Assembly: GCA_017991675.1 (NCBI GenBank) | Contig: JAGOQB010000007.1 | Location: 1-64,000, forward strand | Source of the DNA: Phenylobacterium sp. | GTDB lineage: Bacteria; Pseudomonadota; Alphaproteobacteria; Caulobacterales; Caulobacteraceae | DNA: 64,000 nucleotides | Direction of reading: 5' to 3' | Shown: in pieces, positions 1-64,000 of the stretch | How positions within the stretch are numbered: position 1 is the stretch's first letter | Layout of the letters: every line of letters starts with the position of its first letter | Translations under genes and position numbers: made by a program | The notes under the pieces: model-generated | Told to the model about the DNA's origin: nothing | The model's input: the letters and a program-made list of their open reading frames with translations, nothing else | Databases searched by the model: none

Positions 1-97
1 CGGTGTTGGGCGCACGAAACCCCCGGCCCTGCGGCGCAAAGGCCACGTCGAGATAGTCTCGGCCGACATCCACCCCGGCCGCCACAAGCGCTGTCAT
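1..97 (-). CDS. IS110-family transposase, N-terminal fragment (cut by window edge)
   Basis: The minus strand opens with ATG at 95-97 and reads MTALVAAGVDVGRDYLDVAF, then runs off the left edge after about 32 codons. The phrase AGVDVGRDYLDVA matches the first acidic motif of the RuvC-like DEDD transposase domain of IS110 elements, in which the aspartate after GV binds metal. Only this N-terminal piece is visible, so an intact gene cannot be told from a remnant. It is not the same subfamily as the transposase at 51744-52904, whose N-terminus differs. Confidence 0.75.
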   Translation of the reverse strand, partial: MTALVAAGVDVGRDYLDVAFAPQGRGFRAPNT

Positions 98-395
98 CTG
101 TCCGCTCCTGTATCCGAGCCCAGGCCCATCAGGCCTCGCTCATGCGACTGTCCGGAAGCAACAACTCGGCGGCTGCACGCCAGCCGGTCTACGGCCTCAT
201 CAGCCAGGGACCCATCGCGCCACAGCCGCCACCGACAGCCTAGCCATCAGCCAGCCCCACATACAGGGACCCATGAACACCCGATCCATCAAGAGCCGGC
301 GCGGCCTCTCCTAGCCCTGCAGCTCGGCGCGAATGGGTCCCGGTCTTGCTTCGCAAACCGGGATGACACGTCAGCAGCCCTGCGCTCGGCGACGG
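98..395. other. Non-coding flank of the IS110 element with a thrice-repeated 9-10 nt motif
   Basis: No convincing gene lies between the transposase start and the DUF2147 gene. The motif AGGGACCCAT occurs at 206-215 and again at 265-274, and its complement ATGGGTCCC occurs at 333-341. IS110-group elements are known to carry a structured guide (bridge) RNA in the non-coding end upstream of the transposase, and this stretch is in that position. Whether it encodes such an RNA, and where the element ends, cannot be decided by reading. Confidence 0.4.
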
Positions 396-824
396 CTAGC
401 TCGCGCGCTTCCAGGTCTGGGCCTGGCAGACGACGGCGATGCAGCCCTCGACCTTGAGGGTGCCGTTGGGATTGGCGCTCATCTTCGAGCCGTAGGTCTT
501 GCCCGAGTTGGGGTCGTAGATCTTGCCGCCGGTCCATTTGCCGGGGCCGGCCGACTTGAAATCACGGATCATCAGCATGCCCATGATCGGGCGGCTGCGG
601 AGGGACGCGTCGGGATTGTTGGCGTCCTTGGCGCCCGGCGTCTTCAGCCAGGCGACCTGGCCGCACATCTTGGACTTGTCGCTGGCGCAGGGGGCGACCT
701 TGACCTTGGCGGTGCCGGCCTGGACCAGCCACAGGCCCTCCACCGGATCGGCGGCCAGGGCGGGCGAGGCGATCGCGACAGCCAGGGTCGCGGCGGTCGC
801 GGCGGCGAGGCGGGCTAGGGGCAT
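396..824 (-). CDS. DUF2147 family exported protein
   Basis: The 142-residue product begins with a Sec-type signal peptide (MPLARLAAATAATLAVAIAS, cleavage near ALA-A at residue 24). The rest is one small DUF2147 domain. Typical features are the opening DPVEGLWLV, the GQVAWLK and SRPIMGMLMI segments, and GGKIYDPNSGKTY. Members are periplasmic lipocalin-like proteins of unknown role. Four cysteines in the mature part could form two disulfides. It stands alone downstream of the histidine kinase gene, with a 51-nt gap. The family call is fairly secure; no function can be given. Confidence 0.8.
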   Translation of the reverse strand: MPLARLAAATAATLAVAIASPALAADPVEGLWLVQAGTAKVKVAPCASDKSKMCGQVAWLKTPGAKDANNPDASLRSRPIMGMLMIRDFKSAGPGKWTGGKIYDPNSGKTYGSKMSANPNGTLKVEGCIAVVCQAQTWKRAS

Positions 825-875
825 CGGGAACTCCTCTTGGGGCGGCGGCGCGCGGCGGAGACTGGCCGAACCCGG

Positions 876-2228
876 TTATCCAGGCAACCTGACAATCGCC
901 CTAAGGCCGCCCAGCGGCGAGCGGTCGAGCACGATGTCGCCGCCGTGGCTGCGGGCCACGTCGCGGGCGATGGCCAGCCCGAGGCCGACGCCCTTCTCGT
1001 TCTGGTTCCGGGAATCGTCGAGCCGGTTGAACGCCTTGAAGGCGTCCTCGTAGCGGTCCTGCGGGATGCCGGGGCCGTCGTCGTCGACGACGATCTCGAC
1101 CCCGCCCGAGGCGCGCGGCGCGGCGGCGACCTGGACGGTCTCGCCATGGGCCGCGGCGTTCATCACCAGGTTGGAGAGCGCCCGCTTGAGCGCGTTGGGG
1201 CGCACCGCGGCCAGCAGGTCGGGATCGGCGTCCACCCGCACCTGGGCCCCGGCGCGTACGGCGCCTTCGCTGACCTCGTCGATCAGCGACTTCAGGTGGA
1301 CGGTCTCGACGGCCTCACCGCCTTCGCCGCGGGCGAAGGCGAGGTACTCGTCGATCATGTGCTCCATCTCGGCCAGGTCGCGTTTCATCTCGGCCGTACG
1401 CGGGCCGGGCTCGGCCAGGGCGAGCTCCAGCTTCAGGCGGGTCAGCGGCGTGCGCAGGTCGTGGCTGACGCTGGCCAGCAGGGCGGTGCGCTGGTCGATG
1501 TGGCGCTGGATGCGCGACTTCATCGCCAGGAACGCCTGCGCCGCCTGGCGCACCTCGCGCGCGCCGCTGGGCTTGAAGGTCGGTGCGTCGATGCCCTTGC
1601 CGAAGGCGTCGGCGGCGGTGGCCAGGCGCTCGATGGTGCGGGTCTGGTTGCGGATGAACAGGATGGCGATGGCGGTCAGCAGGATGGTCGCCATGGCCAG
1701 CCACAGCACGAAGATGTGCCCCTGGGTGGCGAAGGCGCGGTCGCGCGGGGCGAGGATGCGGATCACTCCCTGGTCGATCTTCACCCGGATGTCGACATAG
1801 GCCGGGTAGCGGGTGGTGTCGAACCAGTAGGGGGCGTCCAACCGCTGCGAGAGCGCCCGGTCGATCGCCCGGTCGACGACGGCGAAGGCGTTGGTGCGCC
1901 GGCCCTGCGGCAGCTCGCGGCCCGGCTGCAGGGCGATGGAGAGGTTCAGCGATTTCTCCGCCCGGTCGGCGATCGTCGCCATGGTCTGAGGGCTGGGGTC
2001 GTCCTGGTAGCTTTCGACCGCCCAGGCGACCTCGCCGGCCAGACCGTCGGACAGCCGGCTGGTCACCGTCTGCCAGTGGGCGTCGAAGAAGATCCAGGTC
2101 ACCGCGATCTGCATCAGCGCGACCGGCAGCACGATGATCAACAGCGAGCGGCCGAACAGCGAGGTCGGCAGGCTGCGCTTGATCAGCCGCTGCACCAGGC
2201 GCGGTTCGAGGCGACGGGGGAGTTTCAC
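876..2228 (-). CDS. EnvZ-like sensor histidine kinase
   Basis: This 450-residue membrane kinase pairs with the OmpR-type regulator upstream. It has a first membrane helix near residues 23-47, a periplasmic loop of about 120 residues, a second helix near 171-193, and a HAMP segment. The dimerisation box SVSHDLRTPLTRLKL carries the phospho-accepting His near residue 255. The ATP-binding domain shows NLVMNAAAHG (N box), DDDGPGIP (G1) and GVGLGLAIA (G2). All catalytic motifs are intact. The architecture is EnvZ-like, but the signal sensed is unknown. A 148-nt gap filled with a palindromic repeat separates it from the regulator gene, so its expression may be uncoupled from that gene. Confidence 0.88.
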   Translation of the reverse strand: MKLPRRLEPRLVQRLIKRSLPTSLFGRSLLIIVLPVALMQIAVTWIFFDAHWQTVTSRLSDGLAGEVAWAVESYQDDPSPQTMATIADRAEKSLNLSIALQPGRELPQGRRTNAFAVVDRAIDRALSQRLDAPYWFDTTRYPAYVDIRVKIDQGVIRILAPRDRAFATQGHIFVLWLAMATILLTAIAILFIRNQTRTIERLATAADAFGKGIDAPTFKPSGAREVRQAAQAFLAMKSRIQRHIDQRTALLASVSHDLRTPLTRLKLELALAEPGPRTAEMKRDLAEMEHMIDEYLAFARGEGGEAVETVHLKSLIDEVSEGAVRAGAQVRVDADPDLLAAVRPNALKRALSNLVMNAAAHGETVQVAAAPRASGGVEIVVDDDGPGIPQDRYEDAFKAFNRLDDSRNQNEKGVGLGLAIARDVARSHGGDIVLDRSPLGGLRAIVRLPG

Positions 2229-2234
2229 TTTCCA

Positions 2235-2365
2235 GTTCCTCCCCTCTTGGGGGAGGTGGATCGACGCAAAGCGTCGAGACGGAGGGGGACCGCTCTTGCT
2301 GAGTCAAAGTCCCCCACAGTCAGCCATTCGGCTGACAGCTCCCCCAGAGGGGGAGCAATTGCGCA
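2235..2365. repeat. Palindromic intergenic repeat between ompR-type and envZ-type genes
   Basis: The gap holds nested inverted repeats: CCTCCCC/GGGGGAGG, GACGCAAAGCGTC, GTCAGCCATTCGGCTGAC and GCTCCCCCAGAGGGGGAGC. The right half (GTCAGC..GCTGACAGCTCCCCCAG) recurs at 11979-12023. The general design recurs at 37133-37266. This is a dispersed palindromic family of the kind common in Caulobacterales intergenic DNA. Such units can form hairpins in the mRNA between cistrons and alter stability or read-through. Confidence 0.6.
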
Positions 2366-2376
2366 GCGCCCAGCCA

Positions 2377-3084
2377 TCAATCCGGCGCCAGCAGGTAGCC
2401 GACGCCGCGCACCGTCTGCAGGTAGCGCGGGGTCTTGGGGTCGCTTTCGATCTTGCGGCGCAGGCGGGTGACCTGGACGTCGACGGCGCGGCCGGAGGGA
2501 TCGACGGTCTCGCGGGCCAGCTCCAGGCGGTCGACCGGCTCGTGCGGGTTGCGGGCCAGGCGGCGCAGCAGCGCCACCTCGGCCTCGGTCAGGCGCACCG
2601 GGACGCCGCCGCGGCTCAGCTCGCCGCGCTCCAGGTCGAAGGCGCAGGCGCCGAGCGAGAGGCTGCCGTTGGCGGCGCCGGCCGGGCGCTGGTCGGAGCG
2701 GCGCAGGATCGCCTCGATCCGCAGCAGCAGCTCCTCCGGCTCGAACGGCTTGGCCAGGTAGTCGTCGGCGCCGAGCTTCAGGCCCTCGATGCGATCCTCG
2801 GCCAGGCCGCGGGCGGTCAGCATCAGCACCGGCGTGCGGCCGGCCGCGCCCTTGCGCTCGCGCAGCCAGCGGACCAGCGAGAAGCCGTCCTCGCCGGGCA
2901 TCATCACGTCGAACACCGCCAGGTCGAAGTCGATGGTCTCGATCAGGCTGCGGGCGTGGGCGCCGCCGGGCGCGGTGGTGACGCGGAAGCCGTGCCGGGT
3001 CAGGTACTGCTTGAGCAGGTCGCGGATGCGGTCGTCGTCGTCGACCACCAGCAGGTGACGTTCGGCAGTCTCGACCGCGGCCAT
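2377..3084 (-). CDS. OmpR-family response regulator (PetR-like)
   Basis: The start is ATG at 3082-3084, whose A is also the last base of the TGA of the MarR gene, so the two are translationally coupled. The 235-residue protein has an N-terminal receiver domain: VVDDDD acidic pocket, phospho-acceptor Asp in FDVMMPGEDG, Thr in LMLTARG, Lys in YLAKPF. A C-terminal OmpR/PhoB winged helix follows, with LTEAEVALLRRLARNP, VDVQVTRLRRKIE and a final VRGVGYLLAPD. A MarR gene directly upstream of an OmpR-type gene matches the petP-petR arrangement of Rhodobacter capsulatus. The targets here are unknown. Confidence 0.87.
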   Translation of the reverse strand: MAAVETAERHLLVVDDDDRIRDLLKQYLTRHGFRVTTAPGGAHARSLIETIDFDLAVFDVMMPGEDGFSLVRWLRERKGAAGRTPVLMLTARGLAEDRIEGLKLGADDYLAKPFEPEELLLRIEAILRRSDQRPAGAANGSLSLGACAFDLERGELSRGGVPVRLTEAEVALLRRLARNPHEPVDRLELARETVDPSGRAVDVQVTRLRRKIESDPKTPRYLQTVRGVGYLLAPD

Positions 3085-3560
3085 CAGGCGCCTCCGCTCT
3101 TCATCCGCCCGCCGGCCAGGGCCGACAGGATCTGCCTGGCGCCGGCCACGCCGTCCAGGCCGCCCATCCGATAGGACCGGGCGAGCTGGGCGCGCAAGCG
3201 TTCTGAGATGCGGTCCTCGAAGGCGGCGCCCGCCGGCGTCAGGCTGACGGCGCGGCGGCGGCCGTCGAGATCGCCGGCGATCTTCTCGGCCAGGCCCTTG
3301 GCCTCGAGGTCGGCGACGATGCGGCTGGCGGCCTGTTTGGAAAGGCTGGTCAGGTGGGCCAGTTCCTGCACCCCGACCCCCGGCCGGCGCTTGAGCAGGA
3401 AGGCCGCGCGCCAGTGCGAGCGGCCAAGGCCGAGGGCTGACTCCGCTTCCAGTCCGGCGTCGACGCCTGCCCATAGCGCGGCCTCGGCGAGCAGCAGCAT
3501 CTCAAGCCCGCCGTCGAGTTCCTCGTCGCGCAGAATGAGCCTTGGATCGGCTGCGACCAT
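3084..3560 (-). CDS. MarR-family transcriptional regulator (PetP-like)
   Basis: This is a 158-residue winged-helix regulator. The helix-turn-helix lies around residues 65-95 (VQELAHLTSLSKQAASRIVADLEAKG), followed by a wing with DGRRRAVSLTPAG. It heads the marR-ompR-envZ set and diverges from ilvE, with 81 nt between start codons, so it probably controls its own operon. That gap contains the sigma70-like promoter of ilvE, which places any MarR operator where it could affect both directions. No ligand-binding residues are diagnostic. Confidence 0.85.
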   Translation of the reverse strand: MVAADPRLILRDEELDGGLEMLLLAEAALWAGVDAGLEAESALGLGRSHWRAAFLLKRRPGVGVQELAHLTSLSKQAASRIVADLEAKGLAEKIAGDLDGRRRAVSLTPAGAAFEDRISERLRAQLARSYRMGGLDGVAGARQILSALAGGRMKSGGA

Positions 3561-3582
3561 TACACTTTGAAACCCATTTTGT

Positions 3583-3611
3583 TTGACGCAGGGGGCAAGG
3601 AAGTCTGTAAG
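3583..3611 (+). promoter_or_regulatory. Predicted sigma70-type promoter for ilvE
   Basis: TTGACG at 3583-3588 (5 of 6 to consensus) is followed after exactly 17 nt by TGTAAG at 3606-3611 (4 of 6). The start codon of ilvE is 30 nt further on, behind a strong ribosome site (AAAGGAGGA, 3624-3632). The assignment is by eye. Confidence 0.5.
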
Positions 3612-3641
3612 GGGGCCAGATTGAAAGGAGGACTTTCCCTC

Positions 3642-4529
3642 ATGTCTCTAGTGCCCTTTGACGATCGCGACGGATGGATCTGGCTGGACGGCCAGTTCGT
3701 GCCCTGGCGCGAGGCGAAGGTGCACGTACTGACCCACGGCCTCCATTACGCCTCGGCGGTGTTCGAAGGCGAGCGGATGTATGGGGGAGAGATCTACAAG
3801 CTGCGTGAGCATACCGAGCGTCTGTTCAAGTCGGCCGAGATGCTGGACTTCGAAATCCCCTTCACGGTGGAGGAGATCGACCAGGCCTGCAAGGACACCT
3901 GCGCCAAGAACGGCCTGACCGACGCCTATCTGCGTCCCATCGCCTGGCGCGGTTCGGAAATGATCGGGGTCTCGGCCCAGAACACCAAGATCCACGTGGC
4001 CATCGCGGTGTGGGATTGGCCGAGCTACTTCAGCCCGGAAGAACGCGCCAAGGGCATCCGCCTGACCTGGGCCAAGTATAAGCGCCCGTCGCCGGAGACC
4101 GAGCCGGTCCACGCCAAGGCCACCGGCCTCTACATGATCTGCACCATCTCCAAGCACGCCGCCGAGAAGGCCGGCTACACCGACGCGATGATGCTCGACT
4201 ACCGCGGCTACATCGCCGAGAGCACCGGCTCGAACGTGTTCTTCGTCAAGGACGGCGCGCTGCACACCCCGACCCCGGACTGCTTCCTGAACGGGATCAC
4301 CCGCCAGTCGGTGATCGCGCTGGCCAAGTCCAAGGGCATCGAGGTGATCGAGCGCCACATCAAGCCGGAGGAGCTGGCGGGCTTCACCGAATGCTTCGTG
4401 GTCGGCACGGCCGCCGAGGTGACCCCGGTCGGCGAGATCGGCGAATACCGGTTCACGCCGGGCGCCCTGTCGCTGGGCCTGGCCGACGACTACGCCCGCA
4501 TGGTGCGCCGCGAGAGCGTGCCGGCCTAA
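3642..4529 (+). CDS. ilvE: Branched-chain amino acid aminotransferase (class IV, PLP)
   Basis: The enzyme transfers the amino group between glutamate and the 2-keto acids of valine, leucine and isoleucine. The 295-residue reading frame is typical for IlvE. It shows WLDGQFVPWREAKVHVLTHGLHYASAVFEGER at the N-terminus, with the substrate-side HYASAVFEG motif. The PLP lysine is in PVHAKATGLYM. The cofactor-binding segment MMLDYRGYIAESTGSNVFFVKDG and TRQSVIALAKSKG are also present. The start at 3642 is chosen over an in-frame start 75 nt upstream because of the ideal AAAGGAGGA site and because the protein then begins with the family sequence. It is monocistronic, with its own promoter and terminator. 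Confidence 0.93.
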   Translation: MSLVPFDDRDGWIWLDGQFVPWREAKVHVLTHGLHYASAVFEGERMYGGEIYKLREHTERLFKSAEMLDFEIPFTVEEIDQACKDTCAKNGLTDAYLRPIAWRGSEMIGVSAQNTKIHVAIAVWDWPSYFSPEERAKGIRLTWAKYKRPSPETEPVHAKATGLYMICTISKHAAEKAGYTDAMMLDYRGYIAESTGSNVFFVKDGALHTPTPDCFLNGITRQSVIALAKSKGIEVIERHIKPEELAGFTECFVVGTAAEVTPVGEIGEYRFTPGALSLGLADDYARMVRRESVPA

Positions 4530-4556
4530 GCCGCCGCGCGATCACGTAGACAAGTT

Positions 4557-4587
4557 CGCCGCCTGGATCGCTCCAGGCGGCGTTTTT
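4557..4587 (+). terminator. Rho-independent terminator of ilvE
   Basis: A perfect 11-bp GC-rich stem (4557-4567 with 4572-4582; arm CGCCGCCTGGA) closes a TCGC tetraloop and is followed directly by TTTTT (4583-4587). It lies 27 nt after the ilvE stop. Confidence 0.9.
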
Positions 4588-4838
4588 GTTTCCGCGTCCG
4601 ATGACGAATGGGGATGGGGGGATTCGCCCTCCAGCCGCCCCTGGACCGTCGCTCGCGCTCCCCCGCAGCAGCGCCAGACCAGGTTGGCTACGAACCCCCC
4701 CGCGCCGTCGCCCCCCATGGCGTCGACGAGGACCGATGCTGCCAAAGCGGGGGGAGGGGGTCTAGTGCGGGGGCGCCACAGGCCGGGCGCGACAACGGCC
4801 GCGCCGCCCTTTCGAGCGGCGCGGCGCTGCGATTGCCG
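4588..4838. other. Intergenic stretch without a supported gene
   Basis: This GC-rich, purine/pyrimidine-skewed sequence lies between the ilvE terminator and the downstream membrane protein gene. A short minus-strand frame here overlaps the terminator and is not supported. I see no promoter, RNA gene or repeat that can be defended. Confidence 0.5.
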
Positions 4839-5237
4839 TCAAATCAGCCAGGTGTTCGGCCGCGGATAGGCCTGATCCTGCGAAACATAGACCAGACCGA
4901 CGATGCAGCGGACGGCGAACCAGACCCCGACCGCGCCCCAGAGGAAGAGGAACAGCATCAGGAACGGGATCCCGATCAGCACCAGCGACAGCACCGCGCT
5001 GATCCCGATCAACAGGCCCAGCGACAGGAAGATCGCCAGCCCGATCCAGAAGGTTCGGATCTGGAAGTCGTAGTGGGTCCGCATCCGCGGTCCGGCCTTG
5101 TCGAGGTTGATGTAGGCCACCACCAATCCAACCAGGATGGTCAGGCCGTTCACCAGTCCGAGCAGGTAGAGGCCGTAGACCACTGCCGGCAGGACGCGGT
5201 CCTCGGTCGTCACAATGGTGGTTTCGGTTTGGCTCAA
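4839..5237 (-). CDS. DUF4870-like integral membrane protein
   Basis: The 132-residue protein has a polar N-terminus and then three or four hydrophobic segments: LPAVVYGLYLLGLVNGLTIL, a long FWIGLAIFLSLGLLIGI stretch, and IPFLMLFLFLWGAVGVWFAV. Between the first two lies a conserved-looking polar turn (AYINLDKAG....RTHYDFQIRTF). That layout, with an HYDFQ-type loop before the second helix pair, matches the DUF4870 family of small membrane proteins, whose role is unknown. It stands alone, with short gaps on both sides. Confidence 0.7.
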   Translation of the reverse strand: MSQTETTIVTTEDRVLPAVVYGLYLLGLVNGLTILVGLVVAYINLDKAGPRMRTHYDFQIRTFWIGLAIFLSLGLLIGISAVLSLVLIGIPFLMLFLFLWGAVGVWFAVRCIVGLVYVSQDQAYPRPNTWLI

Positions 5238-5332
5238 TTCAGTCTCCCAAGCGAGGTATCTGAACGAGATGTGGCCCCGTTCCGCACGAATGCCAGCTTA
5301 ATTCGCGTTCATGTCGCTTGGATGCAGCGAGA

Positions 5333-5809
5333 CTACCGAATTCTTGGCCTCAGCCACGGCAGCACCGCGGCGCCCAGGACCACCACGAAGACCAGCCGTG
5401 CGGCCAGGGCGACGCCCAGCAGCCAGGCCCCGGCCACGCCGGCGGCCAGCAACACGGCGATGGCGCCGACCGCCATCAGGCCCATGATCCAGAGCACGGC
5501 TTCGGCGTTCGGCGAAGGGCGGCGGATCGGGCGGTCAGGCGCGGCCCGGGACAGCGCCGCCAGGAACGCCTCGAAGGTTTCGGCCTGGTCCTGCGGGCGC
5601 AGGGCCTCGCCATAGGTCAGGGCCGGGATGGTCAGGCGGCGGCGCTGGAACTGCAGCACCGCGCCGCGGCCGGCGCGGGTGACGCCCCGCAGTTCGGCCA
5701 ACGGAAACCGACGCTCGCGCCCGGTGCGACGCTCGACGATGGCGGATTTCTCGATCGTCCAGACGGTTTCGCCCTGCAGCGGCGAGAGGCGCGCAGCGTA
5801 GCTGGCCAT
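5333..5809 (-). CDS. Hypothetical membrane protein downstream of folB
   Basis: The ORF encodes 158 residues. The N-terminal half (1-95) is soluble and PH-like in feel: ETVWTIEKSAIVERRTGRERRFPLAELRGV, then beta-rich sequence. The C-terminal half has two hydrophobic helices (AVLWIMGLMAVGAIAVLLAA and WLLGVALAARLVFVVVLGAAV). The start codon overlaps the folB stop by one base, so it is translated in the same operon as the SDR gene and folB. It is not recognised beyond that, and I infer no link to folate synthesis. Confidence 0.65.
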   Translation of the reverse strand: MASYAARLSPLQGETVWTIEKSAIVERRTGRERRFPLAELRGVTRAGRGAVLQFQRRRLTIPALTYGEALRPQDQAETFEAFLAALSRAAPDRPIRRPSPNAEAVLWIMGLMAVGAIAVLLAAGVAGAWLLGVALAARLVFVVVLGAAVLPWLRPRIR

Positions 5810-6156
5810 CAGCCCCGGACGACGGTGATCTCGACCCCGGCGGCGGCGGCGTGGGGCGCCAGCGCCTGCGGCTTTTCCACCCGCACGCGGGCGCGCATCA
5901 CGCGCGGATCGGCGAGGCAGGCGCGGGCCAGGCGCTCGGCGAAATCCTCGACCAGCTGGATGTGGCCGGCGGCGGCGATGGCGCGCGCCGATTCCCCGAT
6001 CGTCTCGTAGTTGACGGTGTCGGCCAGGCGGGTGGCGCCGGCGGTCGGCACGTCGAGCTCGACATCGACGATCAGCGGCTGGGAGGCGCCCTTCTCGTGG
6101 GCGTAGACGCCGATCTCGGCTTCGACCTTCAGGCCGGTGACGAACACCTTGGTCAT
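5809..6156 (-). CDS. folB: Dihydroneopterin aldolase
   Basis: FolB splits 7,8-dihydroneopterin to 6-hydroxymethyl-dihydropterin and glycolaldehyde in folate synthesis. The 115-residue product has the expected size. It shows the family opening VFVTGLKVEAEIGVYAHEKG with catalytic-region EIGVY, a conserved NYETIGESAR segment, the glutamate in LVEDFAERLA, and the closing VRVEKPQAL. ATG at 6154-6156 is preferred over a TTG start at 6225 that would add an unrelated 23-residue head; AGGGA sits about 10 nt before it. It lies between a FolM-like reductase gene and a membrane protein gene, all on the same strand. Confidence 0.87.
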   Translation of the reverse strand: MTKVFVTGLKVEAEIGVYAHEKGASQPLIVDVELDVPTAGATRLADTVNYETIGESARAIAAAGHIQLVEDFAERLARACLADPRVMRARVRVEKPQALAPHAAAAGVEITVVRG

Positions 6157-6250
6157 GACCACGCGTCCCTGCGGCTCGGGGGACGGAGCCTCGGGCGAAC
6201 TTTGCTGCAACGATGGAAGAACCAAGGGGGCTCCGTTCCGGGGAAGCGGC

Positions 6251-6985
6251 TCAGGCCAGGTGCTGGCCCGCGTCGACGGCGATCATCTGGCCCGTCACTG
6301 ACCTTGCGTCAATGAGGTACCGCAGCGCATGGCCGATCTCGGCCGGATCGACCGGCTGCTTGAGCAAGGTGCCTGCGACTTCGTCATCGAAATCGCTGCC
6401 CTGCTGGTGGATCGAGGGCAGGGTGGGGCCAGGGCCGATGCCGTTGACGCGGATCCGCGGGGCCAGCTCCTGGGCCAGCATCTGGGTGGCGGCCCACAGC
6501 GCGCTCTTGGACAGCGAGTAGCTGAAGAACTCGGGGCCGGGCGCGAACACCCGCTGGTCGAGAATGTTGACGATCTGGCCCGTGCGATCGGCCGGCAGCC
6601 GGCGGGCGAAGGCCTGGGCCAGCACCAGGGGGCTGCGCAGGTTCGTCTCCAGGTGGGCGTCCCAGGAGGCGCGGTTCATGCTGGCGAAGGCGTCGTTCTC
6701 GAACACCGAGGCGCAGTTGACCAGCAGGGTGACGGGGCCGAGCTCGCTCTCGGCGGCGCCGACCAACGGGGCTGTCGCCCCCTCGTCGCGCAGGTCGCAG
6801 GGGTGGATGGAGGCCTTGCGGCCGCGGGCGCGGACGTCGGCCGCGGCGGCCTCGGCGTCGTCGTCGATGGTGCGGACGTGGATGGCGACATCGAAGCCCG
6901 CGTCGGCGGCGGCCTGGGTCAGGACCCGGCCGATCCTGCGCGAACCCCCGGTGATGAGGGCCGCGCCGCGCGCGGTGTCAGCCAA
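6251..6985 (-). CDS. Short-chain dehydrogenase/reductase, FolM/pteridine-reductase-like
   Basis: This is a 244-residue NADP-type SDR. The cofactor motif is LITGGSRRIGRVL; the arginine pair after TGG is typical of pteridine reductases and dihydromonapterin reductase FolM. It has NCASVF (variant of NNAS) and an active-site YSLSKSALWAATQ (Tyr and Lys present). A closing IDARSVTGQMIAVDAGQHL is also family-like. The folB gene follows after about 94 nt, so a role in reducing dihydromonapterin, dihydrobiopterin or dihydrofolate is a reasonable inference. A general SDR cannot be excluded. Confidence 0.8.
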   Translation of the reverse strand: MADTARGAALITGGSRRIGRVLTQAAADAGFDVAIHVRTIDDDAEAAAADVRARGRKASIHPCDLRDEGATAPLVGAAESELGPVTLLVNCASVFENDAFASMNRASWDAHLETNLRSPLVLAQAFARRLPADRTGQIVNILDQRVFAPGPEFFSYSLSKSALWAATQMLAQELAPRIRVNGIGPGPTLPSIHQQGSDFDDEVAGTLLKQPVDPAEIGHALRYLIDARSVTGQMIAVDAGQHLA

Positions 6986-6994
6986 CGAGCGCCC

Positions 6995-7075
6995 TTAGTC
7001 GAGCCGGCCGAACTCGAAGTAGTTCAGCCCGCCGATGACGACGATGAAGGCAAGGATGGTCAGGATCGCGGTCAT
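6995..7075 (-). CDS. 26-residue single-pass membrane microprotein
   Basis: ATG at 7073-7075 is preceded by GGAG with a 6-nt spacer (GGAGCTTCCTATG), a strong ribosome site. The product is one hydrophobic helix (TAILTILAFIVVIGGLNYF) with a charged tail EFGRLD. It ends 9 nt before the SDR start, so it may lead the SDR-folB transcript. Annotation pipelines usually miss genes this short. The ribosome site and clean topology support it; no function is known to me. Confidence 0.6.
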   Translation of the reverse strand: MTAILTILAFIVVIGGLNYFEFGRLD

Positions 7076-7213
7076 AGGAAGCTCCGGCGTTATGGGACCG
7101 GCTTTAGAGCGGGCGGGGGGCGTTCGCAAGTGCAAGGGAACCGGAAGCCGCCTCAAGCCTTTGCTTTGGCGGGGCGTCGCCCTGCGGCTTCGCCCGACGG
7201 CAGGAGCATCTAG

Positions 7214-7522
7214 ATGATTAAAGACCAGGAGTCCTTCGAGGCGGCCCTTCAGCGGGTGGCGGACCTTCTGGAACACCCCCCGGCGCACGGCAGCCGGGAG
7301 GACCATGAGTTCCTTCAGCTGCTGCACGACATCGAGGTCTTTCATCCGACGGCGCTGACCGCGCCGCCGGATTCGAACTTCGCCCAGCTGGGCCGCGACG
7401 CGAAGGCGCTGATGTCGCGGGCCAACGACTTCCAGGCCAAGCGCGAGGCGCGCGAGAAGCAGGAGAAGTGGATGACCTTCCCCGAGGACGGGGAGGGCAT
7501 CGGCCCGACGACCGGGGTTTAG
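7214..7522 (+). CDS. Conserved hypothetical soluble protein (102 residues)
   Basis: The protein is small, acidic and alpha-helical: MIKDQESFEAALQRVADLLE, then EDHEFLQLLHDIEVF, then a charged helix RANDFQAKREAREKQEKW. The N-terminal helix resembles the start of HigA-type antitoxins, but no helix-turn-helix follows, so this is not called an antitoxin. The gene diverges from the 26-residue microprotein gene and converges with an outer-membrane protein gene 5 nt beyond its stop. Function unknown. Confidence 0.6.
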   Translation: MIKDQESFEAALQRVADLLEHPPAHGSREDHEFLQLLHDIEVFHPTALTAPPDSNFAQLGRDAKALMSRANDFQAKREAREKQEKWMTFPEDGEGIGPTTGV

Positions 7523-7527
7523 CGCCT

Positions 7528-8064
7528 TTAGAACTTGCGCACGTAGGCCACGGCCCAGGCGTCGGTGGGGGCGTTGTCGCCGAACTCGTGGCGGGTGTAG
7601 TCGATCCGCACCCCGTTGGCGCCGGCGAAGAAATACTGCGCGCCGACGCCGAAGCTGAAGGCGTCCTCGGTGCGGTCTACGTCCATGGATTGGCCGAGGT
7701 AGCTGGCCTTGGTGTTGAGCTTGGCGTAGCCGAAGCCCAGCCGGGCGAAGACCTCGGCGTTCTCGGTGATCGGCAGGAAGCCCACCGCATAGAGTCCGGC
7801 CTGGTGCTTGAGTTCCTCGCTCCAGGCGTAGCCGAGGACGGGCATGTCGACCTGATCGTCATCGACGCCGAAGGCAAGCTCGCCTTCAATCCCGAGATGC
7901 GGAGCCACGCGGGCGCCGAAGCGGCCCTGGACGGCGCCCAGACTCGTGTCGAGCTGCCTGGTTTCGAACTGCGCGTAGCCGAGCGAGCCGTAGAGATCTG
8001 CGGCCTGAGTCGAACCGGCGATGGCGAATGCGGCGGCGAGCAGCGGCAGCTGAGCAAGTTTCAT
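7528..8064 (-). CDS. Outer-membrane beta-barrel protein
   Basis: The product is 178 residues with a clear signal peptide (MKLAQLPLLAAAFAIAGSTQA, cleavage before ADLYG). Alternating hydrophobic/polar strands follow, such as LYGSLGYAQFE, GLYAVGFLPI, VFARLGFGYAKLN and NGVRIDYTRHEF. It ends in the outer-membrane insertion signal AVAYVRKF with terminal Phe. This is the eight-stranded OmpA/OmpX-like small barrel pattern. It diverges from the lactonase gene. Specific function unknown. Confidence 0.8.
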   Translation of the reverse strand: MKLAQLPLLAAAFAIAGSTQAADLYGSLGYAQFETRQLDTSLGAVQGRFGARVAPHLGIEGELAFGVDDDQVDMPVLGYAWSEELKHQAGLYAVGFLPITENAEVFARLGFGYAKLNTKASYLGQSMDVDRTEDAFSFGVGAQYFFAGANGVRIDYTRHEFGDNAPTDAWAVAYVRKF

Positions 8065-8195
8065 GGGTGCCCCCTAATGGCGAAATCTAGTTTTGTCGCA
8101 CCTTGTGCGGGTGTCGTTGGGGCGGAACGATGTCCGTCGTCTTGCTCAATCGCCTCCGTGCGGGCCAAGCTCGTGAAAACGCCGGAGGAAACACT

Positions 8196-9143
8196 ATGCC
8201 GCTATCGCCCATCGCGCCGGGCGACCTGACCAAGGTCGCCGTGGGGATCGATCGTCCGGAGGACGTGGTGGTCGGCCCGGACGGGCGGGTCTTCGCCTCC
8301 GACCACCAGTGCGCGGTGGCCGAGATCTTTCCCGACGGCTCGTTCCAGCGGATGGGCCCGCAGGGCGGGGCGCCGAACGGGATCAACATGGACCGCCAGG
8401 GCCGGGTGCTGATCGCCAATTTCGGCATCTATGACCGCCAGGACGGGCCGCTGCAGCGGTTCGATCCGGCGACGGGAGCGCACGAGACGCTGCTGACGGA
8501 AGTCGGCGGGCGACGGCTGACCAGCGCCAACTATCCGGTGATCGATCGCGCCGGGAACATCTGGTGCGCCAACTCCACCCATGCCGAGACCTGGCCGCAG
8601 GCGCTGGACGGGCGCACCGACGGCTTCATCTTCGTGCTGCGGCCGGACGGCTCGAGCGAGGTGGTGGCCGAGGGGCTGAAGTTCCCGAACGGCATGGCCC
8701 TGTCGGCGGACGAGCAGTACCTGTTCTGCGCCCAGACCAGCGGCGCGGACGTGCTGCGCTTTGCGGTCCACGCGGGCGGCAAGCTGGGGGCCGGTGGCCG
8801 CTACGGCCCGGTGCTGGGCAAGCTGCAGGCCCCGGGGCCCGGGGTCGACCACAACGATCTCGGCTACACCGACGGGATCGGCCTGGACGCCGAGGGCAAT
8901 CTCTGGGTCTGTCTGCCGGCCGCCAACAAGGTGGTGGCGATCACCCCGGCGCTGGAGGTGACGACGGTGATTCACGACCCGTCGGGCGAAGTGGTGAACC
9001 ATCCGACCAACATCACCTGGGGCGGCCCGGACCTGAAGGACCTTTACATCGGCTCGATCCGGGCCGGTTATGTCCTGAAGGGCCGCAGCCCGGTTGCGGG
9101 ACAGCCTCACGTGCACCAATTGGAAGGGCGGGTTTCGGCCTGA
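8196..9143 (+). CDS. SMP-30/gluconolactonase-family sugar lactone hydrolase
   Basis: The 315-residue six-bladed beta-propeller hydrolyses lactones with a divalent metal in the central channel. Family signs are the metal-ligand glutamate in GIDRPEDVVVGPDGRVF, PNGIN, the asparagine in NGMALSADEQYLF, and DGIGLDAEGNLWV with its aspartate. ATG at 8196 is chosen because GGAGGA lies 8-13 nt upstream and the protein then starts cleanly. An aldehyde dehydrogenase gene follows on the same strand after 124 nt, so the two may share a catabolic route, but the aldehyde dehydrogenase has its own operator-like palindrome. Confidence 0.82.
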   Translation: MPLSPIAPGDLTKVAVGIDRPEDVVVGPDGRVFASDHQCAVAEIFPDGSFQRMGPQGGAPNGINMDRQGRVLIANFGIYDRQDGPLQRFDPATGAHETLLTEVGGRRLTSANYPVIDRAGNIWCANSTHAETWPQALDGRTDGFIFVLRPDGSSEVVAEGLKFPNGMALSADEQYLFCAQTSGADVLRFAVHAGGKLGAGGRYGPVLGKLQAPGPGVDHNDLGYTDGIGLDAEGNLWVCLPAANKVVAITPALEVTTVIHDPSGEVVNHPTNITWGGPDLKDLYIGSIRAGYVLKGRSPVAGQPHVHQLEGRVSA

Positions 9144-9175
9144 ATCCCTCGGGGTTTGAAGGTTGCCTCTTCCAC

Positions 9176-9192
9176 AGTGATCAATGATCACT
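9176..9192. promoter_or_regulatory. Perfect palindrome upstream of aldehyde dehydrogenase (operator candidate)
   Basis: AGTGATC at 9176-9182 and GATCACT at 9186-9192 form a perfect 7-bp dyad around AAT, 76 nt before the aldehyde dehydrogenase start. The size and symmetry suit a dimeric repressor or activator. The regulator is not encoded next to it. Confidence 0.45.
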
Positions 9193-9267
9193 AAAATGCT
9201 TGTTTGAAGCCGTCGGGGGATCTCGTCGGCGCGCCAATAATCCAACGAACGCCTCCGGGAGGACGTC

Positions 9268-10707
9268 ATGCGCGAGTACCTGCAGTTCTATATCGACGGT
9301 CAGTGGGTCGATCCGGTCGAGCCCAAGACGCTCGACGTCATCAACCCGGCGACCGAGAAGGTCGCGGGCAAGATTTCGCTCGGCGCCGCCGCCGACGTGG
9401 ACAAGGCCGTGATGGCCGCGCGCAAGGCGTTCGCCACCTGGTCGCAGACCACCCGCGAAGAGCGCCTCGACGTCCTGAACCGCATCCTGGCCGAGTACCA
9501 GAAGCGCTTCGGCGACCTGGCGACCGCGGTCACCGAGGAAATGGGCGCCCCGGCGAGCCTCGCCCAGCGCGCGCAGGTTCCGATCGGCATGGGCCACCTG
9601 GGCACCGCCGCCGCCGTGCTGAAAGACTTCAAGTTCAGCGAAGACCGCGGCCCGACGATGATCGTCAAGGAGCCGATCGGCGTCTGCGGCTTCATCACCC
9701 CGTGGAACTGGCCGCTGAACCAGATCGTCTGCAAGGTGGCCCCGGCCATCGCCACCGGCTGCACCATGGTGCTGAAGCCGTCGGAAGTCGCACCGTTCAC
9801 CGGCCACATCTTCGCTGAGATCATGCATGCCGCCGGCGTGCCGGCCGGCGTGTTCAACATGGTGCAGGGTGACGGCCTCGGCGTCGGCGTGCCGCTGTCG
9901 AGCCACCCGGAAGTGGACCTGATCTCGTTCACCGGTTCGACCCGCGCCGGCATCGAGGTGGCCAAGAACGCCGCCCCGACCGTCAAGCGCGTGGCCCAGG
10001 AACTGGGCGGCAAGAGCCCGAACATCGTCCTCGACGACGACGCCTTCGCCAAGGGCGTGGGCCGCGGCGTGGCCACGGTGATGAACAACTCCGGCCAGTC
10101 CTGCAACGCCCCGACCCGCATGCTGGTCCCGGCCGCGCGCATGGATGAAGCGATCGCCGTCGCCAAGGAAGCGGCCGCCCAGGTCACCGTCGGCGACCCG
10201 AACGGCAACAGCCAGCTCGGCCCGGTGGTCTCCGAGGTCCAGTTCAACAAGATCCAGAAGCTGATCCAGGCCGGCATCGACGAGGGCGCGACCCTGGTCG
10301 CCGGCGGCGTCGGCCGTCCGGACGGGCTGGACACCGGCTACTATGTGAAGCCGACCGTCTTCGCCAACGTCACTCCGGACATGACGATCTCGAAGGAAGA
10401 AATCTTCGGCCCGGTGCTGTCGATCCTCGGCTATGAGAACGTCGATCAGGCCATCCAGATCGGCAACGACACCGAGTACGGTCTGGCCGCCTACGTCCAG
10501 GCCGCCGACCTCGCCAAGGCTCGCGAAGTGGCGTCCAAGCTGCGCGCCGGCCAAGTGTCGATCAACGGCGGCGGCGGCGACCTGACCGCGCCGTTCGGCG
10601 GTTACAAGATGAGCGGCAACGGGCGCGAGTGGGGCGACTACGGCTTCAACGAGTTCCTGGAAGTGAAGGCGGTCCTCGGCTACGCGCCGAAGGAAGCCGC
10701 CGAGTAA
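9268..10707 (+). CDS. NAD(P)-dependent aldehyde dehydrogenase
   Basis: The 479-residue ALDH-superfamily enzyme oxidises an aldehyde to its acid. It shows the N-terminal INPATEKVAGKI, the cofactor motif FITPWNWPLNQIVCKVAPAI, FTGSTRAGIEV, the general base in QELGGKSPNIVL, and the nucleophilic cysteine in NNSGQSCNAPTRMLV. EEIFGPVLSILGYE and the closing PFGGYKMSGNGREWG are also intact. Length and motifs are canonical. The substrate cannot be fixed from sequence. The ribosome site GGGAGGACGTC precedes the ATG, and a terminator follows the stop. Confidence 0.9.
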   Translation: MREYLQFYIDGQWVDPVEPKTLDVINPATEKVAGKISLGAAADVDKAVMAARKAFATWSQTTREERLDVLNRILAEYQKRFGDLATAVTEEMGAPASLAQRAQVPIGMGHLGTAAAVLKDFKFSEDRGPTMIVKEPIGVCGFITPWNWPLNQIVCKVAPAIATGCTMVLKPSEVAPFTGHIFAEIMHAAGVPAGVFNMVQGDGLGVGVPLSSHPEVDLISFTGSTRAGIEVAKNAAPTVKRVAQELGGKSPNIVLDDDAFAKGVGRGVATVMNNSGQSCNAPTRMLVPAARMDEAIAVAKEAAAQVTVGDPNGNSQLGPVVSEVQFNKIQKLIQAGIDEGATLVAGGVGRPDGLDTGYYVKPTVFANVTPDMTISKEEIFGPVLSILGYENVDQAIQIGNDTEYGLAAYVQAADLAKAREVASKLRAGQVSINGGGGDLTAPFGGYKMSGNGREWGDYGFNEFLEVKAVLGYAPKEAAE

Positions 10708-10751
10708 GGACGACGACGCCCCTTCCTGCGGGAAGGGACCATCCTTGAGCG

Positions 10752-10783
10752 CGGGCCGGCGAGACATCTTGCCGGCCCGTTTT
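10752..10783 (+). terminator. Rho-independent terminator of the aldehyde dehydrogenase gene
   Basis: A 9-bp GC stem (10752-10760 with 1071-79 of the same kilobase, CGGGCCGGC/GCCGGCCCG) extends inward by GAG/CTT (one G-T wobble) to an ACAT loop. TTTT follows. Confidence 0.8.
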
Positions 10784-10851
10784 CATAAGACATTTCAACG
10801 GCCCCCGCGTGAGAAGGCCGTGCGCCCAGCGCAGCCATTAGGAAGAACCGG

Positions 10852-11784
10852 ATGCTCGACCCCCATTTCAAAGCGATGATCGACGCGGCCGCCGCGCAGG
10901 CGGCGAACGCTCCGCCGATGGACGCCATTCCGCCCGCCATGATCCGCATGGGCTACCAGATGCAGCGCAAGGCGACCGACCAGACCCCGCCGCAGGACGT
11001 GACGGCCAAGGACCTGCAGGTCGGCGGCGGGGCCGGCCCGATCCCGGCGCGGCTGTACACCCCGGCCGGCGCCCAGACCCCGAGCGGCGGCCTGGTCTAT
11101 TTTCACGGCGGCGGCTTCACCATCGGCGACCTGGAGACCCATGACGGCCATTGTCGGCGGCTGGCCTCGCTGGCCGGCGTGCGGGTGCTGGCGGTCGATT
11201 ACCGGCTGGCGCCGGAGCATCCGTTCCCGGCCGGCCACGACGATGCGCTTGCCGCGACCAAGTGGGCGTTCGACCACGCCGCCGAGCTGGGCATGGACCC
11301 CAGGCGCATCGCGGTGGGCGGCGACTCGGCCGGCGGCAACCTGGCGGCCTCGGTCTCCCTCGACCTGAAGAACGACCCGGCCCGCAAGATCGCCTTCCAG
11401 CTGCTGCTCTATCCGGGCATCTGGCCGGAGGTGGAGACCGCCTCGCGCAAGGAACTCGACGGACCGATCCTGACCAAGGCGGCGCTGGCCTGGTTCGACA
11501 AGTCGCTGGCCGCGGTCGGCCATGCGCAATCGGGCCGCGCTTTCCTGGGCGGCGCCAAGCTGAGCGGCGACCTGCCGCCGGCCCTGGTGGTGACGGCCGG
11601 TTTCGACCCGTTGAAGGACGAGGGCCGCGACTATGCCCGCCGCCTGACCGAGGCCGGGGTTTCGGCCGCGCACGTCGAGTATCCGGGGCTGATCCACGAC
11701 TTCTACGTCATGCCCGACGTCTCGCCGGCGGTGCACGAGGCGGTGAAGGAAACCGCCGCGGCGCTGAAGGCGGCGGTGGGGTAG
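10852..11784 (+). CDS. Alpha/beta hydrolase of the hormone-sensitive-lipase family (esterase)
   Basis: This 310-residue esterase has the HSL-family oxyanion motif YFHGGGFTIG and the nucleophile elbow GGDSAGGNLAAS. The acid is in AGFDPLKDEG, and the histidine in GLIHDFYVMP. DYRLAPEHPFPAGHDD, also typical of HSL esterases, is present. No signal peptide is seen, so it is cytoplasmic. It probably cleaves short-chain carboxylic esters. It follows the aldehyde dehydrogenase terminator and is an independent unit. Natural substrate unknown. Confidence 0.87.
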   Translation: MLDPHFKAMIDAAAAQAANAPPMDAIPPAMIRMGYQMQRKATDQTPPQDVTAKDLQVGGGAGPIPARLYTPAGAQTPSGGLVYFHGGGFTIGDLETHDGHCRRLASLAGVRVLAVDYRLAPEHPFPAGHDDALAATKWAFDHAAELGMDPRRIAVGGDSAGGNLAASVSLDLKNDPARKIAFQLLLYPGIWPEVETASRKELDGPILTKAALAWFDKSLAAVGHAQSGRAFLGGAKLSGDLPPALVVTAGFDPLKDEGRDYARRLTEAGVSAAHVEYPGLIHDFYVMPDVSPAVHEAVKETAAALKAAVG

Positions 11785-11849
11785 CGGCGCTCGACTGAGC
11801 CGGGGCGGCGCTTTTCTGGAGCGGCGGTGGTGAGGCGGCCCGGCCCGGG

Positions 11850-12023
11850 CCCCCTCACCCTAACCCTCTCCCCCAATGGGGGCGAGGGGACGCGCCCGTA
11901 CTTTTCCTCTCCCCGCTTGAGGGGAGAGGGTGGGGTGAGGGGAGGCGGCGCGGAGCGGCGCTCTGCTGACTTAGAAGGCCCCCTCAGTCAGCTTCGCTGA
12001 CAGCTCCCCCAGCGGGGGAGCAA
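11850..12023. repeat. Composite GC-rich palindromic intergenic repeats
   Basis: From 11850 to about 11966 lies a CCCCTCACCCTAACCCTCTC arm, then CCTCTCCCCGCTTGAGGGG and a GGTGAGGGG arm with the tail CGCGGAGCGGCGCTCTGCT. The same unit recurs at 15161-15287 and 18036-18165. From 11979 to 12023 a second family follows (CAGTCAGCTTCGCTGACAG, then GCTCCCCCAGCGGGGGAGC), also seen at 2235-2365. They fill the gap between convergent esterase and bioA genes. Confidence 0.65.
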
Positions 12024-13292
12024 CTAGAGGTCCAGCAGCACGGTGCGGATCGCGCCGGTGAGCTGGGCGAGTTCGGCGTCGGTGGTGACGTAGGGCGGGG
12101 TCAGGTAGACGACCTTGCCCATCGGGCGGATCCAGCAGCCGTGCTCGGCGAAGGCCATGCAGAGCGGGCCGCTTTCGACGTGGCGGTCGAATTCGACGAC
12201 GCCGATGGCCCCGTAGGTGCGCACGTCGACGACGCCGGGGGCGGCGCGGCAAGGCTCCAGCCCGGAGGCCAGGGCGGCGTTGATGCGGGCGACGTCGGCC
12301 TTCCACTGGCCGGTCTCGAAGAGGTCGAGGCTGGCGTTGGCGGCGGCGCAGGCCAGCGGGTTGGCCATGTAGGTCGGGCCGTGCATCAGCGCCGCGCCGG
12401 CGTCGTCCGACCAGAACGCCTCGAACACCTTGCTGCGGGCGATGGCGGCCGAGAGCGGCAGGGTGCCGCCGGTCAGGGCCTTGGAGAGGGTGACGATGTC
12501 GGGCGTCACGCCCGAGCCGGCACAGGCGAACAGGTCGCCGGTGCGGCCGAAGCCGACGAAGATCTCGTCGAAGACCAGCAGCAGGTCGTGCTTGTCGGCC
12601 AACCGGCGCAGGGTGCGCAGCACCTCGTCGGAATGGAACAGCATGCCGCCGGCGCCCTGGATGCGCGGCTCGACGATGATCGCGGCGATCTCGCCGGCCT
12701 TCTCGCCCATCAGGGCGTCGAGGGCGGCTTCCGAGGCCGGATCGACCGGCAGGGCGGTGACGATCTGCGACGGCATCACCCCGGAGAACAGGCTGTGCAT
12801 GCCTTCTTCGGGATCGCAGATGGTCATCGTCGCCAGGGTGTCGCCGTGATAGCCGCCCTGGAACGACAGGAACCGGGTGCGGCCGGCGACGCCGCGATTG
12901 ATCCAGTACTGCAGCGCCATCTTCATGGCGATCTCGACCGAGACCGAGCCGCTTTCGGCGAAGAACACGTGGTTCAGGTCGCCGGGCAGCAGGGCCGCGA
13001 GCCGCGAGGCCAGGCGATAGGCCGGTTCGTGCGCCAGGCCGCCGAACATCACGTGCGGGGCGCGCTCCAGCTGCGCGGTCACCGCCGCGCGGATGTGCGG
13101 GTGATTGTAGCCGTGGCAGGCGGTCCACCAGGAGGCGATGCCGTCGACCAGCTCGCGGCCGTCCTCCAGGATGATCCGGGCGCCTTCGGTTCGGGCCACC
13201 GCCAGCGGCGCGGGCGCGGTCTTCATCTGACAATAGGGGCGCCAGACGTTGCGGGCGCCTTGGGTAAGCCAGTCCGGTGTCGGGAAAGTCAT
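12024..13292 (-). CDS. bioA: Adenosylmethionine-8-amino-7-oxononanoate aminotransferase
   Basis: BioA makes 7,8-diaminopelargonate from KAPA, using S-adenosylmethionine as amino donor. The 422-residue class III aminotransferase has VWRPYCQM near the start and DGIASWWTACHGYNHPHI. SGSVSVEIAMKMALQYW, QGGYHGDTLATM and the cofactor aspartate in LLVFDEIFVGFGRTG also fit. The PLP lysine is in TLSKALTGGTLPLSAA. The start at 13292 (MTFPTPDWLTQGARNVWRPY) is preferred to upstream in-frame ATGs that would run into bioF. It is divergent from bioF-bioD, 49 nt apart. I see no BioR-type TTATCTATAA box in that gap. Confidence 0.92.
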   Translation of the reverse strand: MTFPTPDWLTQGARNVWRPYCQMKTAPAPLAVARTEGARIILEDGRELVDGIASWWTACHGYNHPHIRAAVTAQLERAPHVMFGGLAHEPAYRLASRLAALLPGDLNHVFFAESGSVSVEIAMKMALQYWINRGVAGRTRFLSFQGGYHGDTLATMTICDPEEGMHSLFSGVMPSQIVTALPVDPASEAALDALMGEKAGEIAAIIVEPRIQGAGGMLFHSDEVLRTLRRLADKHDLLLVFDEIFVGFGRTGDLFACAGSGVTPDIVTLSKALTGGTLPLSAAIARSKVFEAFWSDDAGAALMHGPTYMANPLACAAANASLDLFETGQWKADVARINAALASGLEPCRAAPGVVDVRTYGAIGVVEFDRHVESGPLCMAFAEHGCWIRPMGKVVYLTPPYVTTDAELAQLTGAIRTVLLDL

Positions 13293-13341
13293 GAGCGGTG
13301 GCTTTAACCGAACGCCGGCCTCGTGCATACCGCGCGCCGTG

Positions 13342-14490
13342 ATGGACAGCCTGACCGCCTTCGCCCAGTCCAAGCTCGACGCGCTCGAGGCGCGCAGCTT
13401 GAAGCGCACCCTGGTCCCGACCCGCCGGATGGATGGGTTGTGGGTCGAACGGGATGGACGGCGGCTGCTGTCGTTCTCGTGCAACGACTATTTGAACCTG
13501 TCGCACCATCCGGCCGTGAAGGCCGCGGCGCTGGCGGCGGTGGAGGCGCACGGGGTCGGATCGGGCGCTTCGCGGCTGGTGACCGGCGACAACCCGATCT
13601 TCAGCGAGCTTGAGGCGAGGCTGGCGACGCTGAAGGGCGCTGAGGCCGCCTGCGTGTTCGGCTCCGGCTACCTGGCCAATTCGGGGATCATCCCGACGGT
13701 GGTCGGCGAGGGCGACCTGATCCTGATCGACGACCTGGCCCACGCCTGCATCTGGTCGGGATCGCAGCTGTCGCGGGCGAAGATCGTGCCCTTCGCCCAC
13801 AACGACGTCGCCGATCTGGCCGCCAAGCTGGCCGCCTATCGCGGCGAGGCCGGCCGCGCGCTGATCGCCACCGACGGGGTGTTCTCGATGGACGGCGACG
13901 TCGCGCCGTTGGACGAGATCAGCGCCCTGGCCCAGGCGCACGACGCCTGGCTGCTGGTCGACGATGCGCACGGGCTGGGCGTGGTCGGCGAGGGGCGCGG
14001 GACGGCGGCGATGTTCCCGAGCGCCAAGGTCGACCTGGCCATGGGGACCTTCTCCAAGGCGCTGGGCGGCTATGGCGCCTATGTCTGCGCCAGCGCCCCG
14101 GTGATCGACTTCATCAAGACCCGCACGCGCACGGTGGTCTACACGACCGGCCTGCCGCCGGCGAACGCGGCCGCGGCGCTGGCGGCGCTGGACGTGATCG
14201 CGGCCGAGCCGCAGCGGGTGGCCGCGGTGCTGGCCAAGGCGCGGCGCTTCACGCGGGCGCTGAACCTGCCGCAGGCGACCAGCGCGGTGGTGCCGATCGT
14301 GCTGGGCGAGGCCGACAAGACCCTGGCCGCCGCCAAGGCGCTGGAGGCGCAGGGCTTCCTGGTGGTGGCGATCCGCCCGCCGACCGTGCCGGCCGGTACG
14401 GCGCGGCTGCGGGTGGCGTTCACCGCCGGACATCCGGACGAAGAGATCGATCGCTTGGCGGCCGCGGTGCGTCCGCTGATGGAGGCCTGA
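13342..14490 (+). CDS. bioF: 8-amino-7-oxononanoate synthase
   Basis: BioF condenses pimeloyl-ACP (or CoA) with alanine to KAPA. The 382-residue PLP enzyme of the alpha-oxoamine synthase family shows SCNDYLNLSHHPAV, GVGSGASRLVTGDNPIFSEL, the aspartate/histidine pair in LVDDAHGLGVVGEGRG, and the PLP lysine in MGTFSKALGGYGAYV. ATG at 13342 is preferred; a GTG lies three bases before. The stop overlaps the bioD ATG by one base. It diverges from bioA across a 49-nt spacer. Confidence 0.92.
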   Translation: MDSLTAFAQSKLDALEARSLKRTLVPTRRMDGLWVERDGRRLLSFSCNDYLNLSHHPAVKAAALAAVEAHGVGSGASRLVTGDNPIFSELEARLATLKGAEAACVFGSGYLANSGIIPTVVGEGDLILIDDLAHACIWSGSQLSRAKIVPFAHNDVADLAAKLAAYRGEAGRALIATDGVFSMDGDVAPLDEISALAQAHDAWLLVDDAHGLGVVGEGRGTAAMFPSAKVDLAMGTFSKALGGYGAYVCASAPVIDFIKTRTRTVVYTTGLPPANAAAALAALDVIAAEPQRVAAVLAKARRFTRALNLPQATSAVVPIVLGEADKTLAAAKALEAQGFLVVAIRPPTVPAGTARLRVAFTAGHPDEEIDRLAAAVRPLMEA

Positions 14491-15149
14491 TGCGCCAACT
14501 GTTCGTCACCGGCGCCCATACCGACGTCGGCAAGACCTATGTCGCCTGCGCCATGCTGCGCGCGGCCCGGGCCAATGGGCTCAGCGTCGCGGCGTTGAAG
14601 CCGGCGGTCAGCGGCATCGATCCCGCGGACTGGAGCGACAGCGATCCGGGCCGGCTGCTGGCGGCGATGGGGCGGCCGCTGACCCTGGCCGAACTGGACG
14701 CCATCGCGCCGCTGCGCTTCGCAGCTCCGCTGTCGCCGCCGATGGCCGCGCGGCTGGAGGGCGTGGATCTGCGGATCTCGACCCTGACCGACTTCTGCCG
14801 GGCCGGGCTGGCGGCCAGCGCCGCCGACCTGGTGCTGGTCGAGGGCGCCGGCGGGGTGATGTCGCCGATGGCCGAGGACGGCACGGGCCTGGACCTGATG
14901 GCGGCGCTGGGCCTCCCCAGCGTGGTGGTCGGCGGATCCTATCTCGGCGCGATCAGCCATACCCTGACGGCGATCGAGACCCTGCGCGCGCGCGGCCTGC
15001 CGATCGCCGCGGTTGTGGTCAGCCAAAGCGGCGAGCCGGACGCGCCGGACTTCGCCCAGACGGTGGACAGCGTGGCCGCCTTCGCCGGTGACGCGCGGAT
15101 CATCGCCGCGGCGCGTGGTGCGAGCGACTGGGCGGACGAGCTGGTCTAG
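14490..15149 (+). CDS. bioD: ATP-dependent dethiobiotin synthetase
   Basis: BioD closes the ureido ring of dethiobiotin from DAPA, CO2 and ATP. The 219-residue P-loop protein starts with the family motif MRQLFVTGAHTDVGKTYVAC. It has LKPAVSGID, the LVEGAGGVMSPM segment and a VVGGSYLGAISHT segment. It is translationally coupled to bioF by a TGATG overlap. No bioB lies in the window, so the last step is encoded elsewhere. A palindromic repeat follows the stop. Confidence 0.9.
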   Translation: MRQLFVTGAHTDVGKTYVACAMLRAARANGLSVAALKPAVSGIDPADWSDSDPGRLLAAMGRPLTLAELDAIAPLRFAAPLSPPMAARLEGVDLRISTLTDFCRAGLAASAADLVLVEGAGGVMSPMAEDGTGLDLMAALGLPSVVVGGSYLGAISHTLTAIETLRARGLPIAAVVVSQSGEPDAPDFAQTVDSVAAFAGDARIIAAARGASDWADELV

Positions 15150-15160
15150 GGGCCCTCAGT

Positions 15161-15287
15161 TTCCTCTCCCCGCTTGAGGGGAGAGGGTAGGGTGAGGGGT
15201 TGCGACGCGGAGCGGCGCTCTGTGGCGGTGGTGGGGCGGATCGGTCGTGGCCCCCTCACCCTAACCCTCTCCCCCGGGGGGGCGAGG
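15161..15287. repeat. Palindromic intergenic repeat between convergent bioD and nhaA
   Basis: The unit consists of CCTCTCCCCGCTTGAGGGG, GAGAGGGTAGGGTGAGGGG, then the tail CGCGGAGCGGCGCTCTG and an inverted arm CCCCCTCACCCTAACCCTCT. The outer arms are inverted relative to each other. This is a second copy of the 11850 and 18036 unit. In this convergent gap a long hairpin could serve as a two-way terminator or processing site; that is inference. Confidence 0.65.
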
Positions 15288-15306
15288 GAACGCGTCGGCG
15301 CGGCGG

Positions 15307-16494
15307 CTAGTCCTTGGCCTCGTTGCGCTGGCGCTGGGCGAGGGCCAGCACGCCCATGCCGACCGCGGCCGAGAGGATCGAGCCGGCGATGACGCCCATG
15401 CGCACCTCGGTCTGGGCCAGGGTGTCGTTGGGATCGAAGGCCAGGCCGCCGATGAACAGGCTCATCGTGAAGCCGACCCCGCAGAGCAGCGAGACGCCAT
15501 AGAGCTCCAGCCACTTGGCCCCGGTCGGGCGGCGGGCGAGCTTCAGCCCGATCACCGCGGCCGAGAAGCCGAAGACGCCGATCTGCTTGCCGACGAACAG
15601 GCCCATGGCGATGCCGAGCGGCACCGGATTGGCCAGGGTCGAGAGCGACAGCCCCTGGAACGAGAAGCCGGCCGCGGCGAAGGCGAACAGCGGCAGGATC
15701 AGGTAGGCGACGTAAGGGTGCAGGCTCTCCATGAAGTGCTTCAGCGGCCCTTCATGGCCCGGCTTGCGCGGGTCGATCGGCACGGTCATGGCGGCGGCGA
15801 CGCCGGCCAGCGAGGTGTTGACCCCGCTCTTCAGGCAGAAGGCCCAGGCGAGCGCGAAGCAGGCCGCGTAGAACAGGTAAGGAGCGGACTTCCACTTCGA
15901 CATCAGCGCCATCAGCGCGATGGACGCGGCCGCCCCGCCGAGGGCGTACATGTTGACGTCGGAGGTGAAGAGGATGGCGATCAACGCCACGGCGCCCAGG
16001 TCGTCGGCGATGGCCAGGGTCAGCAGGAAGATGCGCAGCGACGAGGGCAGGCGCGGTCCGGCGACGGCCAGGGCGGCGAGCGCGAAGGCGATGTCGGTGG
16101 CGGTCGGCGTCGGCCAGCCCTGCGGGGCGCCGCCCTGGCCGTGGTTGAGCATCAGATAGACCCCGGCCGGGGCGACCATGCCGCCGAGCGCGGCCAGCAC
16201 CGGCAAGGCCAGGCGGCGCGGATTGGACAGTTCGCCGCGCAGGATCTCGTGTTTGATCTCGAGCCCGACGACGAAGAAGAAGATCGCCATCAAGCCTTCC
16301 TTGATCCACCGGTAGACCGGCTTGGCCTCGTGGAAGGCCCCGATCTGGATGGTGATCTCGTGCTTGATGAAGGCGAAGTAGTGATCGGCCCAGGGTGAGT
16401 TGGCGAGCGCCACGGCCAGCAGCGCCGCGGTGGTCAGGATCACCCCCGACGCGGTCTCAGTCTTCAGGAAGTCCAGGGTCAGTCTTCTCGCCAT
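15307..16494 (-). CDS. nhaA: Na+/H+ antiporter NhaA
   Basis: NhaA is an inner-membrane electrogenic antiporter exporting sodium in exchange for two protons, important at alkaline pH or high salt. The 395-residue protein has a run of hydrophobic helices. Family motifs are FFFVVGLEIKHEILRGEL, TATDIAFALAALAV (unwound helix IV region), LLTLAIADDLGAVALIAI with the paired ion-binding aspartates, and GVGFTMSLFIGGLAF. ATG at 16494 gives MARRLTLDFLKTETASG, the usual start. It diverges from selO with 76 nt between the chosen starts. Confidence 0.92.
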   Translation of the reverse strand: MARRLTLDFLKTETASGVILTTAALLAVALANSPWADHYFAFIKHEITIQIGAFHEAKPVYRWIKEGLMAIFFFVVGLEIKHEILRGELSNPRRLALPVLAALGGMVAPAGVYLMLNHGQGGAPQGWPTPTATDIAFALAALAVAGPRLPSSLRIFLLTLAIADDLGAVALIAILFTSDVNMYALGGAAASIALMALMSKWKSAPYLFYAACFALAWAFCLKSGVNTSLAGVAAAMTVPIDPRKPGHEGPLKHFMESLHPYVAYLILPLFAFAAAGFSFQGLSLSTLANPVPLGIAMGLFVGKQIGVFGFSAAVIGLKLARRPTGAKWLELYGVSLLCGVGFTMSLFIGGLAFDPNDTLAQTEVRMGVIAGSILSAAVGMGVLALAQRQRNEAKD

Positions 16495-16570
16495 GGCTCC
16501 GGTTAGCATGGCGGCGCCGGACGAAATACCGCAATCGGTCGTTGCTGGCGCCGATGTGATCGCGCATCTG

Positions 16571-17992
16571 ATGGTCATGCCCGTTTCGCCCGCCTATCGC
16601 CCCGACCCCCATGTCCAGGACCTCGGCCCGGCGTTCTTCGATCCGGTGGCGGCGGCCGATTTCCCGATGACTTTCCTGCGCTTCCGCAATGACCGGGCCG
16701 CGGCCAGCGTGGGGCTGGACGGCCTGAACGATGACGAGTGGGTGGCGCATTTCGGCCGGTTCGAGCCGCTGCCGGGGCAGCTGAGCTCGCCGCTGGCCAT
16801 GCGCTATCACGGCCACCAGTTCCGCGTTTACAACCCCGACCTCGGCGACGGCCGCGGCTTCACCTTCGCCCAGATGCGCGAGGTCGGGACCGGGCGGCTG
16901 CTGGAGCTGGGGACCAAGGGCTCGGGGACGACGCCATGGTCGCGGGCCGGCGACGGGCGGCTGACCCTGAAGGGCGGGGTGCGCGAGGTGCTGGCCACGG
17001 CGATGCTGGAGGCGCTGGGCGTGCCGACCTCGCGCTCGTTCTCGCTGATCGAGACCGGCGAACAGCTGACGCGCGGCGACGAGCCGAGCCCGACGCGGTC
17101 GTCGGTGCTGGTGCGGCTCTCGCACAGCCACATCCGCTTTGGGACCTTTCAGCGCCAGGCCTATCTGCAGGACGCCGGCGCCATCGGCCGGCTGACCGAG
17201 CACGTGGTCGCGCTCTACTATCCGGAGCTCTCCGAGGCCGCGGACAAGGGCGCGGCGCTGCTGGAGGCCGTGACCGGGCGCGCGGCGCGCCTCACCGCGC
17301 GCTGGATGGCCGCCGGGTTCGTGCATGGGGTGCTGAACACCGACAACATGAACATCACCGGCGAGAGCTTCGACTACGGCCCCTACCGGTTCCTGCCGCA
17401 CAACGACCCGAACTTCACGGCCGCCTATTTCGACACCGCCGGGCTCTACAGTTTCGGCCGCCAGCCCGAGACGGTGTTCTGGAACCTGCAGCAGCTGGCC
17501 GGATGCCTGGCGCAGGTCAGTCCCGACGCGCCGCTGATCGCGGCCCTGAACGACTTTGGGCCGCGCTATCGGCATGAACTGGCCGGGGCGCTGCTGAACC
17601 GGCTGGGGCTGCAGCGCGGCGAGGAGGCCAAGGAGATGGCCTTCGCCAACGCCACGTTCAAGGCGATCGCCCAGGGCGGCGAGCGCCTGCGCTGGGAGCC
17701 GTTCTTCTTCGACTGGTTCTGCGGCGACGAGGCCCGGGCTCTGGCCAGCGTGCGCGGCGACATCTACGGCGGCGAGGACTTCGCCGAGTTCCGCGACCTG
17801 TTGAAAGGCTTTGCGCCGGAGCGGCCCGAGCGGCTGGCCGACCCTTATTTCGCAGGGCCTGAGCCGCAGGAGCTGTTGATCGACGAGATCGAGGCGATCT
17901 GGGCGGACATCGCCGAGCGCGACGACTGGAGCGCGTTCCGCGCCAAGCTGGTCGCGATCGAGGCAGCGCGGGTCGCCTGGGCGCTGAGCTAG
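16571..17992 (+). CDS. selO: Protein adenylyltransferase SelO (YdiU/UPF0061)
   Basis: SelO is a pseudokinase-fold enzyme that transfers AMP to protein side chains, linked in bacteria to redox stress. The 473-residue frame has the family core MRYHGHQFRVYNPDLGDGRG and ELGTKGSGTTPWSRAGDGRL. It also has RSFSLIETGE, the catalytic-loop FVHGVLNTDNMNITGESFDY and the following YGPYRFL. The start lies at 16571 or at a second ATG 6 nt on; upstream in-frame ATGs would add unrelated sequence over the nhaA start region. No C-terminal selenocysteine context is present. Confidence 0.9.
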   Translation: MVMPVSPAYRPDPHVQDLGPAFFDPVAAADFPMTFLRFRNDRAAASVGLDGLNDDEWVAHFGRFEPLPGQLSSPLAMRYHGHQFRVYNPDLGDGRGFTFAQMREVGTGRLLELGTKGSGTTPWSRAGDGRLTLKGGVREVLATAMLEALGVPTSRSFSLIETGEQLTRGDEPSPTRSSVLVRLSHSHIRFGTFQRQAYLQDAGAIGRLTEHVVALYYPELSEAADKGAALLEAVTGRAARLTARWMAAGFVHGVLNTDNMNITGESFDYGPYRFLPHNDPNFTAAYFDTAGLYSFGRQPETVFWNLQQLAGCLAQVSPDAPLIAALNDFGPRYRHELAGALLNRLGLQRGEEAKEMAFANATFKAIAQGGERLRWEPFFFDWFCGDEARALASVRGDIYGGEDFAEFRDLLKGFAPERPERLADPYFAGPEPQELLIDEIEAIWADIAERDDWSAFRAKLVAIEAARVAWALS

Positions 17993-18035
17993 GCGTCGGC
18001 CTAAACGCAACGTCGATCCGCGCATTGAAAACTCT

Positions 18036-18165
18036 CCTCTCCCCGCTTGAGGGGAGAGGTCGGGTGAGGGGAGGCGACGCGGAGCGGCGCTCTGCTGCGT
18101 GGGCGGTGATGGGCCGATGGGCCGTGGCCCCCTCACCCTAGCCCTCTCCCCGAGGGGAGAGGGTG
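18036..18165. repeat. Palindromic intergenic repeat between selO and the EamA exporter gene
   Basis: This is a third copy of the unit at 11850 and 15161, with the same CCTCTCCCCGCTTGAGGGG hairpin, CGCGGAGCGGCGCTCTGCT tail and CCCCCTCACCCTAGCCCTCT inverted arm. It again lies between convergent genes, directly at the stop codon of the exporter gene. Confidence 0.65.
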
Positions 18166-19044
18166 CTAGGCAGGCTTCCTCGACGCGGCCTGGGACAGCA
18201 CCACGCCGAAGAGGGCTATGGCGCCGCCCAGCGCCTGCAGCGGGCCGAGGGCTTCGGAGAACAGCAGCCAGCCGAGGAGGGCGGCGACCACCGGCTGGAT
18301 CAGCACCACCACCGAGGCGGTGGCCGCCGGCAGCCGGCCGAGCGCCCAGGCGATCGAGCCCTGGCCGGCGACGTGCATGACCCCCAGGCCGACGACCGCA
18401 CCCCAGCCGCCGAGCGTCAGCGGCAGGACGTTCTCGCCCATGGCCAGCGCGGCGACCAACAGCAGCGGGGCGCTGGCGGCGCTGGACCAGAACATCACCC
18501 GCGCGGCCCCGACGCTGCGGCGGGCGGCGCTGATGGCCAGGAAATAGAGCGCGTACCAGAGCGCCGTGGTCAGGGCCAAGGTGTCGCCCAGCGGCGGATT
18601 GGAGCCGGGCGCGTGGGCCCCGCGCCCGGCCGCCATCAGCCAGGCGCCGGCGACCGCCAGGGCCACTGCGGCGACGAACAGCTTGGCCGGCCGCTGCTTG
18701 AGGAAGATCCAGGCCGCGGCGGTGACCACCACCGGCGTCAGGTTGGTCAGCACCGTGGCGTTGGCCACCGAGGTGAAGTGGATGCTGTAGTGCCAGAAGC
18801 CGAGGTCGCAGGCGAAGGCCAGGCCCGCCAGCAGGGCGAAACGGTTGGGGCGCCCGACCCCGCCGTCGGTGCGCAGCGCCATCAGGCCGAGCAGCGGCAT
18901 GGCGAAGGCCACGCGCCAGAAGCCGACCGCAGCCGGGCCGGCGTCGGCCAGCCGCACCAGGATCGGCGCCAGGCCGATGATCGCCGCGCCGGCGACCAGC
19001 ACGCCCAGCGCCTGGGCCTGTCCGCGGTCGCGCGAGGCCGTCAT
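18166..19044 (-). CDS. EamA-family (DMT) transporter
   Basis: The 292-residue protein has about ten hydrophobic helices arranged as two EamA repeats. The first repeat runs LGVLVAGAAIIGLAPILVRL to LMAAGRG, and the second runs DTLALTTALWYALYFLAI to FGVVLSQAA. Each has the usual closing proline helix (ANATVLTNLTPVVVTAAAW; VVVLIQPVVAALLGWLLF). Such proteins export metabolites or amino acids, and the substrate here is unknown. ATG at 19044 follows the gluQ stop by one nt. A TTG at 19053 with GGAG 8 nt upstream is an alternative that would overlap gluQ. Confidence 0.82.
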   Translation of the reverse strand: MTASRDRGQAQALGVLVAGAAIIGLAPILVRLADAGPAAVGFWRVAFAMPLLGLMALRTDGGVGRPNRFALLAGLAFACDLGFWHYSIHFTSVANATVLTNLTPVVVTAAAWIFLKQRPAKLFVAAVALAVAGAWLMAAGRGAHAPGSNPPLGDTLALTTALWYALYFLAISAARRSVGAARVMFWSSAASAPLLLVAALAMGENVLPLTLGGWGAVVGLGVMHVAGQGSIAWALGRLPAATASVVVLIQPVVAALLGWLLFSEALGPLQALGGAIALFGVVLSQAASRKPA

Positions 19045-19045
19045 C

Positions 19046-19891
19046 TCAGTCAAAACCCATCTCCGCTCGCAATTCGCCGGGACTTACGCCGCGGGCGCGC
19101 AGGTCGCGCAACGTCTCGGCGTGGTCGCGCTTGGCGAAGCGCTTTCCATCGGGTCCGGTCAACAGGCGATGATGGCGATAGATGGGCGCCGGCAGGTCGA
19201 GCAGGGCCTGCAGCAGCCGCTGGACGTGGGCGGCCTCGAACAGGTCCTGTCCGCGGATCACGTGGGTGACGCCCTGCAGCGCATCGTCGACCACCACGGC
19301 CAGATGGTAGGCGACCCCGACGTCCTTGCGCGCCAGCACGACGTCGCCGCCCGCTAGCGCCGGATCGATGGCGATAGTCCCATGCTCGCCGCCCGGGCCT
19401 TGGCCCTCTTCGGTGAAGCTCAGCGGCCGGCCGGCCAGGGCCTGCTCGGCGGCGTCTAGCGAGAGCCGCCAGGCGAAGGGGCTGCCGGCGGCCAGGCGCT
19501 CAGTCTCCTCCGCCAGCGGCAGCGGCCCGCCGCGGAACAATTCAGCCCGACCATGCGGGGCGCTGGCGGCGGCCTGCGCCAGCTCCTTGCGGGTGCGGAA
19601 GCAGCGATAGGTCAGGTGGTCGGCGGTGAGCGCGGCGAGGGCGGCCTGATAGTCGTCGAGGTGCTCGGACTGGCGGCGGACCGGGGTCTCCCAGGCGATC
19701 CCGAGCCAGTCGAGATCCTCATAGATGGCGTCCTCGAACTCGCGCCGGCTGCGGGTGACGTCGATGTCCTCGATACGCAGGATGAAGCGCCCGCCCGCGG
19801 CGCGCGCGGCCTCGAACGCGGTCAGGGCCGAAAAGGCGTGGCCGCGATGCAGGTAGCCGGTCGGCGAAGGGGCGAAGCGGGTGACGAACAC
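19046..19891 (-). CDS. gluQ: Glutamyl-Q tRNA(Asp) synthetase
   Basis: GluQ-RS attaches glutamate to the queuosine base at the wobble position of tRNA(Asp). The 281-residue protein is a GluRS catalytic core without an anticodon-binding domain. It shows RFAPSPTGYLHRGHAFSAL (HIGH region), FILRIEDIDVTRSR, THVIRGQDLFEAAHVQRLL, and the KMSKS-equivalent GPDGKRFAKRDHAETL. The start is GTG at 19889-19891. It lies 10 nt after the TetR gene stop and 1 nt before the exporter, on one strand. Confidence 0.9.
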   Translation of the reverse strand: MFVTRFAPSPTGYLHRGHAFSALTAFEAARAAGGRFILRIEDIDVTRSRREFEDAIYEDLDWLGIAWETPVRRQSEHLDDYQAALAALTADHLTYRCFRTRKELAQAAASAPHGRAELFRGGPLPLAEETERLAAGSPFAWRLSLDAAEQALAGRPLSFTEEGQGPGGEHGTIAIDPALAGGDVVLARKDVGVAYHLAVVVDDALQGVTHVIRGQDLFEAAHVQRLLQALLDLPAPIYRHHRLLTGPDGKRFAKRDHAETLRDLRARGVSPGELRAEMGFD

Positions 19892-19901
19892 CCGGCCAGC
19901 T

Positions 19902-20531
19902 TTAGCCCTGGTGGGCCTTGCCGAAAATGCCCATGTGCTCGAACACGCCGCGCAGGAAGGCGTCGTCGCCGCCCAGCGACTCCTTCAGGTGGTCGAACTG
20001 CCTGAAGGAGAACATCTCGGCCAGGCCGTGGGCGGCGCTCCAGGCGGCGGTGGTGGCCAGTTCAAGTTCCTGTTCGTCCATCGGACCGGCGCCGGCCTCG
20101 ATCAGGGTGTCGCGCACCTGGCAGTAGGCGCTGTCGTTCTGCGCATGGACGTGCTCGGGCAGGCTGTCCTTGTCGCGCGAGCAGTCGTACATCACCCGAT
20201 AGAGGGCGGGGTTGTCGCGGGCGAACCGGACATAGGCGACGCCCAGCGAGGTGAGCTTGTCGCGCACCGAGGTCTGGCTGGCCCGGGCCTGCGTCATCTG
20301 ATCGTTGAGCAGGTCCCACCCCTCGTGGGCGACGGCCTCGAGCAGGTCGCTCTTGTCCTTGAAGTGGTGGTAGGGCGCGGCCGGGCTGACCCCGGCTTCA
20401 CGCGCCACGGCCCGCAGCGACAGGGCGGTCGGACCCTCGGTCTCCAGCAGTCGCTGGGCAGCGTCGATCAGCGCGCGGCGCAGGTCGCCATGGTGGTAGG
20501 GGCGATTGTCGGCGGCTGCAGCTTCTCTCAT
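19902..20531 (-). CDS. TetR-family regulator controlling twin small membrane proteins
   Basis: The 209-residue protein has an N-terminal helix-turn-helix around residues 30-52 (LSLRAVAREAGVSPAAPYHHF). The helical ligand domain resembles the WHG-type TetR C-terminus (MYDCSRDKDSLPEH, WSAAHGLAEMF). ATG at 20531 is chosen because an upstream in-frame start would extend into the operator. The 133-nt divergent gap carries two adjacent 19-bp sites of the form ATCTNNACNNNGTNNAGAT. Two more copies precede a paralogous small gene 1.4 kb away. It therefore probably represses itself and both small genes. The gluQ and exporter genes lie downstream on the same strand. Confidence 0.85.
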   Translation of the reverse strand: MREAAAADNRPYHHGDLRRALIDAAQRLLETEGPTALSLRAVAREAGVSPAAPYHHFKDKSDLLEAVAHEGWDLLNDQMTQARASQTSVRDKLTSLGVAYVRFARDNPALYRVMYDCSRDKDSLPEHVHAQNDSAYCQVRDTLIEAGAGPMDEQELELATTAAWSAAHGLAEMFSFRQFDHLKESLGGDDAFLRGVFEHMGIFGKAHQG

Positions 20532-20551
20532 GGCGGTCACTCTAAAACTGA

Positions 20552-20590
20552 ATCTGGACGCCGTAAAGATCATCTTGACGGCGTTCAGAT
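20552..20590. promoter_or_regulatory. Tandem TetR operator, sites 1A and 1B
   Basis: Site 1A is ATCTGGACGCCGTAAAGAT (20552-20570) and site 1B is ATCTTGACGGCGTTCAGAT (20572-20590). Each fits the dyad ATCTNNACNNNGTNNAGAT. Their centres are 20 bp apart, and together they make one larger near-palindrome centred at 20571 (17 of 19 pairs). The -35 element of the small gene lies inside site 1B, as expected for repression. Confidence 0.8.
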
Positions 20591-20602
20591 CGCTGTTATC
20601 TT
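20575..20602 (+). promoter_or_regulatory. Predicted promoter of the 37-residue small protein
   Basis: TTGACG (20575-20580), a 16-nt spacer, then TATCTT (20597-20602). The -35 overlaps operator site 1B. The start codon is 62 nt downstream of the -10. Confidence 0.45.
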
Positions 20603-20664
20603 AGCGGTGTTCAAATTACTAAACCCTCGCTCCCCCGAGGGTTCCAACTTGGAAGGTGTGTGTG

Positions 20665-20778
20665 ATGTCTCTCGCTCGTTTCCATCGCTTCGAACGTCTC
20701 TTCGACCGCATCGCGCCGGTCGTGCTGATCGCCCTGAGCGTCAGCCTTGCGGGCGCTACGCTCGCTGTCGGCGCGTAA
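20665..20778 (+). CDS. Small membrane protein A (37 residues) of the TetR regulon
   Basis: ATG at 20665 is preceded by GGAAGG. The product has a basic amphipathic head (MSLARFHRFERLFDRIA) and one hydrophobic helix PVVLIALSVSLAGATLAVGA that ends at the C-terminus. The second small gene at 22061 encodes a clear paralogue sharing R-x-FD, VV, ALS, LAGAT and a final GA. Codons are well used for a GC-rich genome, and a dedicated promoter, operator and terminator frame the gene, so it is very likely real. Function unknown; a single-pass stress or transporter-associated peptide is possible. Confidence 0.8.
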   Translation: MSLARFHRFERLFDRIAPVVLIALSVSLAGATLAVGA

Positions 20779-20802
20779 CGGCCGATCTTCCAGTCTGTGT
20801 CG

Positions 20803-20833
20803 AAAGGGGGCCGGTTCTTCCGGCCCCCTTTTT
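20803..20833 (+). terminator. Rho-independent terminator after small gene A
   Basis: GGGGGCCGG (20806-20814) pairs with CCGGCCCCC (20820-20828) around TTCTT. The stem extends by AAA/TTT and ends in TTTTT. The small gene is therefore a single-gene transcript. Confidence 0.9.
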
Positions 20834-20884
20834 GTTGCGCGATCCTCTGGGGGCAGGGCCTTATCCAGTCTCGGGGAGGGGCGG

Positions 20885-21913
20885 ATGTCTCACGATCTGT
20901 TCGGCGCGCTGGCGCCCGATCGCCGCGAGGCGGCTGGCGCGGCGTTGCGCCAGGTGGCCGGCCGCCGATCGATCTCCAGCCTCTCGCCGGTCTCGGGCGG
21001 CGCGTCCGGCGCGGCGATCTTCCGCGCCGAGATCGCGGGAGGGAGCTACCTGCTGCGGGTGGAGGGCGCCGAGCTTCCGGGCTTGCCGCGCAATCCGCAT
21101 CGGCACGCGTGCGCGCGGCTGGCCGCCGACGCCGGGATTGCTCCGGCCATCCGCCATCTCGACGAGGCGTCGGGCGTCATGGTGACCGACTTCGTCGAGG
21201 CGCAGCCGTTGGAGAGCTATCCAGGGGGCGAGCTGGCGCTGGCGCGGGCGCTGGGCGAGCTCGTCCAGCAGGTCCAGGCCGGCCCGGCGTTCCCGCCGCT
21301 GATCGACTATCAGGAGCTGATGGAGCGACGGCTGGCAGGGCTCGTCGCCTCCGGGCGGTTCATGGCTGGGGCCCTCGATCCCCATTGCGAGCGTCTCGCG
21401 GCGATCCGGCTGGCGCGGCGGGAAGATCCGCCGCCGCCGGCGCCGAGCCATAACGACCCCAATCGTGGGAACATCCTGTTCGACGGCCAGAGGCTCTGGC
21501 TGATCGACTGGGAGTCGGCCTATCGCAACGATCCCTTCGTGGATGTCGCGATCGTGCTCGACAGCCTGGCGAGCGGCCCCGCGTTCGAGGCCGGCCTGCT
21601 GGAGGCCTGGCTCGGCCGGGCCCCGAACGCGGCCGATCGGCGGCGTCTCGCACTCGCCCGCTCGCTCGCACGCCTCTACATGGCCTGCTTCCTGCTCGAC
21701 ATCGGACCGCCGGCGGCTGCGGCCTCCGCCGTCGACGCGCCGGACCCGGCCGACGTGCGGCGGGCGATCATCGCCGGCCGGCTGGCTCGCGGCACGCCCG
21801 AGACGGCGCAGGCCCTGGGGCGGATCTATCTGAGCGGCTTCCTGACCGGCGAGCCGCTGCCGGGTCTGGCCGCGGCCGTCGCGGCCGCCATGGGGGCGCC
21901 GAAGGTCGGCTGA
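20885..21913 (+). CDS. Aminoglycoside-phosphotransferase-family (APH/choline-kinase-like) kinase
   Basis: The 342-residue protein has the APH fold: a glycine-containing N-lobe start (LSPVSGGASGAAIFRAEIAGG), the lysine-equivalent strand YLLRVEG, and the catalytic loop PPPAPSHNDPNRGNILFDG (HxDxxxxN with His-Asn-Asp order HND). The metal aspartate is in LWLIDWESAYRNDPFVDVA. This layout matches small-molecule kinases of the thiamine/choline/aminoglycoside group. The substrate cannot be told. It sits between the two TetR-regulated small genes. The GGGAGG ribosome site precedes ATG at 20885. Confidence 0.78.
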   Translation: MSHDLFGALAPDRREAAGAALRQVAGRRSISSLSPVSGGASGAAIFRAEIAGGSYLLRVEGAELPGLPRNPHRHACARLAADAGIAPAIRHLDEASGVMVTDFVEAQPLESYPGGELALARALGELVQQVQAGPAFPPLIDYQELMERRLAGLVASGRFMAGALDPHCERLAAIRLARREDPPPPAPSHNDPNRGNILFDGQRLWLIDWESAYRNDPFVDVAIVLDSLASGPAFEAGLLEAWLGRAPNAADRRRLALARSLARLYMACFLLDIGPPAAAASAVDAPDPADVRRAIIAGRLARGTPETAQALGRIYLSGFLTGEPLPGLAAAVAAAMGAPKVG

Positions 21914-21950
21914 GCCGGGCGCATGCGGTTCCATGCATTTCTGAATAGCT

Positions 21951-22011
21951 TACATTGTAAAATGTATCTGTACATCGTTCAGATGTGGACTTATCTAAAC
22001 ATCGTCCAGAT
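21951..22011. promoter_or_regulatory. TetR operator sites 2A and 2B with an adjacent palindrome
   Basis: Site 2A is ATCTGTACATCGTTCAGAT (21966-21984) and site 2B is ATCTAAACATCGTCCAGAT (21993-22011). Both fit ATCTNNACNNNGTNNAGAT exactly as in sites 1A and 1B. Centres are 27 bp apart. Directly upstream, TACATT-GTAA-AATGTA (21951-21966) is a perfect separate palindrome. The ATG of small gene B is 50 nt downstream. Confidence 0.8.
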
Positions 22012-22060
22012 GGGCCCGGGCCGGCGCCGCCGCCCCGGATCAACCAAGGGAGTGCAGATC

Positions 22061-22168
22061 ATGACCATCCTCAGCCAACTCGGCCGCATCTTCGACGCCA
22101 GCGTCAGCGTCGTCTTCGTCGCCCTCAGCCTGGGCCTGGCCGGCGCCACCGCCGTCATCGGCGCCTGA
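22061..22168 (+). CDS. Small membrane protein B (35 residues), paralogue of small protein A
   Basis: ATG at 22061 follows AGGGAG with an 8-nt spacer. The product starts MTILSQLGRIFDAS and continues with one membrane helix VSVVFVALSLGLAGATAVIGA that runs to the C-terminus. It aligns without gaps with small protein A over its last 29 residues. A longer in-frame reading from 21923 would translate the operator DNA and is rejected. The two operator copies upstream put it under the TetR regulator at 19902-20531. Confidence 0.8.
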   Translation: MTILSQLGRIFDASVSVVFVALSLGLAGATAVIGA

Positions 22169-22258
22169 TGCTTGGGCAGCGCGCCCCGTCCGCCCGGACC
22201 TGCGCCTCCGGACGGGGCCGCCGAGCTTCATTTCATGGAGCTGTCTCAAAAACCGGCC

Positions 22259-22282
22259 TATAATTCCCTGGCTACGGGAATT
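22259..22282 (+). promoter_or_regulatory. Consensus -10 with an inverted repeat upstream of the HNH gene
   Basis: A perfect TATAAT lies at 22259-22264, overlapping the start of an inverted repeat AATTCCC (22262-22268) / GGGAATT (22276-22282). No good -35 is found at normal spacing. This suggests an activator-dependent or alternative promoter for the HNH gene 105 nt downstream. Only the -10 match and the dyad are direct observations. Confidence 0.35.
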
Positions 22283-22387
22283 CCCCCAACGGGCGATTCG
22301 CCGAGCGCTCGGATCGCGAAAGGGGGCCTGTCTTCAGTCTCTACGCGTACGACATAGGGGGGACCGCCCCCGCCCGGAGGGCCGACC

Positions 22388-22948
22388 ATGCAGGTGCTTA
22401 ACCACCCGCCGTCCGGCTGGCCCTGCCTCGTGCTGAACGCGGACTTCCGTCCCCTCAGCTACTATCCGCTGTCCCTCTGGCCGTGGCAGGAGGTGATCAA
22501 GGCGGTGTTCCTCGATCGCGTTGACGTCGTCTCGACCTACGATCAGGAAGTCCACTCTCCATCCTTCGCGATGAAGCTGCCCAGCGTGGTGTCGCTCAAG
22601 CACTATGTGCCGCAGGACCGGCCGCCGGCCTTCACCCGCTTCAACCTGTTCCTGCGCGACGCCTTCAGCTGCCAGTACTGCACGGCCGGCGAGGACCTGA
22701 CCTTCGACCACGTGGTGCCGCGCTCGCGCGGCGGGCGCACGACCTGGGAAAACATCGTCACGGCCTGCGCGCGCTGCAACCTGGCGAAGGGCGGGCGCAC
22801 CCCGCACGAGGCGCACATGCACCCGTTCAACGCCCCGCGCCGCCCGAGCGCCCACGAGCTGCAGGAGCGCGGCCGCAGGTTCCCGCCGCATCACCTGCAC
22901 AAGAGCTGGCTCGACTACCTCTACTGGGACATCGAGCTGGAGGCTTAG
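22388..22948 (+). CDS. HNH endonuclease
   Basis: The 186-residue protein is a typical stand-alone HNH enzyme of alphaproteobacteria. It has the N-terminal VLNADFRPLSYYPLSLWPWQ region. The zinc-binding and catalytic core is FSCQYCTAGEDLTFDHVVPRSRGGRTTWENIVTACARCN, with two CxxC pairs and the D-H of the ββα-metal motif. The C-terminal tail ends in WLDYLYWDIELEA. Such genes are widely conserved as housekeeping loci rather than as part of a restriction system. Biological role unknown. Confidence 0.88.
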   Translation: MQVLNHPPSGWPCLVLNADFRPLSYYPLSLWPWQEVIKAVFLDRVDVVSTYDQEVHSPSFAMKLPSVVSLKHYVPQDRPPAFTRFNLFLRDAFSCQYCTAGEDLTFDHVVPRSRGGRTTWENIVTACARCNLAKGGRTPHEAHMHPFNAPRRPSAHELQERGRRFPPHHLHKSWLDYLYWDIELEA

Positions 22949-22966
22949 GGCGCGGCGCGCCGTGTC

Positions 22967-23326
22967 CTAGTGCGAGGCGGCGACGACGAGCGGCGACCCG
23001 CCGCCGCTCAGCTTGGCGACCAGCAGAGTGTTGTGGCTGCGGACCATGCCCGGGATCGTGAACAGGTCGACGAGAAGCCAGATCCCCAGCGGGATCAGGA
23101 ACAGAAGGCCGAGCCCCAGGGCGAACAGCAGCGACCAGCCGAGGATCGTGAGGGCCAGCATCGCGACGCCGCTTCCCGTGCGCCCCAGATAGAAACGGTG
23201 GGCGCCGAGGCCGCCGAGGAAGAGCCACAGCAGATACGCCACGCCCGCCGATTTCTTGCTGCTTTCAAAGGCCATCAACGCCTGTGTGTCGGCGCTGATG
23301 CCTGAACTGGCCGGCTTGTCGTTCAT
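22967..23326 (-). CDS. TM2-domain membrane protein
   Basis: The 119-residue product has a short polar N-terminus (MNDKPASSGISADTQALMAF). A TM2 domain follows: two helices GVAYLLWLFLGGLGAHRFYL and the MLALTILGWSLLFALGLGLLF region, with the hallmark GAHRFYLGRTGSG turn. A further helix and a charged end region with DLFTIPGMV complete it. TM2 proteins are small inner-membrane proteins of unclear function. The start at 23326 is the first ATG giving the family sequence; the longer upstream frame is the shadow of the neighbouring flavoprotein gene. Confidence 0.82.
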   Translation of the reverse strand: MNDKPASSGISADTQALMAFESSKKSAGVAYLLWLFLGGLGAHRFYLGRTGSGVAMLALTILGWSLLFALGLGLLFLIPLGIWLLVDLFTIPGMVRSHNTLLVAKLSGGGSPLVVAASH

Positions 23327-23394
23327 CGTGCTCCCCCAAGCTACGCTGTATTGGGGAGCACCCTGCCCGATGCCCGCGATGATTGCAAAGGGCC

Positions 23395-24648
23395 TCAGAT
23401 CAGCATCGAGTTCGGCGGCAGGCCGAGCAGGCTGCGGCCGTGCAGTTCGTTGGCGGTGTCGACGTCGAAGACGACGTGGCTCGACAGCACGTTGAGGTCG
23501 CGCACCGAACGCTGGAACGGCTGGTCGAGCATCTGGGCGCTGGAGCCGGCGGATTCGCCGAGCAGCGCCACCGCCTCGCGGCAGATCGAGACGGCGTAGG
23601 CGATCAGGGCGCGGGTGCGCACCCGCTCGGCCACCTGTTCGTCGCCCTGCAGCGCGCCGGCCGCGAGGTTGTCGCGCCCGGCCTGGCGGATGATCCCCTC
23701 GGCGGCGTCGACCATGGCGCTGGCCCGGCCGAGCCGCATCTGGGCGGCGGGCTTGTCGCCCTGGCTGGAAAGGCCGCCCATCCGCACGTGGCCGGCCAGC
23801 CGCTCGCGATAGGCGGCGAGCGCGCAGCGCGCCGCCCCGATCGCCGAGATCGCTGCGGTCATCGACAGGAACGGCAGCATCGGCATGCTGTAGATCGGGT
23901 TCGCATAGCCGCGCGAACCGGGACCGCGGCCGGCGGCGATCAGGTCGAACCGCGCGGTCCGCGCCTCCGGGATAAACAGGTCCTGGACGACGATGTCGTT
24001 GCTGCCGGTGCCGACCATGCCGGCCACCCGCCAAGTGTCGAGCACGCGGGCGTCCGCCGCCGGCAGCAGGCAGCTCAGCAGCCGCGGCGGCCCCTCGTCA
24101 TCGGCCAGCAGCGCGCTGCCGACGATCCAGTCGGCGTGCATCACGCCGGTGCCCCACTTCCAATGCGCGGTGATCTTGTAGCCGCCCGGCGCGCGCACCG
24201 CCTTGCCGGGCGGGGCGCTGACCACCGGGGCGACGACATAGGGATAGTCGCCGCCGAACAGCGCCTGCTGGGTCTCCTGCGGGAAGTGGGCCAGGAACCA
24301 GTTGTGCTCGGCGCAGAACGAGGCGGCCCAGCCGGTCGAGGGGCAAGCCTCGGCGATGGGCAGGCTGATGTCGACGAACTGGTCGATGGTGACTTCGAGC
24401 CCGCCGAACGCCTTGGGCACGAACTGATAGAAGTAGCCGGCCGCGCGCAGGGCGTTCCAGATCTCGTCGACCGGGCGGCGCAGGCGCTCGGCGTCCGGGG
24501 CGGCCGCCGCGATGCGCGGGGCCAGCGCCTTCATCCGCTGCACCAGCAGCTCAGGCGTCAGCTCGGCGAGCGCCTGCGCCGAGAGGAAGTCGCCGCCGGC
24601 CGGGATGCGGCGGTCGGCCAGCGGCGGATCGATGCTGTCGTAGCTCAT
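23395..24648 (-). CDS. Acyl-CoA-dehydrogenase-fold flavoprotein (HsaA/DszC-type monooxygenase candidate)
   Basis: The 417-residue protein has the acyl-CoA dehydrogenase fold: N-terminal helices with GYFYQFVPKAFGGLEVT, a beta domain with GYKITAHWKWGTGVMHADW, then WRVAGMVGTGSNDIVVQDLFIP and a C-terminal helical domain with GESAGSSAQMLDQPFQRSVRDLNVLSSHVVFD. The last motif and the absence of the usual catalytic Glu context are typical of two-component flavin hydroxylases of the HsaA/DszC/HpaB-like branch. It is third in a TetR-VOC-flavoprotein operon (8 nt after the VOC gene), so oxidation of an aromatic or cyclic substrate is a fair inference. Confidence 0.78.
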   Translation of the reverse strand: MSYDSIDPPLADRRIPAGGDFLSAQALAELTPELLVQRMKALAPRIAAAAPDAERLRRPVDEIWNALRAAGYFYQFVPKAFGGLEVTIDQFVDISLPIAEACPSTGWAASFCAEHNWFLAHFPQETQQALFGGDYPYVVAPVVSAPPGKAVRAPGGYKITAHWKWGTGVMHADWIVGSALLADDEGPPRLLSCLLPAADARVLDTWRVAGMVGTGSNDIVVQDLFIPEARTARFDLIAAGRGPGSRGYANPIYSMPMLPFLSMTAAISAIGAARCALAAYRERLAGHVRMGGLSSQGDKPAAQMRLGRASAMVDAAEGIIRQAGRDNLAAGALQGDEQVAERVRTRALIAYAVSICREAVALLGESAGSSAQMLDQPFQRSVRDLNVLSSHVVFDVDTANELHGRSLLGLPPNSMLI

Positions 24649-24656
24649 GGCCGGCC

Positions 24657-25337
24657 TCAGGCGACCGGCGGGGCGGTGTAGGAGGCCATCTTGGTCAGCA
24701 CCTCGTCGGGCGTGGCCAGCAGCTGCTCGTAGACCGCCTTGGGGTAGACCATGTGCGGCATGGCCGGGTCGTAGGGCGGCTGCGGCACCGGGGAGGGGCC
24801 GTCATAGGCGGCCGGCGCCTTGAAGCGGGCGGCCTCGGCGTCGGAGATGCCGGCCTTGGCCAGCACCGCCGGGTCGATCCAGGCGGCCGGGTCGAGCGTC
24901 TTTTCCGAGGTCGCCACCTCCAGCGTCATCTGGTCGGGACCGGCAAAGTAGATCGACTTGCACATGCCGTGGTCGATCGGCCCGATGACGTTGACGCCCT
25001 TGCTGCGCATGCGGTCGCGCATGGCCAGGAGCTCGGCTTCGGTGTCCACGCCGAAGGCCAGGTGCTGCAAGGTGCCGGCGGCGCTGGGCAGCGCCCCGGA
25101 GCCGGCGTGGGTGCGGCCCAGCTCGATCGGGATGTCGGCCACCGCCGGCAGCTGCACGATCGAGAAGTAGCAATGGTCGTTCAGGCGCAGGAAGGCGTGC
25201 AGCCCGCCGGGGACGCCGTGCATGTCGAAGAGCGCCACCAGCGGGCACCCCATGACCTCGGAGAAGAAGGCGATGTGCTTCTTGATGTCCGCGGCCATGA
25301 AGGCGAGGTGGTGAATGCCGTTGGGTTGCTGGCTCAC
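24657..25337 (-). CDS. VOC-superfamily protein (glyoxalase/extradiol-dioxygenase fold)
   Basis: The 226-residue protein has two VOC half-modules: GIHHLAFMAADIKKHIAFFSEVMGCPLV, then TLQHLAFGVDTEAELLAMRDRMRSKGV, with YFAGPDQMTLEVATS closing the second. Candidate metal ligands are the histidines of HHLAF and QHLAF and the glutamate of LEVAT, the usual 2-His-1-carboxylate set. The start is GTG and overlaps the TetR stop by 4 nt. A ring-cleavage dioxygenase or an epimerase-like role is possible; the context with a flavin monooxygenase favours aromatic catabolism. Confidence 0.77.
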   Translation of the reverse strand: MSQQPNGIHHLAFMAADIKKHIAFFSEVMGCPLVALFDMHGVPGGLHAFLRLNDHCYFSIVQLPAVADIPIELGRTHAGSGALPSAAGTLQHLAFGVDTEAELLAMRDRMRSKGVNVIGPIDHGMCKSIYFAGPDQMTLEVATSEKTLDPAAWIDPAVLAKAGISDAEAARFKAPAAYDGPSPVPQPPYDPAMPHMVYPKAVYEQLLATPDEVLTKMASYTAPPVA

Positions 25338-25993
25338 TGGGCTTCCTCCCGGGCTCTGCGGCCCTTTTCAGTCAGGAAGCCGCCAAGGACGGCCTCCAGG
25401 ATCATCTCGTCGTGAATTTCGCGGGCGGCGGCGACGTCGCAGTCGAAGGTCGTGCGCATCATCGGCGCCAGGTTGATGACCCCGACCGCGGCGGTCTGCA
25501 GCGTCACCACGACCTGTTCGGGCGGGTAGGGCAGGAGGTCGCCGGCGGCGACCGCCTCGGCGGCGATGGCCGCCAGCCGGCGGTTGCGCGGGCCGAGCAG
25601 GTGGCGGTCGAGCCATTCCAGCCGCTCGCCGCCGGCCATGCCTTCCAGCGCCACGATCCGCCCGAGCGCCGGGTGTTTCCAGCTGATCTGCAAGAAGAGG
25701 CGCATGGCGACCCGCAGCTGGGCCAGGGGCGGGGCGTCGGCGGCCGCCTCGATCGCCCGCTCCTCCTCCTGGATCACCGTGCGCAGGCCCAGCATGGCGC
25801 TGCGCCAGAGGTGGGCCTTGTCCTCGAAGTGATAGTGCAGCGCCGGCTGCGAGACGCGCGCGGCCTTGGCGATGCCGCCCATCGTCACCCGCTCGAAGCC
25901 CAGCTGCGAGAACTGGTCCAAGGCGACCGCGCGGATGCGCGCGGCGGTGGCTTCGCCCTTGGTCGTCGCGGCCATTTCACCGTCGTGCGGCAT
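25334..25993 (-). CDS. TetR-family regulator of the flavoprotein/hydrolase cluster
   Basis: The protein has about 219 residues. The helix-turn-helix lies near residues 33-55 (VTMGGIAKAARVSQPALHYHFEDK). The C-terminal domain is helical, with ISWKHPALGRIVALEGMAGG. It is first in an operon with the VOC and flavoprotein genes (GTGA overlap) and divergent from an alpha/beta hydrolase. A 33-bp imperfect palindrome lies in the gap at 26000-26032, so it probably represses both directions. ATG at 25993 is used; ATG at 25975 is possible. A longer in-frame start at 26050 would read through the operator. Confidence 0.82.
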   Translation of the reverse strand: MPHDGEMAATTKGEATAARIRAVALDQFSQLGFERVTMGGIAKAARVSQPALHYHFEDKAHLWRSAMLGLRTVIQEEERAIEAAADAPPLAQLRVAMRLFLQISWKHPALGRIVALEGMAGGERLEWLDRHLLGPRNRRLAAIAAEAVAAGDLLPYPPEQVVVTLQTAAVGVINLAPMMRTTFDCDVAAAREIHDEMILEAVLGGFLTEKGRRAREEAQ

Positions 25994-25999
25994 GCGATT

Positions 26000-26032
26000 G
26001 ACTCTGTAATCAGCTTTTCTGATTTTATAGTC
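26000..26032. promoter_or_regulatory. Palindromic operator between the TetR gene and the divergent hydrolase
   Basis: GACTCTGTAATCAG (26000-26013) and CTGATTTTATAGTC (26019-26032) match as inverted repeats at 11 of 14 positions around CTTTT. The site is AT-rich against a GC-rich background and lies between the two divergent start codons. Confidence 0.6.
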
Positions 26033-26075
26033 AGAAATTGAGGGCGCCACAAGCTGCGCCCCAGGGGAGAGACAG

Positions 26076-27227
26076 ATGGCGGTCGTTCGGGAAGCCTATG
26101 GCTTCGTCCACGCGGACAAGAGTCGGCTGAAGGAGGTCTATGGCGGGCCCACCGGCCAGGTGTTCGTCGAATGCATGCGCGTGCGGCCGGACGCGGGCGA
26201 ATCCAAGACCGTCATCCTGTTCAGCCACCCGGTCGGCGGCGGCTCGTTCCTGCCGCTGGTCTCGGCCCTGGCCCGCGCCGGGCGGCACGTCATCTATTGC
26301 AACCCGCGCTACCGCGGGAACGACACGGCGCTGATCATGGAGAAATGCGTCCTCGACCTGGGGGCCTGCATCGCCGACCTGAAGACCCGCTTCGGCTACG
26401 AGAAGGTGGTGCTGGGCGGCTGGTCCGGCGGCGGCTCGCTGTCGCTGTTCTATCAGGACCAGGCCGAGAACCCGACCATCACCCATACGCCGGCGGGCGA
26501 CGAGGTCGACCTGGTCGGGGCCGGGCTGCAGCCGGCCGACGGCATCCTGCTGCTGGCCGCGCACATCAGCCGCTCGGTGACCATGACCGAGTGGCTCGAT
26601 CCTTCGATCCTCGACGAGAGCCGCCCGTTCGAGCGTGATCGCAGTCTCAACCTCTACGACCCGGCGTTCCCCGAGACGGCGCCGTACTCCGAAGCCTTCG
26701 TGCAGCGGTTCCGGCAGGCGCAGATCGACCGCAACCGGCGGATCACCGCCTGGGCCAAGGCCCAGCTCGCCGAGCTGAAGGCGGCCGGCGACCCGGACGC
26801 CGAGCGCTGCTTCGTGGTGCAGGGCACGATGAGCGACGTGCGCTGGACCGACCCGACCCAAGATCCGTCCGACCGCCGGCCGCACACCTGCTATCTCGGC
26901 GATCCGAAGATCGTGAACGACGGGCCAGTGGGCCTGGGCCGCTTCACCACCCTGCGCTCGTGGCTGTCGCAGTGGAGCTATGACGAGAGCCGGGCCAACG
27001 GGGTGGTCAATGCCGGGCGGATCTCCTGCCCGGCGCTGGTGGTCAACAACACCGCCGACCTCGCCTGCACGCCCAGCCACGCCCAGCGCTTGTTCGACGC
27101 GGTCGGCTCGGCCGACAAGAGCCTCGTGCATATCGACGGCGCCGATCACTACTACGTCGAGCGCCCGGACCTGCTGCCGCGGGCGACGGCGGCGATCGGC
27201 GAATGGCTGGACGCGCGGGGGTTCTAG
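26076..27227 (+). CDS. Alpha/beta hydrolase
   Basis: The 383-residue cytoplasmic hydrolase has an oxyanion-region FSHPVGGGSFLPL, the nucleophile elbow LGGWSGGGSLSLFY, a large cap insert (roughly residues 160-300), the acid in NNTADLACTPSHAQRL and the histidine in IDGADHYYVERPD. It diverges from the TetR-VOC-flavoprotein operon and shares its operator region, which suggests hydrolysis of an ester or ring-cleavage product in the same pathway. The substrate is unknown. Confidence 0.8.
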   Translation: MAVVREAYGFVHADKSRLKEVYGGPTGQVFVECMRVRPDAGESKTVILFSHPVGGGSFLPLVSALARAGRHVIYCNPRYRGNDTALIMEKCVLDLGACIADLKTRFGYEKVVLGGWSGGGSLSLFYQDQAENPTITHTPAGDEVDLVGAGLQPADGILLLAAHISRSVTMTEWLDPSILDESRPFERDRSLNLYDPAFPETAPYSEAFVQRFRQAQIDRNRRITAWAKAQLAELKAAGDPDAERCFVVQGTMSDVRWTDPTQDPSDRRPHTCYLGDPKIVNDGPVGLGRFTTLRSWLSQWSYDESRANGVVNAGRISCPALVVNNTADLACTPSHAQRLFDAVGSADKSLVHIDGADHYYVERPDLLPRATAAIGEWLDARGF

Positions 27228-27387
27228 CTCGCCCACTCGGAGTGCGTCGGGTTCGGCCTCGGGGTTTCGCCCGATGCCGCCTGCGGTTCATCGGCCTGTA
27301 GCCTGAGCGTCCGAGGCGTACGCGGCTTGCGGCGGGCGCCGTCAGGTCGCGATGGGCGCCATCGCCGTGCCGACAGGATGAGCCCCG

Positions 27388-29625
27388 ATGTCCGTCGCGG
27401 ATGCAGCTGCGCTCGTGAAACGCCTCGTCATCCTGAGCTGCCTGCTGGGCGTCATGTGGCTCGGGGTCTGGATCGCGCCGGCCTTCGGCCAGGAAGCTGT
27501 CCCGCCGACACGGCCGAAGGTCGGTCTGGTCCTGTCGGGGGGCGGGGCGATGGGCATGGCCCATGTCGGCGCCATCCAGACGCTGGAGAAACTCGGCATC
27601 CGGCCCGACCTGGTGGTCGGAACCTCGATGGGGTCGATCGTCGGCGGCCTCTACGCCTCGGGCATGAGCGGCGCCGAGCTCGAGCACGCCATCGAAACCA
27701 TGGACTGGGATCTGATCTTCGACACCTCGCCGCCGCGCGAGGGGTTGACCTATCGCGAGAAGCAGCTGCAGGCCGCATTTCCGGTCAAGGCCAGCGTGGG
27801 ACTCGCCGGCATGCGGCCGCGCAGGCCCGACGCGCTGATCTCGGACGCCAATCTGCTGCTTGAGCTTCGCCGTCTGGTGCGGGTGCGCGCCGCCGTTCCC
27901 ACCTTCGACGACTTGCCGATCCCGTTCCGGGCCGTCGCAACCGACATCGAGACCGGCAAGAAGGTGGTGCTCGATCGCGGCGAGCTGGCCGGGGCGATGC
28001 GCGCCTCGATGTCGGTGCCCGGCGTGTTCGCGCCCTATAGCCTGGATGGCCGACTGCTGGTCGACGGCGGGATGTCCGACAACGTGCCCATCGACGTCGC
28101 GCGCGAGATGGGGGCCGACATCCTCATCGTCGTGGCCACGCAGACGCCGATGCTGCCGGCCGACCAGCTGCGCAGTCTCAGCGGCATTCTCGGCCAGACC
28201 GTCACCATGCTGATCCTCGCCAACGAGCGCCAGCAACTGGCGACGCTGAAGCCCGGCGACGTGCTGATCAGCGTCAACACCGGCGACCTGACCGCGGCGG
28301 ATTTCAAGCGCGGCGCGGAGTTCATCGCGATCGGCAAGGCCGCGTCCCAGCAGCAGCTCGCCGGCTTGCAGCGCATCGCCGCGCTTGGCCCGTCGCAGCC
28401 GGCGATCAGCATCGCCAAGCCGCCGCCGAACATCGACTACGTGAAGGTGGAGAACGACTCCCGGCTTTCGGACAAGATTCTCCTGCGGCGGATCGAGCCG
28501 TTCGTCGGCAAGCCGATGGCGCCTGACGCGGTCGGCATGGCCATGCGCGACATCCACGCCATGGGCATGTTCTCCCGTGTCGACTACCGGATCGAGGAGA
28601 GCGCGGACGGGCGGACCGGCCTGGTGGTCAACGCCGTTCAGCGGCCCGGCGACGCCAACCGGCTGCGCCCCGGCGTGGCCATCGCCGCCTCCAGCGAAAG
28701 CGGCACGGAGTTCGACTTTTCCGCCGAACTGCGGCTGGTGCAGCTGGACAGCTATGGGTCGGAGGCGCGCTTCGTCGGCGCGCTCGGCGAGCGCACGCTG
28801 TTCTCGGCCGAGTACTTCAAGGTGCTCGACAGCTACCAGCGCTGGTTCGTGGACGTGACGGGGTCGCTGCAGGTGCGCCCGATCAAGGTCTATGACGACA
28901 CCGGCTTCCGGCTGGGCGAGTACGACGCGTCCTACGGCCTGATTTCGCTGGCGCTGGGACGGCAGTTCGGAACGGTCGGCGAGCTGCGCGCCGGCGTCGA
29001 CCTCGGGACCGGATCGGCCTCGCTGCAGGAAGGCGACCTGACGCCAAGGGACGTCGACCTTGATTGGGGCCAGCTGGCCTTCGTCGCCGGCGCCGACACC
29101 TTGGACAATCCGTACTTCCCCAGCCGCGGCATGAGCGGGCGGCTGCAGTGGAACGTCGGTCTTGAGGCGCTGGGCAGTCAGGCCAGCTTCCAGACCCTGC
29201 GGCTGGACGGCCTCTATGCCCTCAGCAGGGGGCGCCAAACCCTCAACTTCAATGTCTCCGGCGGCGATACGGTCCAGGGCGAGCTGCCGTTGGCGTCGCT
29301 GTTCACCCTGGGCGGTCCGTTCAGCTTCCCCGGCTATTCGGTCGAGGAGCTGACCGGCGAGACCTTCGCGGTCGCGCGCGGCATGTACCGCTACAAGCTC
29401 ACCGACAGTTCCAGGAGCCTGATAAACGTGCCGCTCTACGTCGGCGCGGCCCTGGCGGTCGGAAACGCCTGGGCGCGGCATGGCGATGCGGAGGCGAATG
29501 ACCTGCGGGTGGGCGCCAACGTGTTCCTGGCGGCCGATACCGTGATCGGACCGGTGTTCGTCACCGCCGGGGCGGCCGACGACGGGCGCACGGCGCTCTA
29601 CTTCTTCATCGGCAAGCCGTTCTGA
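27388..29625 (+). CDS. Patatin-like phospholipase fused to a BamA-type outer-membrane barrel (type Vd autotransporter-like)
   Basis: The protein has 745 residues in three parts. A signal/anchor (residues 1-34) ends before QEAVPP. The patatin domain (about 44-330) has the oxyanion loop SGGGAMGMAHVGA, the nucleophile Ser80 in VGTSMGSIVGG, and the partner Asp in LLVDGGMSDNVPIDVA. A POTRA-like region (about 350-430) then leads into a 16-strand-type barrel from about residue 440 to the terminal FFIGKPF, with final Phe. This is the PlpD/FplA layout, in which the barrel displays or secretes the lipase. The catalytic dyad is intact. It has an unlinked short membrane protein gene downstream. Confidence 0.88.
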   Translation: MSVADAAALVKRLVILSCLLGVMWLGVWIAPAFGQEAVPPTRPKVGLVLSGGGAMGMAHVGAIQTLEKLGIRPDLVVGTSMGSIVGGLYASGMSGAELEHAIETMDWDLIFDTSPPREGLTYREKQLQAAFPVKASVGLAGMRPRRPDALISDANLLLELRRLVRVRAAVPTFDDLPIPFRAVATDIETGKKVVLDRGELAGAMRASMSVPGVFAPYSLDGRLLVDGGMSDNVPIDVAREMGADILIVVATQTPMLPADQLRSLSGILGQTVTMLILANERQQLATLKPGDVLISVNTGDLTAADFKRGAEFIAIGKAASQQQLAGLQRIAALGPSQPAISIAKPPPNIDYVKVENDSRLSDKILLRRIEPFVGKPMAPDAVGMAMRDIHAMGMFSRVDYRIEESADGRTGLVVNAVQRPGDANRLRPGVAIAASSESGTEFDFSAELRLVQLDSYGSEARFVGALGERTLFSAEYFKVLDSYQRWFVDVTGSLQVRPIKVYDDTGFRLGEYDASYGLISLALGRQFGTVGELRAGVDLGTGSASLQEGDLTPRDVDLDWGQLAFVAGADTLDNPYFPSRGMSGRLQWNVGLEALGSQASFQTLRLDGLYALSRGRQTLNFNVSGGDTVQGELPLASLFTLGGPFSFPGYSVEELTGETFAVARGMYRYKLTDSSRSLINVPLYVGAALAVGNAWARHGDAEANDLRVGANVFLAADTVIGPVFVTAGAADDGRTALYFFIGKPF

Positions 29626-29679
29626 AGAGGGAACTTCGCCGCCGGGCGGGCGGTTGGCCCGGTGGAGGCAGCGACCAGC

Positions 29680-29880
29680 ATGGCGCAGGCCAGACATACG
29701 CAGGAAGAAGACCGGACCGAGGCGCGGCCGCACTCGCGGCTGGACGGCCATCGGGCGATCCTGTGGATCCTGGCCCTGGCCTTCGCGGTGTTCGTGGTGG
29801 TGTTCCTGACCAGCCCGAAGGAGGCGGCCGACCCGGTGACGGGCGCGCCGCCGGGCGAGGTCCCGGCGGCGCAGCCCTGA
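29680..29880 (+). CDS. Small single-pass membrane protein
   Basis: The product has about 66 residues, with a charged N-terminus (MAQARHTQEEDRTEARPHSR), one helix AILWILALAFAVFVVVFLTS, and a Pro/Ala-rich tail. ATG at 29680 is chosen over GTG at 29662, because GTGGAGG reads better as the ribosome site of the later ATG. It ends 3 nt before a convergent gene. No function is recognised. Confidence 0.55.
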   Translation: MAQARHTQEEDRTEARPHSRLDGHRAILWILALAFAVFVVVFLTSPKEAADPVTGAPPGEVPAAQP

Positions 29881-29883
29881 AGC

Positions 29884-30699
29884 CTACTTCGCGGAAAGGA
29901 CCCGCTGGGCGACCATCTCGCGGCCGGCGCGGCTGATGCCGTAGAGCACCCCGCGGTCGGTTTCGTCCCAGTCGATCGCCTGGCCTTCGGTGGCGACGCC
30001 GATGGTGTCCAGGTGATCGAGCGCCGCGCCGCCCTGGGTGGGCAGGGCCAAAACGTAGAGTTCGGGATGGTCGTGGCCGGTGATGTAGAGCTTGCCGTCC
30101 GGGCCCCAGGCGCCGCCTGACGAGCTCATCGGCTTGAAGCGGTCGAGCACAGACTGGGGGAAGCTCCAGCTCTGCGTCTGGCGCCAGTCGTCGTCGAAGC
30201 GGACCAGGACCGAGTGGCGGTGGTCGCGCGGCGCCTCGCCGCCCTTGCCGTCATAGTTGGCGAACGCCGCCCACCAGGCGCCGTCCTTGCGGTCGACCCA
30301 GGTGATCGAGCCGCGGCCGGGACCGAGGGCGACCGTGCGCAGGTGCTTCATGCTGACGGGATCGAAGAACTCGACGGCGCTCCAGTGCGGTACGGCCGGG
30401 AAGTTGGAGCTGGCGCAGACCAGCTCCCTGGCGATCACCGCGCAGGAGTTGATGTGCGGATAGCGGGCCGGGTCGCCCTTCCACTCGGCGAGCTTGGCGC
30501 CGGTCTTCTTGTCGTACTTGGCGATGGCCGAGTTGGCGACGGCGTAGAGGTGGGCGGCGTCGACCGCCACGCCCTGCCGCGCCTCAGGGGCCGGATAGCG
30601 GCGGAGCACCTCGGCGGTGCGTGACGGCGCCGGCGCGTCCTGGGCGAAGGCGGGGGCCGAGGCGGCGAGCGCCCCGGCCAGGATCAGGGAGCGGATCAT
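29884..30699 (-). CDS. Exported beta-propeller-like protein partnered with a TonB receptor
   Basis: The 271-residue product has a signal peptide (MIRSLILAGALAASAPAFAQ). WD/NHL-like repeats follow: VAVDAAHLYAVANSAIAKYD, ITWVDRKDGAWWAAFANYDG, GGAWGPDGKLYITGHDHPELYVL and DWDETDRGVLYGISRAGREM. It starts 12 nt after the stop of the TonB-dependent receptor gene on the same strand, so the two form one operon. A periplasmic or surface accessory of the receptor is the likely role. The ligand is unknown; the fold call rests on repeat spacing and is moderate. Confidence 0.65.
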   Translation of the reverse strand: MIRSLILAGALAASAPAFAQDAPAPSRTAEVLRRYPAPEARQGVAVDAAHLYAVANSAIAKYDKKTGAKLAEWKGDPARYPHINSCAVIARELVCASSNFPAVPHWSAVEFFDPVSMKHLRTVALGPGRGSITWVDRKDGAWWAAFANYDGKGGEAPRDHRHSVLVRFDDDWRQTQSWSFPQSVLDRFKPMSSSGGAWGPDGKLYITGHDHPELYVLALPTQGGAALDHLDTIGVATEGQAIDWDETDRGVLYGISRAGREMVAQRVLSAK

Positions 30700-30710
30700 C
30701 CGGCGCGGTC

Positions 30711-33308
30711 CTAGAAGTTCACCGCCGCGCCGATCCAGTAGGTGCGGCCGTAGTTGGCCCACTCCTGCAGGTAGCGGCGGCCCGGGCCGGTCACTTCCTG
30801 GCGGCCGGTGTTGGACAGGTTCTGGCCTTCGACGAACACCGTGAAGTGGTCGGTGAAGCGATAGGACAGGCTGGCGTCGAAGACGTGGCGGCCCTTCCAG
30901 TACTGGTCGGAGTTCGGGTTGGCGTCGTTGATCGTCTCCAGCTGGCCGCCGATGTAGTTGTGCGACACGCGGGCCTCGAACGGGCCGCGCTGGTAGTAGA
31001 TCGACTCGTTGGTGGTGATTTCGGGCTGCTGGAACAGGCCCGTGACCCGCGGGCCGGCCGAGGTCAGGAAGGTGAACTCGGTATCGAGCCAGGTGATGTT
31101 GCCGTTGAAGCCGAAGCCGTCGAACGGCGCAGGCAGGAAGGTGAAGGCCTGCTGCACGGCGAACTCGACGCCGCGGATCTTGGCGCTCTCGGCGTTGCGC
31201 GGGGTCGAGACCAGCACGCTTTCCGGGCCGCGGCCGACGTCCAGGGTCTCGGTCGAGGACAGGGTGAAGATCTCGTTCTCGATGTCCTTGGAGAACACCG
31301 CGAGCGAGATCATGCCGTCCTGCGGATAGTACTCGACCGACAGGTCGAGGCCGCGGCTTTCGCGCGCCTTCAGGCCGGGATTGCCGCGCGAGAGCGTCGG
31401 CTGGCTGCCGTCGAAGTTGAGCCGCTCGGTGGCCGAGATCGACTCATAGTCCGGCCGGCCGATGGTGTTGGTCCAGGCGGCGCGGACGATGAGGTCCTCG
31501 CGCGGCTTCCACTCGAGGTGCAGGCTGGGCATCCAGTTCCCGTAGGAGCCGGAGTGGCTGACCGGGGTCAGCACGGCGCCGGTGGCGCGGACGGCGTCGG
31601 ATTCGACCTCGGTCTGCTCGAAGCGGACGCCGCCGAGCACGGTGAAGTCGCCCCAGCTGTAGCTGGCCTGGGCGTAGGCGGCGTAGATGTCCTCCTGCAC
31701 CTTGTAGTCGCCGGTCGGGGCGTTGACGGTGGTCGTGAAGCGGCTGCGGTTGGCGTTGAAGAAGTCCATCGCCGCACCCGCGTCGATGCGCGGCGAGAGC
31801 AGATAGCGGCCGGCGATCAGCTCGCTGGGGCCCGGCTTGTCGACCTCAGCCAGGGTGTACACGAAGCCCGAACCGGCCCGGTAGTTGGTCTGGCTGGAGC
31901 TGTAGTCGCGCTTGGTGGTGCGCAGCAGGCCGCCGAACTTGGCCTTCAGGTTGCCGTCCGCGTTCCCGTCGTCGAAGGCCAGGTCGAAGCGCGCCTGGGC
32001 GGTCTTCTCGTCGGTCTTGGTCAGCGAGTCGCGGTGCTGCTGCAGCAGGTAGTTGGCCGGGTTGCGGGCGGCCGCGTCGTTGACCGGCGTGAACACCGGG
32101 AACAGCGGGTTGGTGGTGTCGTAGTTGAAGGCGTAGTTGGCGCCCTGGGCGTCGACGGTGCGGAACTCGACCGAGTGGTTGGGCACTTCTAGGCCGGCCT
32201 GCGAGTAGACGAGGTCGCCGGTGGCAGTCCACTGCGGGGCGAAGTCCCATTCGAAGCCGCTGCGCAGCAGGCCGATCTCGCGCTTGGTGATCGGCTGGTT
32301 CAGCTGGATAACGCCGCGGCCGCGGGCGAAGGAGCCGCTGGTCTGGGTCTGGTTCGAAACGTTGCCGAGCGGCTCGAGCCGATTTTCGATGCGCTCCTCG
32401 TCGTCCTCCATGCGCGAGAACAGGCCCGCGGCCTCCCAGCGGAAGGTGTCGGTCGGACGGTACTCGATCTTGGCGTTCACGCCGCTGCGCTGCTTGGTGT
32501 TGTTGTACCAGAACAGCCGCTGATAGGCCGGCACCTGGATGCCGTTGCCGTTCGGCGAGCCCGAGGCGACCGGCGCCCCGGCGGCGGTGTATTCGCGCAC
32601 CGACGGATCCTGGGATTCGACCTGCGGGATGTCGTAGTCGAGCTGCTCGTGCGAGGCGCCGATCACCACGCCCCACTGGTCTGCGTCGCCGAAGGTCATG
32701 CCGGTGGCGAAGGCCAGCCGGTAGGACGGCTTGTCGTTGCGCACGCCGCCGCTGAGCTCGTAGTCGCCGTACGAGGCCATGCCGTTGAAGAACGGGCGGC
32801 CCATGTCGAAGGCGCTGCGGGTGGTGACGTTGATCACCCCGCCGATGGCGTTGCCGTCGTTCTCCGGCGTCACCGTCTTGATGACTTCCAGGCGACCGGC
32901 CATCACCGAGGGGACAATGTCCATCGGCACGGTGCGGCCGCTGTCGTCGACCGAGGCGACCAGGGCGCCGTCGATGGTGGTGCGGTTGTAGGTCGAGCGC
33001 AGGCCGCGGATGACCGGGAAGCGCGGCTCGCCCTGGTCTTCCATCACCGAGATGCCGGGAATGCGACGCAGGGCGGCGGCGGTGTTGTGGTCGGGGAGCT
33101 TGCCGATGTCGTCGGCCGAGACGACGTCGGCGACCACGAACGACTCGCGCTTCACTTCGATGGCGGCGCGCTGGGCTTCGCGTTGGCCGGTGACGACGAT
33201 TTCCTCGACGGCGGCCTCGTCATTGGCGAACGCCGGTGTCGACAGCGCCGTACCGGCGAGCAGAAAAGCAAGGCAACCCGTGATACGCGGGACAAAAGGC
33301 ATGTGCAC
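30711..33308 (-). CDS. TonB-dependent outer-membrane receptor
   Basis: The 865-residue protein has a signal peptide (MHMPFVPRITGCLAFLLAGT..AFA) and a TonB box in VEEIVVTGQREAQ. The plug domain has DIGKLPDHNTAAALRRIPGI, VIRGLRSTYNRTTIDG and the NAIGGVINVTTRSA closure. A 22-strand barrel ends in YWIGAAVNF with terminal Phe. It belongs to the TonB receptor class with an N-terminal plug of the FepA/oar-like Caulobacter type. These import iron complexes, vitamins or glycans. No Fur box is evident upstream, so carbohydrate or another ligand is as likely as iron. The exported propeller gene follows. Confidence 0.9.
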   Translation of the reverse strand: MHMPFVPRITGCLAFLLAGTALSTPAFANDEAAVEEIVVTGQREAQRAAIEVKRESFVVADVVSADDIGKLPDHNTAAALRRIPGISVMEDQGEPRFPVIRGLRSTYNRTTIDGALVASVDDSGRTVPMDIVPSVMAGRLEVIKTVTPENDGNAIGGVINVTTRSAFDMGRPFFNGMASYGDYELSGGVRNDKPSYRLAFATGMTFGDADQWGVVIGASHEQLDYDIPQVESQDPSVREYTAAGAPVASGSPNGNGIQVPAYQRLFWYNNTKQRSGVNAKIEYRPTDTFRWEAAGLFSRMEDDEERIENRLEPLGNVSNQTQTSGSFARGRGVIQLNQPITKREIGLLRSGFEWDFAPQWTATGDLVYSQAGLEVPNHSVEFRTVDAQGANYAFNYDTTNPLFPVFTPVNDAAARNPANYLLQQHRDSLTKTDEKTAQARFDLAFDDGNADGNLKAKFGGLLRTTKRDYSSSQTNYRAGSGFVYTLAEVDKPGPSELIAGRYLLSPRIDAGAAMDFFNANRSRFTTTVNAPTGDYKVQEDIYAAYAQASYSWGDFTVLGGVRFEQTEVESDAVRATGAVLTPVSHSGSYGNWMPSLHLEWKPREDLIVRAAWTNTIGRPDYESISATERLNFDGSQPTLSRGNPGLKARESRGLDLSVEYYPQDGMISLAVFSKDIENEIFTLSSTETLDVGRGPESVLVSTPRNAESAKIRGVEFAVQQAFTFLPAPFDGFGFNGNITWLDTEFTFLTSAGPRVTGLFQQPEITTNESIYYQRGPFEARVSHNYIGGQLETINDANPNSDQYWKGRHVFDASLSYRFTDHFTVFVEGQNLSNTGRQEVTGPGRRYLQEWANYGRTYWIGAAVNF

Positions 33309-33393
33309 CCCCGAAGAACTGGAACTGCGGCGGACCAGTAGGGAGGGCGCACGACGGTCCGGTGACGGGCCGGTGAACGGAATGCGAAACCGG

Positions 33394-33660
33394 TCAGGCT
33401 TGGTTGAGCCAGACGAGGGCCAGGACGAGCTGTGCGATCAGGATGGCGAGCAGGGCGCCGGCGAAGGGCTGTTTGCGGGTCTTGTGGCGGAAGACCTGCT
33501 GGGCCAGCGCCGCGCCGAGGCCGCCGCCGGCCAGGGCGAGGGTGAGCAGGGTGCGCTCAGGGATCCGCCGCTCGCCGCGGCGGGCGCAGGACTTGTCCCA
33601 TCCCATCGCGGCGAAGGCGGCCAGATTGGCCAGCGCCAGATAGCCGAGGGCGGCGATCAC
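33394..33660 (-). CDS. DUF1294 membrane protein
   Basis: The 88-residue protein starts at GTG (33658-33660), which overlaps the GNAT gene stop as GTGA. It has the DUF1294 pattern: LGYLALANLAAFAAMGWDKSCARRGERRIPE, with the conserved WDK..A..G..RIPE, then LALAGGGLGAALAQQVFRHKT and a final helix. Members are small inner-membrane proteins of unknown function. It is last in a five-gene strand run (yqaA-dsbB-coq7-GNAT-DUF1294). Confidence 0.82.
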   Translation of the reverse strand: MIAALGYLALANLAAFAAMGWDKSCARRGERRIPERTLLTLALAGGGLGAALAQQVFRHKTRKQPFAGALLAILIAQLVLALVWLNQA

Positions 33661-34301
33661 TCGGGCGCGCGCGCCTCGCGCCACATGGCCCACATCTCGG
33701 GCGCGTCGGGCGTGGCCTTGAGCACCTCGACCACCTCGAAGCCGTGGCGGCGATAGAGCGGCACGTTGGCCGGGCTGGAGCTTTCCAGATAGGCGGGCAG
33801 GCCCTTGGCGTCGACGCGGGCCAGGCCCGCGGCCAGCAACCGCGAGCCGACCCCCAGGCCCTGGGCGTCCGGCCGCACCCCCAGGAACCAGAGATAGGCG
33901 TGGGGCGGGGCCTTCGGATGGTGAGCGTCCATCATCTTGCGCATCGCCGAGATGCGCGACAGGCGCGAGAAGCCGGTGGCGCCGAGGATCCGGGGCAGGG
34001 AGCGCAGCTCCTGCAGGAACGGGGTCGGTCCGAGGCTCTCGGAGGGCAGCCAGATCGAGGCCGCGCCGCCGCCGGCCGGGCGGAACACCTCGCCGTCGGC
34101 CAGGCCCATGGCGATCAGCGCCTGGAACAGCTTCAGCCGCGCGGCGTCGTGCTTGGCGTCGGCGCGCAGGAACCAGTTGAACACCGGGTCGGTGGAGAAG
34201 GCGGCGGAAAGATCCTGGGCCACGGCCCCGATGTCCGCCATGCCGGCGGCGACCGGGGTCTCGGCGCCCCGGCGCAGGTCGAGGATCTCGGCTTCGGTCA
34301 T
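33657..34301 (-). CDS. GNAT-family N-acetyltransferase
   Basis: The 214-residue GNAT protein has its acetyl-CoA site in the C-terminal half: YLWFLGVRPDAQGLGVGSRLLAAGL (motif A with Q/RxxGxG as QGLGVG), then LESSSPANVPLYRRHGFEVVEVL (motif B). The N-terminal half has FSTDPVFNWFLR, common to this acetyltransferase group. ATG at 34301 overlaps the coq7 stop as ATGA. Substrate unknown. Confidence 0.83.
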   Translation of the reverse strand: MTEAEILDLRRGAETPVAAGMADIGAVAQDLSAAFSTDPVFNWFLRADAKHDAARLKLFQALIAMGLADGEVFRPAGGGAASIWLPSESLGPTPFLQELRSLPRILGATGFSRLSRISAMRKMMDAHHPKAPPHAYLWFLGVRPDAQGLGVGSRLLAAGLARVDAKGLPAYLESSSPANVPLYRRHGFEVVEVLKATPDAPEMWAMWREARAPE

Positions 34302-34861
34302 ATCTTCTCGCTGATCTTGATGGCGGTGCGGCAGCCGGCGCGGATCACCGCGGCCAGCAGCGGATAGCCGGGCGCCTCGCGCGCGCCTTCTTCGAGCGCG
34401 TGGTCGCGATGGGCGATCTCCTCGTCGCGGAACTTGGTCAGCTCGGCGGCGAGTTCGGGCTCGCGGCCCTCCAGCTCGGTGATCTGGGCGGCGTAGTGGC
34501 GCTCGATCACGTCCTCGACCGCCTCGGTGCAGGCGTGCGCGGCCTTCTCGCCGAGCAGGGCGGTCCCGGCCCCCAGCGCGAAGCCGGCCACGCGCCACAG
34601 CGGGGCCATGGCGGTCGGGCGGACCTTGTGATCGTTCAGCAGCTTGTCGAAGCGCTGCAGATGATCGGCCTCGTCCTTTTCCATCTCGGCCAACTGCCCG
34701 GCGATGCGCTCGCGGCCCTTGCCGGCGCGCAGCACCGCCAGCTGGCCGCGATAGATGTGCACCGCGCCCAGTTCGCCGGCATGGTCGACGCGCAGGATCT
34801 CGGCCAGGCGGCCGGCCATCGCGCCGACGCCGGGGCGTGGGGGGATCGGCTTGTCGCTCAT
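34298..34861 (-). CDS. coq7: Demethoxyubiquinone hydroxylase
   Basis: Coq7 hydroxylates demethoxyubiquinone in the penultimate step of ubiquinone synthesis, using a carboxylate-bridged di-iron centre. The 187-residue helical protein shows the iron-ligand motifs VDHAGELGAVHIYRGQ, EMEKDEADHLQRF, CTEAVEDVIERHY and FRDEEIAHRDHALEEGA, in the right order. The start overlaps the dsbB stop by 4 nt (ATGA). Presence of Coq7 rather than UbiF is typical of alphaproteobacteria. Confidence 0.92.
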   Translation of the reverse strand: MSDKPIPPRPGVGAMAGRLAEILRVDHAGELGAVHIYRGQLAVLRAGKGRERIAGQLAEMEKDEADHLQRFDKLLNDHKVRPTAMAPLWRVAGFALGAGTALLGEKAAHACTEAVEDVIERHYAAQITELEGREPELAAELTKFRDEEIAHRDHALEEGAREAPGYPLLAAVIRAGCRTAIKISEKI

Positions 34862-35376
34862 GACGGCTTCCTTCTTTCGTGACGCACGGCCAGCAGGCTG
34901 AGCGCGGTCAGGCCCAGCGAGGCCAGGGCGTTCCATCCGGCCATCGACAGGCCCAGGAACACCCAGGCGGCCTTGTCGCAGGCCGGGGGCGCGATCTTGG
35001 CGCCGCCCAGCAGGTCGGCCATCTGGCCGGCGCTGACCGCGCCGCCGCCGCCCGAGCAGGCGGTCGGGCCGGGCCACCACTTCCACTCGACGCCCGAATG
35101 ATAGACCGCCAGGCCGACGCCGAAGGCGAACACCGCCGCCAGGGCGGCGTCGAACGCCCAGCGCCAGCGCGCGCCGGCGGCCATCCGCGTGACCAGCATC
35201 CCGGCCAGGGCCAGGCCCGCGGCGACCCAGTAGACCTCACGCGCGCGCAGGCAGAGCGCGCAGGGCGCCATTCCGCCGAAGGTCTCGAAGGCGTGGGCGA
35301 TGGCCAGCATCGCCAGCGAGGCGACCAAGGCGGTCAGCCGCCAGCGTTCGAGGAAGGGGTTAAGCAACGCGCTCAT
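34858..35376 (-). CDS. dsbB: Disulfide bond formation protein DsbB
   Basis: DsbB is the inner-membrane quinone reductase that reoxidises DsbA. The 172-residue protein has four helices, the first periplasmic pair Cys39/Cys42 in GGMAPCALCLRAREVYW, and a second pair in GPTACSGGG and PPACDKAAW. Both disulfide pairs needed for activity are present. It is translationally coupled to coq7, which is logical since both serve or use ubiquinone, though that link is inference. Confidence 0.9.
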   Translation of the reverse strand: MSALLNPFLERWRLTALVASLAMLAIAHAFETFGGMAPCALCLRAREVYWVAAGLALAGMLVTRMAAGARWRWAFDAALAAVFAFGVGLAVYHSGVEWKWWPGPTACSGGGGAVSAGQMADLLGGAKIAPPACDKAAWVFLGLSMAGWNALASLGLTALSLLAVRHERRKPS

Positions 35377-35416
35377 CGGCGGGATATGACCTCAAAAGCT
35401 TCACCGCCCCAAGCGA

Positions 35417-35995
35417 TCAGATGAGCACCTTGAGGACCACGATCAAGCCGACCAGGGCGATCAGGCCGAGCGTGCCGTAGAGCGCCATGCGCTTCTCGAA
35501 CTCGGCCAGCATGGCCGGGCCGAAGTACTTGAGGATCGCGGCGACCGCGAAGAACCGCAGTCCGCGGGTCAGGATCGAGGCCCAGATGAAGGTGACCAGC
35601 GAGAATTGCGCCAGGCCCGCGGTGATGGTCACCAGCTTGTAGGGGATCGGGGTCGCGCCCTTGATCAGGATCACCCACAGGCCCCAGTCGGCGAACCACT
35701 TCTCGAACGCGGCCTTGCCGTCCGGGTGGCCCATCAGGTTCAGCAGCCACATGCCGACCGGCTCGAGATAGAAGCCGATGGCGTAGCCCAGCAGGCCGCC
35801 GATCACCGAGGCGGCGGTGCAGATGCCGGCATAGACGAAGGCGCGGTCCGGGCGCGCCAGCACCATCGGGGCCAGCATCACGTCCGGCGGGATCGGGAAG
35901 AACGAGCTTTCGGCGAAGGAGACGACCGCCAGGCTCGCGGGGGCATGGCGAGATCCGGCCAAGCCCATGACCCAGTCGTACAATTTGCGAAACAT
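35417..35995 (-). CDS. YqaA-family (SNARE-associated/DedA-like) membrane protein
   Basis: The 192-residue membrane protein has SFAESSFFPIPPDVMLAPMVL, the characteristic entry helix with an E-S..PIPPD motif. GYAIGFYLEPVG, then WGLWVILIKGATPIPYKLVTITAGLA and further helices follow. These match the YqaA branch of the VTT/DedA superfamily, proposed to act in lipid scrambling or membrane homeostasis. It lies 40 nt upstream of dsbB on the same strand and diverges from the asparaginase gene. Confidence 0.85.
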   Translation of the reverse strand: MFRKLYDWVMGLAGSRHAPASLAVVSFAESSFFPIPPDVMLAPMVLARPDRAFVYAGICTAASVIGGLLGYAIGFYLEPVGMWLLNLMGHPDGKAAFEKWFADWGLWVILIKGATPIPYKLVTITAGLAQFSLVTFIWASILTRGLRFFAVAAILKYFGPAMLAEFEKRMALYGTLGLIALVGLIVVLKVLI

Positions 35996-36078
35996 GCTGA
36001 TCCGGCCCGACGTTCGCCGCCTTGCTAGCAGGCCGCTCGGCGCTTGTCTCGGCCCGCGCGCTCGGGCAATTCCCTGCC

Positions 36079-37125
36079 ATGCGCCTCCTTACTCTCGCCG
36101 CGGCGATCGCAACGCTGATGACCAGCCAGGCCCAAGCCGCCCCGCCACCTGCCCCCAAGTGGGCGATCGTCGTGCACGGCGGCGCCGGCGTCATCGAGCG
36201 CAGCCAGCTGACGCCGGAGCAGGAAAAGGCCTATCGCGCCGCCATGACCAAGGTGACCGAGGTCGGCGCGAAGGTGCTCCAGGACGGCGGGTCGGCGATG
36301 GACGCCATCGAGGCGACCATCCACTTGCTGGAGGACGACCCGCTGTTCAACGCCGGCCGCGGGGCGGTGTTCACCGCCGAGGGCCGCAACGAGCTGGACG
36401 CGGCGATGATGGACGGCCGGAGCCTGAAGGCCGGCGCCGTCGCCGGCGTCACCCGCACCCGCCATCCGATCTCGCTGGCCCGCGCGGTGATGGAGAAGTC
36501 GCCGCATGTAATGCTGATCGGGGCCGGCGCAGACGCCTTCTCCAAGACTCAAGGCCTGGAGCAAGTCGATCCCAGCTACTTCTTCACCGAGCGCCGCTGG
36601 AAAAGCCTGGAGAGCTTCCTGAAGGCCAACAACCTGCCGATCCCGCCCAAGCCGGCCGGCGGCGGGCCCGATCCGGCCCAGGGCCTGGCCCACGACGAGG
36701 GCAAGAAGGGCACTGTCGGCGTCGTCGCCCTCGACAGCCATGGCGACGTGGCGGCCGGCACCTCGACCGGCGGAACCACCGGCAAGCGTTGGGGCCGGGT
36801 CGGCGACGCCCCGATTATCGGCGCCGGCACCTACGCCTCGAACGCCTCGTGCGCGGTCTCGGCGACCGGCACGGGCGAGTACTTCATCCGCCTGACCGTG
36901 GCGCGCGAGGTCTGCGCCCTGGTCGAGCTGAAGGGCATGAGCCTGCAGGCCGCCGCCGACCAGGTGATCCAGAAGCAGCTCACCGCCCTGGGCGGCGACG
37001 GCGGGGTCGTCGCCGTGGCCCCCGACGGCCAGATCGCCTGGAGCTACAACACCTCGGGCATGTACCGGGCCAGCGCCGCCGAAGGCCGCCCGCTGACGGT
37101 GGGCATCTACAAGGACGAGCCGTAG
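36079..37125 (+). CDS. Isoaspartyl peptidase / plant-type L-asparaginase (Ntn-hydrolase)
   Basis: The 348-residue precursor has a signal peptide (MRLLTLAAAIATLMTSQAQA) and the family start WAIVVHGGAGVIE. It matures by autocleavage before the nucleophilic Thr in KKGTVGVVALDSHGDVAAGTS. The substrate-binding STGGTTGKRWGRVGDAPIIGAGTYA segment is intact. It should remove isoaspartate from dipeptides or deamidate asparagine in the periplasm. ATG at 36079 is chosen because it starts the signal peptide. It is followed by a palindromic repeat. Confidence 0.9.
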   Translation: MRLLTLAAAIATLMTSQAQAAPPPAPKWAIVVHGGAGVIERSQLTPEQEKAYRAAMTKVTEVGAKVLQDGGSAMDAIEATIHLLEDDPLFNAGRGAVFTAEGRNELDAAMMDGRSLKAGAVAGVTRTRHPISLARAVMEKSPHVMLIGAGADAFSKTQGLEQVDPSYFFTERRWKSLESFLKANNLPIPPKPAGGGPDPAQGLAHDEGKKGTVGVVALDSHGDVAAGTSTGGTTGKRWGRVGDAPIIGAGTYASNASCAVSATGTGEYFIRLTVAREVCALVELKGMSLQAAADQVIQKQLTALGGDGGVVAVAPDGQIAWSYNTSGMYRASAAEGRPLTVGIYKDEP

Positions 37126-37132
37126 GGAAGGA

Positions 37133-37266
37133 ATTCCTCCCCTGCGAAGCGGGGGAGGGGGACCGCGCGACAGCGTGGTGGAGGGGGCGAGCTGCAAGCT
37201 CCGCTCCTGGCCGCGCCCCCTCCACCGGCTGCGCCGGTCCCCCTCCCCCATCAGGATGGGGGAGGA
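37133..37266. repeat. Long palindromic intergenic repeat
   Basis: The outer arms TTCCTCCCC and GGGGGAGGAAAA are complementary. Inside lie GCGGGGGAGGGGGACCGCGC and its partner GGTCCCCCTCCCCCAT, and GGAGGGGGCG against CGCCCCCTCC. The whole block can fold into one long hairpin. It relates to the 2235-2365 block in the sequence of the CTCCCC/GGGGAG arms. Confidence 0.6.
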
Positions 37267-37334
37267 AAAGGCGGCGTCGCTGAACAAGCAACAGGCCGGG
37301 CGACGGATCGCGCCCGGCGGGCTAGATATTCGCC

Positions 37335-37610
37335 ATGGCCCATATCGACCCCCAACTCGACCTGACGGAAGCCGCCGAAGAGGAGATGGAGCGGGCCTGC
37401 GCGCTCAGCCGGCGCGACATGGCCGCCTGCACGCCGTGGGGCGACACCTATGAAGGCTACACCCCGGCCGGCCGCGACGTGTGCTTCGAGCGCAATTATT
37501 TGTGGGTCGGCGAGCCGGGCGGAGACATCTGCGTCGAGGTCGTGGTCTACTTCCCCGAAGCCTACGAAAGCGGCGTGCGCGTGACACGTACGGTGGGCCG
37601 GGAGGAATGA
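37335..37610 (+). CDS. Conserved hypothetical protein (91 residues) upstream of the FAH gene
   Basis: The product is small, acidic and soluble: DLTEAAEEEMERACALSRRDMAACTPWGDTYEGYTPAGR, then beta-like segments FERNYLWVGEPGGDICVEVVVYF. Its TGA abuts the ATG of the FAH-family gene (TGAATG), so the two are co-translated. I do not recognise a family. The position implies a link to the hydrolase. Confidence 0.6.
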   Translation: MAHIDPQLDLTEAAEEEMERACALSRRDMAACTPWGDTYEGYTPAGRDVCFERNYLWVGEPGGDICVEVVVYFPEAYESGVRVTRTVGREE

Positions 37611-38618
37611 ATGAAGCTCGCCTCTCTGAAGGGGGGACGTGACGGCCGTTTGGTCGTCGTCTCGCAGGACCTCGCCTGGTGCGCCGATGCGGGCGCGATA
37701 GCGCCGACCTTGCAGGCGGCGCTGGACGACTGGGACAATGTGCAGCCACAGCTGCGCGGCCTGGCTGAAAGCCTGGAGCACGGCTCCATCCCCCGCGAGC
37801 GGTTCCACGAGCACGAGGCGGACAGTCCCCTGCCGCGGGCCTATCAGTGGGCCGACGGCTCGGCCTATGTGAACCACGTCGCCCTGGTGCGGAAGGCCCG
37901 CGCCGCCGACATGCCAGACAGCTTCTGGACCGATCCGCTGATGTACCAGGGCGGCTCGGACGGGTTCCTTGGCCCGCGCGACCCGATCCCGCTCGCCGAC
38001 GAAGCGTGGGGCTGCGACATGGAGGGCGAGATCGCGGTCGTCACCGGCGACGTGCCGATGGGCGCGAGCCGCGAGCAGGGATTGGCCGCGATCCGGCTGG
38101 TGATGCTCTGCAACGACGTCTCGCTGCGCAACCTGATCCCGGGCGAGATCGGCAAGGGCTTCGGCTTCTTCCAGTCCAAGCCGGCCTCGGCCTTCTCGCC
38201 GGTCGCGGTGACGCCCGACGCCCTGGGCGAGGCCTGGAAGGACGGCAAGCTGCACGGCGCGCTGGAGGTCGAGCTGAACGGCGCGCCGCTGGGCTGCGCC
38301 GACGCCGGGGTCGACATGACCTTCGACTTCGGGACCCTGATCGCTCACGCGGCCAGGACCCGGGCGCTGGGCGCGGGCACGATCATCGGCTCGGGCACGG
38401 TGTCGAATCGCGGTCCCGACGGCGGTCCAGGGAAAACCATCGCCGAAGGCGGCGTCGGCTATTCCTGCCTTGCCGAGTTGCGGACGGTGGAGACCCTCGC
38501 CCAAGGCGGCCCCAAGACGCCGTTCATGCAGGCGGGCGACGTGGTGCGCATTGAGATGCGCGACGGGCGGCGGCATTCCATCTTTGGAGCGATCGAGCAG
38601 CGCGTGGCGGCCTCATGA
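37611..38618 (+). CDS. Fumarylacetoacetate-hydrolase-family protein
   Basis: The 335-residue FAH-fold enzyme has the N-terminal domain and the metal-binding core: MYQGGSDGFLGP, WGCDMEGEIAVVTGDVP with metal-ligand glutamates, NDVSLRNLIPGE, and FGFFQSKPASAFSPVAV (Lys conserved). IGSGTVSNRG.. is also present. The length and MYQG motif match the branch related to FAA hydrolase in tyrosine degradation. Homogentisate genes are not in the window, so another beta-diketone or acylpyruvate substrate remains possible. A MarR gene overlaps its 3' end. Confidence 0.83.
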   Translation: MKLASLKGGRDGRLVVVSQDLAWCADAGAIAPTLQAALDDWDNVQPQLRGLAESLEHGSIPRERFHEHEADSPLPRAYQWADGSAYVNHVALVRKARAADMPDSFWTDPLMYQGGSDGFLGPRDPIPLADEAWGCDMEGEIAVVTGDVPMGASREQGLAAIRLVMLCNDVSLRNLIPGEIGKGFGFFQSKPASAFSPVAVTPDALGEAWKDGKLHGALEVELNGAPLGCADAGVDMTFDFGTLIAHAARTRALGAGTIIGSGTVSNRGPDGGPGKTIAEGGVGYSCLAELRTVETLAQGGPKTPFMQAGDVVRIEMRDGRRHSIFGAIEQRVAAS

Positions 38619-39136
38619 CCGGACCATCCCACATCGTCGAGGGCGACCAGGCGGCCGCGTCGCTGCAACTGGACGCCTATCTGCCGTATCGGCTGTCGGT
38701 GGCCTCGAACGCGGTCAGCGGCCTGATCGCGCGGGCCTACGAGGATCGGTTCGCGCTCAGCGTGCCGCAGTGGCGGCTGATCTGCGTGCTGGCCGAGGAC
38801 GGCGGCAAGACCCAGCGCGAGATCGTCGACCGCACGGTGATGGACAAGGTGACGGTCAGCCGGGCGGCCCGCGGCCTCAGCGCCCGGCGGCTGATCGGGC
38901 GGTCGGAGAACCGGGCGGACGGGCGCTCGCACGTGCTGACCCTGACCGAGGAGGGGCGGCGGCTGCATGCGGAAATCGCGCCGCTGGCGCTGGCCTACGA
39001 GGCGGCCTTGATCTGCGGCCTGGCCCCGGCCGAGGTCGCCCAGCTCAAGCGGCTGCTGGCGCGGCTGCAGCACGCGGCCGGAACCCTGGCCGGCGGCGCG
39101 GCGCCGCTGGCCGATCCGGGACTGACCGGGCCCTAA
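38615..39136 (+). CDS. MarR-family regulator overlapping the FAH gene
   Basis: The 173-residue winged-helix protein has helix-turn-helix REIVDRTVMDKVTVSRAARGLSARR around residues 70-95 and the wing NRADGRSHVLTLTEEG. The PQWRLICVLAEDGG segment is typical of MarR proteins. The start overlaps the FAH stop by 4 nt (ATGA), so it is the third gene of the 37335-39136 operon and probably senses a substrate of the hydrolase. The inducer is unknown. Confidence 0.83.
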   Translation: MTGPSHIVEGDQAAASLQLDAYLPYRLSVASNAVSGLIARAYEDRFALSVPQWRLICVLAEDGGKTQREIVDRTVMDKVTVSRAARGLSARRLIGRSENRADGRSHVLTLTEEGRRLHAEIAPLALAYEAALICGLAPAEVAQLKRLLARLQHAAGTLAGGAAPLADPGLTGP

Positions 39137-39137
39137 A

Positions 39138-39446
39138 TTAGTGCGCGGTGGCGGCCTTCAGGCCCCAACGGTGCGAGCCTTCGCCGAAGCGCAGGTGGAA
39201 GCCGTAGAGTGCGCGCCGGGCCTCGTCGCGCCAGATCTCCTCGAACGAGACGATCACGGCGCTTTCGAAGTCTTCCGGGATGTTCTTCACGTCCACCCCG
39301 ACCTCGCGCGCGACATTGGCGATCACGTCGCGCCGGTGGGCTTCGCCACCGAAGTACAGAAGCGTCTCGCGGATGCGCTCGACGAGGTGTTCGCTCGTCG
39401 GACGCTTGGCGGCCTTGCGCCGCGGTTGCTTGAGAGTTTGGTCCAT
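39138..39446 (-). CDS. Conserved hypothetical protein
   Basis: The 102-residue soluble protein has a basic start (MDQTLKQPRRKAAKRPTSEH). A helical, winged-helix-like segment follows: LVERIRETLLYFGGEAHRRDVIANVAREVGVD, then SFEEIWRDEARRALYGFHLRF. ATG at 39446 is used; a GTG 12 nt earlier is possible. It converges with the MarR gene (1 nt between stops) and stands alone. It could be a DNA-binding protein, but that is only suggested by the pattern. Confidence 0.6.
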   Translation of the reverse strand: MDQTLKQPRRKAAKRPTSEHLVERIRETLLYFGGEAHRRDVIANVAREVGVDVKNIPEDFESAVIVSFEEIWRDEARRALYGFHLRFGEGSHRWGLKAATAH

Positions 39447-39538
39447 TCTAGTCCCCACCCAATGATGGAAAGCTAGAACCGCCGGTTTATCGGAGGGTTA
39501 ATCGCCGTGCTTAATGTCGCCTTCAGGTTGAGGGGGCG

Positions 39539-41410
39539 TCAGCCCCCTCCGAGCGCCACGGCCGTGTGATAGACGATGAACGAGGCGAGGTAGGCCAGCG
39601 TCACCATGTAGACGAACATCACGGTCGGCCAGACCCAGCTGTTGGTTTCGCGCTTCACCACCCCCAGGGTCGGGGCGCACTGCGGCGCAAAGATGTACCA
39701 GGTCAGGAACGACAGGCCGGTGGCCAGCGACCAGTGGTTGGCCAGGGTCGTGGCCAGGGTCCCGATGTTGTTCTCGGCGTCGCCCACCGCATAGACGGTG
39801 CCCAGGGTGGCGACCGCCACCTCGCGCGCGGCCATGCCGGGGATCAGGGCGATCGACATTTGCCAGTTGAAGCCGATGGGGGCCAGGACCGGCTGGATGA
39901 AGTGGCCGATCATGCCGGCGAAGCTGTAGTCGATGGCCGGGCCGGTGGCGCCCTCCGGCGGATAGGGGAAGGTCGACAGCACCCAGATGATGATCATCAT
40001 CGGCAGGATGATGCGGCCGGCGCGGTTGATGAACATCTTGGCGCGCAGCAGCAGGTTGCGCAGCACGCTCTTGGGCTCGGGCAGCTTGTAGGTCGGCAGC
40101 TCCATCAGGAACGGCTCGACGGTGCTGCGCCAGAAGATCCGCCGGGTCACGAACGAGACCAGCAGGGCGCTGAGGATGCCGGTGGCGTAGAGCCCGAACA
40201 TCACCAGGCCCTGCAGGCTGAACAGGCCCCAGACCTGGGTGTTGGGAATGAACGCCCCGATGATCAGGGTGTAGACCGGGATCCGCGCCGAACAGGTCAT
40301 CAGCGGCGCGACCAGGATGGTGGTGATGCGGTCCGCCTTGGAGTCGATCACCCGCGTCGACATGATCCCGGGGATTGCGCAGGCGAACGACGACAGCAGC
40401 GGGATGAACGCGCGGCCATGCAGGCCGGCGCCGCCCATGATCTTGTCCATCAGGAACGCGGCCCGGGCCATGTAGCCGAGGTCCTCGAGCATGATGATGA
40501 AGAAGAACAGGATCAGGATCTGCGGCAGGAACACCAGCACGCTGCCGACCCCGGCGATCAGGCCGTCCGAGACCAGGCTGTGCAGCAATTCGTTGGGAAT
40601 GTACTGGCCGACCGCGACGCCCATCCAGCCGAAGGCGGCCTCGATGGCGTCCATGGCCGGGGTGGCCCAGGTGAACACCGCCTGGAACATCAGGAACAGC
40701 AGGCTGAGCAGGATGGCGAGGCCCGCCACCGGGTGCAGCAGCACCGCGTCGATCCGGCCGGTCCAGGTGTCGGGATGCTCGGGCGGGCGCACATAGGTGC
40801 GCACCAGGCGCTGGGCTTCGGCGTGGGCCTGGCGGATTTCGGCCGCGTTCGGTTCGCGCCAGACGTTGTCGGCGGCCAGGTGGCCGGCCTCGACCAGGGC
40901 GTCGACCTGGGCGAGCAGGTCGGAAATGCCGCGCTTGCGGGTGGCTACGGTGGTGACGATCGGAGCGCCGATCTCGCGCGAGAGGCCCTCGATGTCGATC
41001 CGCAGCCCCTGGCGCTGGGCGATGTCGTACATGTTGAGCGCCAGCACCATCGGCCGCCCGACCTGCTTCAGCTCCATGGCCAGGCGCAGCACCAGACGCA
41101 GATTGGTGGCGTCGGCCACGCAGACGACGATCTCGGGCGGCATCTCGCCGGCCAAGCGGCCGAGCACCGCGTCGCGGGTGACCGCCTCGTCCGGGCTGCG
41201 GGCGCGCAGCGAGTAGGTGCCGGGCAGGTCCAGCACCATCAGCTGGCGGCCGGCCGGCGAGGTGACTGCGCCTTCCTTCCGCTCGACGGTGACGCCGGCG
41301 TAGTTGGCGACCTTCTGGTGCGAGCCGGTCAGGGCGTTGAAGAGGGCGGTCTTGCCCGAGTTCGGATTGCCGACCAGAGCGACGCGGGCCGGGGACAGGG
41401 TCTGGTTCAT
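39539..41410 (-). CDS. feoB: Ferrous iron transporter FeoB
   Basis: FeoB is the inner-membrane Fe(II) importer with a cytosolic G domain. The 623-residue protein has the P-loop GNPNSGKTALFN (14-25), switch II DLPGTYSLRARS, and the NMYD guanine motif in VLALNMYDIA. The membrane part has the Gate motifs PLMTCSARIPVYTLIIGAF and WYIFAPQCAPTLGVVKRE. It is shorter than the 770-residue enterobacterial form but complete at both ends. It overlaps feoA by 4 nt and lies behind a Fur box. Confidence 0.93.
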   Translation of the reverse strand: MNQTLSPARVALVGNPNSGKTALFNALTGSHQKVANYAGVTVERKEGAVTSPAGRQLMVLDLPGTYSLRARSPDEAVTRDAVLGRLAGEMPPEIVVCVADATNLRLVLRLAMELKQVGRPMVLALNMYDIAQRQGLRIDIEGLSREIGAPIVTTVATRKRGISDLLAQVDALVEAGHLAADNVWREPNAAEIRQAHAEAQRLVRTYVRPPEHPDTWTGRIDAVLLHPVAGLAILLSLLFLMFQAVFTWATPAMDAIEAAFGWMGVAVGQYIPNELLHSLVSDGLIAGVGSVLVFLPQILILFFFIIMLEDLGYMARAAFLMDKIMGGAGLHGRAFIPLLSSFACAIPGIMSTRVIDSKADRITTILVAPLMTCSARIPVYTLIIGAFIPNTQVWGLFSLQGLVMFGLYATGILSALLVSFVTRRIFWRSTVEPFLMELPTYKLPEPKSVLRNLLLRAKMFINRAGRIILPMMIIIWVLSTFPYPPEGATGPAIDYSFAGMIGHFIQPVLAPIGFNWQMSIALIPGMAAREVAVATLGTVYAVGDAENNIGTLATTLANHWSLATGLSFLTWYIFAPQCAPTLGVVKRETNSWVWPTVMFVYMVTLAYLASFIVYHTAVALGGG

Positions 41411-41733
41411 GCCGGGCGCTTGCCCAGCAGCACATAGACGTCCTCGGCGTCGCGGCGGCGCAACGCTACGCGCATGTCGTCCAGCCGCACGGCGATCGGG
41501 TCGCGGCCGATGGCGCCTTCGTGGATCACCTCGATGTGGGCGCCCTCGACGAAGCCGAACTCCAGCAGCCGACGCTGCAGCTCCTCGACGCCGACGCCGT
41601 GCGCGGTCGAGTTCTGCTCGGCGCGGACCTCGAAGATGACCCCGGCGTCCCCGACGGACGCATCGCTCAGGCGCACGACGGCGCCCGCCGTGGCGGCTCC
41701 AACGGCCACCGGCCGGGTCGAGATATTGTTCAT
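41407..41733 (-). CDS. feoA: Ferrous iron transport protein FeoA
   Basis: The 108-residue protein is an SH3-like FeoA domain: LQRRLLEFGFVEGAHIEVIHEGAIGRDPIAVRLDDMRVALRRRDAEDVYV. It assists FeoB. ATG at 41733 is chosen because the longer frame (from 41772) would translate the Fur box. Its stop overlaps the feoB start as ATGA. Confidence 0.9.
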   Translation of the reverse strand: MNNISTRPVAVGAATAGAVVRLSDASVGDAGVIFEVRAEQNSTAHGVGVEELQRRLLEFGFVEGAHIEVIHEGAIGRDPIAVRLDDMRVALRRRDAEDVYVLLGKRPA

Positions 41734-41757
41734 CCAGAGATCCCTACGCGCACTCTT

Positions 41758-41776
41758 GAGAATGATTATCATTTGG
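41758..41776 (-). promoter_or_regulatory. Fur box of the feoAB operon
   Basis: GAGAATGATTATCATTTGG contains a perfect 13-nt palindrome AATGATTATCATT (41761-41773), matching the classic 19-bp Fur consensus in most positions. It lies 25 nt upstream of the feoA start. Iron repression by Fur is the expected control. Confidence 0.88.
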
Positions 41777-41887
41777 CCGCGGCCCCGTCGAGAGCTTTGC
41801 CGATTTCACGGGCAGGGGCGCGGGCTTCGCGCGGGGGGCGGCTAGCCTTCGCCGCCGCCGCTTGATAAACGGTTCGCCCTCACGCGT

Positions 41888-41926
41888 GCGGGCGTGGTGA
41901 AACTGGTAGACGCGCCGGACTCAAAA
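41888..41926 (+). pseudogene. Broken 5' half of tRNA-Leu(CAA): left attachment scar
   Basis: GCGGGCG (41888-41894) begins the acceptor stem. The D arm and the 5' side of the anticodon stem (CCGGA) and loop CTCAAAA follow, and the sequence then departs (GGCGATG). It matches the intact tRNA-Leu at 49972 across the 5' half except two T-to-C changes. The 27 nt upstream (GCTTGATAAA, TCGCCCTCAC) also match the intact gene's upstream region. No 3' half follows, so it cannot be a working tRNA. The integrase gene starts 325 nt downstream, so this is the probable attL. Confidence 0.8.
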
Positions 41927-42250
41927 GGCGATGTCTTCAGGAAAATGCTTTAAAATCAAACATTTATGCGGAATTTGGCATTTCACATGTCTTGCACATG
42001 TTGCCGCTTTTCGCGGCCTGATCGGCTCAAGGTCCGATAAGCGGGCGCAGAAGTCCGATAATCCGCCGCTGCGTCTCTCGTATCGGACTTTTCGACGCAT
42101 AAGTGCTTGGCAGGAAACAGGCTGGCTTGAGCGAGCGCTTGCACAGTTTGTTGCACATGGCCGTTCGGCCGGGCGCCGAGCCGTAGGCTTACGCGCCCGG
42201 CCTCTCGATCGAGCCGCGGTAGACCTGTTCGTTCGTCGGAGGGCAGGTCG

Positions 42251-43582
42251 ATGACGACGCGGACCCCATCGGCCGCGGCCGAGAGCCACACGATCATGGA
42301 CGGGCGCGTGCACGTCTATCGGCGGCCCAACACCCGCTACTGGCAGTGCTCGGTGTTCCTGGGCGGCCGCAATCATCGCGTCACGACCCGGCAAGACAAC
42401 ATTGTGCTCGCGCTGGAGTTCGCACGGGACTGGTCGCTCGATCGGTTCGCTGAGGATCGCGTCCGACGGCGCGGCGGGCAGGTCGTGGAGGCTGCTGACG
42501 CGGCGCCTGCGCTTGCCGAACCCGATCGCCGGACCGCCCATGTGCGTCGGCGCGCTGGTGTTCGGACCTTCCGAGAGGCGGCCAGCGCCTTCGTTTCGGA
42601 ATACGAGATCATGACGCTCGGCGAGCGGAACGCCGAGCACGTTGCCTCGAAGTCCAGGCACCTGGACCTCTACCTGCTTCCGTTCTTCGGCGATTGCGGC
42701 CTGGACGAGGTGACCGCCGGCCGCATCCAGGAATACAGGGTCCATCGCCTCAAGCCGCCAGCCGGCCCTGAGGGGCGCGCTCGCGCGCCCAAGGGCCGTA
42801 AGCGCGTCTTCAAGAGGCCGGCGCGCAGCACCCTGCACAAGGAACTGGTGACGCTTCGCCAGGTGCTGAAGAGCGCCAATCGAAAGGGCTGGATCTCGGC
42901 CCTGCCGGACATGTCGGCGCCCTACAAGGCCTCAGGCAAGGTCTCGCACCGCGCCTGGTTTTCGCCCGAGGAGTACAAACGTCTCTACGAGGCGACGCGC
43001 GAACGCGCCAGGAACCCGAAGAACGAGCGCTGGCGCGGCGAGTGCGAGCAATTCCACGACTACGTGCTTTTCATGGTCAACACCGGGCTGCGGCCCGATG
43101 AGGCCTGCCGCCTGGAGTTTCGCGACGTCCAGGTCGTGGTGGATGACAACACCGGCGAGCGCATCCTCGAGATCGAGGTGCGCGGCAAGCGCGGCGTCGG
43201 TTTCTGCAAGAGCATGCCGGGCGCGGTGCTGCCGTTCCAGCGGGTGAAGAAGCGCAAAGACGGCAAGCCGACCGACCTAGTGTTCGGGAAGGTGCAGCGC
43301 GAGCTACTGAACGCCGTCCTTCACGAGCTCGCCCTGAAGACCGATCGCGACGGCAATCCGCGCACGGCCTACAGTCTGCGCCACACCTACATCTGCCTGC
43401 GGCTGATGGAGGGCGCCGACATCTACCAGATCGCCAAGAACTGCCGGACGAGCGTGGAGATGATCGAGAAGTTCTACGCAACCCACATCAAGAACACCCT
43501 TGATGCAGCGGCGATCAATGTGCGGAAGAAACCCAAACCGCGGAAGGGACCTTCCGCGGCCAGGGCGCTGGCGAACGCCTAA
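42251..43582 (+). CDS. Tyrosine-type site-specific integrase
   Basis: The 443-residue recombinase has an N-terminal SAM-like arm domain (about 105-225) and a catalytic domain (235-420). The catalytic set is visible: Arg281 in NTGLRPDEACRL, a lysine in VRGKRGVG (about 312-314), Arg377-His378 in TAYSLRHTYI, and nucleophile Tyr409 in MIEKFYATH. The usual first His of the H-x-x-R box is Tyr/Ser here, a known variant of the YSLRHT subgroup. It lies next to the tRNA-Leu 5' fragment and should catalyse excision and integration of the island. An alternative start is Met16. Confidence 0.9.
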   Translation: MTTRTPSAAAESHTIMDGRVHVYRRPNTRYWQCSVFLGGRNHRVTTRQDNIVLALEFARDWSLDRFAEDRVRRRGGQVVEAADAAPALAEPDRRTAHVRRRAGVRTFREAASAFVSEYEIMTLGERNAEHVASKSRHLDLYLLPFFGDCGLDEVTAGRIQEYRVHRLKPPAGPEGRARAPKGRKRVFKRPARSTLHKELVTLRQVLKSANRKGWISALPDMSAPYKASGKVSHRAWFSPEEYKRLYEATRERARNPKNERWRGECEQFHDYVLFMVNTGLRPDEACRLEFRDVQVVVDDNTGERILEIEVRGKRGVGFCKSMPGAVLPFQRVKKRKDGKPTDLVFGKVQRELLNAVLHELALKTDRDGNPRTAYSLRHTYICLRLMEGADIYQIAKNCRTSVEMIEKFYATHIKNTLDAAAINVRKKPKPRKGPSAARALANA

Positions 43583-43672
43583 GCGCCAGGATGCGAACGC
43601 GACGCTGACGATGTCTGACGTGTTTCGTCAGAGACGCCCAGAACGCCCGCGGGTGCTGACCAAGCTGGTGGG

Positions 43673-44746
43673 CTAGGCAAAAAAGCCATCCAGCAGGTGA
43701 TGATCAAGCGGCGCGATCGCGTCGACGGGAGCGAGATACTGCTTCATGCCGTCGAAGACCCTGTCGAGATCCAGGAGGTCGGCATCGGTGTAGATCAGGG
43801 CGTAGACGCCGTGCTCTCGGAAGAAGGCCTTATGTTTCGCCATCTCGCGTTCAAAATTGCCTCGCGCGATATCGTTCACTTCTGCCTGTGTCAGGGCGGC
43901 GATGCCGGTGAGGCGTCCATGCGTCGACCATGGAGAGAGCTCAAACCCGACCTTGCGCATCGTGAACGGGTCTACGATGCAGAAGTCCAGGCGGTAGCGG
44001 TGCGCAGCTGCAGTGCCGCCATATCGGAACTCCGGGATCAAAAGCGGGACGCTCTCGGGCACGGCCGCCGCGCGAACGTATGCGACATAGCGCTCGGCAA
44101 TCCCACGCTCGTGCGGCGAGAACGAGGCGCGCACAAGGACGTTCTTGAAGAACGTGAGGTAGTCGTCGACTTGCCGAAACGTGATCCTATCCGGGTCGCC
44201 AGGCACGACCAGGCCGGTCCGCAGGACGTGGCCGATCGTCCAGTAGAGTTTCGGGAAGTGGCGGATCTCGCTTCGGTCGTTGCACCACTCCAACCGGTCT
44301 TCACGCCAAATCGGCGTGACCAACAGCCCGTAGTGGGCGCGGTTCTGACCGATCCAGACCTCCGATTCCTCAAGGGGCGGCCGCTTCCGGCTCAACTCAG
44401 CGAAATGCTTCAGATAGGAGCGCTTCAGGAACAACAGGAAGTAGGCTTGAGCCGCCTTCGAGGCCCGAAACTTCTCGAAGTTGCGGCGGTTCGCATCCGG
44501 GCGAGGCGCATCGACTGGCGACATCGCCCGCTTGAAGCCACGCATATAAAGCATGACGTACTGCTCGGGCGAAAGGATCACCTCGTGGTGGAGATCAATG
44601 AACTGAGCCGCCTTGCCACCGATTGTCGCGTTCAGGGAAGCCTGGGACGCGATCTCTGTCTCTTCGAGAACCTGAGGCAGCATCGCTGCCAGGTCAGCGT
44701 CCATCTTTCCGATCAGGTTTGCGCGCGCGCGAGTGGCAGCATCCAT
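43673..44746 (-). CDS. Unknown 357-residue protein with a nuclease-like C-terminal motif
   Basis: No family is recognised. The N-terminal two thirds are helical (QYVMLYMRGFKRAMSP, AYFLLFLKRSYLKHFAEL). The C-terminal third has LIPEFRYGG..HRYRLDFCIVDP and then KVGFELSPWSTHG, giving Asp254 and Glu269-Leu-Ser. This order resembles the D...ExK core of PD-(D/E)XK nucleases with Ser in place of Lys; a downstream basic helix (EMAKHKAFFREHG) could supply the lysine. It lies between the integrase and the restriction operon, 198 nt downstream of the last operon gene, and may act with that system. The nuclease idea is inference. Confidence 0.55.
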   Translation of the reverse strand: MDAATRARANLIGKMDADLAAMLPQVLEETEIASQASLNATIGGKAAQFIDLHHEVILSPEQYVMLYMRGFKRAMSPVDAPRPDANRRNFEKFRASKAAQAYFLLFLKRSYLKHFAELSRKRPPLEESEVWIGQNRAHYGLLVTPIWREDRLEWCNDRSEIRHFPKLYWTIGHVLRTGLVVPGDPDRITFRQVDDYLTFFKNVLVRASFSPHERGIAERYVAYVRAAAVPESVPLLIPEFRYGGTAAAHRYRLDFCIVDPFTMRKVGFELSPWSTHGRLTGIAALTQAEVNDIARGNFEREMAKHKAFFREHGVYALIYTDADLLDLDRVFDGMKQYLAPVDAIAPLDHHLLDGFFA

Positions 44747-44944
44747 ACCCAGCCGCCCCTTTGGTCAGGCCCCAAAGCCCTCAAGATTACCGCGATTCCC
44801 TTGGCGCTCACGGGCGGCCTGCTGCGCGAAGGTCGCCCCTGGTCCTCGTCGTTGAGGTCCGGGCCCGTAGCGCTCCGCCGTCGGCAGCCCAACCCTAAGG
44901 CCGAAGGTCGCCGTCAGATCGTAGGAGCGGACCGTGCCAGATGC

Positions 44945-45430
44945 TCATCGCGAATGCTGTCGAGGCCGCGCCGGCAGAATTGGCGTTAGGTGCGGCGCGA
45001 TGGCGAGCCAGAGCGGGCCGCACTCGCGCGCCCACCAATCCTGCTGATGCCTGAGGCAGACCGGATGCCTGGCTCTTTGGACGCCCCGCCCATGATTCAC
45101 GGGGTGGCGGGTGACGATCACCGGCGCCCAGCCGAACTGGTCACCGGTGATGTCGATGGTCAGCCCGTTCCACTCCAGCCAAGCGTGGGAGGCCTGCCAT
45201 CCTCCGATGTCCTCGTTAGCGTCCTGGCTCACGTAGTCAGGCCTGATGCTAAGATGGTCGATTAGATAGCGTCCCAGGAGTTCAGTGGCGTGCCCACAGG
45301 CCCCGCGCGGAAAGGGGATGAATTTCTCCGCCCAGGGCTTTGGCCCTGCGGCGTCGATGGCGGCGCGAAAATTACGGACAGCTTGCTCAACCTCCGCGTC
45401 GGAAGGGACCTGCTGGGGAGCGGCGGCCAT
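44945..45430 (-). CDS. Cys/His/Asp (papain- or transglutaminase-like) protein of the restriction operon
   Basis: The 161-residue protein has a candidate catalytic triad: Cys45 in RGACGHATELLGRYL, His82 in QASHAWLEWNG, and Asp93 in LTIDITGDQFG. That spacing and context (C at a helix start, then H-A-W-L-E, then D-I-T) are typical of transglutaminase-like and papain-like cysteine enzymes. ATG at 45430 overlaps the GIY-YIG stop by one base. It is the last gene of the five-gene overlapping operon. A peptidase or amidase in a restriction operon is unusual, and its substrate is unknown. Confidence 0.65.
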   Translation of the reverse strand: MAAAPQQVPSDAEVEQAVRNFRAAIDAAGPKPWAEKFIPFPRGACGHATELLGRYLIDHLSIRPDYVSQDANEDIGGWQASHAWLEWNGLTIDITGDQFGWAPVIVTRHPVNHGRGVQRARHPVCLRHQQDWWARECGPLWLAIAPHLTPILPARPRQHSR

Positions 45431-46167
45431 CAGCTCTCCGCGTCCTCGTCGCCCTCGGTTGCGACGGAGGCGGCGCCGCCGAGCGCCTGGTATCGCCGCT
45501 CCGAGAGCCACTGCATGCGTTTGGCCTGGGTCAGCAGCACACGCCGCAATCCCCCTTGGACCTCTCGCTCCGAGATCACCTGGGCCAGGCGCGAAATGAT
45601 CAGGGCCCGGCGCGCCAGCCGAAAGTCGGGGTGCCGCCGAAGCTCGAAGACCCGATCGGACACCACGCGGGCGCGAAACGAGGGCGGCGCGGTCACCGTC
45701 ACCGCGCCGACAGGCGGGTCCTTCTCGTTCAAGATCGCCTTGAAGCGTGAGCGTTCGACGGCCTCCTCGGTGATGAGCCGCTCGAGGGCGTTCAGCTTGG
45801 CCTTGGCCGCGGCGTCCTTCTTGTTCACGCCCTCGAGCTCGGGGAGCGGCCAGACCTCTATGTCAAGGACCTCGAAGGGATCCAAGACCGACATCGCCAC
45901 CGCGTCGGTGCGCTGATTGGTCAGGTGCCGGCGGATGCGCACACGAACCCGCTCCCGGGTCTGGCCGACGTAGATCGGCTCCCCATCGTAGTCAAAGAAG
46001 GCGTAAACGCCCCACTGGTAGTCGCCAACCTTCATGGAACCTCCGCTCGGATCGGCGAAGGGCGAGTCGAGAAAGCGGGCTAGCTGGGTGCGAAGGTCGT
46101 CGGTTTCGAACGGCGGGACATTGGTCGCATCCGGATCCCGGGGAAAGAGCTCGCGGGGGTCAGACAC
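45430..46167 (-). CDS. GIY-YIG nuclease of the restriction-modification operon
   Basis: The 245-residue protein has a GIY-YIG domain at about 50-140. It shows GVY (53-55), YVG (66-68) in EPIYVGQTRERVRVRIRRHL with the catalytic arginine cluster, and a later glutamate in ALERLITEEAVE. The remaining C-terminal part is helical and basic (FRLARRALIISRLAQVISEREVQ). It starts at GTG and overlaps the PD-(D/E)XK gene by 8 nt. It might be a second restriction nuclease, a repair-type nicking enzyme like Vsr, or a defence partner. Confidence 0.78.
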   Translation of the reverse strand: MSDPRELFPRDPDATNVPPFETDDLRTQLARFLDSPFADPSGGSMKVGDYQWGVYAFFDYDGEPIYVGQTRERVRVRIRRHLTNQRTDAVAMSVLDPFEVLDIEVWPLPELEGVNKKDAAAKAKLNALERLITEEAVERSRFKAILNEKDPPVGAVTVTAPPSFRARVVSDRVFELRRHPDFRLARRALIISRLAQVISEREVQGGLRRVLLTQAKRMQWLSERRYQALGGAASVATEGDEDAES

Positions 46168-47020
46168 GGCGCATCGCGGTCATGTCGGACGCGTGCTGCA
46201 CGACGCCTGCGCGACGGATGGTCGTGCGGCGGAAGCGCTCTTCGTCAGAGCCGGATAGCTCGAAGTCGACGTAATGGACCTCCTCGTCGAGGCCGCCGAA
46301 CGCGGCATGAAACGCCGCGAGCAGTTCGACGCCGTCGAGCGATTGGGCCGTCGCGAGGGGCTTCTCGTGCGTCGGGATGTCAGCGGGGAGAACGTAGAGA
46401 CAGGGCGGCGGGGTCTCGAAGGGGCCAAGGCGCGTCAGTCGTGTGGCTTCCGGAAGGCTTTTGAGCTTCGGACAGGGGCGGCCGATCGTACCGCAAATCA
46501 TGTCCCAGATGACGAGACCATCGACGCGCTGGTTGCGGGCGATCATCTCGGCGCCCAGACGCGTGTGCAGGCCCGACCAGGCGTTCCGCCGCGGATCTGC
46601 GCCGACATTGGTGCAGAGGCTCCAAGTGATGAACTCGTCGGCTTCGGGCGGTCGCTCGAAAATGGTCGTGTTGGCGCCGTCCAGGCAGCCCTTGAGGTCG
46701 ATCACCGCGGTGCGTCCGCTCTTCAGTCGCACATAGTAGTCGTTGCGGGCGCCAGCCTTGGTCCGATCCCAGCCCTGGATATGGCCGCCGTCCTCCATGT
46801 GGTTGAGGACGTGCTGAACAAACTCCCGCTTCCCCCTCATGGTCGCCGAGAATTCGCCGCGCACCTTCTCGATGGCGCCGCGAAAAATGGGCGAGCGATA
46901 GAAGTCCTTCTCCCCCAGGCCATGGTCGCCCAGCAGGTGAGCCTGTGTCTTGAGGACCTCGGCGAACCGTTCGATCTCGGCTCGGAGCTGAGGGTCCTGC
47001 TCGCAGGGGATGACGTTCAC
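46160..47020 (-). CDS. Probable type II restriction endonuclease (PD-(D/E)XK-like)
   Basis: This 286-residue protein follows the methyltransferase with a 4-nt GTGA overlap. Asp94 in ARNDYYVRLKSG and Asp108-Leu-Lys110 in RTAVIDLKGCLDG form a D-x13-D-x-K core on two adjacent strands, the standard nuclease signature. The rest is helical N-terminus and a beta-rich C-terminus (VDGLVIWDMICGTIGRPCP). No named restriction enzyme is recognised, so the recognition sequence is open. The position makes the restriction role likely. Confidence 0.7.
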   Translation of the reverse strand: MNVIPCEQDPQLRAEIERFAEVLKTQAHLLGDHGLGEKDFYRSPIFRGAIEKVRGEFSATMRGKREFVQHVLNHMEDGGHIQGWDRTKAGARNDYYVRLKSGRTAVIDLKGCLDGANTTIFERPPEADEFITWSLCTNVGADPRRNAWSGLHTRLGAEMIARNQRVDGLVIWDMICGTIGRPCPKLKSLPEATRLTRLGPFETPPPCLYVLPADIPTHEKPLATAQSLDGVELLAAFHAAFGGLDEEVHYVDFELSGSDEERFRRTTIRRAGVVQHASDMTAMRRV

Positions 47021-48162
47021 GCTGCCCGCCGCGCCGTCTCGCCGAGCCCGAGCAAGGGCTCAAAAATGTGCTCGGCCAGGTGCCGCACAACATCGACCGC
47101 CACGCCGTCGCCTGTCAGATGATAGGCCTCGTTGTAGTTGCGCGGCAGTTTGTACTCGTCGGGCAACCCCATCAGCCGGGCGGTTTCACGTGCGGAGATC
47201 AGGCGGGTCCGAACCTTGGGGCCGTCGACGACGATGATGACCTGACGGCTGGAGCCGCCGGCCGGCGTACGGAGGCAGCCGGCGACGTCATCGAACCGGA
47301 CCTCGGTGCGCTGCACCTTGGCACCCGCCTCATCCTGGCGCGTCCGGCGATAGATGCCGCCCACCATCCGGCGGCCGGCGCGCTTGGCGGCTTCGACCTT
47401 CGCCAGGTTGATCGGCGACATCATGCCCAGCACCTGCCGAGTTTCGGCCGGCGAGTGCCACTCGACGCTGGTCGGCGCCTCCTCGATGACGTCGGCGAAG
47501 GTGGAATTGCGCCGGGGAGGTGAGGGGATGTTCCACCACACCATCCTGCGTCGCGCCGTCTTGCTGACCCCCTCGATCGCCCGGCAGAGGCCTGGTGTAT
47601 GGAAGGGCGCGATCGGCCCCGGCGACAGCAGCGCGTCGTCTACGACCACGTCCTCATGCACGCCGATGATGAAGAGCCGCGGGCGCGACTGTGGAACGAA
47701 GAGCGCGGCGTTGATGACCAGGGCGCCATAACGGTAGCCGGCGTCGGCGAATGTCTTGCAGATCGCTTCAAAGTCCCGGCCGCCATGCGACGTCAGCGTG
47801 CCACAGACATTCTCGAGCGCGATGATCTTCGGCGCGCGGCCATCCGCCATCAGCGACTTCATCACGTCCCAGAACGGGTAGAAGGTTCCCGAGCGCTCTC
47901 CCTTGAGGCCGGCGCCGCCGCCTGCCAGGGACAGGTCCTGGCAAGGGAAGGATCCCCAGGCGAGGTCGGCAACGCCGGGGAGATCGTCCAGAGCGACCTC
48001 CCGGACGTCGCCGATCTTAAGCTCGCCTGTACAGTCCCAATTGGCTTGGTAGGTCAGGCCTTTCTTGTGGTCGAAGTCGTTGGCGAACAGGCAGGTCCAA
48101 CCTTGGCCAAGCCCCGCGCGCGCCATGCCGCCGCCGGCGAAGAACTCGTAGAACTTAGGCAT
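47017..48162 (-). CDS. DNA (cytosine-5-)-methyltransferase
   Basis: The 381-residue C5 methyltransferase has motif I FAGGGMARAGLG (8-19), the catalytic Cys74 in GSFPCQDLSLAG (motif IV), ALENVCGTL (motif VI), and PQSRPRLFIIGV (motif VIII). A variable target-recognition region spans about residues 190-300, and the closing motifs IX/X have RLISARETARLMGLPDEY and YHLTGDGVAVDVVRHLAE. All essential motifs are present. It overlaps the RHH gene by 8 nt and the nuclease gene by 4 nt, so stoichiometry is set by coupled translation. Confidence 0.92.
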   Translation of the reverse strand: MPKFYEFFAGGGMARAGLGQGWTCLFANDFDHKKGLTYQANWDCTGELKIGDVREVALDDLPGVADLAWGSFPCQDLSLAGGGAGLKGERSGTFYPFWDVMKSLMADGRAPKIIALENVCGTLTSHGGRDFEAICKTFADAGYRYGALVINAALFVPQSRPRLFIIGVHEDVVVDDALLSPGPIAPFHTPGLCRAIEGVSKTARRRMVWWNIPSPPRRNSTFADVIEEAPTSVEWHSPAETRQVLGMMSPINLAKVEAAKRAGRRMVGGIYRRTRQDEAGAKVQRTEVRFDDVAGCLRTPAGGSSRQVIIVVDGPKVRTRLISARETARLMGLPDEYKLPRNYNEAYHLTGDGVAVDVVRHLAEHIFEPLLGLGETARRAA

Positions 48163-48367
48163 GTGACCTAAGGCCCTCCGCGGCGTTGTCTTCCGCCGGC
48201 ATCCTCGCCAGCTTTTCTTCGATGGCTTCGGTTATCCAGGTGTTGCGCGAGATCGCGCCAGGCCGCGCAGCGCGGGCGGCGTCGATCGCCTCGAAGGTAT
48301 CAGCGCTGAGCCGCAGATTGATGCGATCGAGTGAGCGGACATTGGTGGGTTTCGAATCGGGAAGCAT
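48155..48367 (-). CDS. Ribbon-helix-helix (CopG/Arc-like) protein heading the restriction operon
   Basis: The 70-residue product fits the RHH fold: strand RINLRLS, helix ADTFEAIDAARAARPG, then the turn and second helix ISRNTWITEAIEEKLARM. ATG at 48367 is chosen over one at 48415, because three 8-bp near-repeats (TGGCGCCA) lie directly upstream at one-turn spacing, as expected of an RHH operator rather than coding sequence. It is likely an autoregulator that takes the place of a C protein in this restriction system. This is inference from position and fold. Confidence 0.68.
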   Translation of the reverse strand: MLPDSKPTNVRSLDRINLRLSADTFEAIDAARAARPGAISRNTWITEAIEEKLARMPAEDNAAEGLRSHA

Positions 48368-48396
48368 GGCGCCAGGGTGGCGCCACAACGGCGCCC
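48367..48396. promoter_or_regulatory. Triple TGGCGCCA array: RHH operator or self-recognition site
   Basis: TGGCGCCA at 48367-48374 and 48378-48385 and CGGCGCCC at 48389-48396 have centres 11 bp apart, one helical turn. This is how RHH repressors such as MetJ and Arc relatives stack on DNA. It lies immediately upstream of the chosen start of the RHH gene. The core GGCGCC is also a plausible restriction recognition sequence, so promoter methylation is a second possibility. Confidence 0.6.
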
Positions 48397-48451
48397 CGTC
48401 GAGAAGAGTTTCCATTTTGTTCTTGGGGCCTAATCTTCAAACTGGGAGCCA

Positions 48452-49030
48452 ATGGCGAGCCGCGCAATCAGCATTACGATCAAGCGTGAACTGAGCCTCG
48501 ATGACCTTGCCGCGCCGCCTGACGCCGCGGAGATCGAGGCCGCGCATGAGGATCGCTACCTCGACGGCAACCAGGCCTTCGTAGACCTGGGCGGCATGAG
48601 CTGGGCCAACCTCTCCGAGACGCTTGAGATCGAACGCCGGATTCTAGACCGTCTGGAGCGCGCTCCGGATCTCGATGAGGAGGAAGAAGCGGTCATCGAG
48701 GAGCTGGATGCGGAGTTTGGGGCCGACGCGCTTTGGGGTCTCGACCCGGGCGTGGCTTCGGCCACGATCGCCCTGTCGGCGCTTGGGGCCACCCCAGTTG
48801 CAAGCTGCAATGGCGGGGTCCTGGGCGGCCAGCACAAGGAAGCCTATCCGCTTGTGGCCTTTTACATGCCCACCGGGATCGCGGCCCGCGTTCATGAGTT
48901 AGCGACGGCGGCGCAAGCCGGCCTGATCGTCGATGACTCGGGCAGGGCCCAAATCTACGGCGGATCCTATCGCGAACTGCTGCGATTTGCTGAACTGACG
49001 TTGGAAGTGGGCGGCCTCGAAGCCGTGTAG
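48452..49030 (+). CDS. Unknown protein divergent from the restriction operon
   Basis: The 192-residue protein is acidic (EIEAAHEDRYLD, PDLDEEEEAVIEELDAEFG). Its C-terminal half has ALWGLDPGVASATIALSALGATPVASCNGGVLGG, then AYPLVAFYMPTGIAARVHEL and YGGSYRELLRFAEL. The central SCNGG resembles a cysteine-containing turn but no family is recognised. It diverges from the RHH gene across an 84-nt gap that contains the triple repeat. A DNA mimic, an immunity factor or a member of the defence set are all possible. Confidence 0.6.
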   Translation: MASRAISITIKRELSLDDLAAPPDAAEIEAAHEDRYLDGNQAFVDLGGMSWANLSETLEIERRILDRLERAPDLDEEEEAVIEELDAEFGADALWGLDPGVASATIALSALGATPVASCNGGVLGGQHKEAYPLVAFYMPTGIAARVHELATAAQAGLIVDDSGRAQIYGGSYRELLRFAELTLEVGGLEAV

Positions 49031-49134
49031 GCGCAGACCTTCTGGCCGCGATCCTATCGCGCATCCCAGCTCTTGCGCGATGACTTTCCCGATCCCCGAC
49101 GGGGCGGTGATCGGGACAGCACCAGCCTACGGTT

Positions 49135-49350
49135 TCAGCCGACCTCGGTGACGAGGCCCGCGCCGACCGTCCGGCCCCCTTCGCGGATGGCGAAGCGGAC
49201 GCCGGCTTCGATGCCCACGGGCTTCATCAGCTCGAAGGCGATCTCGGCGCGGTCGCCCGGCTGGACGCTCGCGTCGCCGGCGATCTGAATGACGCCGGTC
49301 ACGTCGCTCACGCCGAAGAACAGCTGCGGGCTGACGAAACCGCCGGCGAG
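49135..49350 (-). pseudogene. tuf: Stranded 3' fragment of an elongation factor Tu gene
   Basis: On the minus strand the frame reads SPQLFFGVSDVTGVIQI, then GDASVQPGDRAEIAFELMKP, then GIEAGVRFAIREGGRTVGAG and LVTEVG with TGA at 49135-49137. This is domain 3 and the C-terminus of EF-Tu (the FAIREGGRTVGAG end is diagnostic). Upstream, in about the first 10 codons, homology fades, and no start or GTPase domain exists. It is a remnant brought in by recombination. The nearest full tuf is outside the window. Confidence 0.85.
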
Positions 49351-49369
49351 TCTCGTCGCTATGCGCGCT

Positions 49370-49620
49370 ACCTGCCGTTTTGGGCGTAGCGCCTTTAAAG
49401 CGCTAAGCCGAATTCGCGAACGAAATTACGCCGAACCGTTGTTGCGTAAGGGATCGCCATTTAATCGCAAATCGAATTGCCCACCGAATTCGGCATAAAA
49501 GCGCTAACCGAATTCGGTTCGTGCGGCTCTTAAAACGCTCACCAAAACAGCCACATCGCATTTAATCCCAAAATGGCATCGGACTATGTCTCGCTGCCAT
49601 GAACCTCGGTGCTTGGCGTC
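49370..49620. repeat. AT-rich tract with repeated CCGAATTCGG palindromes
   Basis: The GC content falls clearly here against the background. AAAGCGCTAAGCCGAATTCG (49397-49416) is repeated as AAAGCGCTAACCGAATTCGG (49498-49517), and CCGAATTCGG occurs also at 49484-49493. No ORF of value lies here. The array of palindromes in a low-GC block could be an integration, replication or regulatory site of the island, or decayed foreign DNA. Confidence 0.5.
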
Positions 49621-49971
49621 GCCTAGGCGATATTCCGGTTCATTTCTCCGATCGTTGCTGGGACGGGTCTCGACGAGCCGAGCCGACCAGCGAAGCTATC
49701 TAAGCTGTGGCGAACGTCCCGTGCCTGGACGTTGACGCACCAGGCGACGCTCGCCACATAGGCGTCGTCGCGCACGATCGACCGGCGCTTGTCTCGCCTG
49801 ATCAACGGACCCGTCGGCGACACTCTGTGCGACCGCCCAGAACGTGCGGCAGCGGCCTCGGAAACCGCCAGGTCCCTTCCTGGGATGTCGCCGTTCTGGC
49901 TTTCCCCTGTCATGGGCGCTTCGCCCTCTGGCGTTCGGGGGGGAGGCTTGATAAATGGGTCGCCCTCACCC

Positions 49972-50056
49972 GCGGGCGTGGTGAAACTGGTAGACGCGCT
50001 GGATTCAAAATCCAGTTCCGCAAGGAGTGTCGGTTCGAGCCCGACCGCCCGCACCA
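49972..50056 (+). tRNA. tRNA-Leu (anticodon CAA)
   Basis: The acceptor stem GCGGGCG pairs fully with CGCCCGC, with discriminator A and a genomic CCA end (50054-50056). The D loop contains AACTGGTAGA. The anticodon stem CTGGA/TCCAG encloses TTCAAAA, giving CAA. The long variable arm (TTCCGCAAGGAGT) is that of class II leucine tRNAs. The T arm is GTCGG-TTCGAGC-CCGAC. The 5' half and its upstream 27 nt are duplicated at 41860-41926, which marks this as the integration target. Confidence 0.95.
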
Positions 50057-50317
50057 CCTTCTCATAAGCATTCAGAGCATCGTGATGCTCTATTGGTTAG
50101 GGGAAGGCCTTCCCCTGCGCCCGAGCCAAAGATGTCTCGGCCTGCCCCTTCGAGCGGGGGAGTCCCGCAACGCCCCAGAGAAGTTCGGAGAGCGGCCGGC
50201 GGTCGCGCTCGGTCCCGCAGCTACGCTGCTCCTACGGGCGCGCCGTTTCGCGCGGCTTTGGCCGCCGCGGGCCGCTCGACGGCGCGTCCCGCCGCGCATG
50301 CGCGGCTCCTTGCAGCC
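50057..50317. other. Gap between tRNA-Leu and merR-like gene
   Basis: A hairpin AGAGCAT-CGTG-ATGCTCT (50074-50091, perfect 7-bp stem) follows the tRNA at 18 nt, without a U-run; it may help to end or process the tRNA transcript. From about 50200 the sequence is a GC-rich string of short palindromes (GGCGCGCC, CGCGCATGCGCG). No gene is supported. Confidence 0.4.
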
Positions 50318-50761
50318 TCACATGGGGATTTTAGTGTCAAGGCAGTCCCGCGACGGCCCATGTTCCGCATAGAGGGATTGGATCAGCGGACAGCCGGGGT
50401 CCTGCCCAGCGTCGCAGGCCCGCACGGAGTCAGCCAGAACCCGCTCCATACGCCTAAGGTCGGCGATCCGCGCTCGGACATCCGTCAGGTGCGATGCGGC
50501 GAGGGTTCTCACCTCGGCGCAGGAGGCTTGCCCACCACCGGCCAAGCCCAGCAGGGCGCGAACCTCATCCAGCGTAAAGCCTAGCTCACGGGCTCGCCGG
50601 ACGAAGCCCAGCCGGCCAACGTGTTCACCGTCATAGCTGCGGTAGCGGCCGCGTCGCGGTGGGGGCGGCATCAGGCCGATCCGCTCGTAGTAGCGGATCG
50701 TCTCGATGTTGCAGCCCGTGCGGCGTGAGAGTTCGCCGATCTGAATCGCCTGTTCAGCCAT
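50318..50761 (-). CDS. MerR-family metal-responsive regulator (mercury-type)
   Basis: The 147-residue protein has the MerR winged helix AIQIGELSRRTGCNIETIRYYERIGLMPPPPR and a long dimer helix. Metal-site cysteines are in GQASCAEVRTL and in the ACDAGQDPGCPLIQSLYAEH loop, whose C-x8-C followed by PLI-SL matches the mercury-binding loop of MerR. ATG at 50761 is chosen as it begins the family sequence. It diverges from a MerT-like gene with a MerR-type 19-bp-spaced promoter between them. Confidence 0.83.
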   Translation of the reverse strand: MAEQAIQIGELSRRTGCNIETIRYYERIGLMPPPPRRGRYRSYDGEHVGRLGFVRRARELGFTLDEVRALLGLAGGGQASCAEVRTLAASHLTDVRARIADLRRMERVLADSVRACDAGQDPGCPLIQSLYAEHGPSRDCLDTKIPM

Positions 50762-50784
50762 GGAGCGCAGCTTTCGATTAGGGC

Positions 50785-50815
50785 TTGAGTCTGTAGTCAC
50801 TACAGATGGCATGAT
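50785..50815 (+). promoter_or_regulatory. MerR-type promoter with 19-bp spacer
   Basis: The -35 TTGAGT (50785-50790) and -10 CATGAT (50810-50815) are 19 bp apart, the over-long spacer typical of MerR-activated promoters. The dyad TCTGTAG-TCA-CTACAGA (50790-50806) lies between them, the normal place for the MerR dimer. Confidence 0.75.
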
Positions 50816-50843
50816 GGTTCCTGTTGGACCAGGAGACGATCCC

Positions 50844-51254
50844 ATGACGGCGAGCAGCGGGATTCAAGCCCGACGAGATGGACAGGGTCGGACGCCCGCC
50901 GAGACGGCTCTGAGCTGGACGGCGGTCGCCGCCGGGGCCGGCGCAGTCTTCGCCTGGGCTGCATGTTGCGTCCTGCCGATGTCGCTCGCGCTGGCGGGGC
51001 TAGGCCTGGGGGGCATGAGCCTGATCGCGGAGCAGCGCAGTTGGATCACCTTCGCCGCGTTGGCGGTGATCGGCGTGGGCTGGACCCTTACCTGGCGGCG
51101 GGCTCGGCGGTGCCGGGTCGACAGCGCCTGCGCTGCGCCGTCGCGGCTCGGGATCGGCCTGCTCGGCGCGGCCACCGTGCTGGTGCTCCTCGCCTTGATC
51201 TGGCAGCCAATCATCGAGCCCTGGGCTCTGACGCTGATCAGGAGCGCCCGGTGA
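50844..51254 (+). CDS. MerT-like mercuric ion transporter
   Basis: The 136-residue membrane protein has hydrophobic helices. The first contains the vicinal cysteines AWAACCVLPMSLALAGLGLGG, which in MerT receive Hg(II); two further helices follow (TFAALAVIGVGWTL, GIGLLGAATVLVLLALIW). RCRVDSACAAP between them carries a second cysteine pair. ATG at 50844 follows AGGAGA. It is the first gene after the MerR-type promoter, with a TGATG overlap to the next gene. No merP or merA follows. Confidence 0.75.
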   Translation: MTASSGIQARRDGQGRTPAETALSWTAVAAGAGAVFAWAACCVLPMSLALAGLGLGGMSLIAEQRSWITFAALAVIGVGWTLTWRRARRCRVDSACAAPSRLGIGLLGAATVLVLLALIWQPIIEPWALTLIRSAR

Positions 51255-51478
51255 TGGACGCCGTGCAGATCCTGGCGCGCTCCACGCTCACCTGTCCGCA
51301 CTGCGGCCATAAGGCGACAGAGACCATGCCGACCGATGCCTGCCAATATTTCTACGACTGCCAGGGCTGCGGCGCCGTCCTCAAGCCCAAGGCAGGCGAC
51401 TGCTGCGTCTACTGTTCCTACGGCGACGTGCCATGTCCGCCGATCCAGGAGGACGGCGGCAAGGCATGCTGTGGCTGA
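51254..51478 (+). CDS. Cysteine-rich GDCCVYCSYG protein of the mer-like operon
   Basis: The 74-residue protein has two CxxC pairs in the N-terminal part (LTCPHCGHK; CQGCGAVL), the GDCCVYCSYGDVPCPPIQ motif, and a C-terminal CC. This zinc-ribbon-like family is common next to merT genes in proteobacteria and is proposed to bind or transfer metal. ATG at 51254 overlaps the MerT stop by one base. The function is known only by association. Confidence 0.75.
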   Translation: MDAVQILARSTLTCPHCGHKATETMPTDACQYFYDCQGCGAVLKPKAGDCCVYCSYGDVPCPPIQEDGGKACCG

Positions 51479-51743
51479 CAGGCGCCGCGGCGCTAGTTTG
51501 GCATCGACATTTGGAATCCAAGTCCAAGCCCGGTCCACGACCTGGCCGCTACCGCGCCAGATCAACCTCACATTCGGTCGCCACGTCACCGCGGCTGCAC
51601 CCATATCCCGCATTCGCAGGTGTCGGGCTCAGAGGACGAGACCATTCTTCATTCCGGCTGATTAGGCCATGGCTGCAATCGGTTCGTCCGCCTGGATCCG
51701 TCAGGGTCGACTAGCCCTGCGGATTTCGTCGAGAGCGTCGTCT
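51479..51743. other. Non-coding stretch between mer-like operon and IS110 transposase stop
   Basis: No gene is supported in these 265 nt. It probably contains the downstream end of the IS110-family element. IS1111-type relatives carry their guide RNA on this side of the transposase. No terminal repeat could be fixed by eye. Confidence 0.35.
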
Positions 51744-52904
51744 CTAGGCCTGTTGCACGACAGCTCCCTCGATGACGACGCCCTGCGTCACGTACTTCCA
51801 GAACGCCACCAGAAGCTTGCGCGCCAGCGCCACGATCGCGGACTTGCGCATGCGCCCGCCGTTGCGCTGAACGCGGTCTAGGAACCAGACGCTTAGCGCC
51901 GAGCCTGGCTGGTGCCGCGGCCACAGCCAGGCGACCTGGATCATCGTGGTCCGCAGTCGGGGATTGCCCGCTTTCGATACACCCTGTTCGTGGTCGATCG
52001 ACCCGCTCTTCCAAGGGGTTGGGGCTAGCCCTGCGTAAGCTGCGAGCTGCCTTCTGTTGTCGAAGCGCCGATACAGCGCCTCCGACCAGAGTACGGCGGC
52101 GAACTCCGGCCCGATGCCCTTCAACCGGGCAAGCATTGTCGCCGGCGTCGGCGCCTCTGAACTCGCTGGCTCGACGAGCGCGTCGCGCTCCGCCTCCACC
52201 GCCTTCAGCTGGGCCAGCAAGATCTCGAGCCGGTCGAGTTCGCGTCTGATCTGGGTTTTAAGGCGGGCCGGCATCGGTCGGCCATCGCCGGTCGTCAGTT
52301 CCTCCAGCCGGGTCCGGCGGTTCCGGCGCAGGGGATCGTAGTCGAAGATTCCCTGGGCGCAGAGCAGGCCCTTGATCCGATTGGTGTGCTCGATCCGCTC
52401 GATCACCAACGTCTTGCGCTCGCGGCAGAGACGGCGGCGGTCTTCTTCTTCTGGCGTCGGCGCCCGCACCATTGAGCAGACGCGCGGCTCGCCACGCTTG
52501 TAGGCCATCAGCGTTCGGACCAACGTCTCGCCGTCGATCCGGTCGGTCTTGGCCCGCCGCCGCCGGCGGGAGGTCAGGATCGAGGCGGCATCGACCACGT
52601 GGCTCTCGATCCCTTCGTCCTCCAGCACGCGGTGGATCCAGAAGCCGTCCAGCCCGGCCTCCTGGATGGCGATGATCGGAAAGCTGCGGCCCAGCCGCGC
52701 GCTGGCCTTCTCGTTGAGCTGGGCGAACCGCCCCAGCAGTCCCGCGAGGTCGCCGGCCGGCACGACGTGCTTGGACAGCTTCTCCCCAGCGCCCGGCGAC
52801 AGGGACGTGATCAGCCAGGTCGATCGGCTGAGTTCGAGAGATACGAAGATCGCGCCGAGATCGGTGCGGATGGCGCTGTGCTCGGGCGGGGAGTGATCGT
52901 GCAT
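51744..52904 (-). CDS. IS110-family transposase
   Basis: The 386-residue DEDD recombinase has an N-terminal RuvC-like domain, with first acidic residue in FVSLELSRSTWLIT and the pair in RRAKTDRIDGETLVRTL, and a middle coiled coil. The C-terminal Transposase_20 region is RLKGIGPEFAAVLWSEALYRRF, then AAYAGLAPTPWKSGSIDHEQGVSKAGNPRLRTTM, with the conserved serine in KSGS. The frame is full length. ATG at 52904 is chosen because the longer frame is an extension into non-coding DNA. It lies between the mer-like module and the ParB-like gene, so it has inserted into the conjugative element. Confidence 0.88.
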   Translation of the reverse strand: MHDHSPPEHSAIRTDLGAIFVSLELSRSTWLITSLSPGAGEKLSKHVVPAGDLAGLLGRFAQLNEKASARLGRSFPIIAIQEAGLDGFWIHRVLEDEGIESHVVDAASILTSRRRRRAKTDRIDGETLVRTLMAYKRGEPRVCSMVRAPTPEEEDRRRLCRERKTLVIERIEHTNRIKGLLCAQGIFDYDPLRRNRRTRLEELTTGDGRPMPARLKTQIRRELDRLEILLAQLKAVEAERDALVEPASSEAPTPATMLARLKGIGPEFAAVLWSEALYRRFDNRRQLAAYAGLAPTPWKSGSIDHEQGVSKAGNPRLRTTMIQVAWLWPRHQPGSALSVWFLDRVQRNGGRMRKSAIVALARKLLVAFWKYVTQGVVIEGAVVQQA

Positions 52905-53173
52905 GGGTCGGGCTCCAAAGGGGTGAGGGTTCGGCGACCTCACTCTGCTGGAGCCAGAGCGGAGCGCACTACCCGCCCCATGGGATCTTCCTTGTTCGCG
53001 GCGAGCCAGCTCGCCGCCGTGCTTAGGGCTCCGCCCTCGGCGCGCTGCGGGGCGCCTTCCGCCCAGCTTCGGTTCGCGCTGGCCAAGACCGGCGGCTGCA
53101 TCGGCATGCCCCTGCAGCCGGGTCCCCGCGAAGGCGCCCGCTCCGCTTGCACACCCGGTCTCGCCGACGGGCA
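52905..53173. other. Upstream flank of the IS110 element
   Basis: This stretch has no supported gene. It is where an IS110-group left end and guide RNA would lie. The DNA is GC-rich and contains several short inverted segments (GGCGAGCCAGCTCGCC at about 53000-53015). The element boundary is not visible. Confidence 0.35.
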
Positions 53174-53206
53174 GGGCTGCGAGGCGCGCCCTGCGCCTCG
53201 CAGCCC
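53174..53206 (+). promoter_or_regulatory. Perfect 14-bp hairpin in the leader of the ParB-like gene
   Basis: GGGCTGCGAGGCGC (53174-53187) and GCGCCTCGCAGCCC (53193-53206) pair over 14 bp with loop GCCCT. It ends 8 nt before the AAAAGGAGG ribosome site and 20 nt before ATG, so it may control translation or stabilise the mRNA. It has no U-run. Confidence 0.6.
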
Positions 53207-53226
53207 AACCCCAAAAGGAGGTCGTC

Positions 53227-55173
53227 ATGACCACGAACGGCGAGATCGTCACTGGGACCGAGATCGAAATCCCCCTCAACAAGCTCAAGAAGTCGCCGCG
53301 CAACGCGCGCAAGGTTCCGCACAGCGACGCAGCCATCGAAGCGCTGGCGGCGAGCATCGGCGCCAAGAAGCTCCTTCAGAAGCCGGTGGTGGAGCCCGAA
53401 CGCGACGACGCCGGTGGCCTCACCGGGTTCTGGCTCGTGACCATCGGGGAGGGGCGGCGGCTGGCGCTGCGGATGCTGGCCGCGCGGGGTCAAATCAAGA
53501 AGGCGCATTTGGTCCCGTGCGTGATCGATACGGAGTTCGATCCGCAAGAGATCAGCCTAGACGAAAACGTCACACGCTCGGCCATGCATCCAGCCGACCA
53601 GTTCGACGCGTTCCGCGATCTAAACGAACGGCTCGGCTGGGGCGCCGAGGAGATCGGGGGGCGGTTCGGGGTGTCGGCCCACGTTGTTCGCCAACGCCTG
53701 CGGCTCGCCACAGTCAGTCCCAGGCTGATGGGCGTCTATCGCGAAGGCGGCCTGACCCTCGATCAGCTCATGGCGTTCGCCGTGAGCGAAGATCACGAGC
53801 GCCAGGAACAGGTCTATGAGGCTCTATCCTACAACCGTTCGGCCAGCTTCATCCGGCAGGCGATGACGGAAGCCAAGGTGCGGGCCGAGGACCGGCGCGC
53901 GGTCTTTGTCGGCGTCGAGGCCTATGCCGAGGCAGGCGGCATGGTGCTCCGCGACCTCTTCACCGAGGACGGCGGCGGCTGGCTGGAGGACGTGGCGCTG
54001 CTCGACCGGCTGGTGGCCGAGAAGCTGGCCGCGCAGGCCCAGGCGCTACGGGATGCGGAAGGTTGGAAATGGGCCGAGGCGCATCTCGACTACCCTTCCG
54101 GCCACGGCCTCGCGCGTGTCTATCCGGTTCAGATCGAGCGCGGCGCCGACGATACCGAGAAGATCGCCGCGATTAGCGCTGAGTACGACGCGCTCACCGA
54201 GCAGTGGGCGGCGGTGGAGGACCTGCCGCAGGAGGTCGAGGCGCGGCTCGCCGAGATCGACGCCGAGCTGGACGCCTTCGGTGATGGCTATGCCTACCTC
54301 CCGGGCGACGTGGCGCGCGGCGGGGTGTTCGTCGTACTGGCCTGGGATGGATCGGTCCGGATCGAGCGCGGCTTCATCCGTCCCGAGGACATGGCCCCCG
54401 AGCCCGAAGTCGAGGCTGGGGAGGACGCCGTGTCGCCAGAGCGCGAGGGCGACGGCGGCGCCCAGGCGGAGGACGATGAGGACGGCGGCGCTCCGCTCTC
54501 CGACCGGCTGGTCGCCGAGCTGACGGCCTATCGGAGCGCCAGCCTGCGCGACGCCTTGGCCGAAAGCCCCGAGACGGCCTTGCTCTGCGTGGTGCACGCC
54601 CTGGTGCTGCACACCTTCTGCGGCGCAGGTACGGCCAGCTGCCTCGACATCCGAAGTGCGTCCCGCGCGCTGGCCAGCGAGGTGCAGGGCGTCGAGGACA
54701 GCCCCGCCGGACGCCGTATCAGCGAGCGGCATGACGCCTGGGCGCGGCAGGTTCCCGATCAGCCAGCCCTCGTCTGGGCCTTCGTGACCGACCTCGACAC
54801 CGACAGCCGCATGGCGCTCCTGGCCCACTGCGTGGGCCTCTCCCTCGACGCCGTGCAGGGTTGGCAGCGCCGTAGCTTGGCGCTGGCCCATGCGGATGCT
54901 CTGGCGGGACGGCTGGCGCTCGACATGCGCGGCGACTGGCAGGCCGACGCCCGCAGCTATCTCGGGCGCGTGACCAAGGCGCGGATACTCGACGCCGTGG
55001 CAGAGGCCGTGGGCGCCGAAGCCGCTGAGCGCCTTGCGGGCCTCAAGAAGGCGCAGATGGTGGAGGCGGCCGAAGGCTTGCTGGCAGGGACCGGTTGGCT
55101 GCCTCGCCACTTGCGCACCGAGGACGCCGCCGCCCACGACGGGCCAGACCAGGAGGCTGCGATAGCGGCCTAG
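53227..55173 (+). CDS. ParB/Srx-domain partition-like protein of an integrative element
   Basis: The 648-residue protein has a ParB/sulfiredoxin-type N-terminal domain at about 15-110: IPLNKLKKSPRNARKV, IEALAASIGAKKLLQKPVV, and GEGRRLALRMLAARG. ISLDENVTRSAMHPADQFDAF is the ParB box II. A helix-turn-helix follows (IGGRFGVSAHVVRQRLRLA, about 140-165), then a long low-complexity acidic region (GEDAVSPEREGDGG) and a helical C-terminus. It is typical of large ParB-like proteins on alphaproteobacterial integrative elements. A role in element maintenance or gene regulation is inferred. Confidence 0.85.
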   Translation: MTTNGEIVTGTEIEIPLNKLKKSPRNARKVPHSDAAIEALAASIGAKKLLQKPVVEPERDDAGGLTGFWLVTIGEGRRLALRMLAARGQIKKAHLVPCVIDTEFDPQEISLDENVTRSAMHPADQFDAFRDLNERLGWGAEEIGGRFGVSAHVVRQRLRLATVSPRLMGVYREGGLTLDQLMAFAVSEDHERQEQVYEALSYNRSASFIRQAMTEAKVRAEDRRAVFVGVEAYAEAGGMVLRDLFTEDGGGWLEDVALLDRLVAEKLAAQAQALRDAEGWKWAEAHLDYPSGHGLARVYPVQIERGADDTEKIAAISAEYDALTEQWAAVEDLPQEVEARLAEIDAELDAFGDGYAYLPGDVARGGVFVVLAWDGSVRIERGFIRPEDMAPEPEVEAGEDAVSPEREGDGGAQAEDDEDGGAPLSDRLVAELTAYRSASLRDALAESPETALLCVVHALVLHTFCGAGTASCLDIRSASRALASEVQGVEDSPAGRRISERHDAWARQVPDQPALVWAFVTDLDTDSRMALLAHCVGLSLDAVQGWQRRSLALAHADALAGRLALDMRGDWQADARSYLGRVTKARILDAVAEAVGAEAAERLAGLKKAQMVEAAEGLLAGTGWLPRHLRTEDAAAHDGPDQEAAIAA

Positions 55174-55666
55174 AGTCCGGATCGTCTTGCTTGGGCCGCG
55201 CATTCCCCGCCGCTGCGCGGCCCTCCTTCTTCCAGGCGGCGCCGGACTGTCGCTCAGGAGCGGGCGTTCGCGCCTTGCCGGTTTTCCCGCCGATCCGCGC
55301 CGCATGTCGATGGGGTGAGGCTCAACGCGCTGCAACCAAGCCGCCGTGAGCCGGGCCAGGGCCTCGGTGCTCAAGGGCTATCTCCACGTTCCCCTCCGCG
55401 CGCGCCCAGCGCGGCCTGCGATGGCCCGATCTGGCCGGAGGAAATGCGGCTGCGCCGCCGGCCGTCCTGGCGCAACGGCGCTGGCGAGTTTTCTTCCCCT
55501 GCCGGCTTCGCCGCCATTCCTCGCGAGACAAGAAAATCTCGCCAGCGCCGTCCTCCGCTCGCGCTGCGGGCCCTGCGGGCTGCGCGGCCGTCCGCCTCCG
55601 GACCTGCCGATCGCCATCGAGGTCGCGATGGGCGCGGCCCGAGAGAAGCAGACAGGAGACTTCCCC
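55174..55666. other. Long leader between the ParB-like and DUF736 genes, with a 20-nt inverted repeat
   Basis: No gene is supported in these 493 nt; longer frames here have poor content. GGCGCTGGCGAGTTTTCTT (55477-55495) and AAGAAAATCTCGCCAGCGCC (55530-55549) are inverted repeats with one unpaired A, around a 34-nt loop. Short palindromes fill the rest. It probably is the 5' regulatory region of the DUF736-ardC genes; an attenuator or processing hairpin is possible. Confidence 0.5.
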
Positions 55667-55978
55667 ATGGCCACCATCGGCACCTTCACCCAGCACGAAG
55701 ACGGCTCGATCAGCGGCGCCATCAAGACCCTCACCCTCAACGTCAAGGCGGCGCAGTTCCGACCGGCGGAGAAGGAAAACGACAAGGCCCCCGACTTCCG
55801 CATCTTCGCAGGCCAGACCGAGTTCGGCGCCGCCTGGAAGAAGGTTTCCCGCGAGAACCGCGAGTACCTCTCGGTCAAGTTGGACGATCCGAGCTTCGCC
55901 GCCCCGATCTACGCCAGTCTGGTCGACGCCGACGAGGGCTACAGCCTGATCTGGTCGCGCAGCCGCGCCGCCGACTGA
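55667..55978 (+). CDS. DUF736 protein
   Basis: The 103-residue protein matches DUF736: [47 protein letters not shown], then [32 protein letters not shown] and GYSLIWSRS. Members are widespread on alphaproteobacterial conjugative elements and plasmids, usually near ardC and parB, with an unknown role (a nucleic-acid-binding OB-like fold has been suggested). ATG at 55667 follows CAGGAGAC. Confidence 0.9.
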
Positions 55979-55986
55979 CCCCGCCA

Positions 55987-56008
55987 GCGCCCCGCTTCGG
56001 CGGGGCGC
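55987..56008 (+). promoter_or_regulatory. UUCG-capped hairpin between DUF736 and ardC
   Basis: GCGCCCCGC (55987-55995), TTCG, GCGGGGCGC (56000-56008) makes a perfect 9-bp stem with the very stable UUCG tetraloop, 9 nt after the DUF736 stop. No U-run follows, so an intercistronic processing or stabilising element is more likely than a strong terminator. Confidence 0.6.
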
Positions 56009-56042
56009 CGCTCCCCAACAAGACAATCTTGAGGAGGCCGCC

Positions 56043-56945
56043 ATGGCGCGCCCCAACGAGACCGCTCGCCCGGACCTCTACGCCCGGGTCACAGCCAAGA
56101 TCATCGCTGACCTCGAACACGGGGTCCGACCCTGGACCAAGCCCTGGTCCGCCGAACATCTCGCCGGCAAGATCAGCCGCCCGCTGCGCCACAACGGCCA
56201 GCCTTATAGCGGCATCAACGTCCTGCTGCTCTGGGCCGAGGCGACGGCCAGCGGCTTTTCGGCTCCGATCTGGATGACGTTTCGCCAGGCCCTAGAATTG
56301 GGCGCCCACGTCCGCAAAGGCGAGAGCGGCGCAACGGTGGTCTACGCCAACCGCATCACCCGCACCGAAGCTGGCGATGGCGGCGAGGACGTCGAACGTC
56401 AATTCCCGTTCCTGAAGGCCTACACCGTCTTCAACGTCGAACAGATCGAGGGACTGCCCGCGCACTACCGTGCTCTGGCTGCGCCGGTTCTGGACCCTGC
56501 CCAGCGGATCGCTCACGCCGACGCCTTCTTTGCAGCGACTGGCGCCGTCGTTCGTCACGGTGGCGACCAAGCCTACTACGCGATGGGACCAGACCATGTG
56601 CAGGTCCCGCCGTTCGAGTGCTTCGAAGACCCGGAGAGCTACTATGCGACCCTGGCGCACGAGTGCACCCACTGGACGCGGCATCCGACCCGGCTCGACC
56701 GCGACTTCGGGCGCAAGCGCTGGGGCGATGACGGCTATGCCCGCGAAGAGCTCGTCGCCGAACTCGGCGCGGCGTTCCTCTGCGCCGACCTTGGCCTCGA
56801 GCTTTCAGCTCGCGAGGACCATGCCGCCTATCTCGCCAGCTGGCTGGACGTGCTGAAGGGCGACAAGCGCTTCATCTTCACCGCCGCCGCCCATGCCCAG
56901 AAGGCCTGCGACTTCCTGCACGGGCTGCAGCCGCGAGCAGACTAG
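56043..56945 (+). CDS. ardC: ArdC-like antirestriction protein
   Basis: The 300-residue protein has the N-terminal ssDNA-binding ArdC domain (about 8-135: DLYARVTAKIIADLEHGVRPW, GQPYSGINVLLLWAEA, FRQALELGAHVRKGESGATVVYA). The C-terminal domain is a zinc metalloprotease-like part with HECTH at 206-210 and EELVAELGAAFL at 235-246. ArdC protects incoming single-stranded element DNA from host restriction. An antirestriction gene 10 kb from a restriction operon is noteworthy. ATG follows GAGGAGGCC. Confidence 0.9.
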   Translation: MARPNETARPDLYARVTAKIIADLEHGVRPWTKPWSAEHLAGKISRPLRHNGQPYSGINVLLLWAEATASGFSAPIWMTFRQALELGAHVRKGESGATVVYANRITRTEAGDGGEDVERQFPFLKAYTVFNVEQIEGLPAHYRALAAPVLDPAQRIAHADAFFAATGAVVRHGGDQAYYAMGPDHVQVPPFECFEDPESYYATLAHECTHWTRHPTRLDRDFGRKRWGDDGYAREELVAELGAAFLCADLGLELSAREDHAAYLASWLDVLKGDKRFIFTAAAHAQKACDFLHGLQPRAD

Positions 56946-56988
56946 CGACGGTCGGAGCGTGCGGACCCCTCCGCACGCTCCGCACCGC

Positions 56989-57630
56989 CTAACCGCGTGC
57001 GGCCGTCTCGGCCGCCGCTTGCGCCCTGGCCTCGGCGAGCAGGCGTTCGCGGTCGGTCATGGCGAGGTCGCAGGCCGCGCCAAGATCGGAGGTCTTCGCG
57101 CAGTACCAGGCGCGCAGCTGGGCCAGGTCGTCATCCCAGGCGAGGGTCTCCAGGAACCCAACGGCGCTCTGGTGCAATCGGCCGACGTTTCGGTCGTTGG
57201 CGGCCAGGATGCGATCCTCATGCGGCGTCAGCTTGGTCAACAGATGGCCTTGCGGGTACTGGCTGCGGCTGGCCGCGAGGTAGAGCTGGAAGAGCGCGCC
57301 CTTGATCGAGGTCGCGCGGCGATGGCCGGCGGTCTCTTCCAGGCCCCGCTGCCGCTCGATCAAGGCTTGATGCAGCTCGTCCGCCGACGGGCCAGCTTCG
57401 AGCGCGTCGAGAGCCGCCACGAGTTCGACGTCGCAATCTGCGCCTTCGTGCAGCCAGCGACGGGTCCGGAGAATTTGAGCCGCCTCGACCGCCATCTGCT
57501 CGACCTCGCACGCGACGGCGAGCGCTTGGCGTTGGGCTGGCTTGCCAGGCGCCGGACGACGCCAGCGCTGGCGGACGGCGGGCGTCGTGGGCGCTGAGTG
57601 AGCTGCGTGATGATCGACGGCGATGGTCAT
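56989..57630 (-). CDS. Conserved hypothetical protein of the mobilisation region
   Basis: The protein has 213 residues, mostly helical and charged: KPAQRQALAVACEVEQMAVEAAQILRTRRWLHEGADCDVEL, IERQRGLEETAGHRRATSIKGALFQLYLAA, then DDDLAQLRAWYCAKTSDLG. ATG at 57630 is used because AGGA precedes it; the longer frame runs into the mobC region. It diverges from mobC and relaxase genes. Function unknown. Confidence 0.6.
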   Translation of the reverse strand: MTIAVDHHAAHSAPTTPAVRQRWRRPAPGKPAQRQALAVACEVEQMAVEAAQILRTRRWLHEGADCDVELVAALDALEAGPSADELHQALIERQRGLEETAGHRRATSIKGALFQLYLAASRSQYPQGHLLTKLTPHEDRILAANDRNVGRLHQSAVGFLETLAWDDDLAQLRAWYCAKTSDLGAACDLAMTDRERLLAEARAQAAAETAARG

Positions 57631-57828
57631 GGTGGGAGTCCTCTCCTGAAGAGCCGCGTGCGGTTGCGGCGTTCGGGCGGCTTGCTCCGCCTGTCGCGAA
57701 GACTCCGTGAATTGGGGCGAACCCTCTGCACCCGGCTGGGGCGCCCGGTTGGGCGGGCGGGGGGGGGGAGGTGCGATGCGTAGGCTTACGCGTCGCGCCT
57801 GCCGAGGGGAGGGGGCAGGGTAAGAGCC
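57631..57828. other. Mobilisation intergenic region with a GTAGGCTTACGC palindrome (oriT candidate)
   Basis: GCGATGCGTA-GGCT-TACGCGTCGC (57773-57796) forms a 10-bp stem with one G-T. Its centre contains CGTAGGCTTACGCG, also found exactly at 42182-42195 near the integrase. The region precedes the MobC-like and relaxase genes, the usual place of an origin of transfer. Nicking cannot be shown from sequence. A run of G (57760-57770) also lies here. Confidence 0.4.
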
Positions 57829-58401
57829 GTGGTCGAGGGCAGGATAGCCTTGCCGGCGGCGGTGTCTTACGCGAGGCGCAACGTGGCGATCTTCAACGTC
57901 CGACTGCCAGACGATCTCGCTGATCGGTTCGACGAGGCGGCCGCCTCGCACGGCGGTCGCTCGGTGGTGCTGCGCCGCCTGATCCATGAGGCCGCCGGGG
58001 CTTCGCAGGCCGGGGTCCAATTGCTCGAACGCGGTCGTCCGGCCAAGCTGACGGTGCGCCTGGCCGATCCCGACCTGGCGGCGCTTACCGCCGCAGCGGC
58101 GGAACTTGGCCTTACGCCGAATGCCTGGGCCGCCGCCCTGATCCGCCGGCGGCTCTCGAATCGTCCAGCTTTCAGCCGAGAGGGCGAGCGCGGGCTGATG
58201 GCCATCCAGACCGAGCTGCGCCGGATCGGCGTGAACCTCAACCAGATGGCCAGAGCCCTGAACACCGAGGTGATGGAGGGGCGGGTGCTGGACCTGCAAC
58301 TCACCGAGGTCAGAGCTTTCCGCGACGAGCTGCGGGGGCGGCTTTCCGACCTCCGCGCCGCGCTGGCCGGCAACCTCGATTACTGGGAGGCGGCGTGGTG
58401 A
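57829..58401 (+). CDS. MobC-like relaxosome protein with an RHH N-terminus
   Basis: The protein has 190 residues. The N-terminal RHH-like part reads FNVRLPDDLADRFDEAAASHGGRSVVLRRLIHEAA, and a second, similar segment LTVRLADPDLAALTAAAAELGLTPNAWAAALIRRRL follows. The C-terminal part contains LMAIQTELRRIGVNLNQMARALN, the signature of MobC/relaxosome accessory proteins. It should bind oriT and load the relaxase. Its stop overlaps the relaxase GTG start by four bases. A GTG start at 57883 is an alternative. Confidence 0.82.
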   Translation: MVEGRIALPAAVSYARRNVAIFNVRLPDDLADRFDEAAASHGGRSVVLRRLIHEAAGASQAGVQLLERGRPAKLTVRLADPDLAALTAAAAELGLTPNAWAAALIRRRLSNRPAFSREGERGLMAIQTELRRIGVNLNQMARALNTEVMEGRVLDLQLTEVRAFRDELRGRLSDLRAALAGNLDYWEAAW

Positions 58402-59408
58402 GCGATTTTCGGACGGTCGAGGGGTTTGAAGACGTATGGCGGCCGGTGGCCCAGCCCCGACGGACCCCCGCTCGGGTGCTGCGGCCAGGTCGCGACGATG
58501 CGCGCGCGCGGCTGTCGCGCATCGCGCGACGCGCGCCCGAAGTCATGGTCAAGGTCACCGGCCGAACCCGAAGCGGTCCGCACCTTAAGGCGCACCTGGA
58601 CTACATCTCGCGCAACGGAATGCTGGACCTGGAGGACGACCAGGGAGCGCGGCTTCAGGGGCGCGATGACGTCGCCGATCTCGCGCGGGATTGGGCCGCT
58701 CAGGCCGAACTGGATCGGACCCGCCGGTCCAACTCTCCGATGAGCCATTCGATCATCCTCTCGATGCCGGCCGGCACTGACCCTCAAGCCTTGCGTCTGG
58801 CGGCGCGAGCTTTCGCCAGGGAGATTTTTGAGGACCGCTTCGAGTATGTCTTCGCGCTCCACACGGACGCCGATCATCCGCACGTGCACCTGAGCGTCCG
58901 CAGCTCCGGTGTGCACGGCGAGCGGCTCAATCCGAAGAAGCCCGACCTGGAGCTCTGGCGCCAGGTCTTCGCCGAGGTGCTGCGCGAGCGTGGCGTCGAA
59001 GCCGAGGCGACACCGCGCCGCGCGCGCGGCGTGACGCGGCGGGCTGAACGCCAGGCGTTGCGACAGATGGCAGATCGTTCGCGCGCCGCGGCCGCTGGCC
59101 CGAGCCGCGCGCACCGCGAGGCGATGAAGGAGGCCGCCGCCGCCGCGTTCGGCGCTGACGCCGCCTTGCGCCCCTGGGAGAAGATGATCGGGCGCCAGCA
59201 GGCTCGTGTGCGTAGCCTCTATCTCCAGCAGGCCGCCTTGCTCGATCGCTCGCCGGACGCCGGTGATCGCGAGCTCGCCGCGCTCGTGCGGGCGTTCGTG
59301 AAGGAGATGCCGGCGCCCGATAGCCGGCGGTTGGCTCTGGCGCGTGCGTTAAGGGATCTCAGCGGTCGCTTGGAGCCGCAGCCTCAGGAGAAGGGGCGCG
59401 ACCGGTAG
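58398..59408 (+). CDS. Relaxase / mobilisation nuclease (VirD2-type)
   Basis: The 336-residue protein nicks oriT and leads the transferred strand. Its N-terminal relaxase domain has GPHLKAHLDYISRNG (motif I region) and the metal-binding histidine cluster His155, His160, His162 and His164 in FALHTDADHPHVHLSVRSSG. SHSIILSMPAG between them is conserved. The C-terminal third is basic and helical. GTG at 58398 is chosen for the 7-nt spacing from GGGAGG and the GTGA overlap with the MobC stop; GTG at 58395 is possible. Confidence 0.88.
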   Translation: MSDFRTVEGFEDVWRPVAQPRRTPARVLRPGRDDARARLSRIARRAPEVMVKVTGRTRSGPHLKAHLDYISRNGMLDLEDDQGARLQGRDDVADLARDWAAQAELDRTRRSNSPMSHSIILSMPAGTDPQALRLAARAFAREIFEDRFEYVFALHTDADHPHVHLSVRSSGVHGERLNPKKPDLELWRQVFAEVLRERGVEAEATPRRARGVTRRAERQALRQMADRSRAAAAGPSRAHREAMKEAAAAAFGADAALRPWEKMIGRQQARVRSLYLQQAALLDRSPDAGDRELAALVRAFVKEMPAPDSRRLALARALRDLSGRLEPQPQEKGRDR

Positions 59409-59520
59409 CTAGGCTGCTACGCGGCTCTCCGGCTGAAGCTCTGGCGGACGCTCTGCCCCCAAGGACGCGTCGCGTGGGGTCTTGGTCGCCTTGGCCTTGA
59501 GGGCGGGGCGTCTGGCCGCA

Positions 59521-59601
59521 CTAAGCGGATGGAGATTCTGGCGGTCTCGTGGGAAGGGTGATGATGTCGTCGAACTCGCGCCGACGATTGTGCTCCGCCA
59601 T
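59521..59601 (-). CDS. Possible 26-residue peptide
   Basis: ATG at 59599-59601 follows GGAGGGGC with a 4-nt gap, and the frame reads MAEHNRRREFDDIITLPTR then PPESPSA and stops. A good ribosome site and the patterned EFDDIITLP argue for it; the small size and the overlapping frames argue against it. It lies between the convergent relaxase and LPD7 genes. Confidence 0.3.
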   Translation of the reverse strand: MAEHNRRREFDDIITLPTRPPESPSA

Positions 59602-59686
59602 CGTGCCCCTCCCGCAGGGAGGATAGTGCGCGCGCCCGCTCGGCCACAATCGCCTTGCGGATCGGTGGGGCGTTGCAGGTCATCCG

Positions 59687-60352
59687 TTAGCGGTTTCGAC
59701 TGCGCTCCTTGCCGACTGGGCGCTCGCCCTGATCGCGTCCAACCTTGGTCGGCGCCGGCTGGAACCGGGCGCCGCGTTCGAGCCAATAGGCGATCCGAGC
59801 CTTGGCCGCGTCGAGCGCGCGCTTCTGGACTAGCGGGTCGGCGACCCGGCTGCGAACGACCGTCTCGATCATCGCCAGGCGCAAGCGGCCGTCGGGATCC
59901 GCCTGCTGCGCGGGAGCCTTGAACTTTTCCTTGTCCTTGGTCGCCGTCGCACGGCCCGCCTTGGCTTCCAGCCGGCGTTCGAGAGCCTGGATCTCCCGTG
60001 CGCTCGGACGGTAGCCCTTCGCCTCCAGGCCGGCGGTCCGCATCGCCAGCCACGCCTCGCGCCGAAAGGAGGGATCACCTGAAATGACGACAGTCTCCCA
60101 GCCGCGGTGCTGCGCGATCTCCGCCATATGGCGCAGGGCGGCCGGATCGGCGCGAGCGGCGATGAGGCGGCCGCCTCGGTCCCTGAACGCGGGCTGTTTG
60201 ACGAGACGGTCGACGTAGAAGGCGATCCCGCCCCGTTCCGGTTCGGTCAGGTAGCGGCGACGGAGAGCGTCGGGAACATCGCCTGCGGTTCGAGAGCCGC
60301 CCCGACTAACTGGTCGCAGAACGACGTCCGGGGAGGGTTGGTCATCAGCCAT
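59687..60352 (-). CDS. LPD7-domain protein associated with the coupling protein
   Basis: The 221-residue protein has an LPD7 (large polyvalent protein-associated) domain at about 50-140: VDRLVKQPAFRDRGGRLIAARADPAALRHMAEIAQHRGW, VVISGDPSFRREAWLAM, GLEAKGYRPSAREIQALERRL. A basic helical tail follows. LPD7 is usually found fused to or near relaxases and primases of conjugative elements. It overlaps the virD4 stop by 8 nt and is last of the virB10-virB11-virD4 transcript in this window. Confidence 0.8.
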   Translation of the reverse strand: MADDQPSPDVVLRPVSRGGSRTAGDVPDALRRRYLTEPERGGIAFYVDRLVKQPAFRDRGGRLIAARADPAALRHMAEIAQHRGWETVVISGDPSFRREAWLAMRTAGLEAKGYRPSAREIQALERRLEAKAGRATATKDKEKFKAPAQQADPDGRLRLAMIETVVRSRVADPLVQKRALDAAKARIAYWLERGARFQPAPTKVGRDQGERPVGKERSRNR

Positions 60353-62192
60353 TTTTCGGGCTCCTGGACCGTTCCACGCGCTCTGCAGGGATGACGCCGG
60401 CGTCGATCACCATCTCCACCCAAGCGACAAGTTCTTCTTCACTCGCCTCGGCCCTGAGGGGGGGCATGCCGATAGTCAGGGGATCGGGCGCGGCGACAGA
60501 AGGGACAACTGGGTCGTCCGGCGATCGCTGGGCGGGCTCGACGAGAACGCTGTCGCGGGCCGACAACGAGACGACGGTTGGCGGCGGACTGACCCGCCGA
60601 CGGAAGGCGCTTTCACGGAAGTATCGGAGCTTGTGCCCGCTGATCGGCGCCATGCCGGCGCGAAACACGAGGAGGCGATCACGCGGCATTTGCAGGAGTT
60701 CCTGAGGCAGCATCAGGGGGCGCGGCTGATCCGTCACGGTCATGGAGCGAGCGCCGGGCGAAAGCCCGACGGGACGGCTGCGGGCCCGCCCCTCGAAGGT
60801 GTAGGTCCCCAGCCGTTGCGACAGCTCACGGGCCACCTTGAGCTCCTTGGGTGCGAAGACGATCTCGGCGCCGCAATTGGCCATGATGTCTTCGGCGAGC
60901 TCGGCGCCATAGACGAACCTCAGTTGGGCAGGGCTTTGCAGGACCGGGAGGAGGCGAAGGCCGTAGCCGGCGACGTACGAAAAGGCGTGAGCGAGGACGC
61001 TGGCCTGACCCAGGCGCGCGAATTCGTCGAGCAGGACCAGGACCGGAACCTGATGGCGGCCGCTGGAAGGTAGCGATCGGGTGTTGAGGTCGATCAGCTG
61101 CTGAAAGAGCAGCCCGTAGAGCGGGGCGACGCGATCGAGGTTGTCGGGCGAGGTGCAGAGGTAGACGGCCATCTGTCGGTCGCGGATTTGCCTCAGGTCG
61201 AAATCGCTGGTTTCGGTGGCCGCCACGACCCGGGGATTGAGCCAGAGGTTCAACCGCGCGGTGATGGTTTGTTTGATCCCCGCGAAGGTGTTTTCGGACG
61301 CCGAGCAGAAATCGGTCAGCGCCGCGGCGGCGCCGATTGATAGGCCGGGCGTTTCGGCGCGACGCCGCCTCAGGCATTCCGAGAGGCGGTTGCGAAGGTC
61401 GGCCGCCGTCATGAGGCGATAGATTTCCCCGAACGTGAAGGGTGTGGCCGGGGTGGCCGCTATCAGCGCGCCGACGCCGATGAAGCCTGTGCGCGCGGCC
61501 TCCGCCCAGAACGGGTCTGTGCGGTCGGGGGAGGGGAAGAGCATCACCGCGATACGCTGCAGCTCGTCGAGCACCGCGATCGGATCGTCCCTGTCGATGT
61601 GGCCAAGCGGATTGTAGCGGGCGGTCCGGCCTTCCGGATCCAGCGGATCGAAGCAGGTGACCTGCTGGCCGTGGGCCGCACGGAATCCTGCCGACGCCGC
61701 CCAGTTTTCCCGCTTGATGTCGAGGACGACGAGGCTGCCGGACCAGCTCAGCAGGTTCGGTATCACGACGCCGACGCCCTTGCCCGACCGTGTCGGGGCG
61801 TAGAGCAGCACGTGTTCAGGTCCCCCGAAAACCAGCAGGCGTCCGTTCTTCTTCCCCACGATCACGCCATAGGTGTTCCTGAAGCCTTCGCGCCGGATAT
61901 CGGCTTCCGTCGCAAGGCGGGCTGAGCCGTGCAACGGCGGCCGCGGTCGCTTCAACATGGCGCCTGCCAGGACGAACGCCGCGCCAGCGCCGCTTGCCGC
62001 GCCGATCATCAACCAAGCCCGCACCTGCGGGGCGCTCCGGTTGTCCCAGATCCATAGCCCCGAGGCCCACACGTCGGTCGAGCTGCTGAGGCCGCCCAGG
62101 CCCGCGAGGGTGACGAGGCACCCTAGCCAAACGCCGATCAGGCTTGATGCGCTCGCCAGCGCGACAAGCTGGAGCGGCCCTAGCCGGCGCAT
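60345..62192 (-). CDS. virD4: Type IV secretion coupling ATPase VirD4/TraG
   Basis: The 615-residue hexameric ATPase links the relaxosome to the secretion channel. It has two N-terminal membrane helices (LQLVALASASSLIGVWLGCLV; AWLMIGAASGAGAAFVLAG), the DIRREGFRNTYGVIVGKKNGRLL segment, Walker A APTRSGKG (132-139), and Walker B VPVLVLLDEFARLGQ. The TraG C-terminal part has VLQSPAQLRFVYG. The set is intact. Its 5' end overlaps virB11 by 13 nt. Confidence 0.92.
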   Translation of the reverse strand: MRRLGPLQLVALASASSLIGVWLGCLVTLAGLGGLSSSTDVWASGLWIWDNRSAPQVRAWLMIGAASGAGAAFVLAGAMLKRPRPPLHGSARLATEADIRREGFRNTYGVIVGKKNGRLLVFGGPEHVLLYAPTRSGKGVGVVIPNLLSWSGSLVVLDIKRENWAASAGFRAAHGQQVTCFDPLDPEGRTARYNPLGHIDRDDPIAVLDELQRIAVMLFPSPDRTDPFWAEAARTGFIGVGALIAATPATPFTFGEIYRLMTAADLRNRLSECLRRRRAETPGLSIGAAAALTDFCSASENTFAGIKQTITARLNLWLNPRVVAATETSDFDLRQIRDRQMAVYLCTSPDNLDRVAPLYGLLFQQLIDLNTRSLPSSGRHQVPVLVLLDEFARLGQASVLAHAFSYVAGYGLRLLPVLQSPAQLRFVYGAELAEDIMANCGAEIVFAPKELKVARELSQRLGTYTFEGRARSRPVGLSPGARSMTVTDQPRPLMLPQELLQMPRDRLLVFRAGMAPISGHKLRYFRESAFRRRVSPPPTVVSLSARDSVLVEPAQRSPDDPVVPSVAAPDPLTIGMPPLRAEASEEELVAWVEMVIDAGVIPAERVERSRSPKNG

Positions 62193-63178
62193 CGGCGATC
62201 GGGCTCGAACCAGACTTCGACAACCTGAAAGCGCCCCCCGACGCGCCTGACCTGGACGACTATGTCGACGAGCCGACGAAGGAGGTCGTGAATGTCGCCG
62301 CGGGGCAGGTCGCGGCCGCCCTGGCTCTCCTTCACGAGCAGGGTCAGCTGTTCGAAGGCTAGCCGGGCGGAGTTGGCGTGGATGGTCGTGATTGAGCCCG
62401 GATGTCCGGAATTGACGTTGCGGAGGTAGAAGTACGCGGCTTCATCGCGGAGCTCCTGGAGGAGGATGCGGTCAGGTCGCATCCTCAACGCGCTCTCCAG
62501 CAGGGCCTTCGGGCCGATCTGCGCCAGGCCCTGTCCATCCTTTGCATAGAGCAAATGGACGGCGTTCCGATGCGGCGTCTGCAGCTCGCGGGCGTCCTCG
62601 ATCGTGATCAGTCGCTCGGCCTGCGGAATGAGTCGTATCAATCCTTTGGCCAGGGTCGTCTTGCCGGCGCCGGTCGCTCCGGAAATGAGAATGTTGCGGC
62701 GGCTTTCCACCGCCAGCGTGAAGAACGCGCGCCACTCACGGGCGCGATGCAGGTCCAGCAGGCGCTGGTCGAGCGTGTCGGCGGAATTGGACCCGGCGGA
62801 GACTTCGTCGAACAGTCCCTCGCCGATCATCTCTTCAAGATCGGCGGCGCGGCGAGAAGGTCTGCGAAAGGTCAGCGAGATGGAGTCCGCAGCCGGCGGC
62901 AGGACGATCTGGCAGCGCTCGCCGGTTGGCAGCACGGTGGTGCAGATCGGATGCTGATCCTGGACATCTTGCGCCGTGGCGGCCGCCGCCGCGATGGCGA
63001 GCGGACCCAGCCAATCTGGCGACAATTGGGGGGCCTCGATCCAGGTCCAGCGTCCTTCGCGCTCGACTGCGAACTCGCCGGGCTTGTTCACGACGATCTC
63101 AGTCACCCGCTCGTCGTCCAGGTGAGCGCGGAACGGATGTAGATAGTGCTCGAGCACGGTGGTGTCGCCGGCGGGCAC
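62180..63178 (-). CDS. virB11: Type IV secretion ATPase VirB11
   Basis: The 332-residue traffic ATPase sits at the cytoplasmic base of the channel. It has the N-terminal domain (VTEIVVNKPGEFAVEREGRW), Walker A GATGAGKT (167-174), the ASP box ITIEDARELQTPHRNAVHL, and the Walker B-like RMRPDRILLQELRDEAAYFYLR with HPGSITTIHANSARLA (His box). It matches plasmid and element VirB11 proteins. It starts 2 nt after the virB10 stop. Confidence 0.92.
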   Translation of the reverse strand: MPAGDTTVLEHYLHPFRAHLDDERVTEIVVNKPGEFAVEREGRWTWIEAPQLSPDWLGPLAIAAAAATAQDVQDQHPICTTVLPTGERCQIVLPPAADSISLTFRRPSRRAADLEEMIGEGLFDEVSAGSNSADTLDQRLLDLHRAREWRAFFTLAVESRRNILISGATGAGKTTLAKGLIRLIPQAERLITIEDARELQTPHRNAVHLLYAKDGQGLAQIGPKALLESALRMRPDRILLQELRDEAAYFYLRNVNSGHPGSITTIHANSARLAFEQLTLLVKESQGGRDLPRGDIHDLLRRLVDIVVQVRRVGGRFQVVEVWFEPDRRCAG

Positions 63179-63180
63179 CC

Positions 63181-64000
63181 TTATCGGGCCTTCAGGCGGT
63201 AGACGGGGCCGAAGTCGAGATCCACCGCGGTAAAGATCGCGACTTCCTCTCCGTGGCGTTTGCGCAGGGAGGGCGGGATATCGATCGACTTTTCGACTGC
63301 GACGGCTGCTGCCGCGGACGGCTCGCGGACAAGGTACCCGTACTCGTTGCTTCCGACCTCGGCGACGCCCAGGTCGAGAATGGACAGGACGACCGCCCCG
63401 CCAAAGCGGTCCCAGAAGTGGGTGTCCAGATCGCCGTCGAAGCCGGCGCGACCAAGCGGGTCGCTCGCGGGCGACGAGAGCTGAACTGCGACGCCGCTGG
63501 GCGTCAGCGCTCGGGTCCAGAGCACGAACAGCCGTCGCTGCCCCTGGCGCATGCCCGCGCGATACTCCCCGAGCACGCGAGATCCCTTCTCCAGCACCAC
63601 GACCACACCGGTCGCCGAGTAGACATCACGTGTGATGAGACAGCTGACATACCCGGGCGTGGAGCTGTCCAGGGCTGTTTCCAGAACGCAAGGAATGAGG
63701 GTTCCTGCGACCAGCATCAGATCGCGTTGGGCAAGGCGGCTGGCCTTGACGCTGGCGATGTCAGAGCCGCGCCGAAGCTGGTCGAGCTCCGTCTCGGGCG
63801 TCGGCGTGGCGGTGCTCGCCGGGCGTATGACGGGGTCGATTCTGGAAGAAGGCTGCGAGTAGGCGAGCATCGACGAAGGCGCCGGCGGCGTGTCTGGTCC
63901 AGGCGCGGGGATGGACGAGCCGGATGGCCGCTGGCGCCCCGGTGACGCGGGTTCGGTTGGCGTCGCGGTCGATGGATCAGCGAGGGGACGGGGGCTGTCG
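63181..64000 (-). CDS. virB10: Type IV secretion channel protein VirB10 (5' part outside the window)
   Basis: The C-terminal TrbI/VirB10 domain is visible: LMVAGTLIPCVLETALDSSTPGYVSCLITRDVYS, VVVLEKGSRVLGEYRAG, RRLFVLWTRALTPSGVAVQL, then HFWDRFGGAVVLSIL and FTAVDLDFGPVYRLKAR. A proline-rich linker (PTPTEP.., TPPAPSS) precedes it and stays open to 64000 without a stop, so the gene runs off the right edge. It spans both membranes and forms the outer-membrane pore. Confidence 0.88.
   Translation of the reverse strand, partial: DSPRPLADPSTATPTEPASPGRQRPSGSSIPAPGPDTPPAPSSMLAYSQPSSRIDPVIRPASTATPTPETELDQLRRGSDIASVKASRLAQRDLMLVAGTLIPCVLETALDSSTPGYVSCLITRDVYSATGVVVVLEKGSRVLGEYRAGMRQGQRRLFVLWTRALTPSGVAVQLSSPASDPLGRAGFDGDLDTHFWDRFGGAVVLSILDLGVAEVGSNEYGYLVREPSAAAAVAVEKSIDIPPSLRKRHGEEVAIFTAVDLDFGPVYRLKAR

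Follow-up and report, generated by a model that had tools for sequence, protein, structure and literature searches.

What does a TetR-family repressor control when the gene divergent from it encodes a membrane protein of only 37 residues? This question is raised by a locus within the window, that is, the whole stretch of 64,000 nucleotides of Phenylobacterium sp. DNA that was analysed, in which an earlier note, made from the letters alone, had proposed a TetR regulon of small membrane proteins. Our analysis makes it very probable that the locus belongs to a dedicated Caulobacteraceae TetR regulon, whose targets here would be tetR and a pair of genes that encode single-span membrane proteins of 35-37 residues. 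The features on which the argument turns are the following, with positions counted in the window.

19902..20531, minus strand: tetR, gene for a TetR-family repressor of 209 aa with TetR_N and TetR_C_33 domains (Pfam), divergent from gene A.
20552..20570, no strand: operator 1, an exact 19-bp palindrome, 20 nt upstream of the tetR start codon.
20572..20590, no strand: operator 2, exact, overlapping the -35 element (TTGACG, 20575-20580) of gene A.
20575..20602, plus strand: predicted sigma-70-like promoter of gene A, TTGACG - 16 - TATCTT, from a promoter scan.
20598..20616, no strand: operator 3, degenerate (2 mismatches), overlapping the -10 element (TATCTT, 20597-20602), 26 bp from operator 2.
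20622..20643, plus strand: predicted leader RNA hairpin AACCCTCG[CUCCCC]CGAGGGUU, ending 21 nt before the gene A start codon.
20665..20778, plus strand: gene A, 37 aa, one hydrophobic span, with FERxFDR before the span.
20802..20832, plus strand: intrinsic terminator of gene A, folding z-score -5.33 for 20790-20840.
20885..21913: APH-family phosphotransferase gene (kinase-like; Pfam), between A and B.
21966..21984, no strand: operator B1, exact match.
21993..22011, no strand: operator B2, exact match, 27 bp from B1.
22061..22168, plus strand: gene B, 35 aa, paralog of A, one hydrophobic span.

The 19-bp palindromes (ATCTNNACNNNGTNNAGAT) are the predicted target of TetR dimers, and the four that had been reported at 20552, 20572, 21966 and 21993 are indeed exact, each matching 12 of the 12 fixed positions. 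The genome-wide scan for the 19-bp pattern that the earlier note had called for returned these four sites as the sole exact matches in the 3.03-Mb assembly (reversed pattern, 0), which consists of 25 contigs and is 70.7% complete, so that further regulon members could be missing from it. When up to two mismatches are allowed, the 64-kb window holds 8 motif matches, compared to a mean of 0.57 and a largest value of 2 over 100 shuffles. The idea of a site pair upstream of each small gene stands for gene B (21966 and 21993) but has to be redrawn for gene A, of which the promoter pair is 20572 and 20598; owing to this third site, 20552 and 20572 are the outer part of a triplet. The gene A pair (26 bp apart) is therefore the counterpart of the gene B pair (27 bp).

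Note that the motif becomes unspecific at two mismatches, with 114 forward matches genome-wide versus 30 in the reversed control, a comparison from which nothing is drawn since the control differs in word composition, and no regulon membership was concluded from such matches. One-mismatch sites were likewise rejected as a source of extra members: all eight found elsewhere in the genome lie inside long stop-to-stop frames (at least 282 codons each, within the 1.2-kb stretch around each site), bearing in mind that GC-rich DNA yields such frames by chance too. Outside the family, 12 of 40 order-level genomes carry 1-2 exact matches to the single motif (reversed control, 3 genomes), a frequency that predicts roughly one stray match in every three genomes, and in the scan of relatives an exact single site was present in 46 of 100 genomes. 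One exact motif alone is thus no proof of the system, as the motif is not unique to it. As examples of single exact sites set aside among the matches listed, and described by eye, that of L043 falls inside a ribosomal-protein-like frame, that of L035 precedes another TetR gene divergent from an outer-membrane-factor-like gene, and that of L062 comes without a small frame.

The operator pair pattern was found in 143 of the 299 genomes of the family (7 of 22 genera) and in 0 of 299 with the reversed control, and a TetR ortholog is present in 142 of the 143 pair-bearing genomes versus 39 of the 156 genomes that lack the pair, the genome handles having been matched by hand between the two result tables. 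In the lone pair-bearing genome without an ortholog (G153, locus L189), the pair lies ~413 bases from the contig end, and among the 39 TetR-bearing genomes without an exact pair are 11 from the window's own genus, for which 73 genomes were sampled. In addition, among 30 pair loci examined from the 143 pair-bearing genomes, a related small frame adjoins the pair in all 30, of which 28 were recognized by profile and 2 by eye, the latter two on the opposite strand. Class-wide, only 4 of 385 genomes hold the pair, two of them outside the family. The co-occurrence of operator pair, TetR ortholog and small frame across genomes, dispersed copies included, supports the proposal of a TetR regulon of small membrane proteins.

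In the regulator, both Pfam domains were detected with strong scores (TetR_N, E = 1.4e-14; TetR_C_33, E = 5.7e-14), and the structure model is all-helical (pLDDT 84.8) and matches TetR structures in the PDB, the fold search returning general TetR structures only, with 3on2, of unknown function, as the best. The gene, on the minus strand, was rightly described as divergent from the first operator pair. A longer tetR frame is possible, from an upstream start that would run through operator 1; the start codon is most likely the ATG at 20529-20531, because in five orthologs a stop codon in the same frame interrupts the stretch leading from the upstream region to that methionine.

Among 35 other genomes of the same genus, a full TetR ortholog (57-99% identity) was found in 31 and partial matches (66-86%) in G003 and G021, while G008 and G018 gave none better than about 37%. 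At the family scale, an ortholog (E up to 1e-60) occurs in 181 of 299 genomes and 11 of 22 genera, once in each genome. A 17-member TetR alignment recovered 567 confirmed stretches from titled genome records. The 80 best were retained; these are titled Phenylobacterium, Caulobacter, or Caulobacteraceae/Caulobacterales MAGs, the other MAG titles being Alphaproteobacteria, Proteobacteria, Pseudomonadota or bacterium only. A related small frame is divergent from tetR in 79 of these best 80 of 567 loci, and at the 80th the contig ends 168 bases upstream.

The geometry of the operators is conserved along with the genes. Over the window and the 80 loci, the best spacing between sites 2 and 3 is 26 in 70 cases and 27 in 9, with a poor pair (summed mismatches of 7-9) in 10 of 81. 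Within the 70 spacing-26 loci, the information content averages 1.59 bits per column at site 2, 1.23 at site 3 and 0.58 at site 1, compared to 0.42 outside the sites, and the position of operator 3 is conserved across loci. At the place of operator 1, a site with at most two mismatches was found in 61 of 81 loci; lying beside tetR, operator 1 is predicted to serve autoregulation, probably through repression of tetR by its own product.

The promoter scan of 20400-22420 detected a single promoter-like site, that of gene A (shuffles, mean 0.1), and none at gene B or at tetR. The predicted -35 element of gene A lies under operator 2 and its -10 element under operator 3, an arrangement in which TetR, once bound, would keep RNA polymerase from the promoter. 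From this layout and from the co-occurrence described above, which both fit, we infer TetR binding and repression: TetR dimers would occupy the two palindromes, 26-27 bp apart, upstream of each small gene, and the same polymerase block is assumed for gene B. A ligand, perhaps a hydrophobic isoprenoid- or stilbene-like molecule, might then release TetR. Downstream, the terminator after gene A that had been noticed earlier proved real (20802-20832), although a simple terminator scanner missed it, and its strength suggests that gene A forms a short monocistronic unit in the window, with a predicted transcript of ~220 nt from promoter to terminator. A terminator follows the A gene in 30 of 48 loci checked.

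As for the two small proteins, their description as twin paralogous membrane proteins of 37 and 35 residues holds in the window: both frames are there, each with one hydrophobic span, and A and B align locally over 27 residues with a score of 74. Twin genes are not the general state, since loci titled Caulobacter isolates carry a single small frame. The best 19-residue mean hydropathy is 2.23 for A and 2.31 for B, which have no charged residue from position 18 onward. Similarly, each of the 79 first small proteins of the loci has one hydrophobic stretch (19-residue mean hydropathy of at least 1.81), 51 of the 79 match F-E-x(2-4)-D-R, and none (0 of 79) has K, R or E beyond two residues after the last D. 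An N-in, C-out topology was assumed, and it is weakly founded because the N-terminal net charge averages only 0.35 over the first small proteins (A, +2; B, 0). Judged from their orthologs, the small frames are under coding constraint: in 5 of 5 ortholog groups the reading frame has the lowest pN/pS of six, at moderate values (0.42-0.66), with a competing frame within 0.1 pN/pS of it in 3 of the 5. For 22 small-protein members, NCBIfam gave no match up to E 1 and Pfam nothing convincing (best E 0.087), and a PDB search with the small-protein alignment gave nothing credible (all E above 2). The peptides would be expected to insert in the inner membrane and may act there by packing, either with one another or against a partner protein of the membrane.

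The leader of gene A adds an RNA element that, like operator 3, had gone unnoticed. Leaders were compared in 76 of 81 cases (80 loci and the window), after excluding L103 and L140, which have no A gene, and L166, L167 and L169, which have GTG starts. CTCCCC lies within 110 nt of the start in 41 of the 76 gene A leaders and is missing in 35, many of them titled Caulobacter. In loop-centred extracts, for which the CTCCCC occurrence had been picked from its position regardless of pairing, 38 distinct sequences gave 228 cells at the first six flanking positions, and 211 of these cells pair. Shuffling the partners 2000 times, a control that ignores the relatedness of the sequences, gave 148.9 on average (sd 5.6, maximum 169). 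The closing pair is G-C in 17, C-G in 16, A-T in 4 and T-A in 1; the loop sequence is thus kept while the stem changes by compensating pairs. A search of 40 whole genomes with the hairpin pattern found 22 places in 16 genomes (control, 1), of which 20 have an operator-like site (at most 3 mismatches) within 80 nt upstream and 18 a small frame of the A/B family downstream. Of the four without such a frame, two are 129 bases from a contig end, and those of L232 and L237 lack operators too. Rfam returned at best E 0.68 over 20000-23000 (20.8 bits versus a gathering score of 50). In the window, the CUCCCC loop is absent from the leader of gene B; B-type leaders (e.g., L102, L113 and L114) seemingly carry, by eye, a different GC-rich hairpin without this loop.

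We propose that the exposed CUCCCC loop may tune the translation or stability of gene A, or else act in trans. The latter possibility, taken further, leads to a different view of the product, according to which the short transcripts are mainly regulatory RNAs, the loop pairing with GGGAG stretches, akin to Shine-Dalgarno sequences, of other mRNAs and the peptide being a second product, as in a dual-function RNA. Some bacterial small RNAs pair with ribosome sites through C-rich loops, which the CUCCCC loop resembles. A loop kept over a compensating stem, operator-like sites within 80 nt upstream of 20 of the 22 hairpin places in 40 genomes, and a predicted window transcript of ~220 nt would all suit such an RNA; however, the small frame is under coding constraint and was seen at 79 of the best 80 of 567 loci, whereas 35 of the 76 leaders lack CTCCCC. 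We consider this reading unlikely, and note that it is compatible with the TetR regulon, as it alters only what the product does.

Equally doubtful is the view that A and B are toxic membrane peptides, of the type I or stress-peptide kind, which TetR silences. The small gene retains a stable neighbourhood throughout the best 80 of 567 loci, which sets it apart from mobile toxin modules. In its favour, the 79 first small proteins are short, with one hydrophobic stretch and a C-terminal part free of K, R and E beyond two residues after the last D, and toxic peptides with a single span are known, DinQ being one (PMC3567139). A crude scan of 20400-22420, which also missed the tetR and B promoters, showed no antisense promoter-like site of the kind that the antisense RNA antitoxin of a type I system would need.

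Returning to the regulon of tetR and the small genes, in some relatives the unit of operators and small gene appears to have been copied to other places. An operator pair with a related small frame occurs on other contigs in L047, L048, L227, L233 and L236 and probably also in L056, all of the Phenylobacterium group. The copies of L047 and L056 adjoin transporter-like frames, as named by eye. More distant relatives of the regulator may inform on its ligand: in two genomes outside the family, G444 (L241) and G662 (L239), a tetR gene is divergent from a gene for an RPE65-family oxygenase across a pair of the same geometry, and the encoded TetR proteins are 41-47% identical to that of the window across 160-171 aligned positions and possess the same C-terminal domain. 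RPE65-family oxygenases are of the carotenoid/stilbene-cleavage type. This suggests, on the basis of two genomes, that this class of regulator may respond to compounds that are consumed or produced when carotenoids or stilbenes are cleaved. A bolder version, which combines these elements and which we regard as still less probable than either of the two alternatives above, would see in the dispersed units dual-function transcripts, whose CUCCCC hairpin acts in trans on Shine-Dalgarno sequences or a protein while the single-span peptide tunes a membrane complex, under an apocarotenoid- or stilbene-like inducer.

The genes around the regulon were also considered as part of it. In the best 80 of 567 loci, the gene directly after tetR, on the same strand, is always gluQ (window, 19046-19891; 80 of 80), the HNH endonuclease gene (window, 22388-22948, downstream of the small genes) is nearby in 73 of 80, and an EamA gene is near tetR in 44 of 80. 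We found no evident link of gluQ and HNH to the regulon and take them as a stable neighbourhood. In Caulobacter sp. Root343 (L128, ~1339-2514), GreA-like and DNA-glycosylase-like frames are seen by eye between the small gene and HNH. The kinase-like gene flanked by the two small genes does exist in the window, where it belongs to the APH family, but it is not a conserved part of the system: among the compared loci, most of which span ~3-6.6 kb, G022 (88% identical) alone shares it with the window, and it is probably a recent insertion for that reason; absent from all 80 of the best 80 of 567 TetR loci, it was rejected as a regulon member. That the small frames are mere leader peptides or by-products, and that TetR really controls gluQ, the kinase or the HNH gene next to them, is highly improbable, since the constancy of gluQ (80/80) and HNH (73/80) in the best 80 of 567 loci is countered by the strong terminator after A in the window (and a terminator in 30 of 48 loci checked), by copies on other contigs, in which operators and peptide stand apart from tetR, and by a kinase restricted to the window and G022.

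The regulon of tetR and its small genes can be compared with known systems from two sides. On the side of the regulator, it has the domains, the divergent layout and the palindromes over the promoter of autoregulated TetR-family repressors (TetR_C_33 type, nearest solved chain 3on2). It differs from usual TetR repressors in that the target is a very small membrane protein and that the tandem pair, 26-27 bp apart, recurs at dispersed copies; in the TetR pairs of G444 and G662, an RPE65-family oxygenase gene occupies the place of the small gene. Pumps or enzymes are the usual TetR targets (PMC3511530). On the side of the product, the likeness is to DinQ and TimP, in that a very short single-span protein is made under control. 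MgrB and SidA are further regulated small membrane proteins. The present case departs from this kind in being controlled apparently by a TetR, and no relation of its proteins to curated families or PDB chains was found.

Ribosome profiling of C. crescentus revealed 94 previously unknown coding sequences, the majority under 50 aa and with roles largely unexplored (PMC4117421); these come from the same bacterial family as A and B of the window, and the word TetR is absent from the main text of that article. The accessible part of PMC12559287 contains nothing on these genes. As to the suggestion that the regulon may be undescribed, no description of it was recognized among the matches listed for the open-licence papers searched.

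In terms of comparative genomics, the system is best read as a TetR regulon that controls small membrane proteins, is conserved, and includes an RNA element besides. The A/B family of small proteins is conserved in Caulobacter and Phenylobacterium, and a defined regulator, operators and an RNA element can now be given for small membrane proteins without a curated family model. One deletion of the repressor should switch the peptides on, making their role in the membrane directly testable. If this reading is true, these organisms would possess a TetR regulator devoted to small proteins, to which neither a pump nor an enzyme is attached.
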